Positions 1-64,000 of a stretch of DNA of 64,000 nucleotides are shown piece by piece. Under the pieces are notes generated by a model. The model had not been told where the DNA came from. It worked only from the letters and a program-made list of their open reading frames with translations, and searched no databases. Each line of letters starts with the position of its first letter. The stretch's first letter is position 1. Position numbers and translations under genes: made by a program. Source of the DNA: Polytrichum commune (taxonomy: Eukaryota; Streptophyta; Polytrichopsida; Polytrichales; Polytrichaceae); assembly GCA_950295325.1 (NCBI GenBank), contig OX485804.1, forward strand, positions 7,006,001 to 7,070,000. The letters run 5' to 3'.

Positions 1-3000
1 CAAAGGGCTACCAAAAACAAATTCTGCTCTAAGACGTCCTATTCAAGAAACTCACCATACTATGTCAACAAAAGGTTTGACCATTCCTGTCACCAAGCCT
101 GCCACATCACCACTCAATTTCTCCACATCCACTGTCATTCGCTGATCCGCATCCTCCAATCTTCCCTTCGTTAAATGCACAGCCTACAGATACAGATCAC
201 TGCAAGTTAGGATTAAGTTGGGTAGACAACTTGGCTATTGTCATGGTAGACGTATGCTGACAAGTGACTAAGGGTGGTCCCATTCATGTACAAGCTAGAT
301 ACTACTCTAATATCACTGCCACTCGGTCCTTCATGATTCTCTTGAATGGATCACACTATTTGGGATGAGAAACCTCTATAAAACAATTCAGGACACATAG
401 ATTAATGACATACTGAAATTAGATAGTCAAAAAGTTATCTTCTGAGTCATGTTATATCCACAATTATATTGTTTCACACAGGGAAAGTCATATTGAATCT
501 CTTCGGTACACAAATATCCTCATTGAATTTCTCTCATCAAACTATCATCTTGATCCAGCAAGTTGTGATCCTGATATATTTCACCCATGACCAACAGGTA
601 ACACACTCAAGCTACTGCCAGCAGTATCACTGGAGTCGTCACCTTATAGAAACCATAGTTCTGAAAGTAAAGATTAGAGAGATGTGAAGTCAGGCGATGT
701 CTCCAGCCTAGTGCCAGTGTTGCTGTCATATGTCTGCAAAAGATTAAGCAGCTCTCAGCTTAATACATTACATTTTTGAGTCCTGAAACTTGATGATGTC
801 AAAATATTTCTATATAACCCATATGCAGAGGAAATCCTCTAGGACAACATGCAAAACACAAAGTATGTAAGGTTCAAAACTGGTTTAAGGAAACTATTGC
901 AAGACAAAGAGTTTAGAATTATACTTATAACATTATGTGTATTCTTAACATACTGATAGATATTTCATGAAAATCATTTCATGCTCAGAGACTCTACTGA
1001 ACATAGCTCCAGTGCCCAAAGCGCACTTTTCAAGATTATAGTTTGTTTTTTTGTTTTTTTTAAATGCGAATGCAATATACTCTACCTGAGAGATGGAGCA
1101 AGAAATGCCGACACACCACTTTGCAGGATACTGACTCCCACAAGCCTAATAAAAGCCTCTTTGTCCTGTTGTAAAACATACTGCACACTTGTCCCTGCAT
1201 CCACACCAATAGGAGATGGTTCGGGTTTGACAAATTATCAACAAATGTAGCGTAATGTAGAGTAAAGGTTAGCCTTGAAATAGGCATGCCATATATAAAA
1301 CACGTATGTGTCTTCTCCCTGAAATCATGCCATCTGTAACGAACACCTAACAGTGATATGCATATTCCATTTCTATAGTTAGTTTAATTATTTTCTTCTG
1401 TCATAGTTAGATTCACTGGCCATCAGGGTTGACAGCTATATTCTCGGTACCACCGGCAAGCCTTCAAACCAGCACACACGGGTTCTTTTCAGAACATTCA
1501 GTCAAACTGGGCGCAAGTTATTGCACTTCAAGTAACCTTCATCACTAAAGAAATTCGTAATGTTTTTTTTAAGCGTGTCTTTTTGTCAAGATGGGTCTTT
1601 GATGGCAAACAGTAACATATGTGCTCAAGAAAGATTCCAGCATTCAGCTACATTACAAAGATGCAAACCCAAATAAGGCATAGCTATTCAAGCCATCATC
1701 CTTTGATAAAAGAAAGCTTCAAATCAAACAAAACACCACACCCCCTCATACAAATTTCAAATACAAATTAGCACCCATAATTTAACATGCATATCAAAAG
1801 CATCCCATAAGACCTGAAAGTGATTATCAAAGGGAAGGGCTACAGAAAAAGGACCATTAAGATCAGCAATTCGATCAGAAACCCAAGTGCGCCCAAGCAC
1901 AAGCAAGGCTACCACCAGCAACTGCCCGCCTTGTTTGTCAGATAGAGTTGGCACCTGTGAAATCGACCAACATGAGTGTTCTCGAACATGCAATCACTAC
2001 CATGCACAAAAATCATAAAAATCTCAGGTTTGCTTCAGAAGTTCAACTATGACGTGTAGTTTAAACTGCAGCTATCTAGTATCAGATACGGTGGTCAAAC
2101 TGGTCTGACTCTTTGAATGGTGGGTGGTTTACGAAATTTTCATCAAACACCAGTATCAATTCAAAGTTACAGAATGACAACAGGTCACACACATGCAACC
2201 ACGAGAATTATGCTAATAAACTTCCTTTCAAACAGCACAAGTCACATATTAACCTAAAGCAGAAATGACAGGTCCAGCGAGGGACTGACCAGAATTTTAA
2301 AAAGAGTGGAAATCCTAGAAGGCATGCTACACGGCTCAATGTGGAGACCAGCAATAGCCGGTACAACTGCAAGGGGGTCTGGTGGTGGAGAGGTTGCCAA
2401 TACAGAACCCACATATGTATCATTTGTTGTGGTGTCCTGTCCCGATCCATTCTGGAATGAAGTACCAGCCAAAAATATTCAGTGGTTGTCAGAGTTCCAA
2501 CAATAGAACATGCTCTCATATCAATGGTTGCTGGCTCCCATAAGTTTCCTATCAACTGTGTCCTCATACAGATGGTAAAGAGTAACAGACTCATTTATAC
2601 AGAATACAAGATCAAAAATGGTGTCTAGATCCACATTCTGTTGCATGTAAAGTGATGAATATCAATACCTGCCCAATGCTTGCAAAAAACTGCTTCTTAA
2701 CTGTCAATGCATCACTTTGACGCACTGTATACATGTCACCATCTTCTGTATCTTCATCTTCATGGGCACTTAGCTGTAGTTGACCGGCTGTATCCCTATT
2801 AACAAAAATTAATTCAATTACAAACCGCTTCCTCAATGAACTACCTATATTCATTACTAACCACTATCGATGCCGAATCACTTTTCCTTCACTTCTTGGT
2901 TACCCACATAACAAACATTGAGGCCCATTCAGAGACAAGGTGTGTCCTCAGAACTTGCATAAGCAAAAAAGGGAAGCCCTCTTAATTAACATTTCAAACA

Positions 3001-6000
3001 TCCAAATCTATCCCAAGCTTGATATTCTTGATATGTATAGTGAGAATTCTTGACTTACTTTTTGTAGTGAACAGTCCAGCCTCCCTCTCCATCAAGAGAA
3101 AGAACAGTATCATGGAAGGCCACAAGTGCTGGTCGATGAGAGATAGTCACACATGATGTTCCCATTGCACGTACTTGGGCACAAAACCTCTCTTCCATGT
3201 CTGTAGTGACTGCACTGGTGCATTCATCTAAGATAGCGAACAGAGGGCGATGGTAAAATAGGCGTGCCATTCCCAGTCGCTGCTGTTCACCTAAGGAAAG
3301 TTCATCCCCCCAATTCACCTCTTGAAATTCTGGATATCGATCCAGCAGGTACTCTAAGTCAACCTGATACCCAGATAATCTAGTGAATGTTAGATCAAGA
3401 ACCTTTTTTAAAACAATCAATGTTTTTTCTTTCAACCCACATACTCTTTACTGTCCAGCACAACAAACTCGGCTACAAAATGGACTCCTTTTGAGGGAAC
3501 TTATAAATGTGACAGTCGAGAATAAGGTGGAAGAGAGCAAACATTAGGATAACTGTTAAGAAATACTCACACCAGCTAATATATATGAACGTCATAGTAA
3601 TAATGGATTTGCAGCTAGGTTAAACACTTCAGATTTAGCAGACAACAGATCAGCTTGCCTCTACATCCCAATGAATTGAAGTAAGATGGTATTATTTTAA
3701 CTTCGTTAAAACTGCAACTAAAATTTAAAAACCAGCAAATCATGTCTAGTAGTGTAGCTTGAGAAACAAGTGGAGACAGTCAATGATACAAACTTACATT
3801 CCTCAACAACTCTCGCATACCCTCTCCTGTAAGGGGTTGTGTTTCTTCTGCTGAAGTTAGGGGATAGATGAGTTGATCACGAAGGGTTCCAACTGCTGTG
3901 TAAGGTCGTTGTGGCACATAGAATATCTCATGACTTAAAGCCGAGCCCATGCCTGGCTTTGCAATACGCCCCTCCACTAAAGGCCATAGTCCACCCAACA
4001 CTCTAAATAAACTGCTTTTACCACTTCCGTTTGGACCTGCAATTGCATTGGATCAAAATCCACTATATCAGTAGCAGAAAGCTATTCCTTCACTAACCAT
4101 TACCTTACAAGTATATCACTTCGGAGCAAACTTAAGAAATCACGTAACCTGCCTCATCAACATTTAGTGTTAAAGGTTGTTTACAGTGTCATTACATGTA
4201 ATAGTGCAGGAACAAGAGAAGATTCCAAGAATGGAACATGATAGTTTGGAAGTAAATAAGATTGGATATAATTGAATTTGTGCATAAAAAATCACAATCT
4301 CTACTACCAGAAATTTTTGTTCAAGACTGATGAATACCATACCAGTGATGAGAAGATTAGAGCCTGGCTCAACCCTCAATGTGAGGTTCTCGACAAGCGT
4401 GGTGCCTGTGGGTGTAACTACCTGCCATGTGCATATTCATTTAGAACAGTAATACATGCTAAGCAGTTCAAGAATTCAGCACTCTTTTTCTCATCTATAA
4501 TCTATGGTCTCGTTTAAATTACACGAAATCATTTGCATTGCAGTTCCGAACTAACAAGAGCAAGAAGTTACTGTTTCTAAATTACAGATCCAAGTTTCAG
4601 TACTCACCCTTACACCCTCAAACTCTATGTACGGTGCCTCAATAAAGTAGCTGCCAGTATCTTTCTTTTGGACCATCTCATTACCACCTGCAATGCGAAG
4701 TTCCCTTGAAACAGACATGAGCTCATGAATGCGATCGGCAAACCCACTGTCCAGAAAGCAGACCACCATTACATATCAGTAAATATATGCCGTGCATTCT
4801 CTTTCTCTCTCACATCGACCATGTTCGCCTCTACCCTTCTGCAAAGAGCAATATTGACTGCGTACCATTCCCAAGAGCAGTTTCCCTGTCAACACCCTTG
4901 AAGATTCTCATCTTGTCTACCAATAAGCTTCTTCCCAACATCTTACTTGACTGGTATTCATGTATCCTATATCCTAATATTTTGAGCGTAAGAATTATGT
5001 CTTAACATTGAAATCAAACCTGAGGCGGCCAAGTTTCCGTGTATTTGAAGCTAAAGTGCCCATAGACTGGAACAGGGCAATAATGACACTTGTATGATAG
5101 CGCATTAAACTCAGCATTTGAGCTCGGCCAAGCGTTGAACCATCTGGTCGCAACTGCCCCGAAAAGAAGGGTTCAAGTATAAGAACAAGTCCAAAAGTGG
5201 ACCCCAGATATTTCAGCACAAAGTCTTGGATCATACCGAACCACCACTGTGTGTGTAGGACTCTGCCTAAGTGCCTCACCAATTTCCTGCAACAAAAGAA
5301 AACTGTCAGATATTGTGTGCCACTCTTCTTGTTGACCCATCTCGCTAGTAAGATTGTCAAATCTATTCACCTCCTAACCTTACTGCACCATAGATTTCTA
5401 GCCAAGGGGAAAACACAAACACATACTTGTACAACATGCTCCCTAAAAATGTGCAACATGCAGTCACGAAAACAATTGGTGCTTAGCTCAAATGTAAGGC
5501 AGTGCCCAAAGATAAACCTGAATTGCTGAGTGATGATGGAGGCTTCTCTATCTTGACCTCCATAAAACGCAATGCTTTCTGAATGAGTGCGTAACCGTGC
5601 ATGCAGTTGCCGATATTCTCCCTCTAGTTGTTGCTCGGTGGACATGAGTTTTCCAAAAGGAGGAGACAACGCTTGGATGGTCACCCCTGCTCCAATCACA
5701 TAACCCTGCAAAAATGTTTACTTACATCAAGGATGTGAAACATCTTTAGCCCATGCGAGTAACTTTAGTTCAGTACACTTAAACAAATGTTGCGTGAAAA
5801 AGTTGACAATGTCACCTCATTTTTCAGGGTTTGAATCTTTCCAAAAAGATCCAACTTTAACTCTTTGTGCAACCTAGATGAATAAAACTGGAGACAAAAT
5901 GTGAAGTGGCCATCATCCCAATAATCAGTTCCATTGAGGTTCAAGAATAGATATTTTAACAGGCAAGAAAAGAGGAATCAGATACTTTACCAAAACACCA

Positions 6001-7607
6001 AACGCATACTTAGGGCTTGTATAGGTGCACAAGCGCCATGTATACAATAGGCCATCAAAGACAGCTGATAGGTTCTCTTGCAGAAGTTCACTCAATTCTT
6101 GACTGAATCTCGGCACATCACTGGCAATCCGCTGTTCAACACTGCTGATACGGTGATCAACATGTGACATTTTATAGTATGTCATGTTCTGAAATCAAGC
6201 ACTACGCAAATGTTAGGACTGAACTTTTTCAAGATGACATGTTCCAAGAATCTCTTAACTTCATTTTCATTGACAAAGGAGTTGATATCTCCACCATAAT
6301 CCCAATTAGGAGATTTAAAGGCACAGGCGTCCCCTAATTGGTTGGAGAAAATACGATGCGGATGTGTGCTAGTCTGGAAACCAAAACAATCTTGACATCA
6401 CAGAAGACCCTTGTTTAGGGTTGATTAAGTATTACTTCCAAACGGAGATGAAAAACAAATCCTTCATACTATGTGGAGATGTGGGCAGATATATCATGTC
6501 AATATGTAAATTTGAATGGCCTCTTAAAACTCGCAGTATTTCCTCCTGTATCACAGAGTTCTAAAGCTTCAAAATTCATGCAATCAAGGTAACCTCATCT
6601 CCTTGGAGTCCTGACACAAGAGATATACTCCAATTTGCTGGACAATATCAAAATCCTGACCCAAAATGAACTAAGATAAAAAAAAATTTGTAATCTCTGC
6701 AATTTGCTACAAAACAAGTAAATTTCAACAATGACCAGATCAGGCACAGAACTCACGTCATCCTTATTTAGATTCAGCTGTCACATCTAACAAGACTTCA
6801 TGACCATCCATTTAAGAAGCTGTGTAATTACCTGAAAGTAGTCTGAATGGATACGATCAGTGAGAATCTTGCGAAAACGTAGGCTTATAGTACCAGTCAA
6901 AAACTTTGTGGTAGATAGAAAAACTGACTGAAGAAAACAGAGAAGCAGGTTTTCGATTATGAGCCGCATAAACAACGGAGCCCGTGTCAAAAAAGCTGCA
7001 CGGAACAGCAAACCCTGAACTTTGGCAAGTCGGTTGCCCAGTGTTGTTTTCATTACCTGCTCCAATGTCATATCCCAAATCACAAGCCTGTAAGGACTCA
7101 TATCCAAATAAGCCGGAAATTAGTAAACTGCCCTTCAAACAAAAGCAAAGGGCACTCACCCCAATAGTCGCCAATCCTAGGAACTCTTTTATTCCTCGCT
7201 TTCCAATATGTTGCAGCAATATGACAGCCAACAATTTAACATTCTTTATGCCTCCACGCTTTTGTTGTCTCGTTGTAGCCCATTTTTTTGAATCAACTGA
7301 ATTGCTGTCTGGTACTTCCACTGAACCATTTTCGTACATAGACCTGGAGGATTGATTGGGAGACCTTTGGAGGCCAGCTTTAAAATACGCCAACCCACCT
7401 CCAGCCACCAATACAGCAGCAGCAACCACCAAAGCTTTCCTGAACCATCTCCATTGAGACAGAGAATGCCACTTTGCTTAGACCTAGTCATAATGTCACA
7501 GAGAGAAGCCACGCAATAATGTCCACACTTAAGTACAGCAAGGCCTTGTACCTTTTAGGAAAGGCAGATGCTCGCTGCACTACACGTGAAAGCTGTAGTG
7601 CCGCCAT
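1..7607 (-). CDS. ABCD1: Peroxisomal full-size ABC transporter, subfamily D (CTS/PXA1 type), 3' end outside window
   Basis: Imports fatty acyl-CoAs and jasmonate or auxin precursors into peroxisomes for beta-oxidation (family knowledge). Sixteen exons close in phase: 7607-7552, 7439-7160, 7056-6832, 6188-5991, 5705-5518, 5286-5020, 4746-4608, 4421-4343, 4036-3798, 3363-3059, 2795-2669, 2451-2290, 1954-1855, 1194-1086, 733-643, 183-56, giving 897 codons plus 2 nt. The start [16 protein letters not shown] resembles plant orthologues. Visible features: EAA-like loop [21 protein letters not shown] near residue 275, Walker [10 protein letters not shown] near 478 (split by intron 8), signature [14 protein letters not shown] near 579, and Walker B FAILDEC near 599. 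The linker then leads into a second transmembrane half ([29 protein letters not shown]), so this is a full-size rather than half transporter. The second nucleotide-binding domain lies left of base 56. The donor after exon 13 (GTCCTT) is weak, but the phase and homology support it. Confidence 0.95.
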
Positions 7608-7625
7608 TGCAAAGGTCACTCCTGT
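7608..7625 (-). other. 5' UTR segment of ABCD1 behind a leader intron
   Basis: Read on the minus strand, a pyrimidine-rich tract ending in TTGCAG lies just upstream of the ABCD1 start codon. This suggests an intron in the 5' leader whose acceptor is at 7626-7628. The upstream leader exon was not located; it should lie between about 7.7 and 9.5 kb. This is inferred from the splice consensus only. Confidence 0.45.
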
Positions 7626-7629
7626 CTGC

Positions 7630-9239
7630 AAGAAGGAAGGGTCCTAGACATGAGATACTTTTATACCGCTACATGTGAACAGTTTTGGAAAGAAACGAGT
7701 TTGATGAGATCTTTAGTATCACAAGACTAATGTATCTCGGAAAAAACTGCAGTATTAGTCAAAGACACCAAGCATCTAGAAAATGAAAAGAAGACTTTGC
7801 TATTTCCAACTTGCATTGCTTGAAATAATTGTGCATCGTCCAACATTGAGGCTTGAAGTCGGTGCAAAGCACTCGAATGCTGCCTTCAAATAACCTCCTC
7901 AACCTTCATGTGAACAAGGTCAATTGAAGACTTTGCAAGTCTCTCTGGCTTCAGCGATACCACAATCCAGTGATGCTGATTCTAATGTTGTGGACACATG
8001 GATGTACACATCTGCGTCAAGGAGCTAAGCCCAGAGAAATTTTGTGATTTACAATTTGAACCTGTTATATCAGATGTGCCGAACTTCTTAACATATAGCT
8101 GTGCCAAGAGACAATAGTGTAGCTCCCGATCTTTCAAACTAATTATGATTGAATCGCCTACATATACCGAACTCTCAAGACTGCTTGGACACAAATTGAC
8201 AAGCGCATTTTCCTACTCGACTAAAATGTAAACCTATAGCAAAACTACAAGAAGAAACAAAACATGCACTGCATAACATCAGCTGTCTGTGCCTAGTATT
8301 ATAGTTAGCAAACCTCAGCTCCTCTATTGAAAGTCACGCAAATAACCAGAAATGAAGTCGGAATGAAGCAACGCGAGAGAAGAGGCCATTTATTATCAGC
8401 TCCCTTCCAACTTAAACAGTAGTAGGTGTTAATAACCGATACACAAAGGAGCAATTTCAAAATGAGGATGAATAGCTAATGTTGATCTTCAACTCTAGGC
8501 AGCACAACCTTTTGAGAGCAAATACGTAGCAGCACATGCTGATATCTCTAGTCAAGATTGCAAATGCTTGATCTAATAAATATAAGGACTGTGGAGCATT
8601 GAGATTTCCAGACCGCTGAATTACCTACTCCACAGTCTGAAGATTAAAGAGCCTACAAAATCTTCATCTCCACCGCCTGGGCTCCGTTGGCAGTAAATCT
8701 TTGTTGCAGAACACCCCGTACTACTGCGGACCTGCATTGCAGGAACAGGGAAAGTGCACGTTGCTCTTTTATATTTATAAAAATAAGAGATGTCAATGTC
8801 CCTCGAGCACAAAAACAATCATTCCAATTAAGAAAACATTGCAGAAACAGCAGAAACGTAAACCACGTTTGTAACCGCCTGGCTAAAGGAACAAATTTGA
8901 ACAACAGAAGTTATGGCCACAACAGTTTCAATCAAGTAAGAACCTGGATTATTACTTGGAAACCAAGTGATTGGAAACAATTGCCAGCATTGCTTCCAGG
9001 AAATCGTAAACATTTACACCTACTTACACACCATTGTAAAAGCCTCCTGGCGAATCCGAAAGAGCTCACAAAACATTGAGAAATAGATAAAGAAGATGAC
9101 AAAAAGATGTAGTAGCTATCTTCCAGCTCGAACCTACAGCTCAACCGCGACCAGTAATAAGCACAAATTTGAGGTAACAGCCTGGTGAAACAAACTCTTC
9201 TCAAACTTCCAAGCGGCCTTAGAAGATCCACCAGCTGAT
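7630..9239. other. Upstream flank of ABCD1, no protein gene recognised
   Basis: No reading frame here has recognisable domains, and the short open frames on both strands look like chance. It probably holds the ABCD1 leader intron, and possibly a leader exon near the GC-richer stretch to the right. Confidence 0.4.
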
Positions 9240-10202
9240 GAGATTGTTTCCAATCCTTTTCAAGCACTGCACTACAATGCAATGCAGTGCAGCGCAGCGC
9301 AACGCGACGCAATGCGACGCGACGGGACTCGGAAATACCTCCTAGCTGAAATATTATCACAACACGGAGGAAAGGAAAAATGCAGCAAAAATTTGCCAAT
9401 CAGCCAGACTTCCAGCACATTTTTGAAGACAAGCTCCCGTCACCAACCTAAAGAGGAGGCATTCACGTAAAACCGCCGTGCGACATCCGCATGCCATGCC
9501 TTTCAGCTCACACCGTTGCGGACAGGCCCCCAAACCTACCTACACCAAAAACCTCGCCAGAACAAGCTCCCCGCACTAAAACCTCACCGCAGTCAGCCAC
9601 AACCTCCGTCACGTCGAAACCGTGCAACCCCTACTTACCACCTACATCATCGTTGTCACCTCGGGGAGAAACCTACACATCCATCCATCCATCCTGCCAC
9701 CGTTTTATTAACCCGGCCGATGAGAGCCTGAAACTTATATTGAACCGGGGCTTAATTGAGAGGCCTGCAAGCGCAATTTGGAAGCGACCGACCTACCATG
9801 CGGCCACAAGAACGTCGTGTCGGAAACTCCAAGACTCAATGGGACGCTCCTGGTGCATGAGCTCCGTGCCTTGCTTCCTCCCTTCTCCCCCCCCCCGGGC
9901 ATGAACGGAGGCGCCAAAGGCACTGAGGAGGATTCTCCTCCCTTCCTTGCTAATTATTTACTTACTTACTTGGAAGCTTTCCCAGGCGGCCAGCATCGAC
10001 CGATCTGGGAAGCCTGCCAGGCCCTGCGCCAGCTTCGCGAAAGCTCGCTCAGCTGCAGGGCCCTGTTCCCCGATGATCCCCGTCTACAAGTTTAGCAAAA
10101 ACAAAACCACTGCAGTAAAAATTGTATTTTCGTCTCGCGTCGCTTTGTTTTTGCTCCGTCTTGGGAGCCGCTTCGCATGAGGTCCCCGGGTCCCAAGTCT
10201 CG
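9240..10202. promoter_or_regulatory. GC-rich stretch, candidate ABCD1 promoter region
   Basis: Base composition rises clearly above the AT-rich surroundings, with many CpG steps. A degenerate run of GCA/ACG steps lies near 9278-9325. The position upstream of the minus-strand ABCD1 gene fits a promoter or leader exon. No TATA box or start site was identified with confidence. Short open frames run through it on both strands, but none resembles a known protein. Confidence 0.35.
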
Positions 10203-10701
10203 GGGCCACTTCACACACGAGCCAAGAGCCGTGACCACGAAAGTGTGAGAGCCCAAGAGAAAGTGTCCAAAGGCCATCCCAAGACACCTCCAAAATCATG
10301 CAGTGTGGTCACGGATCCTCAAGTGTAGTGTGAAGTTGTATGTGACCGGGCCCTCAACCACATGCTATTCCAATAAATTTATATTCGTGTGGGTCCTCAC
10401 ACATGATAAAATAGAATAAACTAACGGTTGTGAGTGTTCGGAGTGTCATGGTCTCCTGGTTTTGTGTTAGGTCTACCGACAAGAGGTGGTTTTTTGAGAA
10501 TAGTCCAAGTGCCCATGAAACATGGTTTGTTGATGCCATGCAGGAATCCATGAAGATTGTACATCCATCTTGCATGCCCTTACTCCGTTGGTCCCTCAAG
10601 CGTAGTGTGAAGCGAACTTGGACGAGCTATGCTTTTTCCACCAATGAGAGTGCTTGAAGTGTAATGGTCATGGGCTCTCAATCTCGTGTGTGAAGTGGCC
10701 C
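10203..10701 (+). mobile_element. Harbinger/Tourist-type MITE, copy 1
   Basis: A 499-bp element starting GGGCCACTTCACACACGAG and ending with the inverted complement (CTCGTGTGTGAAGTGGCCC). It has the same length and internal sequence as the copy at 23,818. The flanks are TCG and TCA, an imperfect 3-bp target duplication. It has no coding capacity, so it must be moved by a transposase encoded elsewhere. The Harbinger assignment rests on the GGGCC ends and the 3-bp TWA duplications of the sister copies. Confidence 0.85.
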
Positions 10702-12657
10702 TCACTCATGTTAGCAAGTCCCAACTTTTGAGCCTCCAACAACCATTCAAATATGGTTGATTGTCATTAAAGTCGGATTTGGATTATCTTATGCAAAAAC
10801 TTTCGCGGGGCTTGTGTTGGGAGTTGGGTCTAGCTTTTTGCTCAACCCAACTCTCAACATTATTCCCAAACCTCACATTTACAAAGTGTTCTCATGTAGG
10901 CATTGATTTCGTACTTGAGACGTAGGACTTGAGACCCCATGTGAAGTGGTAAGTCCCAACTTCCATGCTCTCAACGGTTGAGATTGCACGGATTGACCTC
11001 AAGTGACTTGGGACTTAGGACTTGGGACCCCATGTGAACCGCCCATGATGATAAACCACATGTATAACGCCACCGACACTAAATGTAAACCTAACATCAT
11101 TTGTCATTCTTTGTAAAAAGAAGATTGGGCATTACAAATTTACAATGTGGCAATTATTGTCACATTCTGAGGGATTTCCATCCAAAATTTAATCATCCAT
11201 GGCAATATTGCATTAAAATTTTAATAGGATGCAAAAAAACACCAAACTTTGTTTCAATAAACAACATGGGTTTCATTCAATTTCGATCATCCATGACAAT
11301 ACTCCGCCCACTCTCCGACCAATCCCAGAAGGCCATGTGCACTTACAATTTAGATTTCTTATTGTGGTCGCTATATAGACAAATGAACAAGGATATAGTT
11401 CCCCACTACCTACTGTGGTGGGTATGGTAAAAATCTACACCCTGTAGGTTTGTTGTTGATTCATTTTAATTTAACTTCAATAAACTAATTTGGGGTCTAT
11501 GATCCTCATGTAGGTGTTAACTTGATTAAAAATATTAAATTTTAAGCTTGACATAACAATCAGCATTTTCACCCTTCCCTTGGTAGGCGCTACAAAATAT
11601 CACCCTATAGACAAAGTTATAAATTTTTGTAATGTGGTTTAGACCTCAAATCATCTACATGTGTAAAGAGTCAACCTATTCACACATATCAATATAGATG
11701 TGTATGATTAGGGGCACCTCACCTTAAACGGACACTCTTATTTGAGTGGTGAATCTAAGAATAGACACCCAAAAAACATGTGTTGTACAGAAATTAGACT
11801 AAACATTTAAAATTTACTACCTATTCTAAAGGGAATAGTTCATATAATTTAGGAAACCTATATTGAGATCGTTTTATAACTCATAGAATCTTCATTTTGA
11901 CAGTGGTTAAGATATCATACGAGCTTCAAAATTTATGAGAAAAATGACGACATGCACGATTTGGACTTGCTAATCATCTTGCACTAACTACACGTGTGGC
12001 ATAACCTACGAGAAGTGCGTGAAGAGAGAAAAAAAAGTGTCCATTTAAGACCCGCTTACCTTGCTTATGCTCACTATTGCTTTCCTTACCTTTAGTAGCT
12101 CACTTTGCAGGGCCCTGTTCCCAAAGAGCCCCTCCTCATGTAACAATGAAAACACTAACTAACTTATTACCGCATCTGGACTGGCCCACCTCCCATGCCA
12201 CGCTGGCCATGCGTCCACTTTCCGACCAACCCCGGAGTGCCATGTGCACTTCCACCTAAGCATGTTCATTGTTCCTACTTTATTTCTTGTGTTTTGTAGC
12301 GGCTCGAAGACTATGTAAGTACATGGTGGTTAGTGTGTTCCGAGACATATGGAATCGTACTTCATTGCTACACCCCCATACTATTGAAAGTTATCAAACA
12401 AGGATTGCATGTGCCTAGAGGAAGGCCATCATGATTTGAGGGCCGGGAAGTGGGCCATTGGGGAATTTTTGTTATTTGAGCATATTTAAAGGGGACTTTT
12501 TATATAAGAGCTTGAGGGCCCGTGATTGTTGAAATCGATAATCTTGTCTTGGTAGAAAAGGTCGCATAACATTGCTTAGGGGGGAGAAAGTGTTTGCTTA
12601 GGGGGAAGAAATTGTTGTGTGAGGCTAGCAAATCCAAGGACATGATTTTTGAACTTT
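10702..12657. other. Repeat-rich intergenic DNA
   Basis: No gene recognised. It contains a direct repeat of about 38 bp (10,912-10,950 and 11,005-11,043) and, from about 11,060 to 11,300, a truncated copy of the ATTTAGTGTAG family clustered at 31-34 kb. A roughly 45-bp sequence centred on TCCGACCAA occurs near both 11,300 and 12,209. Confidence 0.5.
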
Positions 12658-13019
12658 CACTAGTACAAAACTATGCCTAAAAAAATCGCAGCCGTAGTCG
12701 GTTGCGGTTCTTTTGACTAGTTTGATATGCAGTCGTTAAATGATTACATTAAATGATTACATTTTTTATTTTGTGATTACAATTTCAAATTTTTTTCGGG
12801 CGTGTAATATATCGTTAGAAAGGTAATTTCAAGACCATTTCAAGACCTTTCCAAAGGTATATTACACGTTTCCTCCCCCCCCCCCCCCTCATCTTAAAAT
12901 TTCAGTCGCTAAACCAAAATAACAAATATGCAGTTGTTTAGCAACTTCATATTAGGTTGGTCAAAAGAACTACAGTTGATTTTGGCTGCGGTTCTATTTG
13001 GCACAATTTTCTACTAGTG
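12658..13019. mobile_element. CACTAGTA foldback element, copy 1
   Basis: A 362-bp element running CACTAGTACAAAACTATGCC to its near inverted complement ending CTACTAGTG. Almost the whole length is an imperfect palindrome: the left half (GCAGTCGTTAAATGA) and right half (gcgactgaaa) pair through to the middle. A C-run lies at 12,876-12,890. The CACTA...TAGTG ends recall CACTA transposons, but no clear 3-bp target duplication is visible. A related copy lies at 34,184. Confidence 0.75.
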
Positions 13020-14044
13020 CGTGTGTTACGATTCTATAGTTCCAGATTGAACCTATGCCATTTATGGAAAGTGAAGAGAGCTCATCTATTGAGCAATGTT
13101 ATAACTATCTTTTAAGTAAATCCATACTTATTCATAAGTTATGAATGAAATGAAATTTTTACATGTGCACTTCTATCGGCGGACCTTATGATAGAAATGG
13201 TAGCAACCACTCCTAGAGGTGGACTACATCTCTTGTTATAGGATATGTTAGTTGCATGCACACTATGTCACTTATGAAAAATACACATCTAGAGGGAATA
13301 AATATTTGATCATATTGCTTCTCAAATATGTATAATTGGGATTTTCATTATATTCTATTAGTTTCTTCCTTCAAATAATTTGTTGCACAATGTGCATGTC
13401 TCAACTCTACAAAACAAACATAGAAGGCTAAATAATTGTCAGTTGGAGGTTTTAGTTTTAAGTAAGAATCAGGTACCAAAACCTATATTAAACTTGGTTT
13501 CAAGTGATTTTTATGGGGTGATGTGAAATTAAAAGGCGGATTACAAGGGTCACTTGGTGCACTATGTACAATTGCACAGTCTTTTTCTTATAGCCAACTA
13601 GAGTCTAATAGTAATGACTTGCTATCCATGGATTTCAATGTAGGGAGTCACAACTCATAAATTTTTTTTCGAGTGCCAATAGTGTCATACAATGAGGGCC
13701 AAGGGTGCCCCAATATGAACTATAAATTTTCTTTAATTAAGTGACAATTTAATGGACATGAAATATTGTAGTGAAAACCTTGCGGGTTACTGGGTTAAGT
13801 ATCTTAAATTTGATTCAATGAATCTGTCCAACCATTGTCATGACATGGACCAACCAAAGGACATTCATCTATAAGGTTTGAGAGCTATTGTCCATGTCAA
13901 GTTAGGTAGGTGCCAAAAACAATTGTCCGCTCCTTGACTTTTAGATGATTTTAACTACTACTCACAAGTGGTCCCAAATTGATTAAATGATGTTTAGTTG
14001 TGGCAAATTGAACCACAGTCTTGGACAATAGTTTGGACAATACC
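13020..14044. other. AT-rich intergenic DNA, nothing recognised
   Basis: Both strands are full of stops. No domain, RNA gene or repeat with clear borders was seen. Confidence 0.5.
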
Positions 14045-14300
14045 CTCGACGACCAATTGCTTTGCTCTTATGTTCAGACGGAAGCTAAACAAATGTACGA
14101 TGAATTGCAACGATCATTTGAGACGTTTCAGCGAAACGTTAACAAACTGACATTGAATTTCAAGCGTGAAAAATTCCACGCATTCACAACAAATGACTCT
14201 ACATGACATGTTCAAACAAAAAAGTATGAACCCTAATTTTTTTGTCATAAATTTCACACTGAACCGGGATGTAACTTTACTTAAACAGGAGATTACTGGA
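14045..14300 (+). pseudogene. Decayed coding fragment, copy 1 of a dispersed repeat
   Basis: Begins GACGACCAATTGCTTTGCTC and stays open for about 55 codons (LDDQLLCSYVQTEAKQMYDE), a stretch that looks helical or coiled-coil-like. A diverged copy lies at about 16,930-17,190 with stops in the same frame. The shared ancestor may have been protein-coding, perhaps from a mobile element, but I do not recognise the family. Confidence 0.4.
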
Positions 14301-15780
14301 TCCTTGAGTTCACGGATTCTATTCACGATCACCATACAAAGTAATAACAGTTGATACCCCTGACTACCATAGTAGTCTCATTAACACCTCCTCTCCCTCA
14401 ATCATCGATTCCAGCAAGTTGAGCTTCGCAGTTTCAACCATAGCCCTTTATGCAATGCAGTCATACACTTCATGTGATTGCCACAACCAACTTCATTTTG
14501 GAATGACTTCATTTCTCTCCTCCAGAGAGTCAGAGAAATGGTCAGTTGAAGAATCACTCTCGCAGGTTGTTGAGACTCTTCCTCCGTCAATTGATTTGGA
14601 TCTTCACACTCGGACTCCTTCCTCAATCTGTTTGTCAACTCTCCACAACTTGTCTTACAACAATAGAACCATAGAACAACAGGTCCCTTAGTTTCACAGG
14701 ATGATTCGCCACAGCCATACCCAATCCAAACAATATTTCCTCTACAAACCCACGGCTTCACCCCTCGGGAGTTTATTCAAACTATGGCTTGCTTCAAACC
14801 TTCGCTATGATTTACTCCTACTCTTCCCGAGAAACAAGCAAAGAATAGTTAACCCCTCATGTAAGACAGATTGGCAGCCATCACACTATGCACAAACATT
14901 TGAATTGCCACAGTCAAACTACTACTCGAAGAGCAAGGCCACTCCCCTTGCATCTACAGATGCACTTTTACATCTACAATGCATATGCGGATGTAGGGAA
15001 GTGGTCCACTCACCGCTATGTAATTTCAAATTCGATGAGGTTTGATACAAGAGTTGTTGAACACCCCGCATAATGTCGAGATATGCAAGGGGTCTTCTAT
15101 CACTAAGGACAAGTAACATTATTGCAGTTTTTCAGAAGAGACAAGTCAATATGGTACCTTCCTAGGAAAGCACTAATATTAGTTGCATGCAAGTGAGTGG
15201 GCTTCTATCTTGGATCGGCGTCCGCATCCAAGACGGTGGCGGCTTTTTGATCCTGGATGCAGATGCAAATCCATGAACCACTAGTCTTGCCCTAGTTCAT
15301 GTAGACAATGGTGACATTCAAACCTTCAGTTAAATAAAGCCTCACTCTTCTCAAGAGTTGCGCAAATAAACAAACATTCATATAAAACAATTGGTCACAA
15401 TCACTTGCAACTAAAAGACAACAATCTCACTGAAAGCACGGGCTTTGCACCATGTGGATTTAAACATATGAGAAGGAAACATGTGTTTTATGTGAGTTGA
15501 ATAGCAAATCCAAATCACACTTAGAGCCAATTTCCTTGTAATCTTCGGATCTTAGATGTGTATTCATTCTTAAAGTGAATTAATGGTCCTCCCAACTATG
15601 TTGACTATCGAATATGGAATGGTTAACTTATTAGGATCACATAAACCAATTTCTTGGAAGAAAAGAAATCCATGTTTTATTTTGTGTTCACTTTTAGATC
15701 AAGACTTAACCATACACTCAAATATAGGTGTCCACATTTTGGGGGTGTTGGATTAACACCGGTGTACCTTACAAGCCTTG
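14301..15780. other. Intergenic DNA, no gene recognised
   Basis: A few open frames of 60-120 codons occur on both strands, with none resembling a known family. No repeat with clear borders was seen. Confidence 0.4.
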
Positions 15781-15818
15781 TCATAGACTAGTCATAGACT
15801 AGTCATAGACTAGTCATA
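15781..15818 (+). repeat. 11-bp tandem repeat
   Basis: About 3.4 copies of the unit TCATAGACTAG in perfect head-to-tail order. It is short and isolated, with no evident function. Confidence 0.9.
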
Positions 15819-16347
15819 TGGGCGTCCCATTAAGATGAGTGGCCACGTAAGACCCAAACACCATATAGTTGAGCACATCTCCTCCCACTTTATGTGCAAG
15901 GATGGTACATACTATTTTTGTTCTAGAATCAAAATTTTGAGTACCATTCAGGTATCTATAGTGAGGATTCCACATTTTTTGTACTAGTATGGCCTGGGTA
16001 TTTGACAATATGTTTGTTTTCTATTTTCCATACAAGTTTATATACCATTCAAGGACCTTCACGCCTAGGTATACTTGTTACAATATCAATATGATCTAGA
16101 ATGATAGTGATCTGAATAATAACTTGAGTATACAAAGATTCTCTTGCCTTGACATACCCATCAAATATCAATATTTGACTAGTATTACAATTTTGATACC
16201 CACTGGTAGGTTCTTTGATGCCAATACGGATGTTGATTATTGGCACCATGTGTTCCCCTATACACTAGACCAACCTTGGTACATACCCAATCCAAGGCAA
16301 AGGTCCAAAATCTTTATAGTCCTCACATAGGCACATAATGGCTAGGG

Positions 16348-16578
16348 ATTCGTGGTGTTTATGTAAACTCATCCATTGCGTAGATGAAATCACAATATAA
16401 TATATAGAACATGTTAACAATTAATTTTAGAAAATCTGACTCTGCAAACAAAATCAAATCCCTAGATTAGTGTAACGGGATCAAGCTAGAATGAATCAAC
16501 CCTCAACCTTATAGAAGAAATGGTTTTTACCAGAGTCCCTTCATCCACAGTGGATGAGTTTACATAGACACCACGAAT
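16348..16578. repeat. Inverted repeat with 31-bp arms
   Basis: The left arm 16,348-16,378 (ATTCGTGGTGTTTATGTAAA) pairs with the right arm 16,548-16,578 with very few mismatches, around about 170 bp. It is probably a small foldback element. No clean target duplication was found. Confidence 0.65.
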
Positions 16579-16929
16579 TCCAAACCATACATAATGGTTT
16601 GTTGACAAATACCTACCAATACACTTGTATACACAAATAGTCAAAGGACGGACACACAAATCACTTGGAAGCTTCAAATTTATACTCTTTTTCTCCGATT
16701 CACCGGCTTTTGAAATGTTGGGCTTAAAGACTAAATGTATTCAACACATTAAAACAGGTTTTGGATGAAAAAGTAGGTGCTTCGACACCATCACCCCACT
16801 CAACATGAAACGGATAAAACCTAAGGCAACCTGCTATTGATTGAAATCCAACCTATCGAGACATTGGTTGAATTTGAAAGTGCTACCGACTTCAAAGGCT
16901 TTGAAGCTCTACACAACATTGTCTTCGAC

Positions 16930-17190
16930 ATCGACGACCAATTGCTTTGCTCCAAATGTTCAAACGGAAGCTGGACAAATATATGATGAACTATGACGAT
17001 TGTTTGAGATGTTTCAACGAAACGTTCACAAACCGACATTGAATTGCAAGCAGAAAAAAATGCATGCATTCGGGACAAATGACTATGCATGATATGTTCA
17101 AACAAAAAAGTATGAACCCGTACTTTTGTCAAAAAAATTGCGCACTTAAATGAGTGCATTCTTAAACAGGTGCGTACTTAAGCGGGAGCT
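16930..17190 (+). pseudogene. Decayed coding fragment, copy 2 of a dispersed repeat
   Basis: Matches 14,045-14,300 along most of its length, sharing GACGACCAATTGCTTTGCTC, TGACATTGAATT and GTTCAAACAAAAAAGTATGA. Relative to copy 1 the frame is broken by substitutions and small indels. Its neighbour on the right is the MITE at 17,198. Confidence 0.45.
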
Positions 17191-17197
17191 TACTGTA

Positions 17198-17451
17198 GAT
17201 GGCACCTCTCTAAGTTGGGCCCCTACCACTATTACCCCAAGGTGAAAATCAAGGCAATTTTATCATAGAGTATATGTTTATTTCTTTATTTTGGTAAGAT
17301 TTGACTGTGAAATTAGTGCCAAAAGTCTCATATTGGTGTGAGAGAGACCCGCTTGAGATGATTAAACCACAAAACTATGGGGGTCATGTTTTTACTAGAC
17401 CCCCTTTACCTTGATAATGGTGCTAGGGGCCCAACTCAAAGAGGTGGCATC
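17198..17451. mobile_element. Stowaway-like MITE with TA target duplication
   Basis: A 254-bp element with inverted ends of about 45 bp: the left begins GATGGCACCTCTCTAAGTTG and the right ends AGAGGTGGCATC. It is flanked by TA at 17,196-17,197 and 17,452-17,453. A TA duplication and no coding capacity fit a Tc1/mariner-mobilised MITE, although the terminal sequence is not the classic CTCCCTCC. Confidence 0.7.
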
Positions 17452-18370
17452 TAGTGCTAGCAAACAAAGTGCACCTCTTGGTGTAGATGTGACAGAACAT
17501 TGGCCATGGAGTCAAGTATGTTAGTTTGGGGGGGGGGGGGGGGGCATTCACGATTGGGGTACTACTTTTGGACAAAGGAATTAAGGACTATGTTGCGTTG
17601 GATCTCGGCGTTTATTATGATTTACTATTATTTAATCAATAAAATTTTAATAGATAAGTAGATAGGTCATAGGACTTATCAAGAAATATATTATTAAATA
17701 TTAAATATTCACCAATAATAGATAAATCCTTATGAAATGAGTAGATAGGTCATAAGACTTGTTTGGGCCACATCAATAGCAATTTCATTATTGAAGTGTA
17801 CATCGGAGGTGAATTGTTTCCTGTTTTCCATCCTAGTACCTTGGTGTAAGTGTCATGTGTCCATACATATAAACTTTTATGTCCAATTCTAGTACTAAAG
17901 GTTCCTTTTTCATGTAGCCATGTTATTGTGTATTGTTGGCCATGTTTGGTGTCATATGTAAAGCTATACAATTGGTATGCGATACATTTTTAGTTCTATT
18001 GGTACATAATTGAACGATAATTGTGAGGAAAAAAATTGGGATCATTTCAATTAATTCTTGTTGTCCTTTTCATTCCTTGATCCTAAGGTCAACAATTTTG
18101 ACATCACCCATAGAAGTCCATAAAGGAATCAAAATGATATCTTAGATAACCCTATTCCTTGTAAATTAACTTTGTCGGTGTACTCAATATGGAATATTAA
18201 ATGTAGGTATGATCCAAAATATGCTTCACAATACAAATCTAAGCACACCAACTATGTAAAGTTATCTAATTTAGTTCTTTAACCGTTAGACACCCAAAAG
18301 TAGTACCCCAACCGTGAATGCCCCTAGGGTTATATTCCTTCATACATAAATTAAGTAACTCAAGGCCATG
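17452..18370. other. Intergenic DNA with a poly-G run
   Basis: Contains a G-run at about 17,527-17,544 but no recognisable gene. Short open frames look like chance. Confidence 0.45.
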
Positions 18371-18862
18371 TTTACACTGCGTTGTTTATGGTATTTAGTT
18401 TCACGGACAATATTGGCAAACGGTCTAAACTAGATATCTAGAGGTCTAGTGGTGTCATGCCTGCTAACTGTCAACATGATATTATTTGTCAACACAAGTA
18501 ACTTTTTGAAGTGCACGATTGTTTATGGTGTGATATTTGTTGTAGCACATCGGAGTGCTTGAGATGAGAGTTTTACATTATGGTATGCAAGAGGAGAATA
18601 CTACTAAGCATACTAATACCAAGTGTCATGAGTTTACACTTACGGCCAACTTGTTGACAATTGTGTAACTTAGGCATAGACCTCATAATATTATTGAACA
18701 TCTTAGTGCCAAAATATTAGTAAGCACACTAACGCCAAATGTCATAAGGTTACACTAATGGTCAAGTTATTGGCCATTAGTGTAACATGGCATATGCCTC
18801 ATAATAGGGTCAATGACACTATTACGAAAGTTACAATAAATGCCATAAACAATGCAATGACC
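18371..18862. mobile_element. Inverted-repeat element of the TTTATGGTATTTAG family, copy 1
   Basis: The left end ACACTGCGTTGTTTATGGTA and the right end (GCCATAAACAATGCAATGAC) are inverted copies over about 30 bp. Inside, the phrases CACTAATGGTCAAG and CCATTAGTGTAACATGGCAT recur in the element at 35,828. It is non-coding. Confidence 0.6.
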
Positions 18863-20300
18863 ACATACTATGTGTTGACCAAGTCAGTGTGCAGTTTTGA
18901 TCAACACAAATTTGACTTCCCATCCACATGAAGTGTGCGTAATCTTCCCCTAGAGAATGAGAATCACTGGTCAATGTGAAAGTTGATTTGCAAACGCTTC
19001 ATGATGTAGACTCATAAATGTTTTATATTATAGTAAAGTTTGCCATTTATAGTGCAAACCTTGTCCATCATTTTCATACTTTCAAATGCTATCTTTAATT
19101 TCCTCAAAATCTTATGATATAAATTTCAATAAATCCACTTATAAAACATTTAAATTGGGTAAATGCAATGATGATGCCTTCCAACTTGGATGCTTGACAA
19201 CAAGGCAAAACATACTTTCTCATATATCGGTCCCACCACTCCACCTGGAAGTGTTTAGCCAACAAAATGTCGGGAGACCCCATCAAAGCATCACTGACAT
19301 TGGTGGAGTCTAAATTCCTCGCCATATAGTGAGCAAATAATCAACACATATATGTTCTATGACATATAACATAGAACATGCTATAACAAATGCCCCACCC
19401 AAATACTAACATTATGAAATCTTGCATAAATTGGTACATGTTGATTTTGAGAATGTCCACCACTATCAAGCTCCAAGTTGGTTTTGAGTTTTCTACTCAT
19501 AAGATGATGAAACTTCAATGGCTTTTCGCACATGGACCTTGAACAAGACATGCATTGTTGCATTGGAACACTCTTTCAACTGCTAATGAGAATCATTGAA
19601 CGCTTTTCAAATATAATAATAGAATGTATGCTCAGTGCTTGAACTGACAGCCTATCTTCCACCAATAATGCACCCATGTCATCAGAGTGTAGCATCACAT
19701 TCAAGTTGCACCCAGTAATTAAACGCTCAAAAGGCTTATAAGCTTGTTCAAATCAAGGTTTTCTTTTGAATTGCTGAGATATTTAGCATTGAGTTAAATA
19801 AGTTTTCAATACACTTGACAAGTCAACCTAGATATCATAAAACTAAAATTACAATACGAAATTTGCATTGCAATTTAACATAGCATACAAGTTTGGTCAA
19901 TTCAACTAGAACCCACAGGCAAATGCTGAGATATCGAATCAGCTGCAAGCCATGAGCTCAAAGAGTCTTGCTTTTGAAGGTAAAGACATTCGACAAAATG
20001 GACATGCTGCTCTGTTATATAGACATGGTGTATACATGATGCAGTCTTGTAACTCACAATTAACAAAATTAGGTCTAAACCAAATATTTAAAGTTTTGGT
20101 TGGACTTCGTTGCTGTGAGCTCTTACTGAGCAACCACAACAATTCTCATACAACAAAGAGGGATCGATTGTTGTCACATTCGGTAGGCACTTACTGTACC
20201 AGAGTGGCCCAACCAGTTGCAATCACATATTGGTTGAAGTTAATTGCATGGGTTATGATCGTAATACTTATATTTGGATTTGATATTTAGAACTGTTGGA
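18863..20300. other. Intergenic DNA downstream of the CYSTM gene
   Basis: No gene recognised. Open frames of up to 112 codons occur on both strands but show no conserved motif. The right part may reach the 3' UTR of the minus-strand CYSTM gene. Confidence 0.35.
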
Positions 20301-20979
20301 GGTTATTCTGAATGATATTACCACTTTGCCCAGAATCGGTGCAATGATTTGTCTGTAAATTCAGAATGATTCCTCTGGAAGAACAATCCCACATTCAAGT
20401 AATGATGCCCACCAGGAAATAATAATAATCTAGTCCCAACACAGAAACAACCACAGTGCAGTGCAGACTGTACTGCTTATATTCAATGCTGCTTCTTCAT
20501 TGAGCCAAAAAGATCCCAGAGTTACAACAGAAATTGCCAAACCAAACAGGAAGATAGAAAAGCTTTCAGCACAATGAACCAGCCTGTACAAGCCGTGGAA
20601 CCCCTCGGTAATGGAGGAGATCTTGCTCCATCAATATGAATCTAATGAACCTAGAGAACCGGGTTGAAGTGCCTCATACTGCTTGTGAGCATGGAATGCC
20701 CCATGATCTACTCCGCACCCAGAAACTCACTTAATGAGTAACACCTTTTAAGGAAAACATTGGCTACGATTGATCAGAAAACCAAAAGTCTCTCCGAGAC
20801 CAGTGAAAACATTGTCACTTCCTGCCGAGCCTTGCCAAATACAAACATTAAAGGGCACAATGCACCGACAATCAAGCAAGGATGATTATCAATACCATAC
20901 TGCCATACGTTTGGGAACCGTCTACGAAGTCAAATTGTTCTTGGCTTTGCAGTGGCAGGCGAGTGTCATAATCCGAAGC

Positions 20980-22286
20980 TCAAAAGCAAGCTTCAAGCAA
21001 ACAGCAACAGCATAGCGCCGCCAAACTGCAAGACAAAGGAAACACCATCAGCCCCGACATGACAGTCACATTCAAACCACAACACAAAAACTGAAAAGGT
21101 TAAGGAAACTTGCTGTACAATGTAGTTTTCTTATCACCACCTGAGAACTCCGTGGCTCAAGTCCTTTCCCAAGTTTCTAATACTTGCTACCAGAATGCTC
21201 TCTGCAACTGGAACAGTTATACGTGACTCACCAAGCTTCACAAAAGGATGGTCCGCTATTGTTTTGATATTGACCTTGTTGCTGATACATGCCCTGCTGT
21301 TGAGGAGGGTATCCTTGCGGAGGATAACCCTGAGGAGGATAACCTTGAGGATATCCTTGGGGTGGATAGCCTTGAGGTGGGTACCCTTGAGGAGCTGCAA
21401 ATTGAAGATAAACATATAAGACCTCCTAAATAATTCAAAATATGTTAGTTAATGAAAATCTGTTGTTCCAGAAGGTCAAGGGGATGATACCACCAGACTG
21501 CATGACTTGCCAAGAATACCCTGCAAATTATTGTATAAGTGATTAAGACCAATAGAATCGTAACCAGACGTTCCAGCTATATAGTAGGCTCTGTAGTTTT
21601 AGGGCTATGTTAAAAGGAGATATTACCGCCGTGTATCCCGACAAATTGATTCACAATCAAATCTTACAGGTTACCAACACGCATGACGAGTCTACCCGCG
21701 AACTCCTTGACAAAGTGCTGACACGACTAGAACGTGAAAGCGCCAGGAGTGCCGTGGAACAATATGGTAAGGAACTCCAAGAAACTATTACAAGAAAAGA
21801 AGCCGTGATAAAAAATTTAACTTGTCGACATCAAGTTATAGGCTGAAATGAATGCACTCATAATCTGTAATTCACAAAGAGTAGCTAATTAAGTAGCGAA
21901 ATTTTATAATTTCAAGCTCTGATTGCAATCCTGTGGCACCAATAACGTAAAACCATCTCTTCGATTTCACAACCCATTGAGTACATATCCGAGACGACGA
22001 TACAATCTAACGAAATCAAAGGGAGTCACCTCACACCAAAACATGCAAGATTGTCCAGAGTAAGTTCAAGCGACTAACAGGAAGATAAGTGCTCTACACA
22101 CACCTCGACAGCTGGTAGATAAAGGCACAGGGGTATCGATGGATCGACCAAAGTCAATCTTTCCATGACACCCCAGAATGCTCAAACAACATCCATACAA
22201 AAGAAAGAAACCGACTCTGGGCCAGAATGCACACCGTATTGTGGAGGAGGCGCTCCCACGGGAGGTCCCTGGTTGTAGTAACTCAT
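20980..22286 (-). CDS. CYSTM-domain proline/glutamine-rich peptide, 86 aa
   Basis: Small tail-anchored stress-associated protein of the cysteine-rich transmembrane module family, which sits in membranes through its C-terminal Cys-rich segment (family knowledge). Three exons, 22286-22235, 21394-21232 and 21025-20980, give exactly 86 codons plus TGA with GT/AG introns. The N-terminus is MSYYNQGPPVGAPPPQY. The middle has six PPQGY-like repeats and a Q-rich stretch. The C-terminus is CLAALCCCCLLEACF, the hallmark CYSTM end. The length is typical for the family. The start is the only ATG in frame, with an AAA ATG AG context. Introns are about 840 and 206 bp. The upstream flank carries AG and CAG repeats and probably contains the leader. 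Confidence 0.93.
21607..21846 (+). other. Unexplained open frame of 79 codons inside CYSTM intron 1
   Basis: An open frame (MLKGDITAVYPDKLIHNQIL onward) on the strand opposite the host gene. It is highly charged and rich in Glu, Arg and Lys (RLERESARSAVEQYGKEL), which suggests a helix. No family recognised. It may be a fragment of a mobile-element protein or chance. Confidence 0.25.
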
Positions 22287-23073
22287 TTTCTTCTGTTCTC
22301 AAACACCAAATCCACTAGACAACAACAACGCACCACCTTCCTGTACACGCGCCCAAACGCAAGTTCTTAATGAAAAACTGTCCTTGAAACCCGAATGAAA
22401 TGAACACCCTCGCAAGAAACTTTACAGCACCAAAGCCTATCCTCCCGGTGCACTTCGACAAGATCTATATTTCTGATCCCCGTAACCTTAGAATTTGCAA
22501 CACGCCTCAAATGAAACGAAACCCTCGCCACAAACCCAAAACCATTCCCCTGCAGCCCTCCTTCCTATGCCCAAGCACTGGTGCAACTAGTACAGCAGCG
22601 ACGCCTATCCCCCAGCCGCCGCCGCCACCGCAGCAGTCAAATACGATCTATACTTTCGAATACTTCCCCTGACCTTCGAATTGGCAGCAGTCCTCCACAA
22701 CTCGTCTTCTCCAACACAAGAGACCAAGAGAGAGAGAGAGAGAGAGAGAGAGAACAGTTTCCTAAGAAGTCAGAAACCACAACGTACAGCGGCAACAGCA
22801 CCAGCACCAGCACCAGCAGCACCAGCGGCGGCTCCCAGCAATTGCGTAATCAATGCTTCTTCCCGGCGCTCTTCCTTGTCGATGTTGATCTTCTTTTTCT
22901 TCACGTCGAGACTGCTCCTTCAAAGCTTGCTTCGCGGGGCGCGACGAAAGTTCTGGCGGATCGGGACACATGCTGGTTGGTGGCCCAAGCGCGTGGGCCA
23001 GGCTCGGGCCGGGCAGCTCCAAAAAAGGATCATGTGGATGGATGTAGACAGAATGAGCGCATCCACTAACTTA
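22287..23073. promoter_or_regulatory. Upstream flank of the CYSTM gene
   Basis: GC-richer than its surroundings. It contains CCG/CAG-type triplet runs near 22,617-22,640 and 22,797-22,830 and the (AG)n tract at 22,727-22,755, which reads (CT)n in the gene's sense. Pyrimidine tracts of this kind are common in plant leaders and core promoters. Long frames on the plus strand reflect the triplet repeats rather than a gene. Confidence 0.45.
22727..22755. repeat. (AG)n microsatellite
   Basis: About 14 uninterrupted AG units upstream of the CYSTM start codon. Confidence 0.95.
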
Positions 23074-23450
23074 GGGCCACTTCACACAGGAGGCTGAGGG
23101 CCCGTGGCCATAGCACTTCAACCACTCTCATTGGTGTTTCAAGGCCACCTGGACTATTTTCAAAAAACCATCTCTTGGAGGTAGGCCAACACAAAACGCG
23201 GAGACCATGGCACTCCCAAATCTCACAACTGTTGATTTTTTATATTTATCATGTGTGAGGACCTTGAATGAATAGAAATTCCTTGAAATAGCATTTAGCT
23301 GAGGGCCCGGTACATATGATTTCACACTACACTTGAGGACCCGTGACCACAATACGTGATTTTGAAAATTCTTGGGATGGCCTTTAAACACTTCCTTTGG
23401 ACTCTCACAATTTCATGGTCACGGCTCTTGGCTCATGTGTGAAGTGGCCC
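23074..23450 (-). mobile_element. Harbinger/Tourist-type MITE, copy 2 (inverted, deleted)
   Basis: A 377-bp element with GGGCCACTTCACACAGGAGG and TGTGTGAAGTGGCCC ends, flanked by a perfect TTA duplication (23,071-23,073 and 23,451-23,453). The interior matches copies 1 and 3 in reverse orientation but is about 120 bp shorter. Confidence 0.88.
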
Positions 23451-23817
23451 TTAGGCCACTTCAAACTATGGTTGGAGAAGTGCACCGGTCGGTCATGAAT
23501 TTCAATCCAAGACAAGGTTATTTGAGGCAAGGGTTGTTATGATAGACAAGATGGGAAAATGATTTATTTTTTAAAATGCTTCAAGTTGGAGTTTTCCGAA
23601 GGCCATGTTTCTAAATTTGTCCAAGAAACTTCACCTCCGAACAACTACCCTAGCAAAAAGTGTTGCCATGTTGACAACGACGTCAATTTTTCATCCATGG
23701 TTAAAGTTCCCCACCATAGGAGTCTTGGCCGTAGTGTAAACCTTGGCTAGTGAAGAACACATTTCGTAGCCAATCCCCTACAATTCTTGACGAGTGCACT
23801 TCTTCACTGTAGTCTAA
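23451..23817. other. Spacer between two Harbinger-type MITEs
   Basis: Starts with TTAGGCCACTTCAAAC, a partial echo of the MITE end. It could hold a remnant of a third, heavily decayed copy. No gene seen. Confidence 0.35.
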
Positions 23818-24316
23818 GGGCCACTTCACACACGAGCCAAGACCCGTGACCATGAAATTGTGAGAGCCCAGAAGAAAGTGTCCAAAGGCTGTCCCAAGAC
23901 ACTTCCAAAACCATGCAGTGTGGTCACGGGCCCTCAAGTGTAGTGTGAAGCCATATGTCACCGGGCCCTCAACCAAATGCTATTTCAATAAATCCCTATT
24001 TGTGCGGGCCCTCACACATGATAAAATAAAATAATTCAATGGATGTGAGCATTCAAAATGCCATAGTCTCCCAATTTTATGGTAGACCTACCTCCAAGCG
24101 ATGGTTTTTGAAAATAATCCAAGTGACCACGAAATATGATCCATTCGATGCCATGCAGGAATCCATGTAGACTTTACATCCATCTTGCATTCACATACTC
24201 CGTTGGTCCTTCAAGCGTAGTGTGAAGCGATCTTGGACCAGCTCCGCCTTTTCCACCAATGAGAGTGCTTGAAGTGTACTGGTCACGGGCTCTCAGTCTC
24301 GTGTCTGAAGTGGCCC
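23818..24316 (+). mobile_element. Harbinger/Tourist-type MITE, copy 3
   Basis: A 499-bp element identical in length to copy 1, with GGGCCACTTCACACACGAG and CTGAAGTGGCCC ends. It is flanked by a perfect TAA duplication (23,815-23,817 and 24,317-24,319). Non-coding. Confidence 0.9.
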
Positions 24317-26444
24317 TAAACCGGCGCTACACCATAGGACCCTTCATAACCGAGATGAATAAAGTGTGCATTTCCTCTTGTTTTTCATCCGGGATCGGTA
24401 GAAAAAAATTGATCTTCTGCCCGGGGCAGAGTGTGAGGAGGGTTGGACCCGGGAAGAGGCTTCCGGGAAGGGGGGAGACTAAGACCGACCGAGAATAATG
24501 GGGAGTCGCCCATTGGTGCATTTTAGCTTTCAACGGCACATTCTGGGATGAATTGTGGGACCCGGGATCGGGATTGGTGCACGGTCATGGGGCCCCTTTG
24601 TTTTATCGGTGGCTATACTAGGATTTCCGGAATGCTCCCGGATATTAATATTATTATTATTGAGGCCCTAGGGTAGGTTGCTATTATGGCGCAGTATCAT
24701 GACGGTTTCATTTATGTCACCATGTGGCATACTTAAATACTTCATTTCAAATTTGATTACTGCGGTCCTCTATTTTAGTCTATTTTGAAAGCAAGGGAGG
24801 TACATGTAGTGTGTGTGTGGTGGGTTTTTAATAAAAAAAATCTTCTTCCCACAATTTAGTTGCACAATTGTGGGATCCTAGATGCTAACCTTAGACCTTG
24901 TGGCAACAAAGAAAATTGGAGTATCGGTATATTATGAAAGGGGTTGTTCACATCATGGACTAGTATGGAGTCGTCCCTTGTACCCCTACAATAAGTGAGT
25001 GGCCGTTGAACTCGTCCGGGACCACTTTGGTTTACATCAAGGGGATAACATAAGAGTGAGCATGGAACTTGAGGTTCCCCAAAGACTTACTTTCAAGCCT
25101 AGATTAACACCCTGGGCGGGCTAAATCACATATGTGTTCGGTTGGGCCCCACCCCTTGCATGCTTCCTTCATTGTATGGTCAATCTACCCACACTTGCAC
25201 GGGAACTCTTCGTTGTTGGGAATCAATGTCACATTGGGAACTACCGAACACAGATGTGATTTAGCCTGGGGCTAGATTTTCCAATGTCATGGTCCAATGG
25301 GTTTTGCAGTGAGAGAGGCAAAAGAGGTTCTCACAATGTTAGGGGACCATGGCAAACAAATGCCATTTTGGTATATTTTGATATTTTAGTTTTATTTTTG
25401 GCCAAACCTTACCGTAGTTAAGAGGGAAAGAAAGGGGGAAGGTAAAACACGAACTGATTTTCCCGAAACTACCATATTTTGAGCACATTATAAAAAAAAA
25501 ACCCCCATCGCATCCACTTTTTGTTGCATGGTCACTCTTGGTTCATATTTGATATGCACGTAGTGAGGGGGCCAAAAGCTTCAAAAATTGCATTTTCCCA
25601 TAATATATGACCAGGAAGTGTAACCGTGAAAAACGACCATCTAACATGAGACAACTTTGTGGTCCATGATGTAAACAAGCCATGATCAATCCTATCATAG
25701 TGATTCCGGTAAAGAGAGATAATGAAAGACCCTATGTCAAAAGCAAGGTGAAGGCGGATAAGAATAACTAAATACCTAGATCCATTCAAAATCATGTCGT
25801 AGCCAGGATTGTCATCAACTTACCAAAGGCCAAACATGTTATAAGATTGCTATGCTATGTTAAAATTAGTGACAGTCATGAAACAAGTTCTTTTACGCGA
25901 GTTACAAGCCTTGGGTTCCTATCAACACCCGTTGAGACAACTAAGAAGCTAATCACACCAACCATTTCTAGCACCATTCATCAGCATCTCTAGATGTACG
26001 TAACAATATGAAAAGTAGTGGGCCAACATCTATTTCTCAAGATAATCCCCAACAATTTCATGACTAGAACCGAACGAAAAATTTAGCGTGATAGGGGACC
26101 CGAGCAAATGATCAAAGGCTAAGACTTAGCACGGAGAATGAAGCCCTCGATCTCGTGGGTCCAACCATAAGGCCCACCTCATCTAGGTGGTTTGGGGGTA
26201 TCTTGGTCCAAGGCAACCATGAGTTTGAGAAATACATTTACAACTATTGGATACTATAACTTAGACATGGGGTTCAAGACATACAATTGTCAACGAAAGT
26301 GGCTCAAAGAATGGGGTTCTTTGAGAAGTATTTCAGATGATATGTCTACAACCATGTCTTTTGCACTTACTCCTTAAATAGACGAGAACCCACTTCTTCA
26401 CACTTAGTTTATGCCCAATATGAATCAAGCCATATCATAAATAA
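24317..26444. other. Intergenic DNA, no gene recognised
   Basis: Contains a 28-bp inverted repeat (25,114-25,141 against 25,244-25,271, arm core GCTAAATCACATATGTGTTC) enclosing about 100 bp, probably a small foldback remnant. An A-run occurs near 25,492. Nothing else was identified. Confidence 0.45.
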
Positions 26445-27552
26445 AGGCCACTTCACACGCGAGCCAAGAGCCGTGACCATGAAATTGTGAGAGCCCAAAA
26501 GAAAGTGTCCAATGGCCCTCTCAAGACACCTCCAAAATCATGTAGTGTAGTCCTCAAGTGTAGTGTGAAGTCATATGTGATTGGGACCTCAACCAAATGC
26601 CATCTCAATGAATTTCTATGCATGCGGGTGGGTGCAAGCATGGTAAAGTGGACCAAAAAAGTGCTATGGTATACTAAAACCATAATGTTTTTGGTCAAAG
26701 GCCTAAAAGTAGTAGCAAAGAGTTATTTAAATTGGAATTTTTTTTTATGATGACCTCTATTGTTGTGTTAAATACTCAAATGTAGAATATCAAGTTGAGA
26801 TCTTCAATACTTAGCATCAAAAGTGATGCTCAAAAACAAATGGTTGAGTCTGGTTTTGGATGTAGATTTCATGACCTTAACTATTTTGAAGTTAGATTTT
26901 TTTTATGTTCCTTGAATTCATTATCTACTTGAGGGCATCACCACAAAACTTTGTAAAAAACATCAATTTAATGTAATTTTATCATATTTTAAACAAATTT
27001 TAGACAATCATTTATTCAATATCACCTACTTGCACGCCACTTGCACCGTCTTCTAAAATAGGTAGACTTTTCTTGGAATTATTTTTGCCATCATAAATTG
27101 CTTGGCTTTGTAGATCAAGATGTTTTTAAAATGTCTATGGTTAATTTCTTCACAAAATTTAAAGTTAGTACATGAAATTAAATCACTTTCACTTAACACT
27201 CGGCAAGGATCATGAGTTGTCCACTTTACCGTGCTTGCACCCGGATCCTCACACATGATAAAGTAGAATAATTCAACCGTTGTGAGCATTCGGAGTGCCA
27301 TGGTTTCCTGGTTTTGTGTTAGGCCTACCTCCAAAATGTGATTTTTGATAATAATCCAAGTGACCATGAAACATGATCCATTGATGCCGTGTAAGACTCC
27401 ATGTCGACTTTACGTCTATCTTGCATTCACTTAGTATGTGGGTCCCTCAAGCATAGTGTGAAGCAAACTTGGACTGGCTCCGTCATTTCCACCAATGAGA
27501 GTGCTTGAAGTGTAATAGTCATGGGCTCTCAGTCTCGTTTGTGAAGTGGCCC
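26445..27552 (+). mobile_element. Harbinger/Tourist-type MITE, copy 4, split by a nested insertion
   Basis: The ends are AGGCCACTTCACACGCGAG and TTTGTGAAGTGGCCC, flanked by TAA (26,442-26,444 and 27,553-27,555). The body matches copies 1 and 3 up to about 26,629, then resumes at 27,243. The 613 bp between is a separate element. Confidence 0.88.
26630..27242. mobile_element. Nested inverted-repeat element inside MITE copy 4
   Basis: A 613-bp insertion with 24-bp terminal inverted repeats (GGGTGCAAGCATGGTAAAGT; inverted end ACTTTACCGTGCTTGCACCC) and one mismatch. The flanks GGT and GGA may be a decayed 3-bp duplication. The AT-rich interior has no convincing gene. It inserted after the host MITE and is therefore younger. 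Confidence 0.82.
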
Positions 27553-27740
27553 TAAGGTGTCACATGATAGATTTTCACCTTGCAACAAGGTGCTTCAAGT
27601 TGGCATCCTTCTAAGATTGTATTCTATGATCAACAATGATCCAACCAAAAATGGCATCAAACTTAATTCATTTTTGATATCAACATGTTGGCCTTTCGTC
27701 TCAAATTTTCACTTCATGTATTTTTTTTTTCTTCTTCTAA

Positions 27741-27898
27741 TTGCACATAACATCACCCAACAACATGGCCCCTCGTGGTATGACAATGAGATGTTGGGAG
27801 TTTAGTTTGAAAGTGAGTCTCCCTGCGCAACTTTTCGAGAATCTCACTATTACGAGGGCTCACATAACGAAATTTGTACATTGAGTGATGTTATGCAA
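27741..27898. mobile_element. Small MITE of the ACATAACAT family, copy 1
   Basis: A 158-bp element with ends TTGCACATAACATCACCCAA and TGATGTTATGCAA (inverted). Internal phrases (CAACAACATGG, GAGTCTCCC, GCAACATTTCGAG-like) align with the copy at 46,574-46,736. Confidence 0.65.
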
Positions 27899-30800
27899 CA
27901 AACACAATCTTGCTACAACACTAAGTGGTGGAGCAATTTATCCACTAATTTCCAAATCTAAGAGACCCGTGTGAGCGGACATTTGTGAGCTTCCTCCAAG
28001 CCCCTTGCTTAGAGATTCTGCCCATATTCAATTTTAGATCTCAAACTACAAGAATAACAAATGCATAATCTGATAGTTGTACTTGGGCTATTGAAGCAAA
28101 CCCTATATATTTCTGTGATTATGAAGATATTGCATAAACTATAATCAAGTAGCAATCATGCTAGAATAATATGTGGTTTTTTTTTTGTTCTTTTTCTTTT
28201 TCTTTTGTTGTGCTTTTTGTTTCCCTTGAATTGTAGTATAATGAACCTAATTGAAGCAAACTTCAAAAGGGGAAAACAATTAGATTGATTAAAAATTGCA
28301 TTGTTCATGAATGAACTAAGGATAGTTGGATGTCTTGCCCTTTAAGATGTGCCCCCCCCCCCCCCTCAATCTTACCTAAGGTGGAAAGGCAACCAATACA
28401 CCTTTCAAAAAAACTTAAGTCCAAGATTAGCATTAACGAACTGCAAATCAATCACATGAGATTAGTGGGGATGATTCACTTGCCAACTTATGGGAGGGCT
28501 TTTGGTTACAAGGCCCCTTTATTTTGGCAAGATTGTTGAATATCCAGCTCAAAGAGCAAGGCACCTACCCCTTAGCCATCATGTTGGAGTGTACTTAACA
28601 CTGATATGTGCTATTAGGCTGCCCCAAACTAATTTACTGATAATCCACACTAATTTGAATATTTGTGTTGGATTTCCACTTAATAAAGGAACTTTTTGTT
28701 CCCACCATTAACTAGGGTTTTCTTGATGGTTCTTTACATGTAACATTACATAACTCCTTGACTACGTTTCATGAGACTGGATATCACATGAACATAATTC
28801 TCCTTCGATTATGAGATTCTCCTCCCGTTTGCAAAAAGCACTCAAGTCGTAAACTGTGAACAATTCAACAAGTAGTTGTAAATTGTCACAGTCATTTTTA
28901 ATCGCAATTTCTTTCTTTGAAAAAGAGACCATCGTATAACTGCTTAGGAATGTTATGAATAAAAAACACAAACCCCATCGTGTATTTTTGTAACATGGAG
29001 TGTTGTGTCTTATCCCCATGCTTTACCTCCAAGATTGCCATTACGTCATCCCGTGGGTCCACTTTGTGGAATGTAGAGGACATCATGTTCCCGAAGGTCT
29101 ACAAAGTGCGCCATCATTCCCGACCTTTTGGTGGGGGACCTTCAAAATATTGTTTAATTCCATCGGGAGGAACAACGACGAAGTTTCAACTTTAAGGGTC
29201 AAGTCAACACCGATGGGCTACCTATCCGATGCATATAAGAAAGTAATACAATCCACGCGATTTCCTCACACACAAATTTCCACATTGATGTGTTGTGGTT
29301 CTTCGAGGATCAACATCCATTCACCTCTCCCCAAGTTGTAGGTACCTAGCGTTGGATGTTATTGACCATTTTTTTCATTCCATTCGGGTGTGAATAACAA
29401 GCAAGAATTGTCACACCTAAGTAAAATTGTCTTGGTATCCAAATATGATTTAATATGGTATTGACCCAAAACAATAACTCTTGTGTATAAAGATTCTCTC
29501 ACCATGACGTACTCATCAGTTATCAAAATTTTATAATTAACTCGTATATCATAACATTACATGGTGTGGGGTATTTGTTCTTTCCCTACAAATAAAGGGG
29601 GAGAGCAGGGCCCGATACGGAACCAGGATGTGAGGCCACACCAGCCAGTCATTGACCACTGATAGGTAGTGGGCCCCGGTGTTTTTGACAACACCAGACC
29701 TAATAAGGTCATGACACTCAGTTGTTGCGGACATGGCAATTGCAATGGGATGGTGGGTAGGAGGGAGGGCCATGTATGTGAACCATAGCCCAACATGTGA
29801 GAAAATGTAGGGGTGGCACCTCATACAGTAGATTGTTTCAAATACGTATTATCATATTATTGTTTGTGACATAGTATGTTCACACACAACGAACATAGGA
29901 CATTGTTGGCTTCTTCTCAACAATGGAAGGAAGACCCCCATATTGGCAAGGGGTGGTAGTAGAAAGGGGCCCGATTGGCCAAGAGCTAGACCAGGGTATG
30001 AGTGTTGGATATAGCGACCGACTATAAATAAATTTAATCATAGGCAATTAGTGACATGCATTGAAAGCACATAAACCAACATGTCACAAGGGGTCCGGCA
30101 GGAGTGGGAGGCTGGGAAGAGGAGGCACTAGTAGGCATCGAAAGATTGCAAATGTTGGTGCACATATGCTAAGCCACAACATATACCGATAGGCAAAGGA
30201 TGGAGCTTGCTTCACCGATTTTAAGCACATAGTCCCATCTTTGACTACCGTACGTTAAGGGCAGCTTCGGCGCTCTCTTGCCGAATAATTATTAAAAGTA
30301 AAAAAACAGTGTCCGGCGGCAAAAAACAAATTACTAAAAATTTTGGCATTCTAAATAGTTCAATAATGCAATTTCGGCATACATCCAAGAAGTTATTATC
30401 TAACAGTAAACAAGGATGTTCATTCACGATTTCACAATTTGTGTGAAGAGTTTTACAAAAGATATAAATCTTTCACAATTTTGTGAAGAGTTGAGAATGC
30501 TCTGTGCTTTATACAAGTAGAGTGGAGTTGTGTTCAACAATGCATATGGGATATGTAAAGTTTGAGGTGAAGCACCTAGTTAGACTTCATTTTTATAACA
30601 CACATAACGTAAGCACACGTATTTTAAGAGTCCATTCTTAGGTTCACAACACATGCACGATGCTCAAATAAAGGTGTATGTTCAAGATAAGTAATCAAAT
30701 TGGGTCCGATTACCTTAGAAGGGGGTATGATGACGAACACAATGGAATTAGAAGTCCAAATCGAATGAAATAAACATGGTGATATTTGTCCTCGTATTGT

Positions 30801-31555
30801 GATGATCGTTCACTTTTGCGATTTGAATGTTTGAAATTGAACCAAATCATCCATGCAAATTCAAATAATAATCTCGCGATGATTGTTCTAGATTAAGCTC
30901 AAGTTAAAATTTTTAAGTGAGTGTAGACAAATCCGTATCAATCAATCATTTTTTCTTATTAGGACACCAATATTAGCACAAGTATGTGATTTAATGACTC
31001 CAAGAATGGATATCAAAAGGTCATGTGTATAAAAAAAAAGATTGGACTGCGTGCTTCAAGTACGACAATTAGTTCTAAACTCAACATTGAACATAATTGA
31101 AAGGGGGACCATATGACCATTTAATGTGCACAAGAATCTCCCCTTTGACAATTAATAAAATATTAATTCGAGCTCCGTAAACTACAAGGAAAGTTGATGC
31201 GGCCTTGTTTTAAATATCCTAACACATCTTGTGCGAATTGTGTGTTTCTTATCCTAGGAGAAGTAGGCTAGTCGGGAAAAGGTAACCATTTAAGACCCAC
31301 CTACCTTAGAGGTCACTTTGGGATGCCGACATTGCCCTTAGAATCATGAGGTCCATGACTCTTGTCTAACGACATAGCCTTTTTGGTGGAGCACAATTAT
31401 CTTTCAATAGAGGACAAAAACGTGTCGGAAATCTATATATACCGGAACATAGCATTAACTAGTAGACCACGTAATATGTTCTTTTCCAAAATCAAACACC
31501 ATTGAATATCATGCACATCGGATTTAGTAGTGGAAAAGTAGACCGAATATCGTAC
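27899..31555. other. Intergenic DNA, no gene recognised
   Basis: Many short open frames but no recognisable domain. A C-run lies near 28,351-28,366. A sequence around 29,470-29,560 (TATAAAGATTCTCTCACCAT) resembles 16,110-16,200, which marks a dispersed repeat. Confidence 0.4.
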
Positions 31556-31945
31556 TTAGTGTCATACGGAATCTATGTCACTATGGTAACTTTTTAATGA
31601 CACTTCTTATGAATAGGTCTACAAATATTGTCGTGATTGATTGGACTTTGGATGAAAATTCATGCCAATACTTGGAACAAAGTTTGGTATCATCTGCATC
31701 CTAACGGTTACGTGATGAAGTATTGTCATGGATGATTGCAAGTTGGATGAAAAATCACTTAGTAACTGAGAGTAATTGCAACATAGGAAATCTATAATAC
31801 CAAATTGTTTTACAAGGAAGGACGAAAAAAATGTTAGGTTCACATTTAGTGTCGGTGATCCTACACGGATGGTTTACAATTGGTATTGAGCAAGACTAAT
31901 AGAATTGGTGACATTGAATACTATATTCAATGTAGTGTGTTCAAA
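31556..31945 (-). mobile_element. ATTTAGTGTAG-family element, reverse copy
   Basis: Reads as the inverse of the copies at 32,704 and 33,718, sharing the central block with GGCATTATAGATT and CATCCATGACAATA phrases (seen here as complements). The ends resemble GTACTTAGTGTCAT and TATTCAATGTAGTG. Borders are approximate. Confidence 0.55.
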
Positions 31946-32703
31946 GGGGAAATGTGGTTCAATATGGAATAAGTAGGGTGCTTCGTTAGCATACATAACA
32001 CTATCCGAAGAAGTATATTTTGTTTCTTTGTCAAAGAACAATAGGGTGAAGATTGACGCACAATTCGTAATATTTTCATGACAACACGTTGATTAAACTT
32101 GAACAATTGATGCATGAGCATTTATGATTGTACCCAACAATGAGTTTTGAGGATTTCAATGTAGTGTTGAATGACAATGTACGGTTGACGAAGCTAATGT
32201 GGACACCTCCAGCTTTGTGAGATCATCTATCTGACGGGATTTAAGTAATAGAAACTTGAGCATGTTAGCAATTGCGAATTAGGTCCATCTTGCAGTGTGA
32301 TTGGGGCTTGATCAATGTACAAAAGTAGGGGCATCATTCTAAACACTTATAATTTCATAAAAGAAATGAAAAAGGCAAACCCCCCATATGCTAACGCCAT
32401 TGATGTATGTATTCCCCACGTCCCATAACTATTTAGGGATTGATTGATAGCCTATGAAAGACACAATTAATTCAATGATCTATTCCAAAACATGTTGATT
32501 GATTTTAAGTGAGAAGTCCCGAATTTTGCAAAACACATTGTATGGGGATCTCCAACAATTCCCTTGTGTATGTTGTCCTCTTTCATGTGATAAGAGTTTC
32601 CATGAAGGGGCAATTTTCTTTTGGTAAAGATAACTTTTCAATATTATGACTTGGTAGGGGGTGTGTGTGTGTTTTTGGGGGCAAAAAAATTGATCACTCC
32701 ATA

Positions 32704-33092
32704 ACTACACTGAATATTGTATTTAGTGTCATCAATTCTATTTTCCTTGTTTGATAATTGTATATGGCCCGTGTAGTGTCACCAACGCTAAATGTCATCC
32801 CCGTATTAAATATCATTCCTTGGGCATTATAGATTCACAATGTCGCAATTACTATCACTTACTGAGTGATTTTCATCCAGATTTCAATCTTTCATGACAA
32901 TATTTCATTACCGAATTATTAAGGTACATAACATATCAAACTTTGTCCCAATAATTGGGCACGGATTTCTTTCAAACTTCTTTTCAATCATCCATGACAA
33001 TGTATTTAAACTTATTCATAAAAAGTGTCATAAGAAAAATCACCACATTAGCATAAAACACCATATAACACTAAACACAATATTTAGTGTAG
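32704..33092 (+). mobile_element. ATTTAGTGTAG-family element, forward copy
   Basis: About 389 bp from CTACACTGAATATTGTATTT to AACACAATATTTAGTGTAG. The terminal inverted repeats are about 20 bp. It shares an internal block with the copies at 11,060, 31,556 and 33,718. Non-coding. Confidence 0.65.
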
Positions 33093-33326
33093 CAACCCAT
33101 GTACTAAGTGATTTAGGGCATACATTTGATACTTAGTAGATTGTGACCGTTTGATGGAAGCATGTTCACCTTCCCGGTTGTTGGGTTGTTTGTAGGTGAC
33201 ATCCATTGAACAAAGATTGAATAAACTCAAACACTTTCTAAATCGGTCAATATCGCAAATTGTAGGTAAGTCATGCAATTAATAACCTATTAAGGAAGGG
33301 GTAGGCCCCTCGATATTACATAGTTG

Positions 33327-33555
33327 CTACACTAAATATGACATTTAGTGTCACTGACTATTTGGAATTACGCAATGCTATATCTATTTATTGTATATCT
33401 CATATTTGATCAAATAGATGTTAAATATGGTTTTGTGGACATTATAAAACAATAACAACTTTACGTGGTAAAAACTTACATCAATATAATAAAAAATAGA
33501 ACATTGTGTATAAATCCAAATAGTAAGTGGCACTAAATATCATATTTATAGTGTA
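33327..33555 (+). mobile_element. ATTTAGTGTAG-family element, short copy
   Basis: About 229 bp bounded by CTACACTAAATATGACATTT and AATATCATATTTATAGTGTAG. It has the same inverted ends as its neighbours but a shorter, different interior. Confidence 0.55.
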
Positions 33556-33717
33556 GTTTGTTTTGTTTTCAACTTTGATACTTGTACATCATACCCATGC
33601 CCTTTCATGATTTTAAATAAATAATTGAATAAATGTTTATGAAGTACAAAGTTTTTTTGAACAAAGGCGTGTTAACACATGCAGGAACAACTCTAACAAA
33701 TAAATGTAGGAGAAACT

Positions 33718-34076
33718 AAACTAAATGTTGTATTTAATATCACCAATTCTATTTGTCTTGTTCAATGGTAATTGTAAATCGTCCGGGTAGTGTAACTAAC
33801 ACTACATGTAAACCGAACATTACTTTGTCATTCTTTGTAATAATTTTGGGCATTATAGATTTTAATACAATTATCGTCACTTATGAAGATGTTTTTCATC
33901 TAGATTTCAATCATCCAGGACAATATTTTATTACATAAATTTTAGGATCCAAACCATACTAAAAGTGGATGAACTACAAGTCAATGAGGTTTGACACTAT
34001 TCGTGAACTTATTCATAAGAAATGTCATTAGAAAAGTTGCCACAATAACATTAAAGAAAATATTTAGTGTAGCAAG
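33718..34076 (+). mobile_element. ATTTAGTGTAG-family element, forward copy
   Basis: Runs from CTAAACTAAATGTTGTATTT to GAAAATATTTAGTGTAG. The interior closely follows the 32,704 copy (TTTGTCATTCTTTGTAATAA, GGGCATTATAGATTT). Non-coding. Confidence 0.65.
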
Positions 34077-34097
34077 TTCATTAGCTATATCTACCAT

Positions 34098-34119
34098 TAT
34101 ATATATATATATATATATA
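34098..34119. repeat. (AT)n microsatellite
   Basis: An alternating TA run between two mobile elements. A second (TA)n run lies inside the foldback element at about 34,274-34,294. Confidence 0.9.
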
Positions 34120-34183
34120 ATATTTTTAAATCGAGCACACTATAGTTAAAATGACCACAATTAATATGTAAGGTGTTGACTAC

Positions 34184-34532
34184 CACTAGTAGAAAACTAT
34201 GCCAACATGAACTTCAGCCGAAATCGGTCGCGGTTTTTTTTACCAGCTTGATATGCAGTCTCTAAATGAGTGCATATATATATATATATATATATTTTTT
34301 TAGCGATTGACATTTTAGGACTTTGGGGCGTATAATATATGGTTGGAAAGGTCTTGAAAATACCTTTCCAACGGCATATTATATGTCTCCAAATTCCTAA
34401 AATTTTAGTCACTAAACCAAAAAGAAAAAGAAAAAGAAAATCTGTAGTCGTCTAACGACTACAGAACAGGCTGGTCAAAAGTACCTTAGCCGATTTCGGC
34501 TACGGTCTTTTGGGCATAGTTTTCTACTAGTA
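34184..34532. mobile_element. CACTAGTA foldback element, copy 2
   Basis: A 349-bp near-perfect palindrome. The left end CACTAGTAGAAAACTATGCC is matched by the right end GGCATAGTTTTCTACTAGTA. The centre pairs GTATAATATATGGTTGGAAA with ACCTTTCCAACGGCATATTA. The interior phrases match copy 1 at 12,658. Confidence 0.82.
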
Positions 34533-35827
34533 TAGGCTCTAACTTGTCATCCAAGTCGGCCAAGTTCATTAATTCTAACACAAAGTTGATATCTTGTTCC
34601 TTTTCATGTCTGCGATAAAAAATCAAATATTGACAAGTCATGTGACTATGCAACGCGTCTCTGTGGTCGTTTTAACAAACTGGGTGGTCAATTCAACAAT
34701 CCCCTCTATATATATAACACCAGTTGCTGTGAGAGTAAGCATAAATGAAGCGTCTTTTTGGCCTCATGCTATTTTCTCCTTTCAAAGGTGAGCTCTATGA
34801 ACGGGACTATAAGGGAATGATCGATAAGTGGCTCATAGGTGGGTTGGGTTAAGTATTGTGCATCTCGAAGATGCATTGGCTAGTTGGTCACTTCCATAAG
34901 CCAAAACTTATTTTGACGGCCCCGGTTCGAAACTTTGTGAGCCCCCAAATATCTTGAGTATGTTGGAGGCCACTTATCCCAAATATGGGGTTAAGGGAGT
35001 GGGGTTGATCGGCTAACAACGAATGCTTGGGGATTTGTCTTGGTCGGGCCGTGGGGATGCTTGAGAAAGGTGGACTTTGGTACCAATTTTCTTGTCTTGC
35101 AAATGTGGATGAGTTCATCATATAATTGAGCTCACTATAGTGAAGGGTCTCGATAGAATACATGAAAGTGGATGGGACGACACATACATGATGCTTAGAG
35201 GTAGTCTTTAGGTTGTTTAATTTCTATAAGGTTGGGGTGAACGTTCATGTTTGGGTAGTCATTATTGCCTAACAATACCAATGTACACATTTACATTATA
35301 ATCTTTTGATTTATGAAATTTGGATGGCTGAGAATTTGCGCGAATAATCCCATTTTGATTGAAATGCCATTTGTGCAGTCAAGTCTACATAAGAGCTACC
35401 AATTTTCTTTAAAATTCTGTTGAATTGGATTGATATGATTTGAACAATTTTGGGAAGGTTTCAATTCGGCCTTGAGGGACTTGGGAACAAAAGTGATTCC
35501 ACTCTTTGTACTGTGTGAACGTGGCCTTCATAACTTATTTGTAGTAGGTTGACAAAGGAAACTTGTGGGCACAAGTGCAAGAAAACTTATAATATTCTTT
35601 TGGAGAAAAACATTTAAAAATGATCATGCATGCTCATTGCAAGAATGTGTTATTTGTATTCACAGCTACTCATGCCGTGGGGGGAGGGGGGGGGGGCATT
35701 TCACATGTATCGTAATAAAAAATTACATAATCGGTGTTGCATACAAAATATTTTTGGAAGTTACTAGCTCAATTAGTTACAAGTCCTGGATTCAAGAGAA
35801 TTTGGGTCCCAACGACCTTCTCTCCTA
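34533..35827. other. Intergenic DNA, no gene recognised
   Basis: No domain or RNA gene seen. A G-rich run (GGGGGGAGGGGGG type) lies near 35,679-35,697. Confidence 0.4.
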
Positions 35828-36445
35828 CTACACTGTTTTTGGTATTTAGTATCACATGTGTAATAGTGTCACTTACCCTATCTTGAGGGTATGCTAGGTT
35901 ACACTAATGATCAACAATTTCACCATTAGTGTCACCTCATGGCATGTGGAGTTCAAGTGCACTTGCTAATATCTTAGCATGAGTATGTTCAACATTCCTC
36001 TGTTACACAATGGCTTACAAGTTAACTAAAGCGTACACAAATGACACTTGCCATGAGCATGCCAAGAATATCTTCCCCTTGCATACTAAAATGTAAACAT
36101 GACAATTTCCAGTATTAGTATGTTCAATAATAATATGTATCCCTTGCATATTGAAACATAAAACTATAATCATCCCAATGCACTACTAAATGTAATGATG
36201 TAAATATCTTAACACTTTAAAGGCTTACGTTGACAAATAACCTTCTATCTCACACACGCTACCACACTCCACCACTTTAGTGAATTAGCTGATTTGAAAC
36301 TATCCTGATGTATTTTTCAGTCCCACTAACCATTTCGGCTTCCCAGACTTTAAAAACCGATTTCATTGGGAATTTGTGGACGTGACACTATGAGACCTCT
36401 TGGCACAAATAGTGTACATTACACTAAATACCATAAACAGTGTAG
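35828..36445. mobile_element. Inverted-repeat element of the TTTATGGTATTTAG family, copy 2
   Basis: About 618 bp, with the left end CTACACTGTTTTTGGTATTT and the right end AATACCATAAACAGTGTAG. Internal phrases (GGTTACACTAATGATCAA, CACCATTAGTGTCACCTCAT) match the copy at 18,371. Non-coding. Confidence 0.7.
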
Positions 36446-37226
36446 TGGAGGGCAGATCAATCAATAGGAGAATACATTCACATATGCTCACACATACTTG
36501 GAAGGCAACGGTATTAAATATAAGTTAATGACTTCAAAGTGCAATTCTTGGACACCATTAACCCCAGCAAATTAGTAGACATATGTATAGTCACATTTTT
36601 TAATGGGGCTACCCATATAGCAAGCCACATGCTATATGGAAACTGCACACAAATGACCTCTGCCTCGTGTAGTGGAACAAAAACTGTCCTTAACATTATA
36701 CAGATAGCAGAACAAATAGAAAGATGGCTTGACAAAAGCAATATGACTTGATAATCAATTTCTTACCATCACTTTCAGAAGCAAACTTCAAGTAGTACCT
36801 ACATGCTGTGATGAAATCAAATGACAGGGTGCACACACTTGTACATGATTGTCATTTGATCAGAGATTATGCACAATACCCAAGCATAATATAGAAGAGA
36901 TCAATGACTCCTTTTAAAAAACACAGTTCTCATTTGATGTGCATCACATATTCTTCTCCCTGCAGCACTTGATTATAAGTTTCCCCTCGTAAGGAGAGTA
37001 AAGACAATGCAAGGAATAGACAAAGCTGTGAGCTACCTACTAGAGGCTAAAATACAGTATGTACAGACCCTCTTTATGTTGAACAAGTTTGATAAAAAAT
37101 CTTCTGTACCGGAGGAAGACTGCGCGCAAAAGATAATCACAACCTAGTGAACAAGAGGACAACAATATATATTACTTTTAAGTCTATGCAAAGTGGAGAC
37201 TTGTAGTAGGAACATTTAATGACAAC
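36446..37226. other. Flank downstream of the AAGAB-like gene
   Basis: Lies 3' of the minus-strand gene and probably holds its 3' UTR. Two overlapping open frames of about 70-75 codons (36,514-36,751), one on each strand, look like chance. Confidence 0.4.
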
Positions 37227-40200
37227 TTAAAATTCATCATCATCCTCATCTTCATCACCATTGAACATGGCGGCCATTCGGATTGCCAATTGAGCAGCCA
37301 TTTCCTTTCTTTGGCCATCTGACATTGACTGCATATTCTCTCGCATGCTCGCCATCTCATACATCAACCGCTCCAAATCCTCAGCGCCATGCTCCTTGTC
37401 ATTTGTTGGCTTGGGTTTTTCTGTTGCCTTCAATGGCTCAGGTAGAACTGTCCTTGAAACGACACCTGAGGAAGTTGAAGCTTCTGGTTCCTCCACTCCA
37501 TCCGAATGTTGGACAATCACAGTAGATTCTGCAAGAGAATTCATGCCAGGAGGAGGGGAGACATCTGTTGGGTAGTCTTCAGAATCACCTTCCTTGTTAA
37601 ATATGATGCCACTTGTTTCGGGATCTGTGTACTCACCAGTGGAAGGTACTACATTCAGAGGTGGAGCATCAGAACCCCTGAAGGTCCACATCTCTTCATT
37701 ACCATCCCAGGGTTCTGTTGATGCATTAGACAAGAGCTCATACTCAATCAGGTAGTCCTCCCCATCTTCACTTGAGAAGTCTACGAGCAGACAGAAAAAT
37801 GCACATTATAAGTACAGGTGTCTTGCAAAGGGTGTGCATCTGACAAACTGATAGTGCATACGCTTTGAAGAACTCTATGCAAAAGATATGAAACAAGAAG
37901 AAATTGCCTCCAGTGCACATAACAAAATTCACTGTACCTCCATCATTCTCTTCAGAAACTGGTTGGACATTTGTGTGCTTCTCAGCAGGTTTCATGACAA
38001 GTCCGGGCCACATGTGTGCAGATAGTGCACCTATAATTCGAGGTATTCCTTGCAAGTCCCCATCAACTGACATGCCTATATGCAACAACAATGAAATCAT
38101 CATATATTCACAACCTTTGAAAACACTTTCATGGGTACACATGACAAGCCTCTTACGGCCGTGTGCTAGTGACCTTCCTCATATGCCCATTTAAGATACT
38201 AATGTAGCAGGTACTTGACACATTCAGAAAAACCTACTATGTTCTATTAGAATTGGAAAATAATGGTCCACCTGATCAAAATCCGTCCCTCTTATATAAT
38301 ACACTTCACATCCATGTATAATTCCGAAACCAATCAACATGTGTTAATCAGGTGAAAATAGAAGACTTACATTGATCAAAAACCTCATTAATTGCACAGG
38401 CTTCAATGTACTCAATGCCATGTTCTGTACACCATTCTATGCATGAATGCCGCCTTTGTTCGGGTTCCTCTTTTTGGTCTCCATCTGATAAAAGGCCACT
38501 ACCTTCTGTTCTATCTATACCAAAGTCCATGAAATCAGGATGTGGATCACTGAAAGACTCCCCACGTTTTTGTAATCGCCTGCGATACTCTGTGTGCCCA
38601 AAGTGAGTTGGCAAGCAATCAGCCTTGTTGCCCACACACATCAGTACTTCATAGTTCATAACATCTGCTGCTTCCACCCATTTCTGTAGTTTCTCAAATG
38701 ATGTTGCCTGGGAATTATAGACATTGAAGAATTCGATGAGAAATAGATTCATGTACAACGAACAACATTCACGTCAAGAAGGAAAGAGTGCCCTAAATTG
38801 GGGCTCACAGATGTTTGCCCTGATGTTTGCCCTACTAAGAATCTCAATGTCTGAAATAGATTTTTGAAGGACTATTCAAATGCAACCCTTATCAAGACAT
38901 AGTGCCTGAAATATATACCTTTACCAGGTTCTCCCATGGTGAGAAAACACAAATTTAGAAAACTAAACATACGTACAGAAGAAACACGGAGCACAAGGAC
39001 CTCTTAAGTAGGTTTGTAATGCAAAGGTAGTGGCTTGCACTCTAGAAAAGTTAGTAATATAGACAGCACCCACAACATTCAAGGAAAAAAAATAAAAAAT
39101 TGAAAGATGAGAAGTTCCTCACATCACTCAGGTCAAAAACCATGCAAAGAGCCTGACAGTTCTTAAACACAGCCTCCGTCATGTTCTCAGCGTTTGATCC
39201 ATCACTGTCTAAAGTCCAGATGCATGCATCAGCTGTGTAGTACTTGGTATCAATTGTCCACCTGCAGCACCAAACATGTAACTTAATACTTAAAATTCAA
39301 TGAACTCATCACCTGCTTTCATCTTTCTGGATGTTGACATCTGGACCATAAATGAGAAAAGAACTCGAGGAAGACAGTACATGAAGGAAAGCTGATCTAC
39401 TCGCTGAAATCGCATAGGAAGATGTGCTACGCTCTGGATATAATGACATCCAAAACATTGCATCTGCAACCATTATGGTCGCTGCTGATCCATGCACCAC
39501 ATTTGAAGTGTGCATATGCTCGCTAATTACACTACTTAAGAGCACCTAAGATCCAAATCCAGATCATAGTTCACACTACTGTGGGGAACTTGGATTGACT
39601 CAGCAGCCTTGGAATCAAACATTTCACCCCTGTCGGGGTTCCCCACTTTATACATTAACAAATAGTGCTGTAAAGGACTTCGCAACAGGCATTGAACAAT
39701 GACATACCCAGCCTCTAAAGACATCAGTGGACATCCTTAACGACCTTACAAAAACCACCAACCCTTGCACAGAACTGACAATTATCTTCATTTGGCTTGC
39801 TTTGTACTTATAAAGCATGTGAAAGCATTCAGAGTAAGGAGGTTGAGGTAGCTACCCATGGCAAGTAGCCTCAGACAAGGAAGTGGAGTTCGCACGCTCT
39901 TGTTTGCCTATCAACCCTGTCAAAGAGAATATCCTTCAGTTTCCACCTAATTCCTACTTTGCTCGAGATTAATACACTCCACGAACACAATTTCGCTCAA
40001 CATGCAATCAATCTCCTTTTATCTTGCAATATTTAGAAACAGAGCCGGCAATTTGGAAGAAAAAAAAATCCTGTGAAATTTAAAGAGTAATCGAAGCACC
40101 ACTGCCAGCAGAAACTACAAAAACCCTCATTGATTGAGTAACCGAAGCGCCATTTCTCTTGTTCTAGGAAAGGAGTCGTACGGCTTAATATGGAACGCTT

Positions 40201-40302
40201 GCCAACATTGTTCGGCCCTACAATCACAACACCGGGCCTGCTCGACACTCCATTCGACGTCTCTTCATCTCCCGTCATGTCAGCCGTCACATCCATCCCC
40301 AT
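37227..40302 (-). CDS. Alpha/gamma-adaptin-binding protein p34 (AAGAB-like), 446 aa
   Basis: A Rab-like GTPase-fold protein. Its animal relative binds alpha and gamma adaptins and chaperones AP-1 and AP-2 assembly in the cytosol (family knowledge). Six exons, 40302-40182, 39916-39856, 39261-39123, 38707-38371, 38066-37938 and 37780-37227, sum to 447 codons including the stop with all phases consistent. Visible features: degenerate P-loop GPNNVGKRS at 29-37, CHGWTIDTKYYTADACIW in the beta-2/3 region, NKAD at 134-137 as the G4 motif, and ALSAHMWPGLVMKP in the adaptin-binding part. A low-complexity linker follows. The end is helical and Met-rich (LERLMYEMASMRENMQSM) with a very acidic tail (GDEDEDDDEF), typical of the family. 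The second ATG (residue 3) could also serve as the start. Confidence 0.93.
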
Positions 40303-40830
40303 CTGCAGAACGCCCTAATACTCCATCGTCAGCATAATTCATCTCGAATTCTTGTACACGGACACCAACAAGTTCCAAGATCCCACCCCTCCGCGCAAAA
40401 CCAAAGGATCCGCCACAGAAATTCATCCATCCTATGGGCACAATCTTGAACTAAGCTCCCTGAATCATCACACTGGGTCTGATGGCAACGCTAAAGGCAA
40501 ATGGGGGACAACATTCCGATGCTTACAAACTTACCTCGTGAAGAATTAGACAGAGTAGCAAATTCCCGGAGCTCCAAACGGATTGTCACCACCGATCGCT
40601 GAAACTACTTCCGCAAGCAAGGAATCGGAGCACAGATGGTGCCAGAAAAATAGAAAATTAAAAAATGGGCGCCTGCAACACCAACGAGCGAGCGAGCGAG
40701 GGAGGGAGCGCTGGCTATGGCGTCGGCCGGACCTTCTTGGCAAAGAAGCCCTAACTTGGAGGCGTTGGTTTGCGTCTTTCCTTATTCTTGAAGCATAGAC
40801 CTAGCGTGACATTGAGCATTGTGAAGCTCT
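40303..40830. promoter_or_regulatory. GC-richer upstream flank of the AAGAB-like gene
   Basis: Composition rises upstream of the start codon. A GAGCGAGCGAGCGAGGGAGG run lies near 40,686-40,710. This probably contains the leader and core promoter. No transcription start was identified. Confidence 0.4.
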
Positions 40831-41180
40831 ACTAAGCTCATTACTTATTAGCCAAGTAGGTGGCTTACCTTTCCCTAACTAAACAACTCTTTGGGACAAG
40901 CCAAATATCTTCCACAAACTCTACTTATTTACTTATTCTAACCCTCATGGACGAAGGGGCTCATGTACGACACGTATACACAACTTCTACGAGCCCCACC
41001 GAGTTTTAACCGAGTTTTGAAATCATGTTTTCAATCATTTTGTTTTTAGTTAGATTGATTGATTTGGGGGTTTCAAACTTTATCTGATACGTTTTCTTAT
41101 GTTACGGATAAAATGAAAAATACATTCAGATGTGACATGGTGATCAAAATATGAGTAAGTATGTGTTTGCATCCAAGGGT

Positions 41181-42606
41181 GTTCAGCCGGCCAGGGATTT
41201 GTGGCACTCAAGTAAAGTCATCCGGTAACCAAAATCGGATGAGTCCATCAAGAAGCTCGGATGGAGATTACTTTAGTGAAACGCCTCCGAGTTGGCATGT
41301 AAGACCTATTTTCTCCCTCATAGCTATTGTGAACTACTAGCTATTTTGTAAATATCAATTAGTTGGCAAGGGGCAATGATGTGGCCTTGGATGCTTTAAG
41401 CTTCTTTTCTAACCTCCCATGAGTTGTTTCCAAGGCCATGATGTGGCTTTGAATCCCACATGGTTATTTTGTTAAATATTGCAAGATATCAATGTGTGCA
41501 ACATATAATTATGACGTGTTGTCATAGACACTTTTTTTTTGGGTTCATAATTCATTTATTTTGCATGAGTATGATTGTTTAAATAATTGTAATATGTCAA
41601 AATAATATATATCACCTTATGGTAAATTGGTGAACTCAAAAATTCAATTCAATAGTATAATAATAATAATAATAATAATAATACTTGAGAATAAATATTT
41701 TACACCGTGTGATTTTAATGTTAATATAATATATGATGAGGATAAAATATTACAATAATTCGGATAGGACATGGTCAGAAACTTATGATTTTTTGAGTAT
41801 ACCCCATCCATAACATTGTCCTGCAAGTCTAATTCCAAATAATAAACTATCTATTTATACCTCATATTATATTACCTATAAAATAAATTTGATTTTTATA
41901 TAATTTTTTTTTGTTATAAGTTTTATATTCAATCTTCATTGTGTCATTTTGGTCATCTTATGAACACTTGCATTAATCTATCATTAGAATGATAATGATA
42001 ATTTTAAATGGTAAGTCACAAAACTATATCTTGAATGTTAATGAGGATTTTGTAATGTTTTTGACCTTCAAGTTAATTACGTGCTTCATTGATGGTTTCA
42101 CTTCCAGAATGAAGTCCCAATCAATTGCTTATTTATTAATTGGAAGTGCACATATATATTGGATTTTAGACCTTGAAGGTGAAGTGCACTCAATATATAA
42201 TAGGTAGTCAAGCGGCCTTCAAGAATGCAAGGGCAATGTTTTTTTTCGAAGTTGGACAAGATGGGCAATAGTCTTCAATCGTGCAATCGTCACTTTCTTA
42301 AAAATAAGCGGACTAGTAATGATACGTTGGCAACGCATGATGCACCCACTTGCTTTTATATGAGACAATTTTATTTAATTATTTAAATTTGTTTTTAATG
42401 TCTAAGCCCCTTTGTATTATTGCCTTAAGTATCAGATTAGATTAGGATTATTTAGAACTACTAAAACTTGGTATTTTTGAAACCCTTGAGACAAGGAGCC
42501 AACGACGTAAGGTAGTGTTTGAAGTGGTTCATCTCATCCGCAAAGATGAATGAACTCTCACTAATGAAAATACGTGAGTGCCACGAATCCCCGGCCGTGT
42601 TCAGCC
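41181..42606. repeat. Candidate DNA element bounded by a 22-bp inverted repeat
   Basis: The left end carries CGGCCAGGGATTTGTGGCAC and the right end its inverted counterpart (TGAGTGCCACGAATCCCCGG), with two mismatches in 22 bp, 1.4 kb apart. No target duplication or transposase was seen. It could be a non-autonomous transposon or two solo ends. Confidence 0.4.
41655..41683. repeat. (TAA)n microsatellite
   Basis: About nine uninterrupted AAT/TAA units in AT-rich DNA. Confidence 0.92.
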
Positions 42607-43099
42607 TTTGAACTTGAACCTAAATCTCCAGTAGTATGATGTTATTCGACCAATTTGAAAAATGAACTTGAAGAATACGGGAAATTTAGTCAGGGTCTCT
42701 TTTGACATGATGAACTAAACATGAAGTATGTAGCTCAAATACATTTGTGTGTGTGAAAAGGTCTAATTTTGGCCTCATAGAGGTTTTACCCTTAACTTCC
42801 TAGACCGTATTGTGATTTCATTAGATCATCTAGAAAGTAAGATTTAAGGAGCTTGATTTTTATTGTACTTAAAAGGAAAAGTTGTTGCTAATGTTTTGAA
42901 GATCACACCAATGCAGTGGAAATATTTAATGAATTTCATGATTTGTTAATAATCGATTTGGAATTGTTCAACTTCAAGAATTTGTGATAAATCTATGCAA
43001 TAAAATTGTAGTCAAAATTGTCAAGATTATAACATTCTAAGATTGTCAAGAAAAGATCTTGGGGGTGCACTCCATTGTCAGGTTGAACACCATGTGCGA

Positions 43100-43124
43100 T
43101 AAATAAATAAATAAATAAATAAAT
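43100..43124. repeat. (ATAA)n microsatellite
   Basis: About six head-to-tail AAAT units followed by AT-rich sequence. Confidence 0.9.
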
Positions 43125-44560
43125 ATAATATAATATAATCAATGATTATGTACATGTAGAAAATATCATGATAATTCTTAAATTTATTTATGGCATATAA
43201 TATAGGGTAGCAAACTTTTATTGCACGTGGTTATGAAATGTAAGGGGGTGTGATCACCCCCAAAAAAAGATGCACACTTTGAGGTAAGAAAAATAAACCA
43301 TAGAATATTGGCAATTCTCAATCAAAATATTACGATGTTACTATATAGAGTAATATATCAACAAAGGGATATATTAGCTCATTCTTGAATTTTACGATCT
43401 CTCGTGAACAATCATCTTTTATTATTGGAATGGGATCATCGGTATTGACAAAAATATTTCACGGATAACACAATGACACCATGGTGACATTCCTTAGCAC
43501 GTTCCTTTGGAGCCTCCTTGCTAGGTTTTGGGGCAATTTTGTATCTTGTCTTGAGTTCTTTAGGGGTTGAGATTTGGTTCGTGGTGGGATTCTGCATTTG
43601 TTGGAGGGTGGTGATGTTGTATATTTATAGTTTGTTGAGGTGTTTTATGGAAGCTTGTTTTTGTTTGTGGGAGAATGAGGTGTAGCTAGGTGAACTTCTC
43701 TATTCAAGTTCTATGGGTGTGTTTTCAACGGGGATGTCCTAATTGTTGGTGTCCAAATGCATCTTCTGTATTTTTTCAAGCAGGAACATAGTTTTGGCGA
43801 TGGGTCACCTAGAGTAGGTTTGGTATTTTGGCCATAGTAGATGGTGTAAATCGCAGTATTTTGTAGTGAAGCATTTAGCTAGGCCTTGATAAATGTGGGC
43901 AAGTGGACCTTGCTCATCAAGTACAAGTCTTCATTGGGGAGGTGAGTGAGGATATTTGTTGTGTGCTTGGAGATGTTGCACATTTCTTTCATTAGGTTAC
44001 CTAGTACTTGTCTAATTTGTAATGTTTGGATTGGAAAAAAGGACACCGTAGTAAGCATGTCCTATGCCGATTTTATTCTTGTGTTGAGTATATGAATTTT
44101 TGTTTATGGTGGTTGGGGATGTCATCAAGTTTTTTGCTTTGTTTTTTTCGTTTTTTCCATGGAGATATCCTTTTGGTAATTTCCATTTCAGTATCAAGAC
44201 CAAGTATATGATGAGGTATGTGTGAGATGTTTGGGATAGGATGTGAAATGATTTGTTTTGAAAGTGTATGTTTTGTGCTTGCATGAAAGTCTTAAAGGTG
44301 GTGGGTTCTAGGTTGGATTTATTTGGGCACCCTATGATGGCACATTTTGGTGAGATTTACATACGTCTAGGTGTGCCCTATTTGCTAATTTCTACAACAA
44401 GAAATTATAGTGTCCTCTTATATTTGCCAATCATAAAATATCATACCAGTACTTGACTAATTATTTGTGATATACCCGGATTAAAAGATTTGATGTTGGA
44501 TTACGCAAGAAAGAAAGACAAACCATATTTTGTTGTACTTGGCATGTGAGCAGATGGTGT

Positions 44561-44992
44561 TTGGAGTCAAACAACTCCAACGAAAGAATCGGGTTAAACA
44601 ACCCATGAGTGAATGGTACACAAGGGCTAGACAACCCATGAAGGAATTGTGCACGTCGGGAGTTAGACAACTCCTGATCAAAGATCTTTGTGTTGGAGTT
44701 AGACAACCCCAACTAGAAGGTCTTTGTGATGGAGTTACACAACTCCAACTAGAAGATATGAATTGGAGTTAGACAACTCCAAACATATGGATGTTATGCA
44801 TCGGAGCTAGAAAACTCTCAATGAATAATTTAGTTGGAGTTAGATAGTTTCAACTAGAAGAATGAATGATTGGATCAAGCTGGAGTTAGACAATTCCAAC
44901 TAGAAGAATGGATGATTAGGTCAAGTTGGAATTAGACAATTCCAATTAGATGAATGCGTGAATGCATCAAGTTGGAATTAGATAGTTCCAAC
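44561..44992. repeat. Array of at least eleven small hairpins sharing an AGAC-type loop
   Basis: Short palindromes recur with 20-50 bp spacers. Examples are TTGGAGTCAAACAACTCCAA (44,561), GGAGTTAGACAACTCC (44,659), TTGGAGTTAGACAACTCCAA (44,763) and TTGGAATTAGACAATTCCAA (44,926). Arms of 5-9 bp enclose AGAC, ACAC or similar. Arm bases change together (GGAGTT/AACTCC, GGAATT/AATTCC, GGGTT/AACCC), so pairing is kept while sequence drifts. Spacers share CTAGAAGAATG and TCTTTGTG. A plus-strand frame of 81 codons crosses it, but the palindromes are the stronger signal. Confidence 0.85.
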
Positions 44993-46573
44993 TAGAGGAT
45001 TGTGATTAAGCCAACATATAAGAAAAGATCATACGGTGAAATTGATTTATGTATATAGATAAGGAGCTTCAATCTAAATTTAATTAGACTTGAGACTTCT
45101 AGAAATATCTCTTACATATTATGAATGAAGACGAATAAGACTAGGAGTGCTTTTGGGTATAAGAGAGAGCTCGGGAGAGGAGAGAGGATCATCTTTTGCC
45201 TCTCCTATGGTCATGTGGTTCAAGCTCATAGCAATCACCATATTGTGTTTAAGTTGTAAAGCTTTTGTAAAGTGCAAAGTTTGAAAGTTCTTAATATTGG
45301 TGTCTCATGTGCATTCATGATTGTATTTTTTCTTATGTAAAAGAGGAATGTGACACTATTGATATTGAAAGTTATCACCAATATGAGTAAAAATGTGCTT
45401 CATGACGTAAAAAAAACTCATAAAAGACATGGAAACTAAGCTATTATCATATTTATCCATGATGTTCACAAACACTTAGAAGTCGTCAAATTTGATTTTT
45501 GTAATACAAATTATTGATAAAATCGTGAGACAATCGAACCATGTTTCAATGATCATCAAATGTTACGTGACCTTCCCAAGATTTACTAAAAGTGGGAATA
45601 CATGTTTGCAACAATTATTGACTCAGGCTAAATGTTGACCTTTCCAAGACCCTGCAACTTTCTTTGGGACAAAGATGGAAATTCAACCTTACATAAGCAA
45701 GTAGAGCTTAAGTCATGGGCAATAGCGATGTGCCAATGCCTCTAAAACATGTGATGTTTTAAGAATGGTATGATCAAGGTCTAGACTAAACTTAAACCAA
45801 AGAGAACACATGGACGTGCTCAAAATGTGCATACAACACTTCTCAATACATCTGCAATGACACACAAGATGAGAAGGCATGCAGAAGGGTTGCCAACATA
45901 ATATTGGCATGTTTGTAGATTACAATGTAGTGAGAGATACTTTCTTATTTAGACCCGGAAAGTTTGTAGTTGAAGAAGCATGAACAACATCATACATTTA
46001 CAACTTTCGTATACTAAAAAAAAATCAATGTATAATCATTGAATAAGACAACACCACTAGCTATATTTACAAATAAGAATATTAAATCAAAAAATGCCTT
46101 TCTTGGTGTCATAATTGTCCATGGGAGTCCTTTGGCTAACCAATTTTGACACCATGCAGTTGGAGAGAGAGAGAGAGAGAGAGAGTCCATGATTGCTTCC
46201 ATTATTCTTGTTGGCATTGCGATACTATTGTAGGTAACTATGCACAATGTTTGTTTCTCTCAATTATATCGTGTCTCCATCAATAGGTTGATTGTCTGGC
46301 TCCACTGCCTTGACCATATTGTAAATTATTCTTTTGGGGGGAAGTTTGGAGAAAGAGGTTGATTCGTCGTGTCCACCCACATGAACTTTTTGATGACATT
46401 GCAATTTTGTATACATTGATAAATGTCCACCCTAATTAAGTAGCTGATGTGTCTAAACTCCAATGTTGTGATAATTTTGTGAGCTTACATTTATATACAT
46501 AACATTGAGGATGTTCTACGAACAGACACTGTAGTCACTCCGGCCTCCCCCGGAGACCGGAGTTCTTCTTCTT
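44993..46573. other. Flank of the hairpin array, no gene recognised
   Basis: A TATA-like TATAAGAGAGAGCTCGGGAG lies at about 45,159-45,180, downstream of the hairpins. A (GA)n tract is at 46,163-46,185. A GC-rich hairpin (ACTCCGG ... CCGGAGT, 46,537-46,563) stands out, flanked by an 11-bp direct repeat TACATAACATT (46,496 and 46,576). Confidence 0.4.
46163..46185. repeat. (GA)n microsatellite
   Basis: About eleven uninterrupted GA units. Confidence 0.93.
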
Positions 46574-46736
46574 CTTACATAACATTACTTAACAACATGG
46601 GCCCTCATAATACAACAATCAGATGCTAGGAGTTCAATTTGAATACGAGTCTCCCAACGCAACATTTCGAGCATTCCACTCTTGTACCCTAAGGGCCCAC
46701 AGAACAAGAGTTGCATGTTGGGTAATGTTATGTAAG
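46574..46736. mobile_element. Small MITE of the ACATAACAT family, copy 2
   Basis: A 163-bp element with TTACATAACATTACTTAACA at the left and its inverse (GGGTAATGTTATGTAA) at the right. The interior matches 27,741-27,898 (AACAACATGGGCCCTC, GAGTCTCCCAACGCAACATT). The inverted ends are about 20 bp. Non-coding. Confidence 0.72.
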
Positions 46737-48195
46737 AAGGTGAATTGATCGCTAACTAGTGTGAGCCAGAATGTATGAATAGAAAATGGATATTCTTATT
46801 TTGTTCATGGGGCCCATAAAATATAAATGACATAATGCGATATTCCGAGGTCATTGAACCAACCCACATGGCTGATGTAATGTTATGAGGGTTTAGAGGT
46901 TATCACAGATTCATCCGAGTCACTGAAACAAATGCCCCTAGCCATATGCTCAGAACATATCATGCAACTGATATTCCTTCCTTATGATTATGTATATACA
47001 AAGGCTTGTATTGCGAGCTTGAAATTGGGATGAGCTTCTCATTTTGGAGAATTTGGGGCGCTGGTCAATCTATTAAGGCCAGGTGATGAAGGCTGGTTGT
47101 GAAGATCTTGCAAGTAGGTTAGGTTGTAGGTTGTAAGGTTTAAGTTCTTCCTGGGGCAATGCAAGGTGCAATCATGGTAGTCATTTATGAGGAGCTGATG
47201 CAATCGGAAATCTCTACTTGTTATGGTTGCATAGTTTATGCTCTGATTGCTTTAGTGCATGAAACTAATGAACTTGACTTTGAGCAATTCTAGCACACGT
47301 TGTATTAGGGTTCAATCGCTTAATGACTTCAATACAAATTGTAAAGAACACAATATAAGCTCCTCAAATGCCCATAGAACACAATTTAGGCTGCTATTAG
47401 GTCTTGGAGTTGTGAGTTATTGATCAGGTAAGCGCGGTATTCAACTGATCTATTTGTGAGATAGCTACTTTCTGTGAATGTGACTAGGGGAGTGAAGATT
47501 TCCGGTTTTGGCTGCGCAGACGCCCGGAGCTATTCATTTCTACTCTTATGCAAAAATTCTTTCCATTTCGACCAAACCCTTGGCATGTGTTATGCCACAA
47601 TCGCACGCTTCTGTGCAGGTTATCGTTAGGTTTAACCTTGTCCTAGATGTGATTTAGATTTTCAGGGTTTTTCTTTGGGGTAATGATTTGCTCTTAGCAT
47701 GTTTGCTTGTGGTGTTTGCGTGCACTGGGAATATCATACCCATAAATGACATACAACACAATCGCATAGTTGTTGCCAAAAAACAATTAGTTTCTGTGGA
47801 ACCAGATAACAGTCTACAACAACGTCAGCCAAACAAAGATGCTCTCAGGAGATGAAGGAGTCAAATTCAGTGACTGCAAAGAATATGTGACAACCCTGGC
47901 AGCAAATGGGCATGACAGAAAAAGGAGCTACATACAGGTGAAAGCAATCATCTTGCACCTTGGAGAGGGCTGGTGGCAAAAAAAGTCCTACTCCCAACCA
48001 ACAAACTTCCTGAGCATTCTGTTTCTTAAGGGATTTCAGCCAAACAGGATGAAATTAAACTCGGTGACTGCGAAGGATATGTGACAAACCTTGCAGTAAA
48101 TGGGCATGACAGAAAGGGGAGCTACATACCGGTAAAGGCAATCTTCACAAAACTTCACAAACTCTTGCTATCATCTCTTTCCGACTCCTCTTCTC
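46737..48195. other. Intergenic DNA left of the piggyBac element
   Basis: No gene recognised. A direct duplication lies at about 47,868-47,975 and 48,062-48,150, sharing GGGCATGACAGAAA and GAGCTACATAC. It ends just before the piggyBac target site. Confidence 0.45.
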
Positions 48196-48199
48196 TTAA

Positions 48200-48215
48200 C
48201 CCCTAACTGCCCGAG
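48200..48215 (+). repeat. Left terminal inverted repeat of piggyBac element
   Basis: CCCCTAACTGCCCGAG directly after TTAA. It is followed at 48,217-48,230 by the perfect palindrome GACCATATATGGTC, a likely subterminal transposase contact (inference). Confidence 0.92.
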
Positions 48216-48674
48216 CGACCATATATGGTCGACCAAAAATTTCGGCTCGTTTGGGTGTGGGCAGTTAAATTCCTTTGACCGTGGAAAAAAAATTTACGGG
48301 CAGTATAGGGAGGTAACTTGTGAGTTGAGGCTTTTTTGACAGAAAAAAATAAATATTTGATTTTAGAGAGGGCCTCAAAGGCATATATGTCATACTAGTA
48401 GAAGCGGGCAGCATTGGAGAACCAATAAGAAAATCCCTATCTCCAAGCGGGCAAGGAGAAAAAATAAATGTGGGTGCAATGGGTGTGGCTCTTGACAGAG
48501 TGAAAGATAATGGGCCCTTCATTGTAGGCAGCGGTACGTAGTTTGGCGCGGTAAAACATGAAATCGTAACCAATGGAATCACTCCATGCTTGCAACCTCC
48601 CAAATACAAGAATAGTGCACTGTAGCCACTGTGGCGGGGGGTAACGACCACCTCATCAATTCCAACCGCCTCTA

Positions 48675-48697
48675 TTACTTTCACGCCGTGAAAGTAA
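48675..48697. repeat. Perfect subterminal palindrome in piggyBac element
   Basis: TTACTTTCAC and GTGAAAGTAA flank GCC, giving 10-bp arms with no mismatch. It sits between the left end and the first reading frame, so it could be a protein-binding site or a hairpin in the leader. Confidence 0.8.
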
Positions 48698-48926
48698 CAA
48701 TTTGACGGTGGTCACAACTTCTTCAAATGAAAAAACCCACAAAAATTTATGCCAACAGAACGTTGCAAAGTAGTCCACCTAACTAATCGGTAAGAATTTT
48801 CATAACATACACAGACATTGTGCAAGATAACGGGTAGTAATGTGTTGAATGCAAAAGACGTGTATATATGTTTGATGAATTCGAATTTGAATTCACAAAT
48901 CTCTATTGCCATACAAATTTGTCACA

Positions 48927-49634
48927 ATGGACGAAATTCCTAATCCTCCTATGTCTCTTTGCTACTTGGGAGGACCAGTAGACATAATCCGAAATTGGGT
49001 GAAGTTGCAAGGTGCAAGTGCACAACAAGAGAGAATCATACTAGCTGCATTGGATTCTAACTATCTTACAAAGTTGCCCAAGCCAAGGAAGTGGCGAAAT
49101 ATCGGCACTATCCCAAGGAATATAGCGTTTAGATCTAGGTACTATCAACAAGTAGCTCACATTTTGGGGTGGAAGGAGAGACATGTCCGAGGATTTTCGG
49201 ATGCTGTGAGAGACACATTGAGAACAGTGGTCTGGCCAGATGGTGGAGAGGCACAAGGAGACATGGCAACAGATTGTCCTCACGGAGTTGGAGGAAAGAG
49301 GAGCTTTGACATTGATGTTGCAAGTGAGCGATCTGGGATGGCCAAAGGATGTGAGTGCAAGAAGGAAGCTGCCCAAGTTAGCAATCAAGAGGGGCACATC
49401 CAAGACAACAACAAAGACAGGAGTCACTTACACAAAAGGTTGGTCGGAGGGAAGGAAGCGTGCGGGAGAGAGATTGAGGATTGCTGCAAAGAAGGCGAGC
49501 ATATCGATGGCGGAGAAGGCATCAACAACAACAAACGAGCAAGGACACAAGAGGAAGGCCCTGGAAGCAATAGGGCTGCCACCAACACGAAAGGGAGAAC
49601 GGGACGTGTGCTCCCAAAGTGGTTCCATACATGA
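48927..49634 (+). CDS. Upstream piggyBac-internal frame A (N-terminal part of an unknown protein)
   Basis: The first ATG after a long leader opens MDEIPNPPMSLCYLGGPVDI. The first ~100 codons look like a folded domain (WVKLQGASAQQERIILAALD; YYQQVAHILGWKERHVRGFS). After about 49,236 the translation becomes low-complexity, while the +1 frame (frame B) begins there and reads sensibly. The simplest view is that A and B were one protein, now separated by a one-base shift, an unseen intron or programmed frameshifting. I do not recognise the fold. It lies inside the transposon, on the transposase strand. Confidence 0.5.
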   Translation: MDEIPNPPMSLCYLGGPVDIIRNWVKLQGASAQQERIILAALDSNYLTKLPKPRKWRNIGTIPRNIAFRSRYYQQVAHILGWKERHVRGFSDAVRDTLRTVVWPDGGEAQGDMATDCPHGVGGKRSFDIDVASERSGMAKGCECKKEAAQVSNQEGHIQDNNKDRSHLHKRLVGGKEACGREIEDCCKEGEHIDGGEGINNNKRARTQEEGPGSNRAATNTKGRTGRVLPKWFHT

Positions 49635-51237
49635 CAGATTCACAGAGCTTATGGTAGAAGACCATGGAGTAGCAGTGAGGGTACCAAAGTACGTTGTGAA
49701 TGACTTAGAGCAATCGCAAAAGGATGAACAAGATTTAGATTGGATGTTAGGTGTTGTGCAAAGGAGCTACATTGATTTGCAGTCAAATGTTAGTATGTAT
49801 GATGTTTTATTTGCTGATGGAACTAGCAAATGTATTCCAAGTGGCTTCACGGAGCACATTTTGAGGCATGAAAACAATTCAATACAACCCATGAAAAATG
49901 TTGAGGCAACTTGTAATATTTCGAGTGATGATGAGTCTGAAGATGAAGAGGGCATTAGAGATGGAGACGACTGTTGGCCATGTGAATCACCTGATGACAT
50001 TCATGAGCAAACAGCAGAATGGGCGGGCTGGGCAGAAAGGCTAGAAAATCACGATGATTTGCAGCAACAAAATGGAACTAACTTGCAGCACAGCAAAGGA
50101 GCAAGGATGGTTGGAAGCAGTAGAATACCTTCTGTCACAGAGAAGTCCGAAGCACCGAGGAAGAATACTGCAGTAGCCTCACTGCTCCGAAAATCTGTGG
50201 GAGACGGCAATGGCTATCAGAAGGCAGGGCAGAAAAAAAAAATACCAAAATTGAGGCGGATCGGAGACGTACCTGGTCGAACAATGAGGCTCAGGTCGGC
50301 GACGATGAATGCTGCAGTGAAATCGCAGCACAGACTTCCAGCAATCTGCAATGGTTCTCACAAACAAAAACAAAAAACAGCACAAAAGGATGGGTGCGGG
50401 GACGTACCTGGTGATGTCCACCTGCAAGGTTTGGCTGAGCCGAGTGTGACCCATCTGCCGGAATGTGCCAAGACATTCACGAACGGCAACAATCAGCCAA
50501 AAAATCCAGTAAGAAGGGGTGGGTGCGGGGACGCACTTGCTGCAGCGGAATTTGATGTCGCAGCTGGGAGCAGTCGATGTTTGACGTCTCCGCACGGATC
50601 TCCGAATTCGGTGTCGCCGCTGGGACAGTCGGGGGACGCACCTGCTGCCGTGGGGTTCCTCGGAGCTGCAATCCTCCACAATCCTGCGCAGGTGGCCACA
50701 GGGGCAAGCTGCAATCCTCCACAGAGGCCACAGGGTGAAGCAATCACAGCAAAAAAAAAGATTTTCTGCAGACAGAAGGTGAATCGACCCTGTGAAGAGG
50801 GGTGCGTTCACTTACAGCAGCAAGGGGGGATCGACGACGTCCTCGGCCTGACTCCAGTAGCTGCGCCTCCACTGCAATCCGACGTTCCAATCCGGCGCAT
50901 CTGCAATCCAGCAAGGAGGGGTGAGATCGGCCGGCCAAGGGGGAAGCGCCCGGCAGGAGCTAGCGCTGGAGCTCGCAAGAAACTGAAGTCAACAAGGCAG
51001 GCAAGCATCGGGGAGAGTGATGGAAGGGAGACTACTGGAGGGAAGAGCAATGCCGCGTACAGCAGGGAGAGGGCGGGGATTGTGCTGCTCGGCGAAGCCA
51101 GCAGAGCACCAGTGCAGACAGCAGGGCACCACCCAGCAAGACATGCTGGTAACTTGTTTTTTTTGGTTTTTTTTGGAGCTATATTCATCTGTTTCTGTTT
51201 CTGGTGGAATATGAAGCACCATGTGAGAGTGCAGTGA
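49240..51237 (+). CDS. Upstream piggyBac-internal frame B with Tudor-like and acidic segments
   Basis: 665 codons from an ATG inside frame A. Residues ~40-110 are basic (KLPKLAIKRGTSKTTTKTG). Residues ~143-210 resemble a Tudor/Agenet-type chromatin reader (VAVRVPKYVV ... DWMLGVVQRSY ... YDVLFADGTSKCIPSGF). Residues ~229-255 are acidic (SSDDESEDEEG), like the acidic N-termini of piggyBac transposases. From ~310 on it is GC-rich low-complexity over tandem repeats and ends in an unlikely hydrophobic tail, so the true product probably stops or is spliced earlier. It may be the N-terminus of the transposase: a good acceptor lies at 51,358 and a good donor (GTAAGA) at 50,509. Alternatively it is a separate accessory protein. 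Confidence 0.5.
   Translation: MVERHKETWQQIVLTELEERGALTLMLQVSDLGWPKDVSARRKLPKLAIKRGTSKTTTKTGVTYTKGWSEGRKRAGERLRIAAKKASISMAEKASTTTNEQGHKRKALEAIGLPPTRKGERDVCSQSGSIHDRFTELMVEDHGVAVRVPKYVVNDLEQSQKDEQDLDWMLGVVQRSYIDLQSNVSMYDVLFADGTSKCIPSGFTEHILRHENNSIQPMKNVEATCNISSDDESEDEEGIRDGDDCWPCESPDDIHEQTAEWAGWAERLENHDDLQQQNGTNLQHSKGARMVGSSRIPSVTEKSEAPRKNTAVASLLRKSVGDGNGYQKAGQKKKIPKLRRIGDVPGRTMRLRSATMNAAVKSQHRLPAICNGSHKQKQKTAQKDGCGDVPGDVHLQGLAEPSVTHLPECAKTFTNGNNQPKNPVRRGGCGDALAAAEFDVAAGSSRCLTSPHGSPNSVSPLGQSGDAPAAVGFLGAAILHNPAQVATGASCNPPQRPQGEAITAKKKIFCRQKVNRPCEEGCVHLQQQGGIDDVLGLTPVAAPPLQSDVPIRRICNPARRGEIGRPRGKRPAGASAGARKKLKSTRQASIGESDGRETTGGKSNAAYSRERAGIVLLGEASRAPVQTAGHHPARHAGNLFFLVFFGAIFICFCFWWNMKHHVRVQ
50180..50960. 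repeat. Degenerate tandem repeats of ~130-150 bp with a GGGTGCGGGGACG core
   Basis: The core recurs near 50,264 (GATCGGAGACGTACCTGG), 50,394 (GGGTGCGGGGACGTACCTGG), 50,521 (GGGTGCGGGGACGCACTTGC) and 50,637 (GGGGGACGCACCTGCTG), each preceded by an A-rich stretch. A weaker unit follows near 50,750-50,800. Read on the minus strand the cores look like CAG|GTACGTC splice donors followed by pyrimidine tracts. They lie within the piggyBac element. Confidence 0.65.
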
Positions 51238-51319
51238 GCTTTGGGGCCAAGGTGTGCATTTTTTGGTTATTTTCTCTTTTCTAAATAAATGACTTGTTCA
51301 CAGCAGAGACTGAAACCAT

Positions 51320-53008
51320 ATGCTTATCAAAGTTTATGCTTTTGTGGTGTTGGCAGCATGTGCAAAAAAGGGTGAATTGTTGGATAATGAAGTTGTGGGT
51401 AGACAGAAGAGGGGGCATATAAAATTACCAACCTTGAAAGAAATTTACTGTGATGCATCGTGGCAAAAGACAGTCTCCACATTTGATCCGGCACCTGCTA
51501 AATTTAGGGGTCCGTCACCAGGCTTGCCAATCCCTTCTAATAAAATGCCCACGTTGTATACCTTGTTCCATAAGTTCTGGACTCCTCACACATTACGTAA
51601 AATATGTGCGGAGACAAATAGGTATGCATCGGAGATAAACCCACGTTCTAAATGCACTCCCAAAAAGTTACGGGGTGGGGATACGTGGTTTGCCTTACAC
51701 CCACCGGAGTTGAGGGCCTTTTTAGCAATTTCTTTATATATGGGGATAAAAATTGAGCCCAATGTAAGGTCTTATTGGAAAAAATCCTGTGATTTTTTGT
51801 GGTGCCCGGTTATATCCTCAATTATGACCCGGAATCGCTATGAACACATTATTCGTTGCTTACATGTGCATAATGACCATGCCGCAACTACGGATCGGTC
51901 AAGCGGGGACTTTGACAAATTGGTAAAATTACGGTGGCTATTGGATGAGATTAGGGATCGTTGTAAGGGCATGTGGAATTTAGGGAATAAGGTTACCGTA
52001 GACGAGATGATGGTACAATACAAGGGCAAGTATTGTCTCATCCGTCAATACATGCCTAAAAAGCCCACTAAGTGGGGAATCAAGGTATGGTGTCTTACGG
52101 ACTCTACATCGAGATACGTATGGACTTTCGACGTATATTGTGGGGCCAATAAGGGGGTTCCCGGAATCAAAGGGTCTAAGAAAGGGGAGGCTAAGCAAGG
52201 GGCAAATGTGGTACACGCATTATTGAAGGGGTTGGAGAATAGGGGCCACATAGTAGTTATGGATAACTTTTTTTCTTCAGTGCCCTTGTTTATGGAACTT
52301 TTGGAGAAGGGCACCTATGCGACGGGCACGGTTAGGGCCGACCGTATTGGCCTTCCAACCGCCCTCGCTAAAAAATCACTTTATGCAAAGTCCCCTCAAG
52401 GACATTTAGAGTGGAGGATGCATGCATCCAAAAAACTTAGTGCTATTGTATGGGTGGATAAAAAACCTGTCCTTGTGATGTCCACCGTGGCCCCACCAAT
52501 CCATGGGGTAGGGGAAGAATGTCCGGTGGTCTCACGGCGGGTGGGTTCCGTGCGTAAGGATGTTGAGACCTCCCCTATGCATTACCAATACACAACCTAT
52601 ATGCGGGGGGTAGATGTGGCGGACCAACTAAGGGGAGAATATTCCTCTCAAGTTCGGACTCATAAGTGGTGGCACAGGCTTTTTTTCTTTCTTTTGGACA
52701 CTACCGTGGTAAACACGTGGAAACTACATTGCGCACAGTCTTTGACTCTAGGAAACCGACCTTTGAGTCACAAATCTTTTCAATTACGCTTGGCCAAAGT
52801 TTTGGCCTCACACCACCTCCGGTCCCGCAAGTGCACTTCTCGGTACAATCGGCATGTCGGACTTCTTCATATGCCCATGTGGAGCCCACACCGCAAAGTT
52901 TGTTGTGAATGCCGCATACGGTGCCAAACTTATTGTCCTTGTTGCCTTGGGCATCATATGCATATTGGAGAATGTTGGGCGGCGGTGCACCGGCCCATTT
53001 TCGATTGA
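51320..53008 (+). CDS. piggyBac transposase (DDD, DDE_Tnp_1_7 family), intact
   Basis: Cuts the element precisely out of TTAA sites and reinserts it by an RNase-H-like mechanism, in the nucleus (family knowledge). Of 562 codons, residues ~75-470 form the catalytic core. D228 (VTVDEMMVQYKG), D315 (VVMDNFFSS) and D432 with D435 (YMRGVDVADQLR) match the piggyBac acidic triad and its extra Asp. A cross-brace-like Cys/His domain closes the protein (KVCCECRIRCQTYCPCCLG, then HHMHIGEC, 526-552), as in animal piggyBacs that use it to bind the ends. The first ~15 residues may be intron-encoded: TGTTGGCAG at 51,350-51,358 is a good acceptor, so the true N-terminus could come from upstream exons. No internal stops or shifts. 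Confidence 0.95.
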   Translation: MLIKVYAFVVLAACAKKGELLDNEVVGRQKRGHIKLPTLKEIYCDASWQKTVSTFDPAPAKFRGPSPGLPIPSNKMPTLYTLFHKFWTPHTLRKICAETNRYASEINPRSKCTPKKLRGGDTWFALHPPELRAFLAISLYMGIKIEPNVRSYWKKSCDFLWCPVISSIMTRNRYEHIIRCLHVHNDHAATTDRSSGDFDKLVKLRWLLDEIRDRCKGMWNLGNKVTVDEMMVQYKGKYCLIRQYMPKKPTKWGIKVWCLTDSTSRYVWTFDVYCGANKGVPGIKGSKKGEAKQGANVVHALLKGLENRGHIVVMDNFFSSVPLFMELLEKGTYATGTVRADRIGLPTALAKKSLYAKSPQGHLEWRMHASKKLSAIVWVDKKPVLVMSTVAPPIHGVGEECPVVSRRVGSVRKDVETSPMHYQYTTYMRGVDVADQLRGEYSSQVRTHKWWHRLFFFLLDTTVVNTWKLHCAQSLTLGNRPLSHKSFQLRLAKVLASHHLRSRKCTSRYNRHVGLLHMPMWSPHRKVCCECRIRCQTYCPCCLGHHMHIGECWAAVHRPIFD

Positions 53009-54155
53009 AGGTAATGCTCATCAATAAGTTTTATTTTTTTTACATTTGTACCCTCAATATGCAAAAGGCAGCTAAAATGCCATTAGAAACAATGTTCATA
53101 TGTAAAAGTTAGGCATGTTTGAAAATATATGTAAAAACCACGAGGTGAAAGTGATTTTAGTGACATTCTAGGGGGCTGTGATTCCTTTTTGTTGGATTGT
53201 ACAACTGAGAACATGCACAAACATTGTAGCTACCGGTCAAAAAAAGTTGCACGCTAAAATAGTTGATTATGTAGAAGTTATGACCTATTGACTAATGTTG
53301 ATTATTGGGGCAGCACCTTGTATGGCGGGACCGGGAGCGGCGGGCTAAATTTTAGAATAGATAAGTACTTCATTTAGTGGATAGGCTCAATTGAGGTGGC
53401 AAGTAGGTGGCAATTAGGTGACGACTAGGTGGTAGGTTGGAGGAAGTACCTTGTTAGAGGGAAAAGGGAACCACCCATGATGTAGGCAATAGGAGGTAGG
53501 TTGGACAAGGTACCTTGTAGGCGGAGAGGGGTCCCACCCATGATGTTGGGAATGGGCGGTGGTAGTTCTTCATTATTTCCCAAATGTTTTTGCTAATTGG
53601 ACCAATTTACTTATTTTTGACATCCACGGAGTTCCCGTATGTCATTTCTTTTGAGAATTGTTGCACTGGAAAGAGTAAAAAAATCCTGTTCTTTTCACCG
53701 TCAAATATTACTAATCACGACCATTGATGTGAAGCAATTTTCCATATGAAATTGTCAAGTGTTAAAAAAAACAAATGCGTTTCACCAATTGCAAGGAGGA
53801 GTGCGAATTAGATTTGGGTAGGTCTACATGCACACATAGGGTCATTGGATTCACATTTTTGTTCTCTTCAACATGATGGGGTTGTTCGTGTCACCTCTAA
53901 CTACCAAAAATACTTATGACCAATTTTAGCCAACATTGTGAGGAGGGGCAGCATACTAAAAAAAGATTACACACATTTATCTACATTGAATTTCACAACT
54001 ATTATGCAATCAAGGACTCAAAATTGGTGTACTTACTAATATACAAGTTCTAATCACATCTATACGGTTAGATTTTGGATCAAAGATCAATTCATGGCTT
54101 GGGGATTGTAGTAAAGACATGCACTATTTTATTAGAAAAAACGTCCATGGAGGGA
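53009..54155. other. Right subterminal region of the piggyBac element, non-coding
   Basis: Between the transposase stop and the right end. A tandem duplication of about 66 bp lies at 53,431-53,562 (TAGGTTGGAGGAAGTACCTT and TAGGTTGGACAAGGTACCTT, each followed by ACCCATGATGT). No gene recognised. Confidence 0.65.
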
Positions 54156-54171
54156 CTCGGGCATTTAGGGG
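54156..54171 (-). repeat. Right terminal inverted repeat of piggyBac element
   Basis: CTCGGGCATTTAGGGG directly before TTAA. It is the inverse of the left end with one mismatch. Confidence 0.92.
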
Positions 54172-54175
54172 TTAA

Positions 54176-54712
54176 AGGCACACCGAATTTGAAGCGAACC
54201 CAACTCATCCTCATCACTTCATCTCTGCTTTTTCTAACCTTACACCCCCACCTATTCCACTGCAACTATTATAAGTTTCAAGAAACATGTTCAATTCAAC
54301 TCTAGTGTAGAAATCTACATATATAAAACATGCCCAAAAACAATGGTTGAAACTTTCATGATTGAGCACTTCGGAGTTCATCACAAAGGCATAAGCCATC
54401 TCCAACTTTAGGTCATCAATGGAATTATAGTTGACCATCATCATGCAATTATTTGCTCACAATTCTCAGCTCATCCTTTTCTTCTTGATCACCGCAACAT
54501 CAAATTTGACGAAATGAATAATATGCATCCTAAACTCTATTTTTTCAAGTTGTCAACACTCTTTATACAAAGCTCTACCATACTTTGACAAAACCTGAAA
54601 TAACGCAAGATATATGTCGGATTAAGTTTGCCATCTACCCATGATCTAAAGGGGGCTTGCACATGTTATAAGACTTGATCCATGGAATTAAGCCAAGTCT
54701 ACCTATGGATTA
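54176..54712. other. Spacer between the piggyBac element and the receptor kinase stop
   Basis: Probably includes the 3' UTR of the minus-strand kinase gene. The short frames on both strands have no recognisable domain. Confidence 0.5.
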
Positions 54713-57700
54713 CTATCTTGGGTGTGGATATGAGGTTTCCGAGTCCCCCAAGAAGGTGCGAGAATCATCAAATTCGTTCAATGATGGTTGTGGTCCCATG
54801 GGGGCATGGTTGTTGTAGCTTTCACAGCCGTCACTGTTAGAAGTGGGTTGGCCATTGGATGAGTGTGTTTTCTTGTCTTTCATTTCGAGATCCCAAGCTT
54901 CACGAAGCTCACGAACGACGTCCCTCATGAAAGGCCTATGAATTCCTCTTGGTTCTACACTTTGGATCGCTAACTCTGCAACCTTCCAAACACTTTCCAT
55001 GTTGGGATTCCATTTCTTGATACTAGGGTCTAATATAGCTTCAATATTCCCCAGTTCTAGTGACTTTCTCACCTGCACATATAGATAGTACAAGTCCAAA
55101 TTAAGTCTCATATGTATATATCCTATGATGTCATAATAATTTCAATATTAACTCATAATGTCAACATCAAGATATTCTGATAAGGTAGGCCAGAGTCCCA
55201 AGGCTTCATGCAAGTAATACCCTGCTGTAGCCAGGGCATGCATTCACATGTTGCTATGGAAGAAGAAAGTAAAGCTTGCCATGTGTGTTTAGGAAACATA
55301 GATTTTAAAGATCTATTTGAAGTGTCCACATGCACCCACAACCAAACATATTACAATATGGAATTGGAATTGACTATATAAGAGTATTGGAAATACATCA
55401 ACAAGTAGATCGGTCAAAGCCCAGAAAATGAAATTGGCATCAACTTTCGCCCATGAAATAATATATTTTTATGAACACAAAGGAATATTTTAACTCAAAA
55501 TGTATTACTGAAAAACTAGGTTGGAAATTACAGCCATGGAGGGCCCTGCCAAGGCATTGAGAAGTTTCTTGCGGTTCGTTACATTATAAACATGATTGGG
55601 TAATAGATGTACATACCAGCTCATTGATGTTCCAATGGCTCCGGTCCGGAAGGGTGTTGTCAATGGGTGCTCGACCGCATATAAGCTCCAACAAAACCAC
55701 ACCAAAACTATACACATCACTCCGCTCTGTCAATGAATTTGTCTGCCAATATCTGCGAGCACGAACTCATTCCAAGTCATTTTCATGGCTTCCACCACAT
55801 TAGAAACACAAATCTCTTTTAGGTGTCATGAGACTCGAAACATTTGAACAACCACTCACTCATAACATGGATCTATGTGCGTAAATATCAAGCAACTTGT
55901 TTCTCTTCAAATTGCCAAACCAATTCTACAAATAGTGAATGAGCATTTACTCGGGATCCAGGTAACCGGCTGTTCCTTTAACCACGGTTGACACATGAGT
56001 AGCCCCTTCATCAGGTGCAAGCTTTGAAAGGCCAAAGTCGGCGACCTTTGCCACAAACTTGTTGGTGAGAAGAATGTTGCTACTCTTAATATCACGATGA
56101 ATAATGCGTGGATTGCATCCTGTGTGTAGATACTCTAACCCTGAAAACATCACCACCAATACAGAGGTTACAGATCATCCAACTTTACTTCAAGTGTTTA
56201 CATAATTCATGTTCTTGTTGATTATTCAAATATGTGATCCTTGTTGACCAAGTTGCATGTCAACAAGGACAATAAGGTGGTAACTCTTGGCACACAATCA
56301 CAAACAGGCTACCCAAAAACAAATATGGTAACTAGAGTGATTGAAATGGACATGATTTCTTGTGTTTGTTGCTACCCTTATGAAAATTGATTCAATAGCA
56401 CAAGTACTTCCTCCAATGTCAAAAATACTTTAGCAAAAATAGAGAACTCCAAAAAAAACCAAGAGATCCACATAATGACACAAGGAAAGTGTTCCTCAAC
56501 CACATGGCTCAAGTATAAACTTTGTGATAACTTACATAGCTACCCCAAAAGAAAATTCTCTTGAAGAAGGTTGGTCTCTTATAAGTGTGCGCACAAACGT
56601 CTTCCATTCCTCAAACATCGAAGTGATGCAATGACTTCACCTTCGGTTTCTTAGGAAACCAAGTGTTATGTTGACTAAACTACTTTGCATGTTTTTCCCA
56701 CTGCCCACTTCGGGTAACTAACCACATGTTGGTTCGAGTTCTCATGCAAGTGGCACTTTTCCCCGGGTGCCATTACATGGTTCAATGAACAGACTACCAA
56801 TAGAAGATTGCTATGTTTTTTGGGGGCCTGCTTCTAACAACCCCATTTAAACAAACAATATCCATGTCCCAGTGACTGTCAAACATCCAGAATGAGCATC
56901 CGATGGGAGGACTTTGGAGCTGAAGACAAAATGAAATCCTGACCTTGAATTCGAAACATTTTTGGAGGTCTTAGGAGACAAACCTTGAGCAGAGTTCAGA
57001 GCGATATCAAGTCTTGCTCTCCAATTCAATGGGTCCTTGATTGCCAAGTCACTCCCTGAATGAGGCACCAGCAACACAGCATTAAGCTCATACATCCTGG
57101 CCATAAATCTGGAGGATTAGATCATTTGCATGTGCCCATTTACCAGTCCGATTCCTGGAAATCATGATGATTGATTCTTCAAGAACTACTATTCCACAGA
57201 CATATGGTTTGTAGATTATTTTGCAAAATTTGTACAGTTTGCAGGAACATACCATAAAGGTGTTCTCGTATAGTGCCCTTATGCACAAACTCATACACCA
57301 ACATTTGATGGTTGTCTTCTTGGCAATATCCAACCAAGGATACGAGATTCTTGTGATGCACTCTTGATAGTAACTCCACCTGGGCTCGGACAATTTTAGC
57401 ACCCAAGTAACAAATTCGAACAAGCCAACCATCTATTAGCTATGGGGACAAGCAAGCCCGATCAAGTTAAATGGTGACATGTACAACATATGGGTCTGTG
57501 TTGTCCCGGCCTTTTCTATCCGTGCGTATGACACATCATCTTAAACGTGGTCTCCCCACCTTTTGGAAACAATGGAGAACATATAGGCCTTTGTTGTCCC
57601 AACCTTTTGCACCCGTGCATAATTTCATATCACTGTACCACAGTCCCATGGGTCCCATGCAACCCCCTACCTTTCCACAACGGTTGGCAACGGCAAGGCG

Positions 57701-60700
57701 ACGGACTCACCACCACCACCACCACCACATTTGTCCATTGTATATAAATATGGAGCTCTAGACAATTTATCACCTAGGGGATCATGTGGTAATTTGCCTC
57801 CCTTTCACTAGAATTCGTCCCCTTTTAACTTACCACATGTTTTCGTATGTGGTGATGTGGCCAAAGTCCCTCATGCAAAAGTGAAGATTGGGAAGATACC
57901 CTAAAACCCTAAACCTACCTCATTGTTGAACTCTTGAGCTCCTTGACGGGAATTGGCATCTGAGACCTTCACAGCTACCTCTTGGCCATTTGCCAACTTC
58001 CCCAAAAACACAGCACCAAAGCCTCCTTCTCCAATCTTGCTTTTGAAATTGTTGGTGGCCGATACAAGTTCAGGATAAGAGTATGCTTTTGCCCCTTGAT
58101 TTGGAGCACTACTTCCTCCTGTTGTATCCAACATCGTAAAGAATCATTTAGATTGTGGCCCATCCAAAATGTGAGTATATTGGTGATTTTGGGAAACAAA
58201 ATGACATGTATATTTCAATATTAGGAGAAGTAGATATACCAGTTCCATTTTCGGAGGGCACTTTAGGGTTCGACAATGGAATTGTCTCCGGATTACTCGA
58301 TTTGAGTCGTTCTCGGCGCACGCAAAACACAACCAAACCAACAATGAACAGAAGGGCCGCTACACCTCCACCAGCCGCACCCGCTATAACCCCCACATTT
58401 GTGGATGTTGTTTGGTTTGATGGAGAAGGGGACGGAGAAGGGTGAGGTGCTAAGCCTGGGTTCCCTGTCACACTGCCATAGTCAACATGAAACATGAGCC
58501 ATCCCAAACTATGTTCATGCTAATTTTGAGAAGCATGCAAATAGCAGCAGTGGTAATTCATGTCATCGCATGAAGACATCTAACAACGTCACAAGGAATT
58601 GAAGTAGCGTGCATGTGACTACATTCACAGCATGAAGCAAATGTGAAGTCAGTAAAGTTGAAGAGAAAGGAGTGCTCACTTGACTGTCAACCCTGGTTTT
58701 GTCAGGGTGGAGGGTATGGAGCCTGTGAGGTTGTTGTCTTGTAGAAAGCTGATGGAAGAGGCAAAAATGAATGAATTTGCGAGTCATAAAATTGTTTGCT
58801 CCATGAATTGCAACATAATTTGTGTCAGAGTACACCAATCTATAAGGTGGTGTTTATCAATTATGTATGTTGCACTAGCTTTGAGGTTTGGTAAAGATTC
58901 TCACACTTCTTTCAAGGTTGGGATGGTTCCCAAAGAAGCCGGGATAGTACCAGTTAGGTCATTGTGTTGCAGATGCCTGCACAAAAACCATTGCCAAAGT
59001 ACATCAATCTATACGTCTATGTGCTAACTTGGGGCAATCTGACAAGTCAAAATTGAATCCCCAACAGCTAGTTTTATATTGATCCAAGCAAATTTGAAAA
59101 ATGGTGAATGTCTCACTCACAATGACGTTAAACTTTGAAGTGCACTTAAATCTGGAATGCTCCCTGTGAAGTAGTTGTCATCCAAAAACCTGTGGGACTT
59201 CAAAATTTAGTTAGTTAGATACATAGATACATAGATAGATAGGTAGGTAGATACGCAGCCATGAAGAGTCCCTACACCAGAGAATTACTAGGACCTCTTG
59301 GTGGTGGATGCAAAAAACAAAATTACCAAGCTCCCAAACACACTAGCACGTTGACCACATGGAAAATGTTTCTCATTGGAAATTGATAAACTCATGCAAT
59401 AGAGTGGATGAGGGACTTACAAGGATGTAAGCGCAGTCAAATTAGCAAAACTTGCAGGTATTTGCCCTGTTAAATTGTACGAGGACAATGTTCTACATAG
59501 AAGATGCACACATCAAAATGAATAAAGAGAATACCCATTTATGTTCATTGATTGAGTGCAAATGGATGAAACAGAAGGTTCTCAATAAAATTTTATACGT
59601 GCTCTTACTTCATATCTAGAACAACACTTCATATAGTCATTTTTGATTATTCAAAACATTATTGATTCTATCATCAATATATTCCAACACCATACAGGGC
59701 AATCACAGAGTCATGGACCCATCTATATGTATTCAGAAAAGTAATCATAACTTGTCAAATGTGCCATCACATCATTTACTCATGCGTAAATATATACTAG
59801 GAAATTAAAACTAGCATAAATGTACCAGTCTCAATCATATAACAAACTTATCCTTCGTAAGGTAACATAATATATACATATATCTTCATGCATTCAACAT
59901 GCAAAAATGCTTACATTGTAGTGACCCTTGGAACGGCCCCAGCTGAACATGTGACCCATTCGATAGGCACAGGAAGGCATGGATCTCCACCATAGCTCAA
60001 CGTTAGATTTAATGCCATTTTGATTGCTGTAATTGCAAGAGCTATTGACAACCACCAAAGAAACGTTAGTCTTACACTTGTTCTAGAAAAAGGACAAAAA
60101 CAAGTTGCATGGGATCAACTTTAAGTAAGGTAGACCTACTTCCATTAGTCAAGTCTAAGTTAACTTCTGTGCCACTAAGAGCACTGAATAAAATATTTCT
60201 ATTGAAACGAAATGACATGAACCGTGAGTTGAAATCACAATGTTGCACCTTCCAAAGTCTTAAGACTTAGTCTGACTCAAATGAAAGTACAATGATGCAA
60301 GGCAAGCACACCTATAGTCATCCTTTCAACACATTACATCGCTATTACTAAACCACCGTGATTTTTGTTGGGACTTCTTGGTAATTGAAAAAGGATTTCA
60401 CCACATCTTCGAATGTAGTGTATGGATGTGCCATGACAATTAATAATGAGATTTTCCAAGTATTAGATGTAGCAGTGCCTATAAATAACCCTAGGCTCTC
60501 ATGTTCGAACCATGTTCCTTTCAGGCAAGAATCTACAGAGGTCGCTTTTGGATATTTAGTCACAATTTCAGTGCAGTTACCATACATCACTCACCATCAG
60601 CCTTGTTAGTAGGAGCCGTGAATGTTGACGGGAACCGCATATGAAGCTCGAATGCATTCAAAATTGGAGAGCGGGCAGATTGGGTAGTGGGTTCAAGTTG

Positions 60701-63375
60701 GATTTTGAAGCTTGCGTCAAACGTGTAATTCTGATAGTAGAACAAATCAGCCCGGAAGGCGCCACCCGTGTCATTGTAAGGGTTGACATAGGCTTGCGGC
60801 TGGCCTCCCATAATGATGAAAGACCTTGAAGTCGCATTTGCATTTGAGTCCAATTCTGCAAAGTAATACTGCAGCAAGCTTGAGAAAGATGTACTTCCCA
60901 ATGCTGAAGTGATAGAAGTAAACTGCATGGTCAATGGAGTGGCAATAGTCAGGGACGAGGTTTGGCCACTTTGCATTACGACCGAAGGGGGATTCAGAGC
61001 ATATGCATTTGACACTGGTGTTGCTACCGAGAGTGCTGTCGAAGCACTGTCATTGTAGGGCGTCCAAATGCGGTCATATGCATCATCCGGATATCTGCAA
61101 AAAAATTAGTAAACTTGTGAGCAAGTTTGAATACATTCTTGATGCGGTAGACTTGAAGGCTTCTTTGCGTCCAACGTTTATTTAAGTTTCAGAAATCAAT
61201 AAATCTAAGAGTTGCATTCGTAGGATAAGCATTCTTCAAGGGTATAAAGTTTCGTGGAAATGGTAATCCATACCTACTAGGGAGGGGTTTGGATGGTGAC
61301 CCATGCTTTAGAAAACTTGTAAACCTTTTACTAACCTGTACACACACCGTCTCAAAGAATTCCTCTCAATGCTCTCTTTCTGAACATTTTACTCCTCTTT
61401 GTGTAATAGCACTTTATCAACCCGTTAAAAACATTAGAAGTGACTTAGAAAAAGTTGTTCTATAGGGGGGAGTTGCCACCCCGCACGGGCGAATACATAA
61501 GAACCAAGTCATCAAAGTCTTGAAGGCATTGCATATCTCTCAATATGTCATTAGGAGTAGGAATGTGACGAGGACTCACCTGACTACCACACTACCACCG
61601 ATATTATACCGGAAAAGCTGTAAGTAGAAATTCCCATCTTGAAGGCTTTTTTCTGAGTAAGCACCGGCTTCATATGTGCGGAGCTCCAAAGACGAAATGA
61701 AAGGATTGCTCCCACCGGTTTGACCACGAATCAAGCAGAAGTCAATTGTATTCTTCGTAGCCATGTATAAATGTTCATATATGGTGGTATAGCTATTATC
61801 GAAGCTAGTTGGGTCTAAATTCCATACTTGAGTTGCGTCGATCGATACACTGAATGATGGTTTTGTGGCAGCATTGTCATATGAGCCATACCAAAAACTG
61901 TAGCGGATCATGTAAGCCATGCCCACGACCGTGCCCGGCAATACGTAGCAATACTTTCCCCGAGGCTCGTCAAAGTATCGGAGCGTTGAAAATGCTTGTG
62001 CCCACACCGAGCTACCAGGAACATTGGCGAAGTTTTTCCCAACAGAGGTGTAATTACCATCGGGCACCCAGTATACACCCGTAATGGAATCCGTGTAAGC
62101 TGCAGTAGCGCCACAGTCGATGCTAATGAACCCTGAAAATATCAACCAGGTAGGTGTGTAGATCTCAAATTAGGCATAAATGATGTACATGAGGTTATGG
62201 AAACACTTCAAATGGAATTTCTCCTCAATCACTCAATAGGTAGGTCCATCTGATGCGATTCCATTTGCGAGCTTATGTTGGACAATCATCTGCCTTACGA
62301 TATACAAGCAAGGTACGTGGGCATTAGGTGCTCACTCTTCTTAATCACACACCTGCATTGCATGGTATATGGAAAGGCTTGTAGATAAGAACAAACTCCA
62401 GAAAGACACTAGATATATATAACTCGTGATTTAGGCGTAAATGATGCATGAGGTTTGAAGGAAATGTTTCCAATGTATTGTCATCAATGATTCAGTGGGT
62501 CCATGTACAATGTGATTCCATTTGTGAACTCTGATTGGACAGTCATGTGTTTTACATTTATAGAAACAAGGTGTGAGGGACTTAGGTGCACACTCTTCTT
62601 CATCGCAGACGTATATTTGAGCAGTCCATATATGGCAAGGCTTGAATTCAAGAACACGAGCAAGAACACACACCAAGAGAGACACTTGATGCATATCTTC
62701 ATTTAGAATCAAATGATGCATGGGCTCAAGGAAATGTTCCCAAAGTATATTTCTCATCAATGACTTGATAGGTTAGGTGTGCGTAATGTGATTCCATTTG
62801 TGAACTTTGGTTGGCGATTCATGTGCTTTGCCTTTATATGAGTAGGTAAGGTATGTGGGCCTTATGTAGTCACTCTTTTGAACCAATCACCTAGATTTGG
62901 AACGTCTATGGCAAGGCTTGTAGTTAAAAAACATTCACCAAGCACATACTCGCTATGATGAGATTGAACTATGTGCTCAAACAAACCTAGACAACACTCT
63001 AGGTTCAAAAGTGAATACAATTGAGAGGGCCTATGTGATTGTCGTAAGAGAACCAGAATCTTCACTTCGACCCCTTCAAACTTTTGCATGTCAGTTCGAA
63101 AGATAATCTTTGTGATTAGCAGTTGCTATCCAGATGAGGCAGTTCCTGATCGCATCCAGTGGCCAACATTGTGTGACATGAAGTTGGAAGTGCTCACAAT
63201 AAGGCCATATATATTACGACAATAGCATCTCAAAGACCTATACTTGAGTGAATCAAAGAATCACACCTGATTGAGAAGGAGCCTGTGCACATGTTGTTTG
63301 CACACTGAAGATAACTGCAACCGCTAATGCTATTAACACTTGTAAGGTCTGCACATGATGCATCTTGTGGTCCAT
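54713..63375 (-). CDS. Malectin-like LRR receptor-like serine/threonine kinase, ~955 aa
   Basis: A plasma-membrane receptor kinase of the malectin-like/LRR type (LRR-I-like architecture). Exons: 63375-63267, 62132-61580, 61094-60595, 60026-59915, 59492-59421, 59189-59121, 58977-~58905, 58748 or 58737-58680, 58472-58240, 58118-57919, 57379-57253, 57055-56984, 56140-55951, 55752-55617, 55072-54713. In order: signal peptide ([19 protein letters not shown]), malectin-like domain ([18 protein letters not shown]), [14 protein letters not shown], LRRs one per ~70-nt exon, a Pro/Ser linker, a membrane helix ([20 protein letters not shown]), then the kinase: [24 protein letters not shown] (RD class), DFGLS and [11 protein letters not shown]. 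The ligand is unknown. The third and fourth LRR exons do not join in frame at the expected canonical sites (see findings). An alternative start lies 12 bp downstream. Confidence 0.93.
57707..57729. repeat. (CAC)n triplet run in a kinase intron
   Basis: About seven CAC/ACC units within the intron between kinase exons at 57,380-57,918. Confidence 0.9.
62168..62960. repeat. Three tandem ~265-bp units in intron 1 of the receptor kinase
   Basis: Units start near 62,170, 62,428 and 62,698. Each runs through AAATGATG(T/C)A, a GATTCCATTTG(T/C)GA block, a CACTCTT block, and AAGGCTTG(T/A)A, in the same order. They are diverged by substitutions and small indels. No coding role is evident. Confidence 0.75.
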
Positions 63376-64000
63376 CGCAACCTGCCAATCGGATTCAAAT
63401 AAATGCTCAATGTTTTTGCCGATCACCAATGTGGAATTAAACAGCAACAAAATACTGACAAGCATAATCTGCACTGTCAACTCTGCATGCAGCTGAGCGA
63501 TGCTATCGAGACTAAAAGCCTATGAAGCTGAACACCAACTCAGCCTGGAACACTGCACTTTTGTATAGTCTGAAAATCAACGCTCGCTTCATCGCCTTGA
63601 GCCTCTCTAAGTTATGAGGCAAACTTCACCACCTTGAGTCTCTCAAAATTGAAAGGTATAAATGGGAAGTTCGCTCCAACAGGAGTATGCATGTTCAAGT
63701 AAATGGGGAAAAATCCCTGTGGACGTCCTAGTATTTTGTTTTTCATGAGTAATACCAAGAGAAATAAGTGACAACTACAAAACGGAATCACCTGAAGGAC
63801 ATAAAAGTTATAACTTTTAGAAAGCAGCATAACATGGGCAGCAACTAAGGTCAAAGTGCCCCAATTCCCATTGTTGACCATCTATTTACGTAGGACATAC
63901 GTACTAATTCAATACTAATTATGAGATTATTCTAGGGATGACCAAATTGTAGCTCATTGGTTGAGACAAAGAGAGAGAGAGAGAGAGAGAAAGAAGTCAA
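63376..64000. promoter_or_regulatory. Upstream flank of the receptor kinase gene
   Basis: Lies 5' of the kinase start codon and probably contains its leader and promoter. A (GA)n tract occupies about 63,971-63,990. The minus-strand frame stays open upstream of the chosen ATG, but the added residues would precede the signal peptide and are unlikely to be used. Confidence 0.45.

Follow-up and report, generated by a model that had tools for sequence, protein, structure and literature searches.

A full-length and apparently recently mobile piggyBac transposon in a land plant, with a probable coding module upstream of its catalytic exon

Introduction

Is the insertion between two TTAA sites in a plant contig a complete piggyBac transposon, has it moved recently, and how much of it encodes the transposase? 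The locus lies in a stretch of 64,000 nucleotides (the window), and an earlier note, made from the letters of that stretch, had described it as a complete and probably recently mobile piggyBac element in a plant chromosome, of a kind rarely reported intact from land plants. T. ni piggyBac, a member of the superfamily, targets TTAA, has short inverted ends and carries a Cys/His-rich C-terminus.

Terminal structure and catalytic frame

The window element spans 48200-54171 (5,972 bp), with TTAA directly outside both borders (48196-48199 on the left and 54172-54175 on the right), as is also the case for the other full-length copies. Its ends are short terminal inverted repeats of 16 bp with one mismatch between them, the left (48200-48215, plus strand) reading CCCCTAACTGCCCGAG and the right (54156-54171, minus strand) reading CCCCTAAATGCCCGAG as the reverse complement, in agreement with the borders given in the earlier note. 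The 20-mer formed by TTAA and the end, with up to two mismatches allowed, occurs 224 + 240 times in the 407.8-Mb genome as against 0 + 1 times for a control pattern, and is thus no chance match. The subterminal palindrome CGACCATATATGGTCG at 48216-48231 is a possible binding site for the transposase; in most of the short derivatives described below it reads CAACCATATATGGTTG or nearly so, with both arms altered.

The open reading frame at 51320-53008 encodes 562 residues free of stops and matches PF13843 (DDE_Tnp_1_7, E=2.5e-80), with no further Pfam family recognised at E<=0.1. Like T. ni piggyBac (PDB 6x67/6x68), the window element has a DDE domain in which the four aspartates align: D228, D315, D432 and D435 (codons at 52001, 52262, 52613 and 52622) fall on D268, D346, D447 and D450 of 6x67 in a phmmer comparison, residues which we take to be catalytic in the T. 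ni enzyme. The uninterrupted transposase and the acidic residues picked out beforehand are thereby borne out. By eye, the C-terminus is Cys/His-rich, as it is at two further loci (L053 and L054), and the window protein has no Pfam match there at E<=0.1. Relative to two decayed old copies the catalytic exon gives dN/dS values of 0.089 and 0.109, at a dS above 1 and near saturation. The best PDB relatives are piggyBat of Myotis lucifugus (9c0f, E=5e-24, covering residues 95-470 of the window frame; the available text of PMC11707139) and T. ni piggyBac (E=5e-23).

The earlier note took this frame as the transposase itself. It does contain the catalytic DDE part, placed here at 51357-53008 on the plus strand with a putative exon start, but the ATG at 51320 is probably intronic and no protein start, since conserved coding stretches lie upstream of it and a T-rich stretch ends in AG at 51356. 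The 562-codon frame is therefore probably only the catalytic part of a larger transposase gene that extends upstream.

A conserved coding module upstream of the transposase

At 48927-49239, on the plus strand, lies a module whose differences from the left half of copy C1a fall mostly in the third codon position (5/8/21), with dN/dS of 0.30. Relatives of the module sit upstream of other piggyBac transposases in the genome and are conserved between piggyBac families. A piggyBac match follows downstream on the same strand within 10 kb for 32 of 37 module matches and within 25 kb for 33, where random placement at 10 kb on the same strand expects a mean of 0.04 pairs; the remaining four lack a transposase match out to 25 kb, and no module match shows any other arrangement with piggyBac within that distance. 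Many of the 37 are copies of one another, so that these counts are of non-independent events. Viewed from the transposases, the module lies within 12 kb upstream of 23 of the 27 best matches, and the other four have none within that distance. This placement suggests that the module probably belongs to a gene whose catalytic part is the 562-codon frame.

An alignment of nine module members has 15 invariant columns, and a Pfam scan of these nine, which did not extend to family-C members, found no family in any of them. The best PDB profile matches (E=0.06 and 0.11) are weak and were taken as chance. The module, which recurs upstream of most of the best-preserved transposases, may serve to bind DNA or the transposase; modelled by itself with AlphaFold it reached a mean pLDDT of 48.7, which lends a DNA-binding role no structural support.

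Codon-phase evidence points to a second coding stretch (49400-49990, plus strand), shifted by +1 against the frame at 48927 and lying inside an open frame at 49240-51237, so that the element holds at least three coding stretches on this evidence. The second stretch ends in an acidic Ser/Asp/Glu-rich tract and is weakly constrained (dN/dS 0.54 over 49402-49860). Constraint is weaker still at 49239-49401, with dN/dS of 0.71 in one frame and 0.67 in the other, and the spacer at 49240-49399 (plus strand), which has no codon-phase bias, may be a short intron or else a linker that evolves fast. Homology of window positions 49402-50067 to the family-B N-terminal region found no support (hhalign probability 1.4%), in a comparison of two and three sequences with low power.

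From 50060 to 51356 on the plus strand the element is unconserved and is probably intronic. A capture of host sequence was considered for 50060-51250 and rejected because a genome search finds this stretch in four young-type copies only. A candidate donor lies at 49351 (GTGAGT), of which C1a retains the GT; a look through 49940-50300 revealed no donor that is conserved. In family B, donor-like GCAG|GT occurs at two loci and acceptor-like AG|GTGGGCA at three.

The principal alternative to a spliced gene is that the module is no exon and instead encodes an accessory protein of its own (ORF1, 236 aa, 48927-49634) overlapping the transposase gene in two-gene style. Both frames are open across 49240-49634 in the window element, which makes separate overlapping frames possible; the window family and family C (L063) alike have an overlap of about 400 nt with a +1 shift, in each of them the second frame has an ATG close to the module end (by eye), and at 49400-49634 the middle phase of the window family is the lowest (22/12/20), as expected from dual coding. 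Against this, codon-phase bias is slight or absent in both frames of the window spacer (12/14/14) and of positions ~638-757 of L063, consistent with a short intron, and at L053 and L054, the family-B loci where both sites are seen, the module exon runs into the donor-like site and the next exon follows the acceptor-like site in matching phase, across introns of 2,724 and 2,484 bp. We consider the two-protein arrangement unlikely, although it is the strongest competitor. In the preferred model, the module, the stretch from 49400 to about 49990 and the catalytic exon from about 51357 would most likely be spliced into one transposase gene.

Related copies and evidence of mobility

The search for further copies with the same ends, proposed at the outset, returned short derivatives and six full-length copies, the latter chosen for exact ends, carrying TTAA at both ends in every case and lying on five chromosome-size contigs. 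Within pairs, copies differ by as little as 3 of 6,060 bases, and by 8 of 5,971 in another pair. The catalytic frame (564 codons, stop-to-stop) is open in five of the six and broken in C6. At least 118 piggyBac domain matches, from intact to heavily broken, occur in the genome, as do 58 chlorophyll a/b-binding matches, and the placement of a complete piggyBac in a plant chromosome stands. A search for relatives in viral contigs yielded three stretches that fitted a pattern, none of which was confirmed.

Empty sites were sought within the same genome for five insertions, in one search for the window, C4 and C1a and in another for C1b and C3, with 40 candidates scored of more than 3,800 each time. 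Two of the five, C4 and C1b, have related empty sites. That of C4 is continuous through the join with a single TTAA/TCAA, and for C1b there are 18 matches of at least 100 bp, plus one shorter, continuous across the join. Exact insertion at TTAA is thus demonstrated for these two copies; the candidates scored (40 of 3,867 and 40 of 3,884) included no empty site of the window element, C1a or C3. The earlier note had named a lack of other copies and of empty sites as what would speak against it; copies and empty sites having been found, that objection falls. By analogy with the family, a DDD transposase would excise the element at its ends and insert it into TTAA.

Two of the six copies (C1a and C6) are chimeric, joining an old-type left half to a young-type right half at an approximate breakpoint of 51256-51262. 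Read in this way, they are evidence that copies do recombine with or convert one another, and left and right halves would have been exchanged. Such events, and the one broken catalytic frame, are also what could be cited for an inactive relic or a segmental duplication, in which near-identity arose by gene conversion or duplication instead of transposition. That reading is improbable: the 200-bp flanks of the six copies are unrelated right outside the TTAA, save for one dispersed 69-bp repeat common to C1b-left and C3-right, insertion is clean at the empty sites of two copies, and the catalytic frames are mostly open with dN/dS about 0.1. An assembly artefact or contaminant, such as animal DNA in a plant sample, found no support beyond the superfamily being best documented in animals (the available text of PMC12732532) and is very remote given copies with differing flanks in five chromosome-size contigs, domain matches ranging from intact to heavily broken and the related empty sites that this genome contains.

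The sequence comparisons indicate that the family has been recently mobile, as the earlier note had supposed; its host is a land plant and probably a moss. Taken as a whole, a full-length, recently mobile piggyBac with a larger gene, exchange of halves and derivatives mobilised in trans is very probably the correct account.

Comparison with known systems

PIF/Harbinger elements are two-gene transposons that require a separate accessory DNA-binding protein for transposition, and their transposase family and target site differ from those of piggyBac. A possible split of the window element into a DNA-binding-like first frame and a transposase would resemble them, whereas its module has no Pfam match in the nine members.

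Unlike T. ni piggyBac and piggyBat, the window element measures about 6.0 kb and has coding stretches far upstream of its catalytic exon. The available text of PMC11707139 describes non-conserved, predicted disordered N-terminal regions as a defining characteristic of the piggyBac superfamily, whereas the module is here conserved between families; the extra conserved front part that the element appears to carry goes unmentioned in descriptions of its animal relatives. If it lies in the transposase, it would contradict the description of piggyBac N-termini as non-conserved and disordered. Beetle PB elements, in the available text of PMC12732532, likewise have TTAA duplications, short inverted ends and one DDE transposase, but measure 2,074-3,465 bp with a single frame of ~500-725 aa, as against 5,972 bp and at least three coding stretches by codon phase.

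The claim of rarity in land plants survives in relative form only, because piggyBac-like sequences had already been listed there: 1,230 piggyBac matches in a Ceratopteris repeat table (PMC6890710), PiggyBac in all groups studied, land plants included, in a superfamily table (PMC4438587), and piggyBac-type MITEs of angiosperms (PMC10004981). These annotations carry the same superfamily label as the window element; unlike the present case, an intact multi-copy element, empty sites and an N-terminal module are not described in the available portions of the three sources.

It is plausible, though short of probable, that the family forms a distinct, still-mobile plant branch of piggyBac, defined by the conserved N-terminal module, in the transposase or in a partner protein, and by swapping of old and young halves. 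Such swapping would pair an N-terminal/left-end half with a catalytic/right-end half, reshuffling modules and ends. The chimeric copies amount to a natural experiment that could tell which ends and protein halves have to match, and the module at 48927-49239 is a defined stretch with a testable role. If active, the element would represent a piggyBac native to plants, complete with derivative elements, would help the study of the superfamily's life in plants and could serve as a footprint-free tool.

Short derivatives

About 75 left ends in the genome are of the short-derivative type. Thirty end loci were read, and the 11 with a partner end within 1.5 kb were aligned as short deletion derivatives of 824-827 bp between TTAAs, 96.4-99.8% identical. 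By their sequence these are non-autonomous, and a transposase from this family or a related one would mobilise such internally deleted copies in trans. Four of the 30 loci (L026, L034, L037 and L038), with an end in ...AAG, have no partner end within 1.5 kb, and the remaining 15 belong to autonomous copies, either full-length or decayed.

Complete piggyBac element in a plant genome, probably that of a moss

The piggyBac element occupies positions 48200-54171 (5,972 bp) and is bounded TTAA-CCCCTAACTGCCCGAG...CTCGGGCATTTAGGGG-TTAA. Its catalytic frame (51320-53008, 562 codons) is open, matches PF13843 (2.5e-80) and also matches the solved piggyBat and piggyBac transposases, with the four Asp residues of piggyBac in register. 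With TTAA on both sides, matching ends and this frame, the element is complete, as the earlier note had claimed. The end motif (at most 2 mismatches) occurs at 464 genome sites, compared with 1 for a reversed control. A direct repeat of ~90 bp (86% identity; 47863-47952 and about 48057-48146) lies immediately left of the insertion.

The assembly comprises 407.8 Mb in 64 contigs, with the window at C2:7006001-7070000; the matches listed fall on contigs C1-C7, suggesting that there are seven chromosomes. The host, as claimed, is a plant: the chlorophyll a/b-binding domain has 58 matches in the genome. Fourteen such genes, with identical domain scores, are clustered at C5:1751760-1846160. Within plants the host is probably a moss, judging from one protein, the LHCB stretch L047, whose top single-stretch PDB matches are 8htu_U and 7xqp_a, above other land-plant chains; 7XQP is from Physcomitrium patens (PMC12589708) and 8HTU is termed 'PpPSI-L' (PMC10005731). 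By whole-length score the longer chain 9vfj_2 ('LHCI-2') ranks above both, with none of its single stretches passing. Pfam matches outside the element in the same window include Malectin-like and adaptin-binding domains.

Judged against passages of the PMC papers named here, the presence of piggyBac in a land plant is not in itself new, because these already name plant cases: 1,230 PiggyBac hits in Ceratopteris (PMC6890710), presence in every group studied, including land plants (PMC4438587), PiggyBac among angiosperm MITE superfamilies (PMC10004981), and plants alongside insects and fungi as sources of isolated piggyBac (PMC10813416). Among the matches listed for land-plant, bryophyte and Viridiplantae piggyBac literature, titles and abstract openings describe no native bryophyte piggyBac; in a passage of a moss genome paper the only word match is 'piggybacking' (PMC10619864).

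Full-length copies and recent mobility

PF13843 has at least 118 matches in the genome. Six full-length copies share exact ends (5,971-6,377 bp): the window copy on C2 and five others, named by contig as C4, C1a, C1b, C3 and C6. The closest pair, C1b and C3, has 3 differences in 6,060 bases. Between C2 and C4 there are 8 in 5,971 aligned bases and one gap base, and between C1a and C6 there are 43 in 6,375 and three gap bases. Five of the six retain an open catalytic frame; that of C6 is broken. Their 200-bp flanks are unrelated except for a 69-bp repeat common to the left of C1b and the right of C3. Empty sites were sought for five insertions, all but C6. For C4, a paralogous empty site (C3:21223041, L062) crosses the join with one TTAA-equivalent (TCAA), and for C1b the join is crossed uninterrupted by 18 matches of at least 100 bp and one shorter; no related empty site was found for the window, C1a or C3 insertions among the 40 of >3,800 candidates scored per search. 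Near-identical pairs, unrelated flanks and these empty sites uphold the recent mobility proposed earlier. Many ~70-bp genomic repeats start at or beside the insertion TTAA in the right flank of C3 (C3:11878515), as if this copy lay at the edge of another repeat.

Chimeric copies and short derivatives

From 51263 to the right end, C1a and C6 share 99.2% and 98.9% identity with the window copy; over 48200-49999 the figures are 81.8% and 82.2%, and over 50000-51255 only 52%, with numerous gaps. Decayed old copies on C1 and C7 (L045, L044, L046) match the left part of C1a at about 96-97% identity, and their own right parts reach only 71-79% identity with the window copy. Right ends (53009-54175) have 44 genome matches, the six full-length copies at 99% or more and the rest at 71-80%. 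The old-like left and young-like right of C1a and C6 suggest that two subfamilies exchanged halves, with a switch point that appears to fall within a probable intron.

For 11 of the 30 end loci read, a partner end lies no more than 1.5 kb away, and all 11 are short non-autonomous derivatives of 824-827 bp between TTAAs, with mutual identity of 96.4-99.8%. In a BLAST comparison one of them, L027, is made up of ~198 bp from the left end and 638 bp from the right, with 91-96% identity to old copies L044 and L046 versus 79-82% to the window copy. A left-end pattern (at most 3 mismatches) occurs at 84 genome sites (control 0); nine of these are left ends of autonomous copies, either full-length or decayed, which leaves about 75 of derivative type, of which 11 were traced to the other end. 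The left-end palindrome may be a binding site, because derivatives and autonomous copies differ on both arms with symmetry retained.

An upstream module, probably part of the transposase gene

The earlier description of the transposase holds for the catalytic frame and falls short on the extent of the gene: this is probably a larger gene, and a more unusual one, than first described. Between the window copy and C1a, an upstream module (48927-49239) has codon-position differences of 5/8/21, a third-position excess, and dN/dS of 0.30. A spacer without codon bias (49240-49399; 12/14/14) and a mixed stretch (49400-49634; 22/12/20) precede a +1-frame coding stretch (49635-49990; 33/10/13). The second coding stretch as a whole, from 49400 onward, is less constrained than the module, with dN/dS of 0.54 for 49402-49860. 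No codon-phase bias is seen at 50060-51250 (163/170/181), which in a genome search is matched solely by the four young-type copies (C2, C4, C1b, C3). The probable intron has different lengths in C2/C4 and in C1b/C3; recurring GGGACGYACCTGSTG-like units are visible by eye within it at 50200-50800.

Relatives of the module at 30-32% identity comprise L056 and a group that we term family B (L053, L054, L055, L057-L060). A family-B query finds 36 places, including a further group, family C (L063-L068); one place from another search brings the set to 37. For 32 of these, a PF13843 match lies downstream on the same strand at up to 10 kb, and for one more at up to 25 kb; four show no transposase match inside 25 kb. 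Module-transposase pairs in any other arrangement number none, and random placement gives a mean of 0.04, with one chromosome length guessed and near-identical copies counted separately. Conversely, 23 of the 27 best transposase matches have a module within 12 kb upstream. The nine module members scanned match no Pfam family. For piggyBac, one paper describes non-conserved N-termini as a defining characteristic (PMC11707139).

We favour a module joined to the transposase frame by splicing, the splice sites in the window element being no more than candidates. In family B, the module exons of L053 and L054 terminate in donor-like GCAG/GT, and the transposase frames of L053, L054 and L007 (926-946 codons) start after acceptor-like AG/GTGGGCA; donor and acceptor phases agree in L053 and L054, across 2,724 and 2,484 bp. 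It is possible instead that module and transposase frame are overlapping ORFs, as in both the window family and family C some 400 nt are common to the two frames, which stand in the same +1 relation; against this stand the phase-matched sites of L053 and L054 and the parts in which codon bias is not evident (49240-49399 in the window, about 638-757 in L063).

The module at C6:37911847-37912206, with no piggyBac transposase match nearby, shares 100% identity over 120 aa with the module of family-B L054 (C6:41615152, 41.6 Mb). The family-C elements at C6:30061660 and C6:30483005, 0.42 Mb apart with equal transposase match scores, are possibly a segmental duplication.
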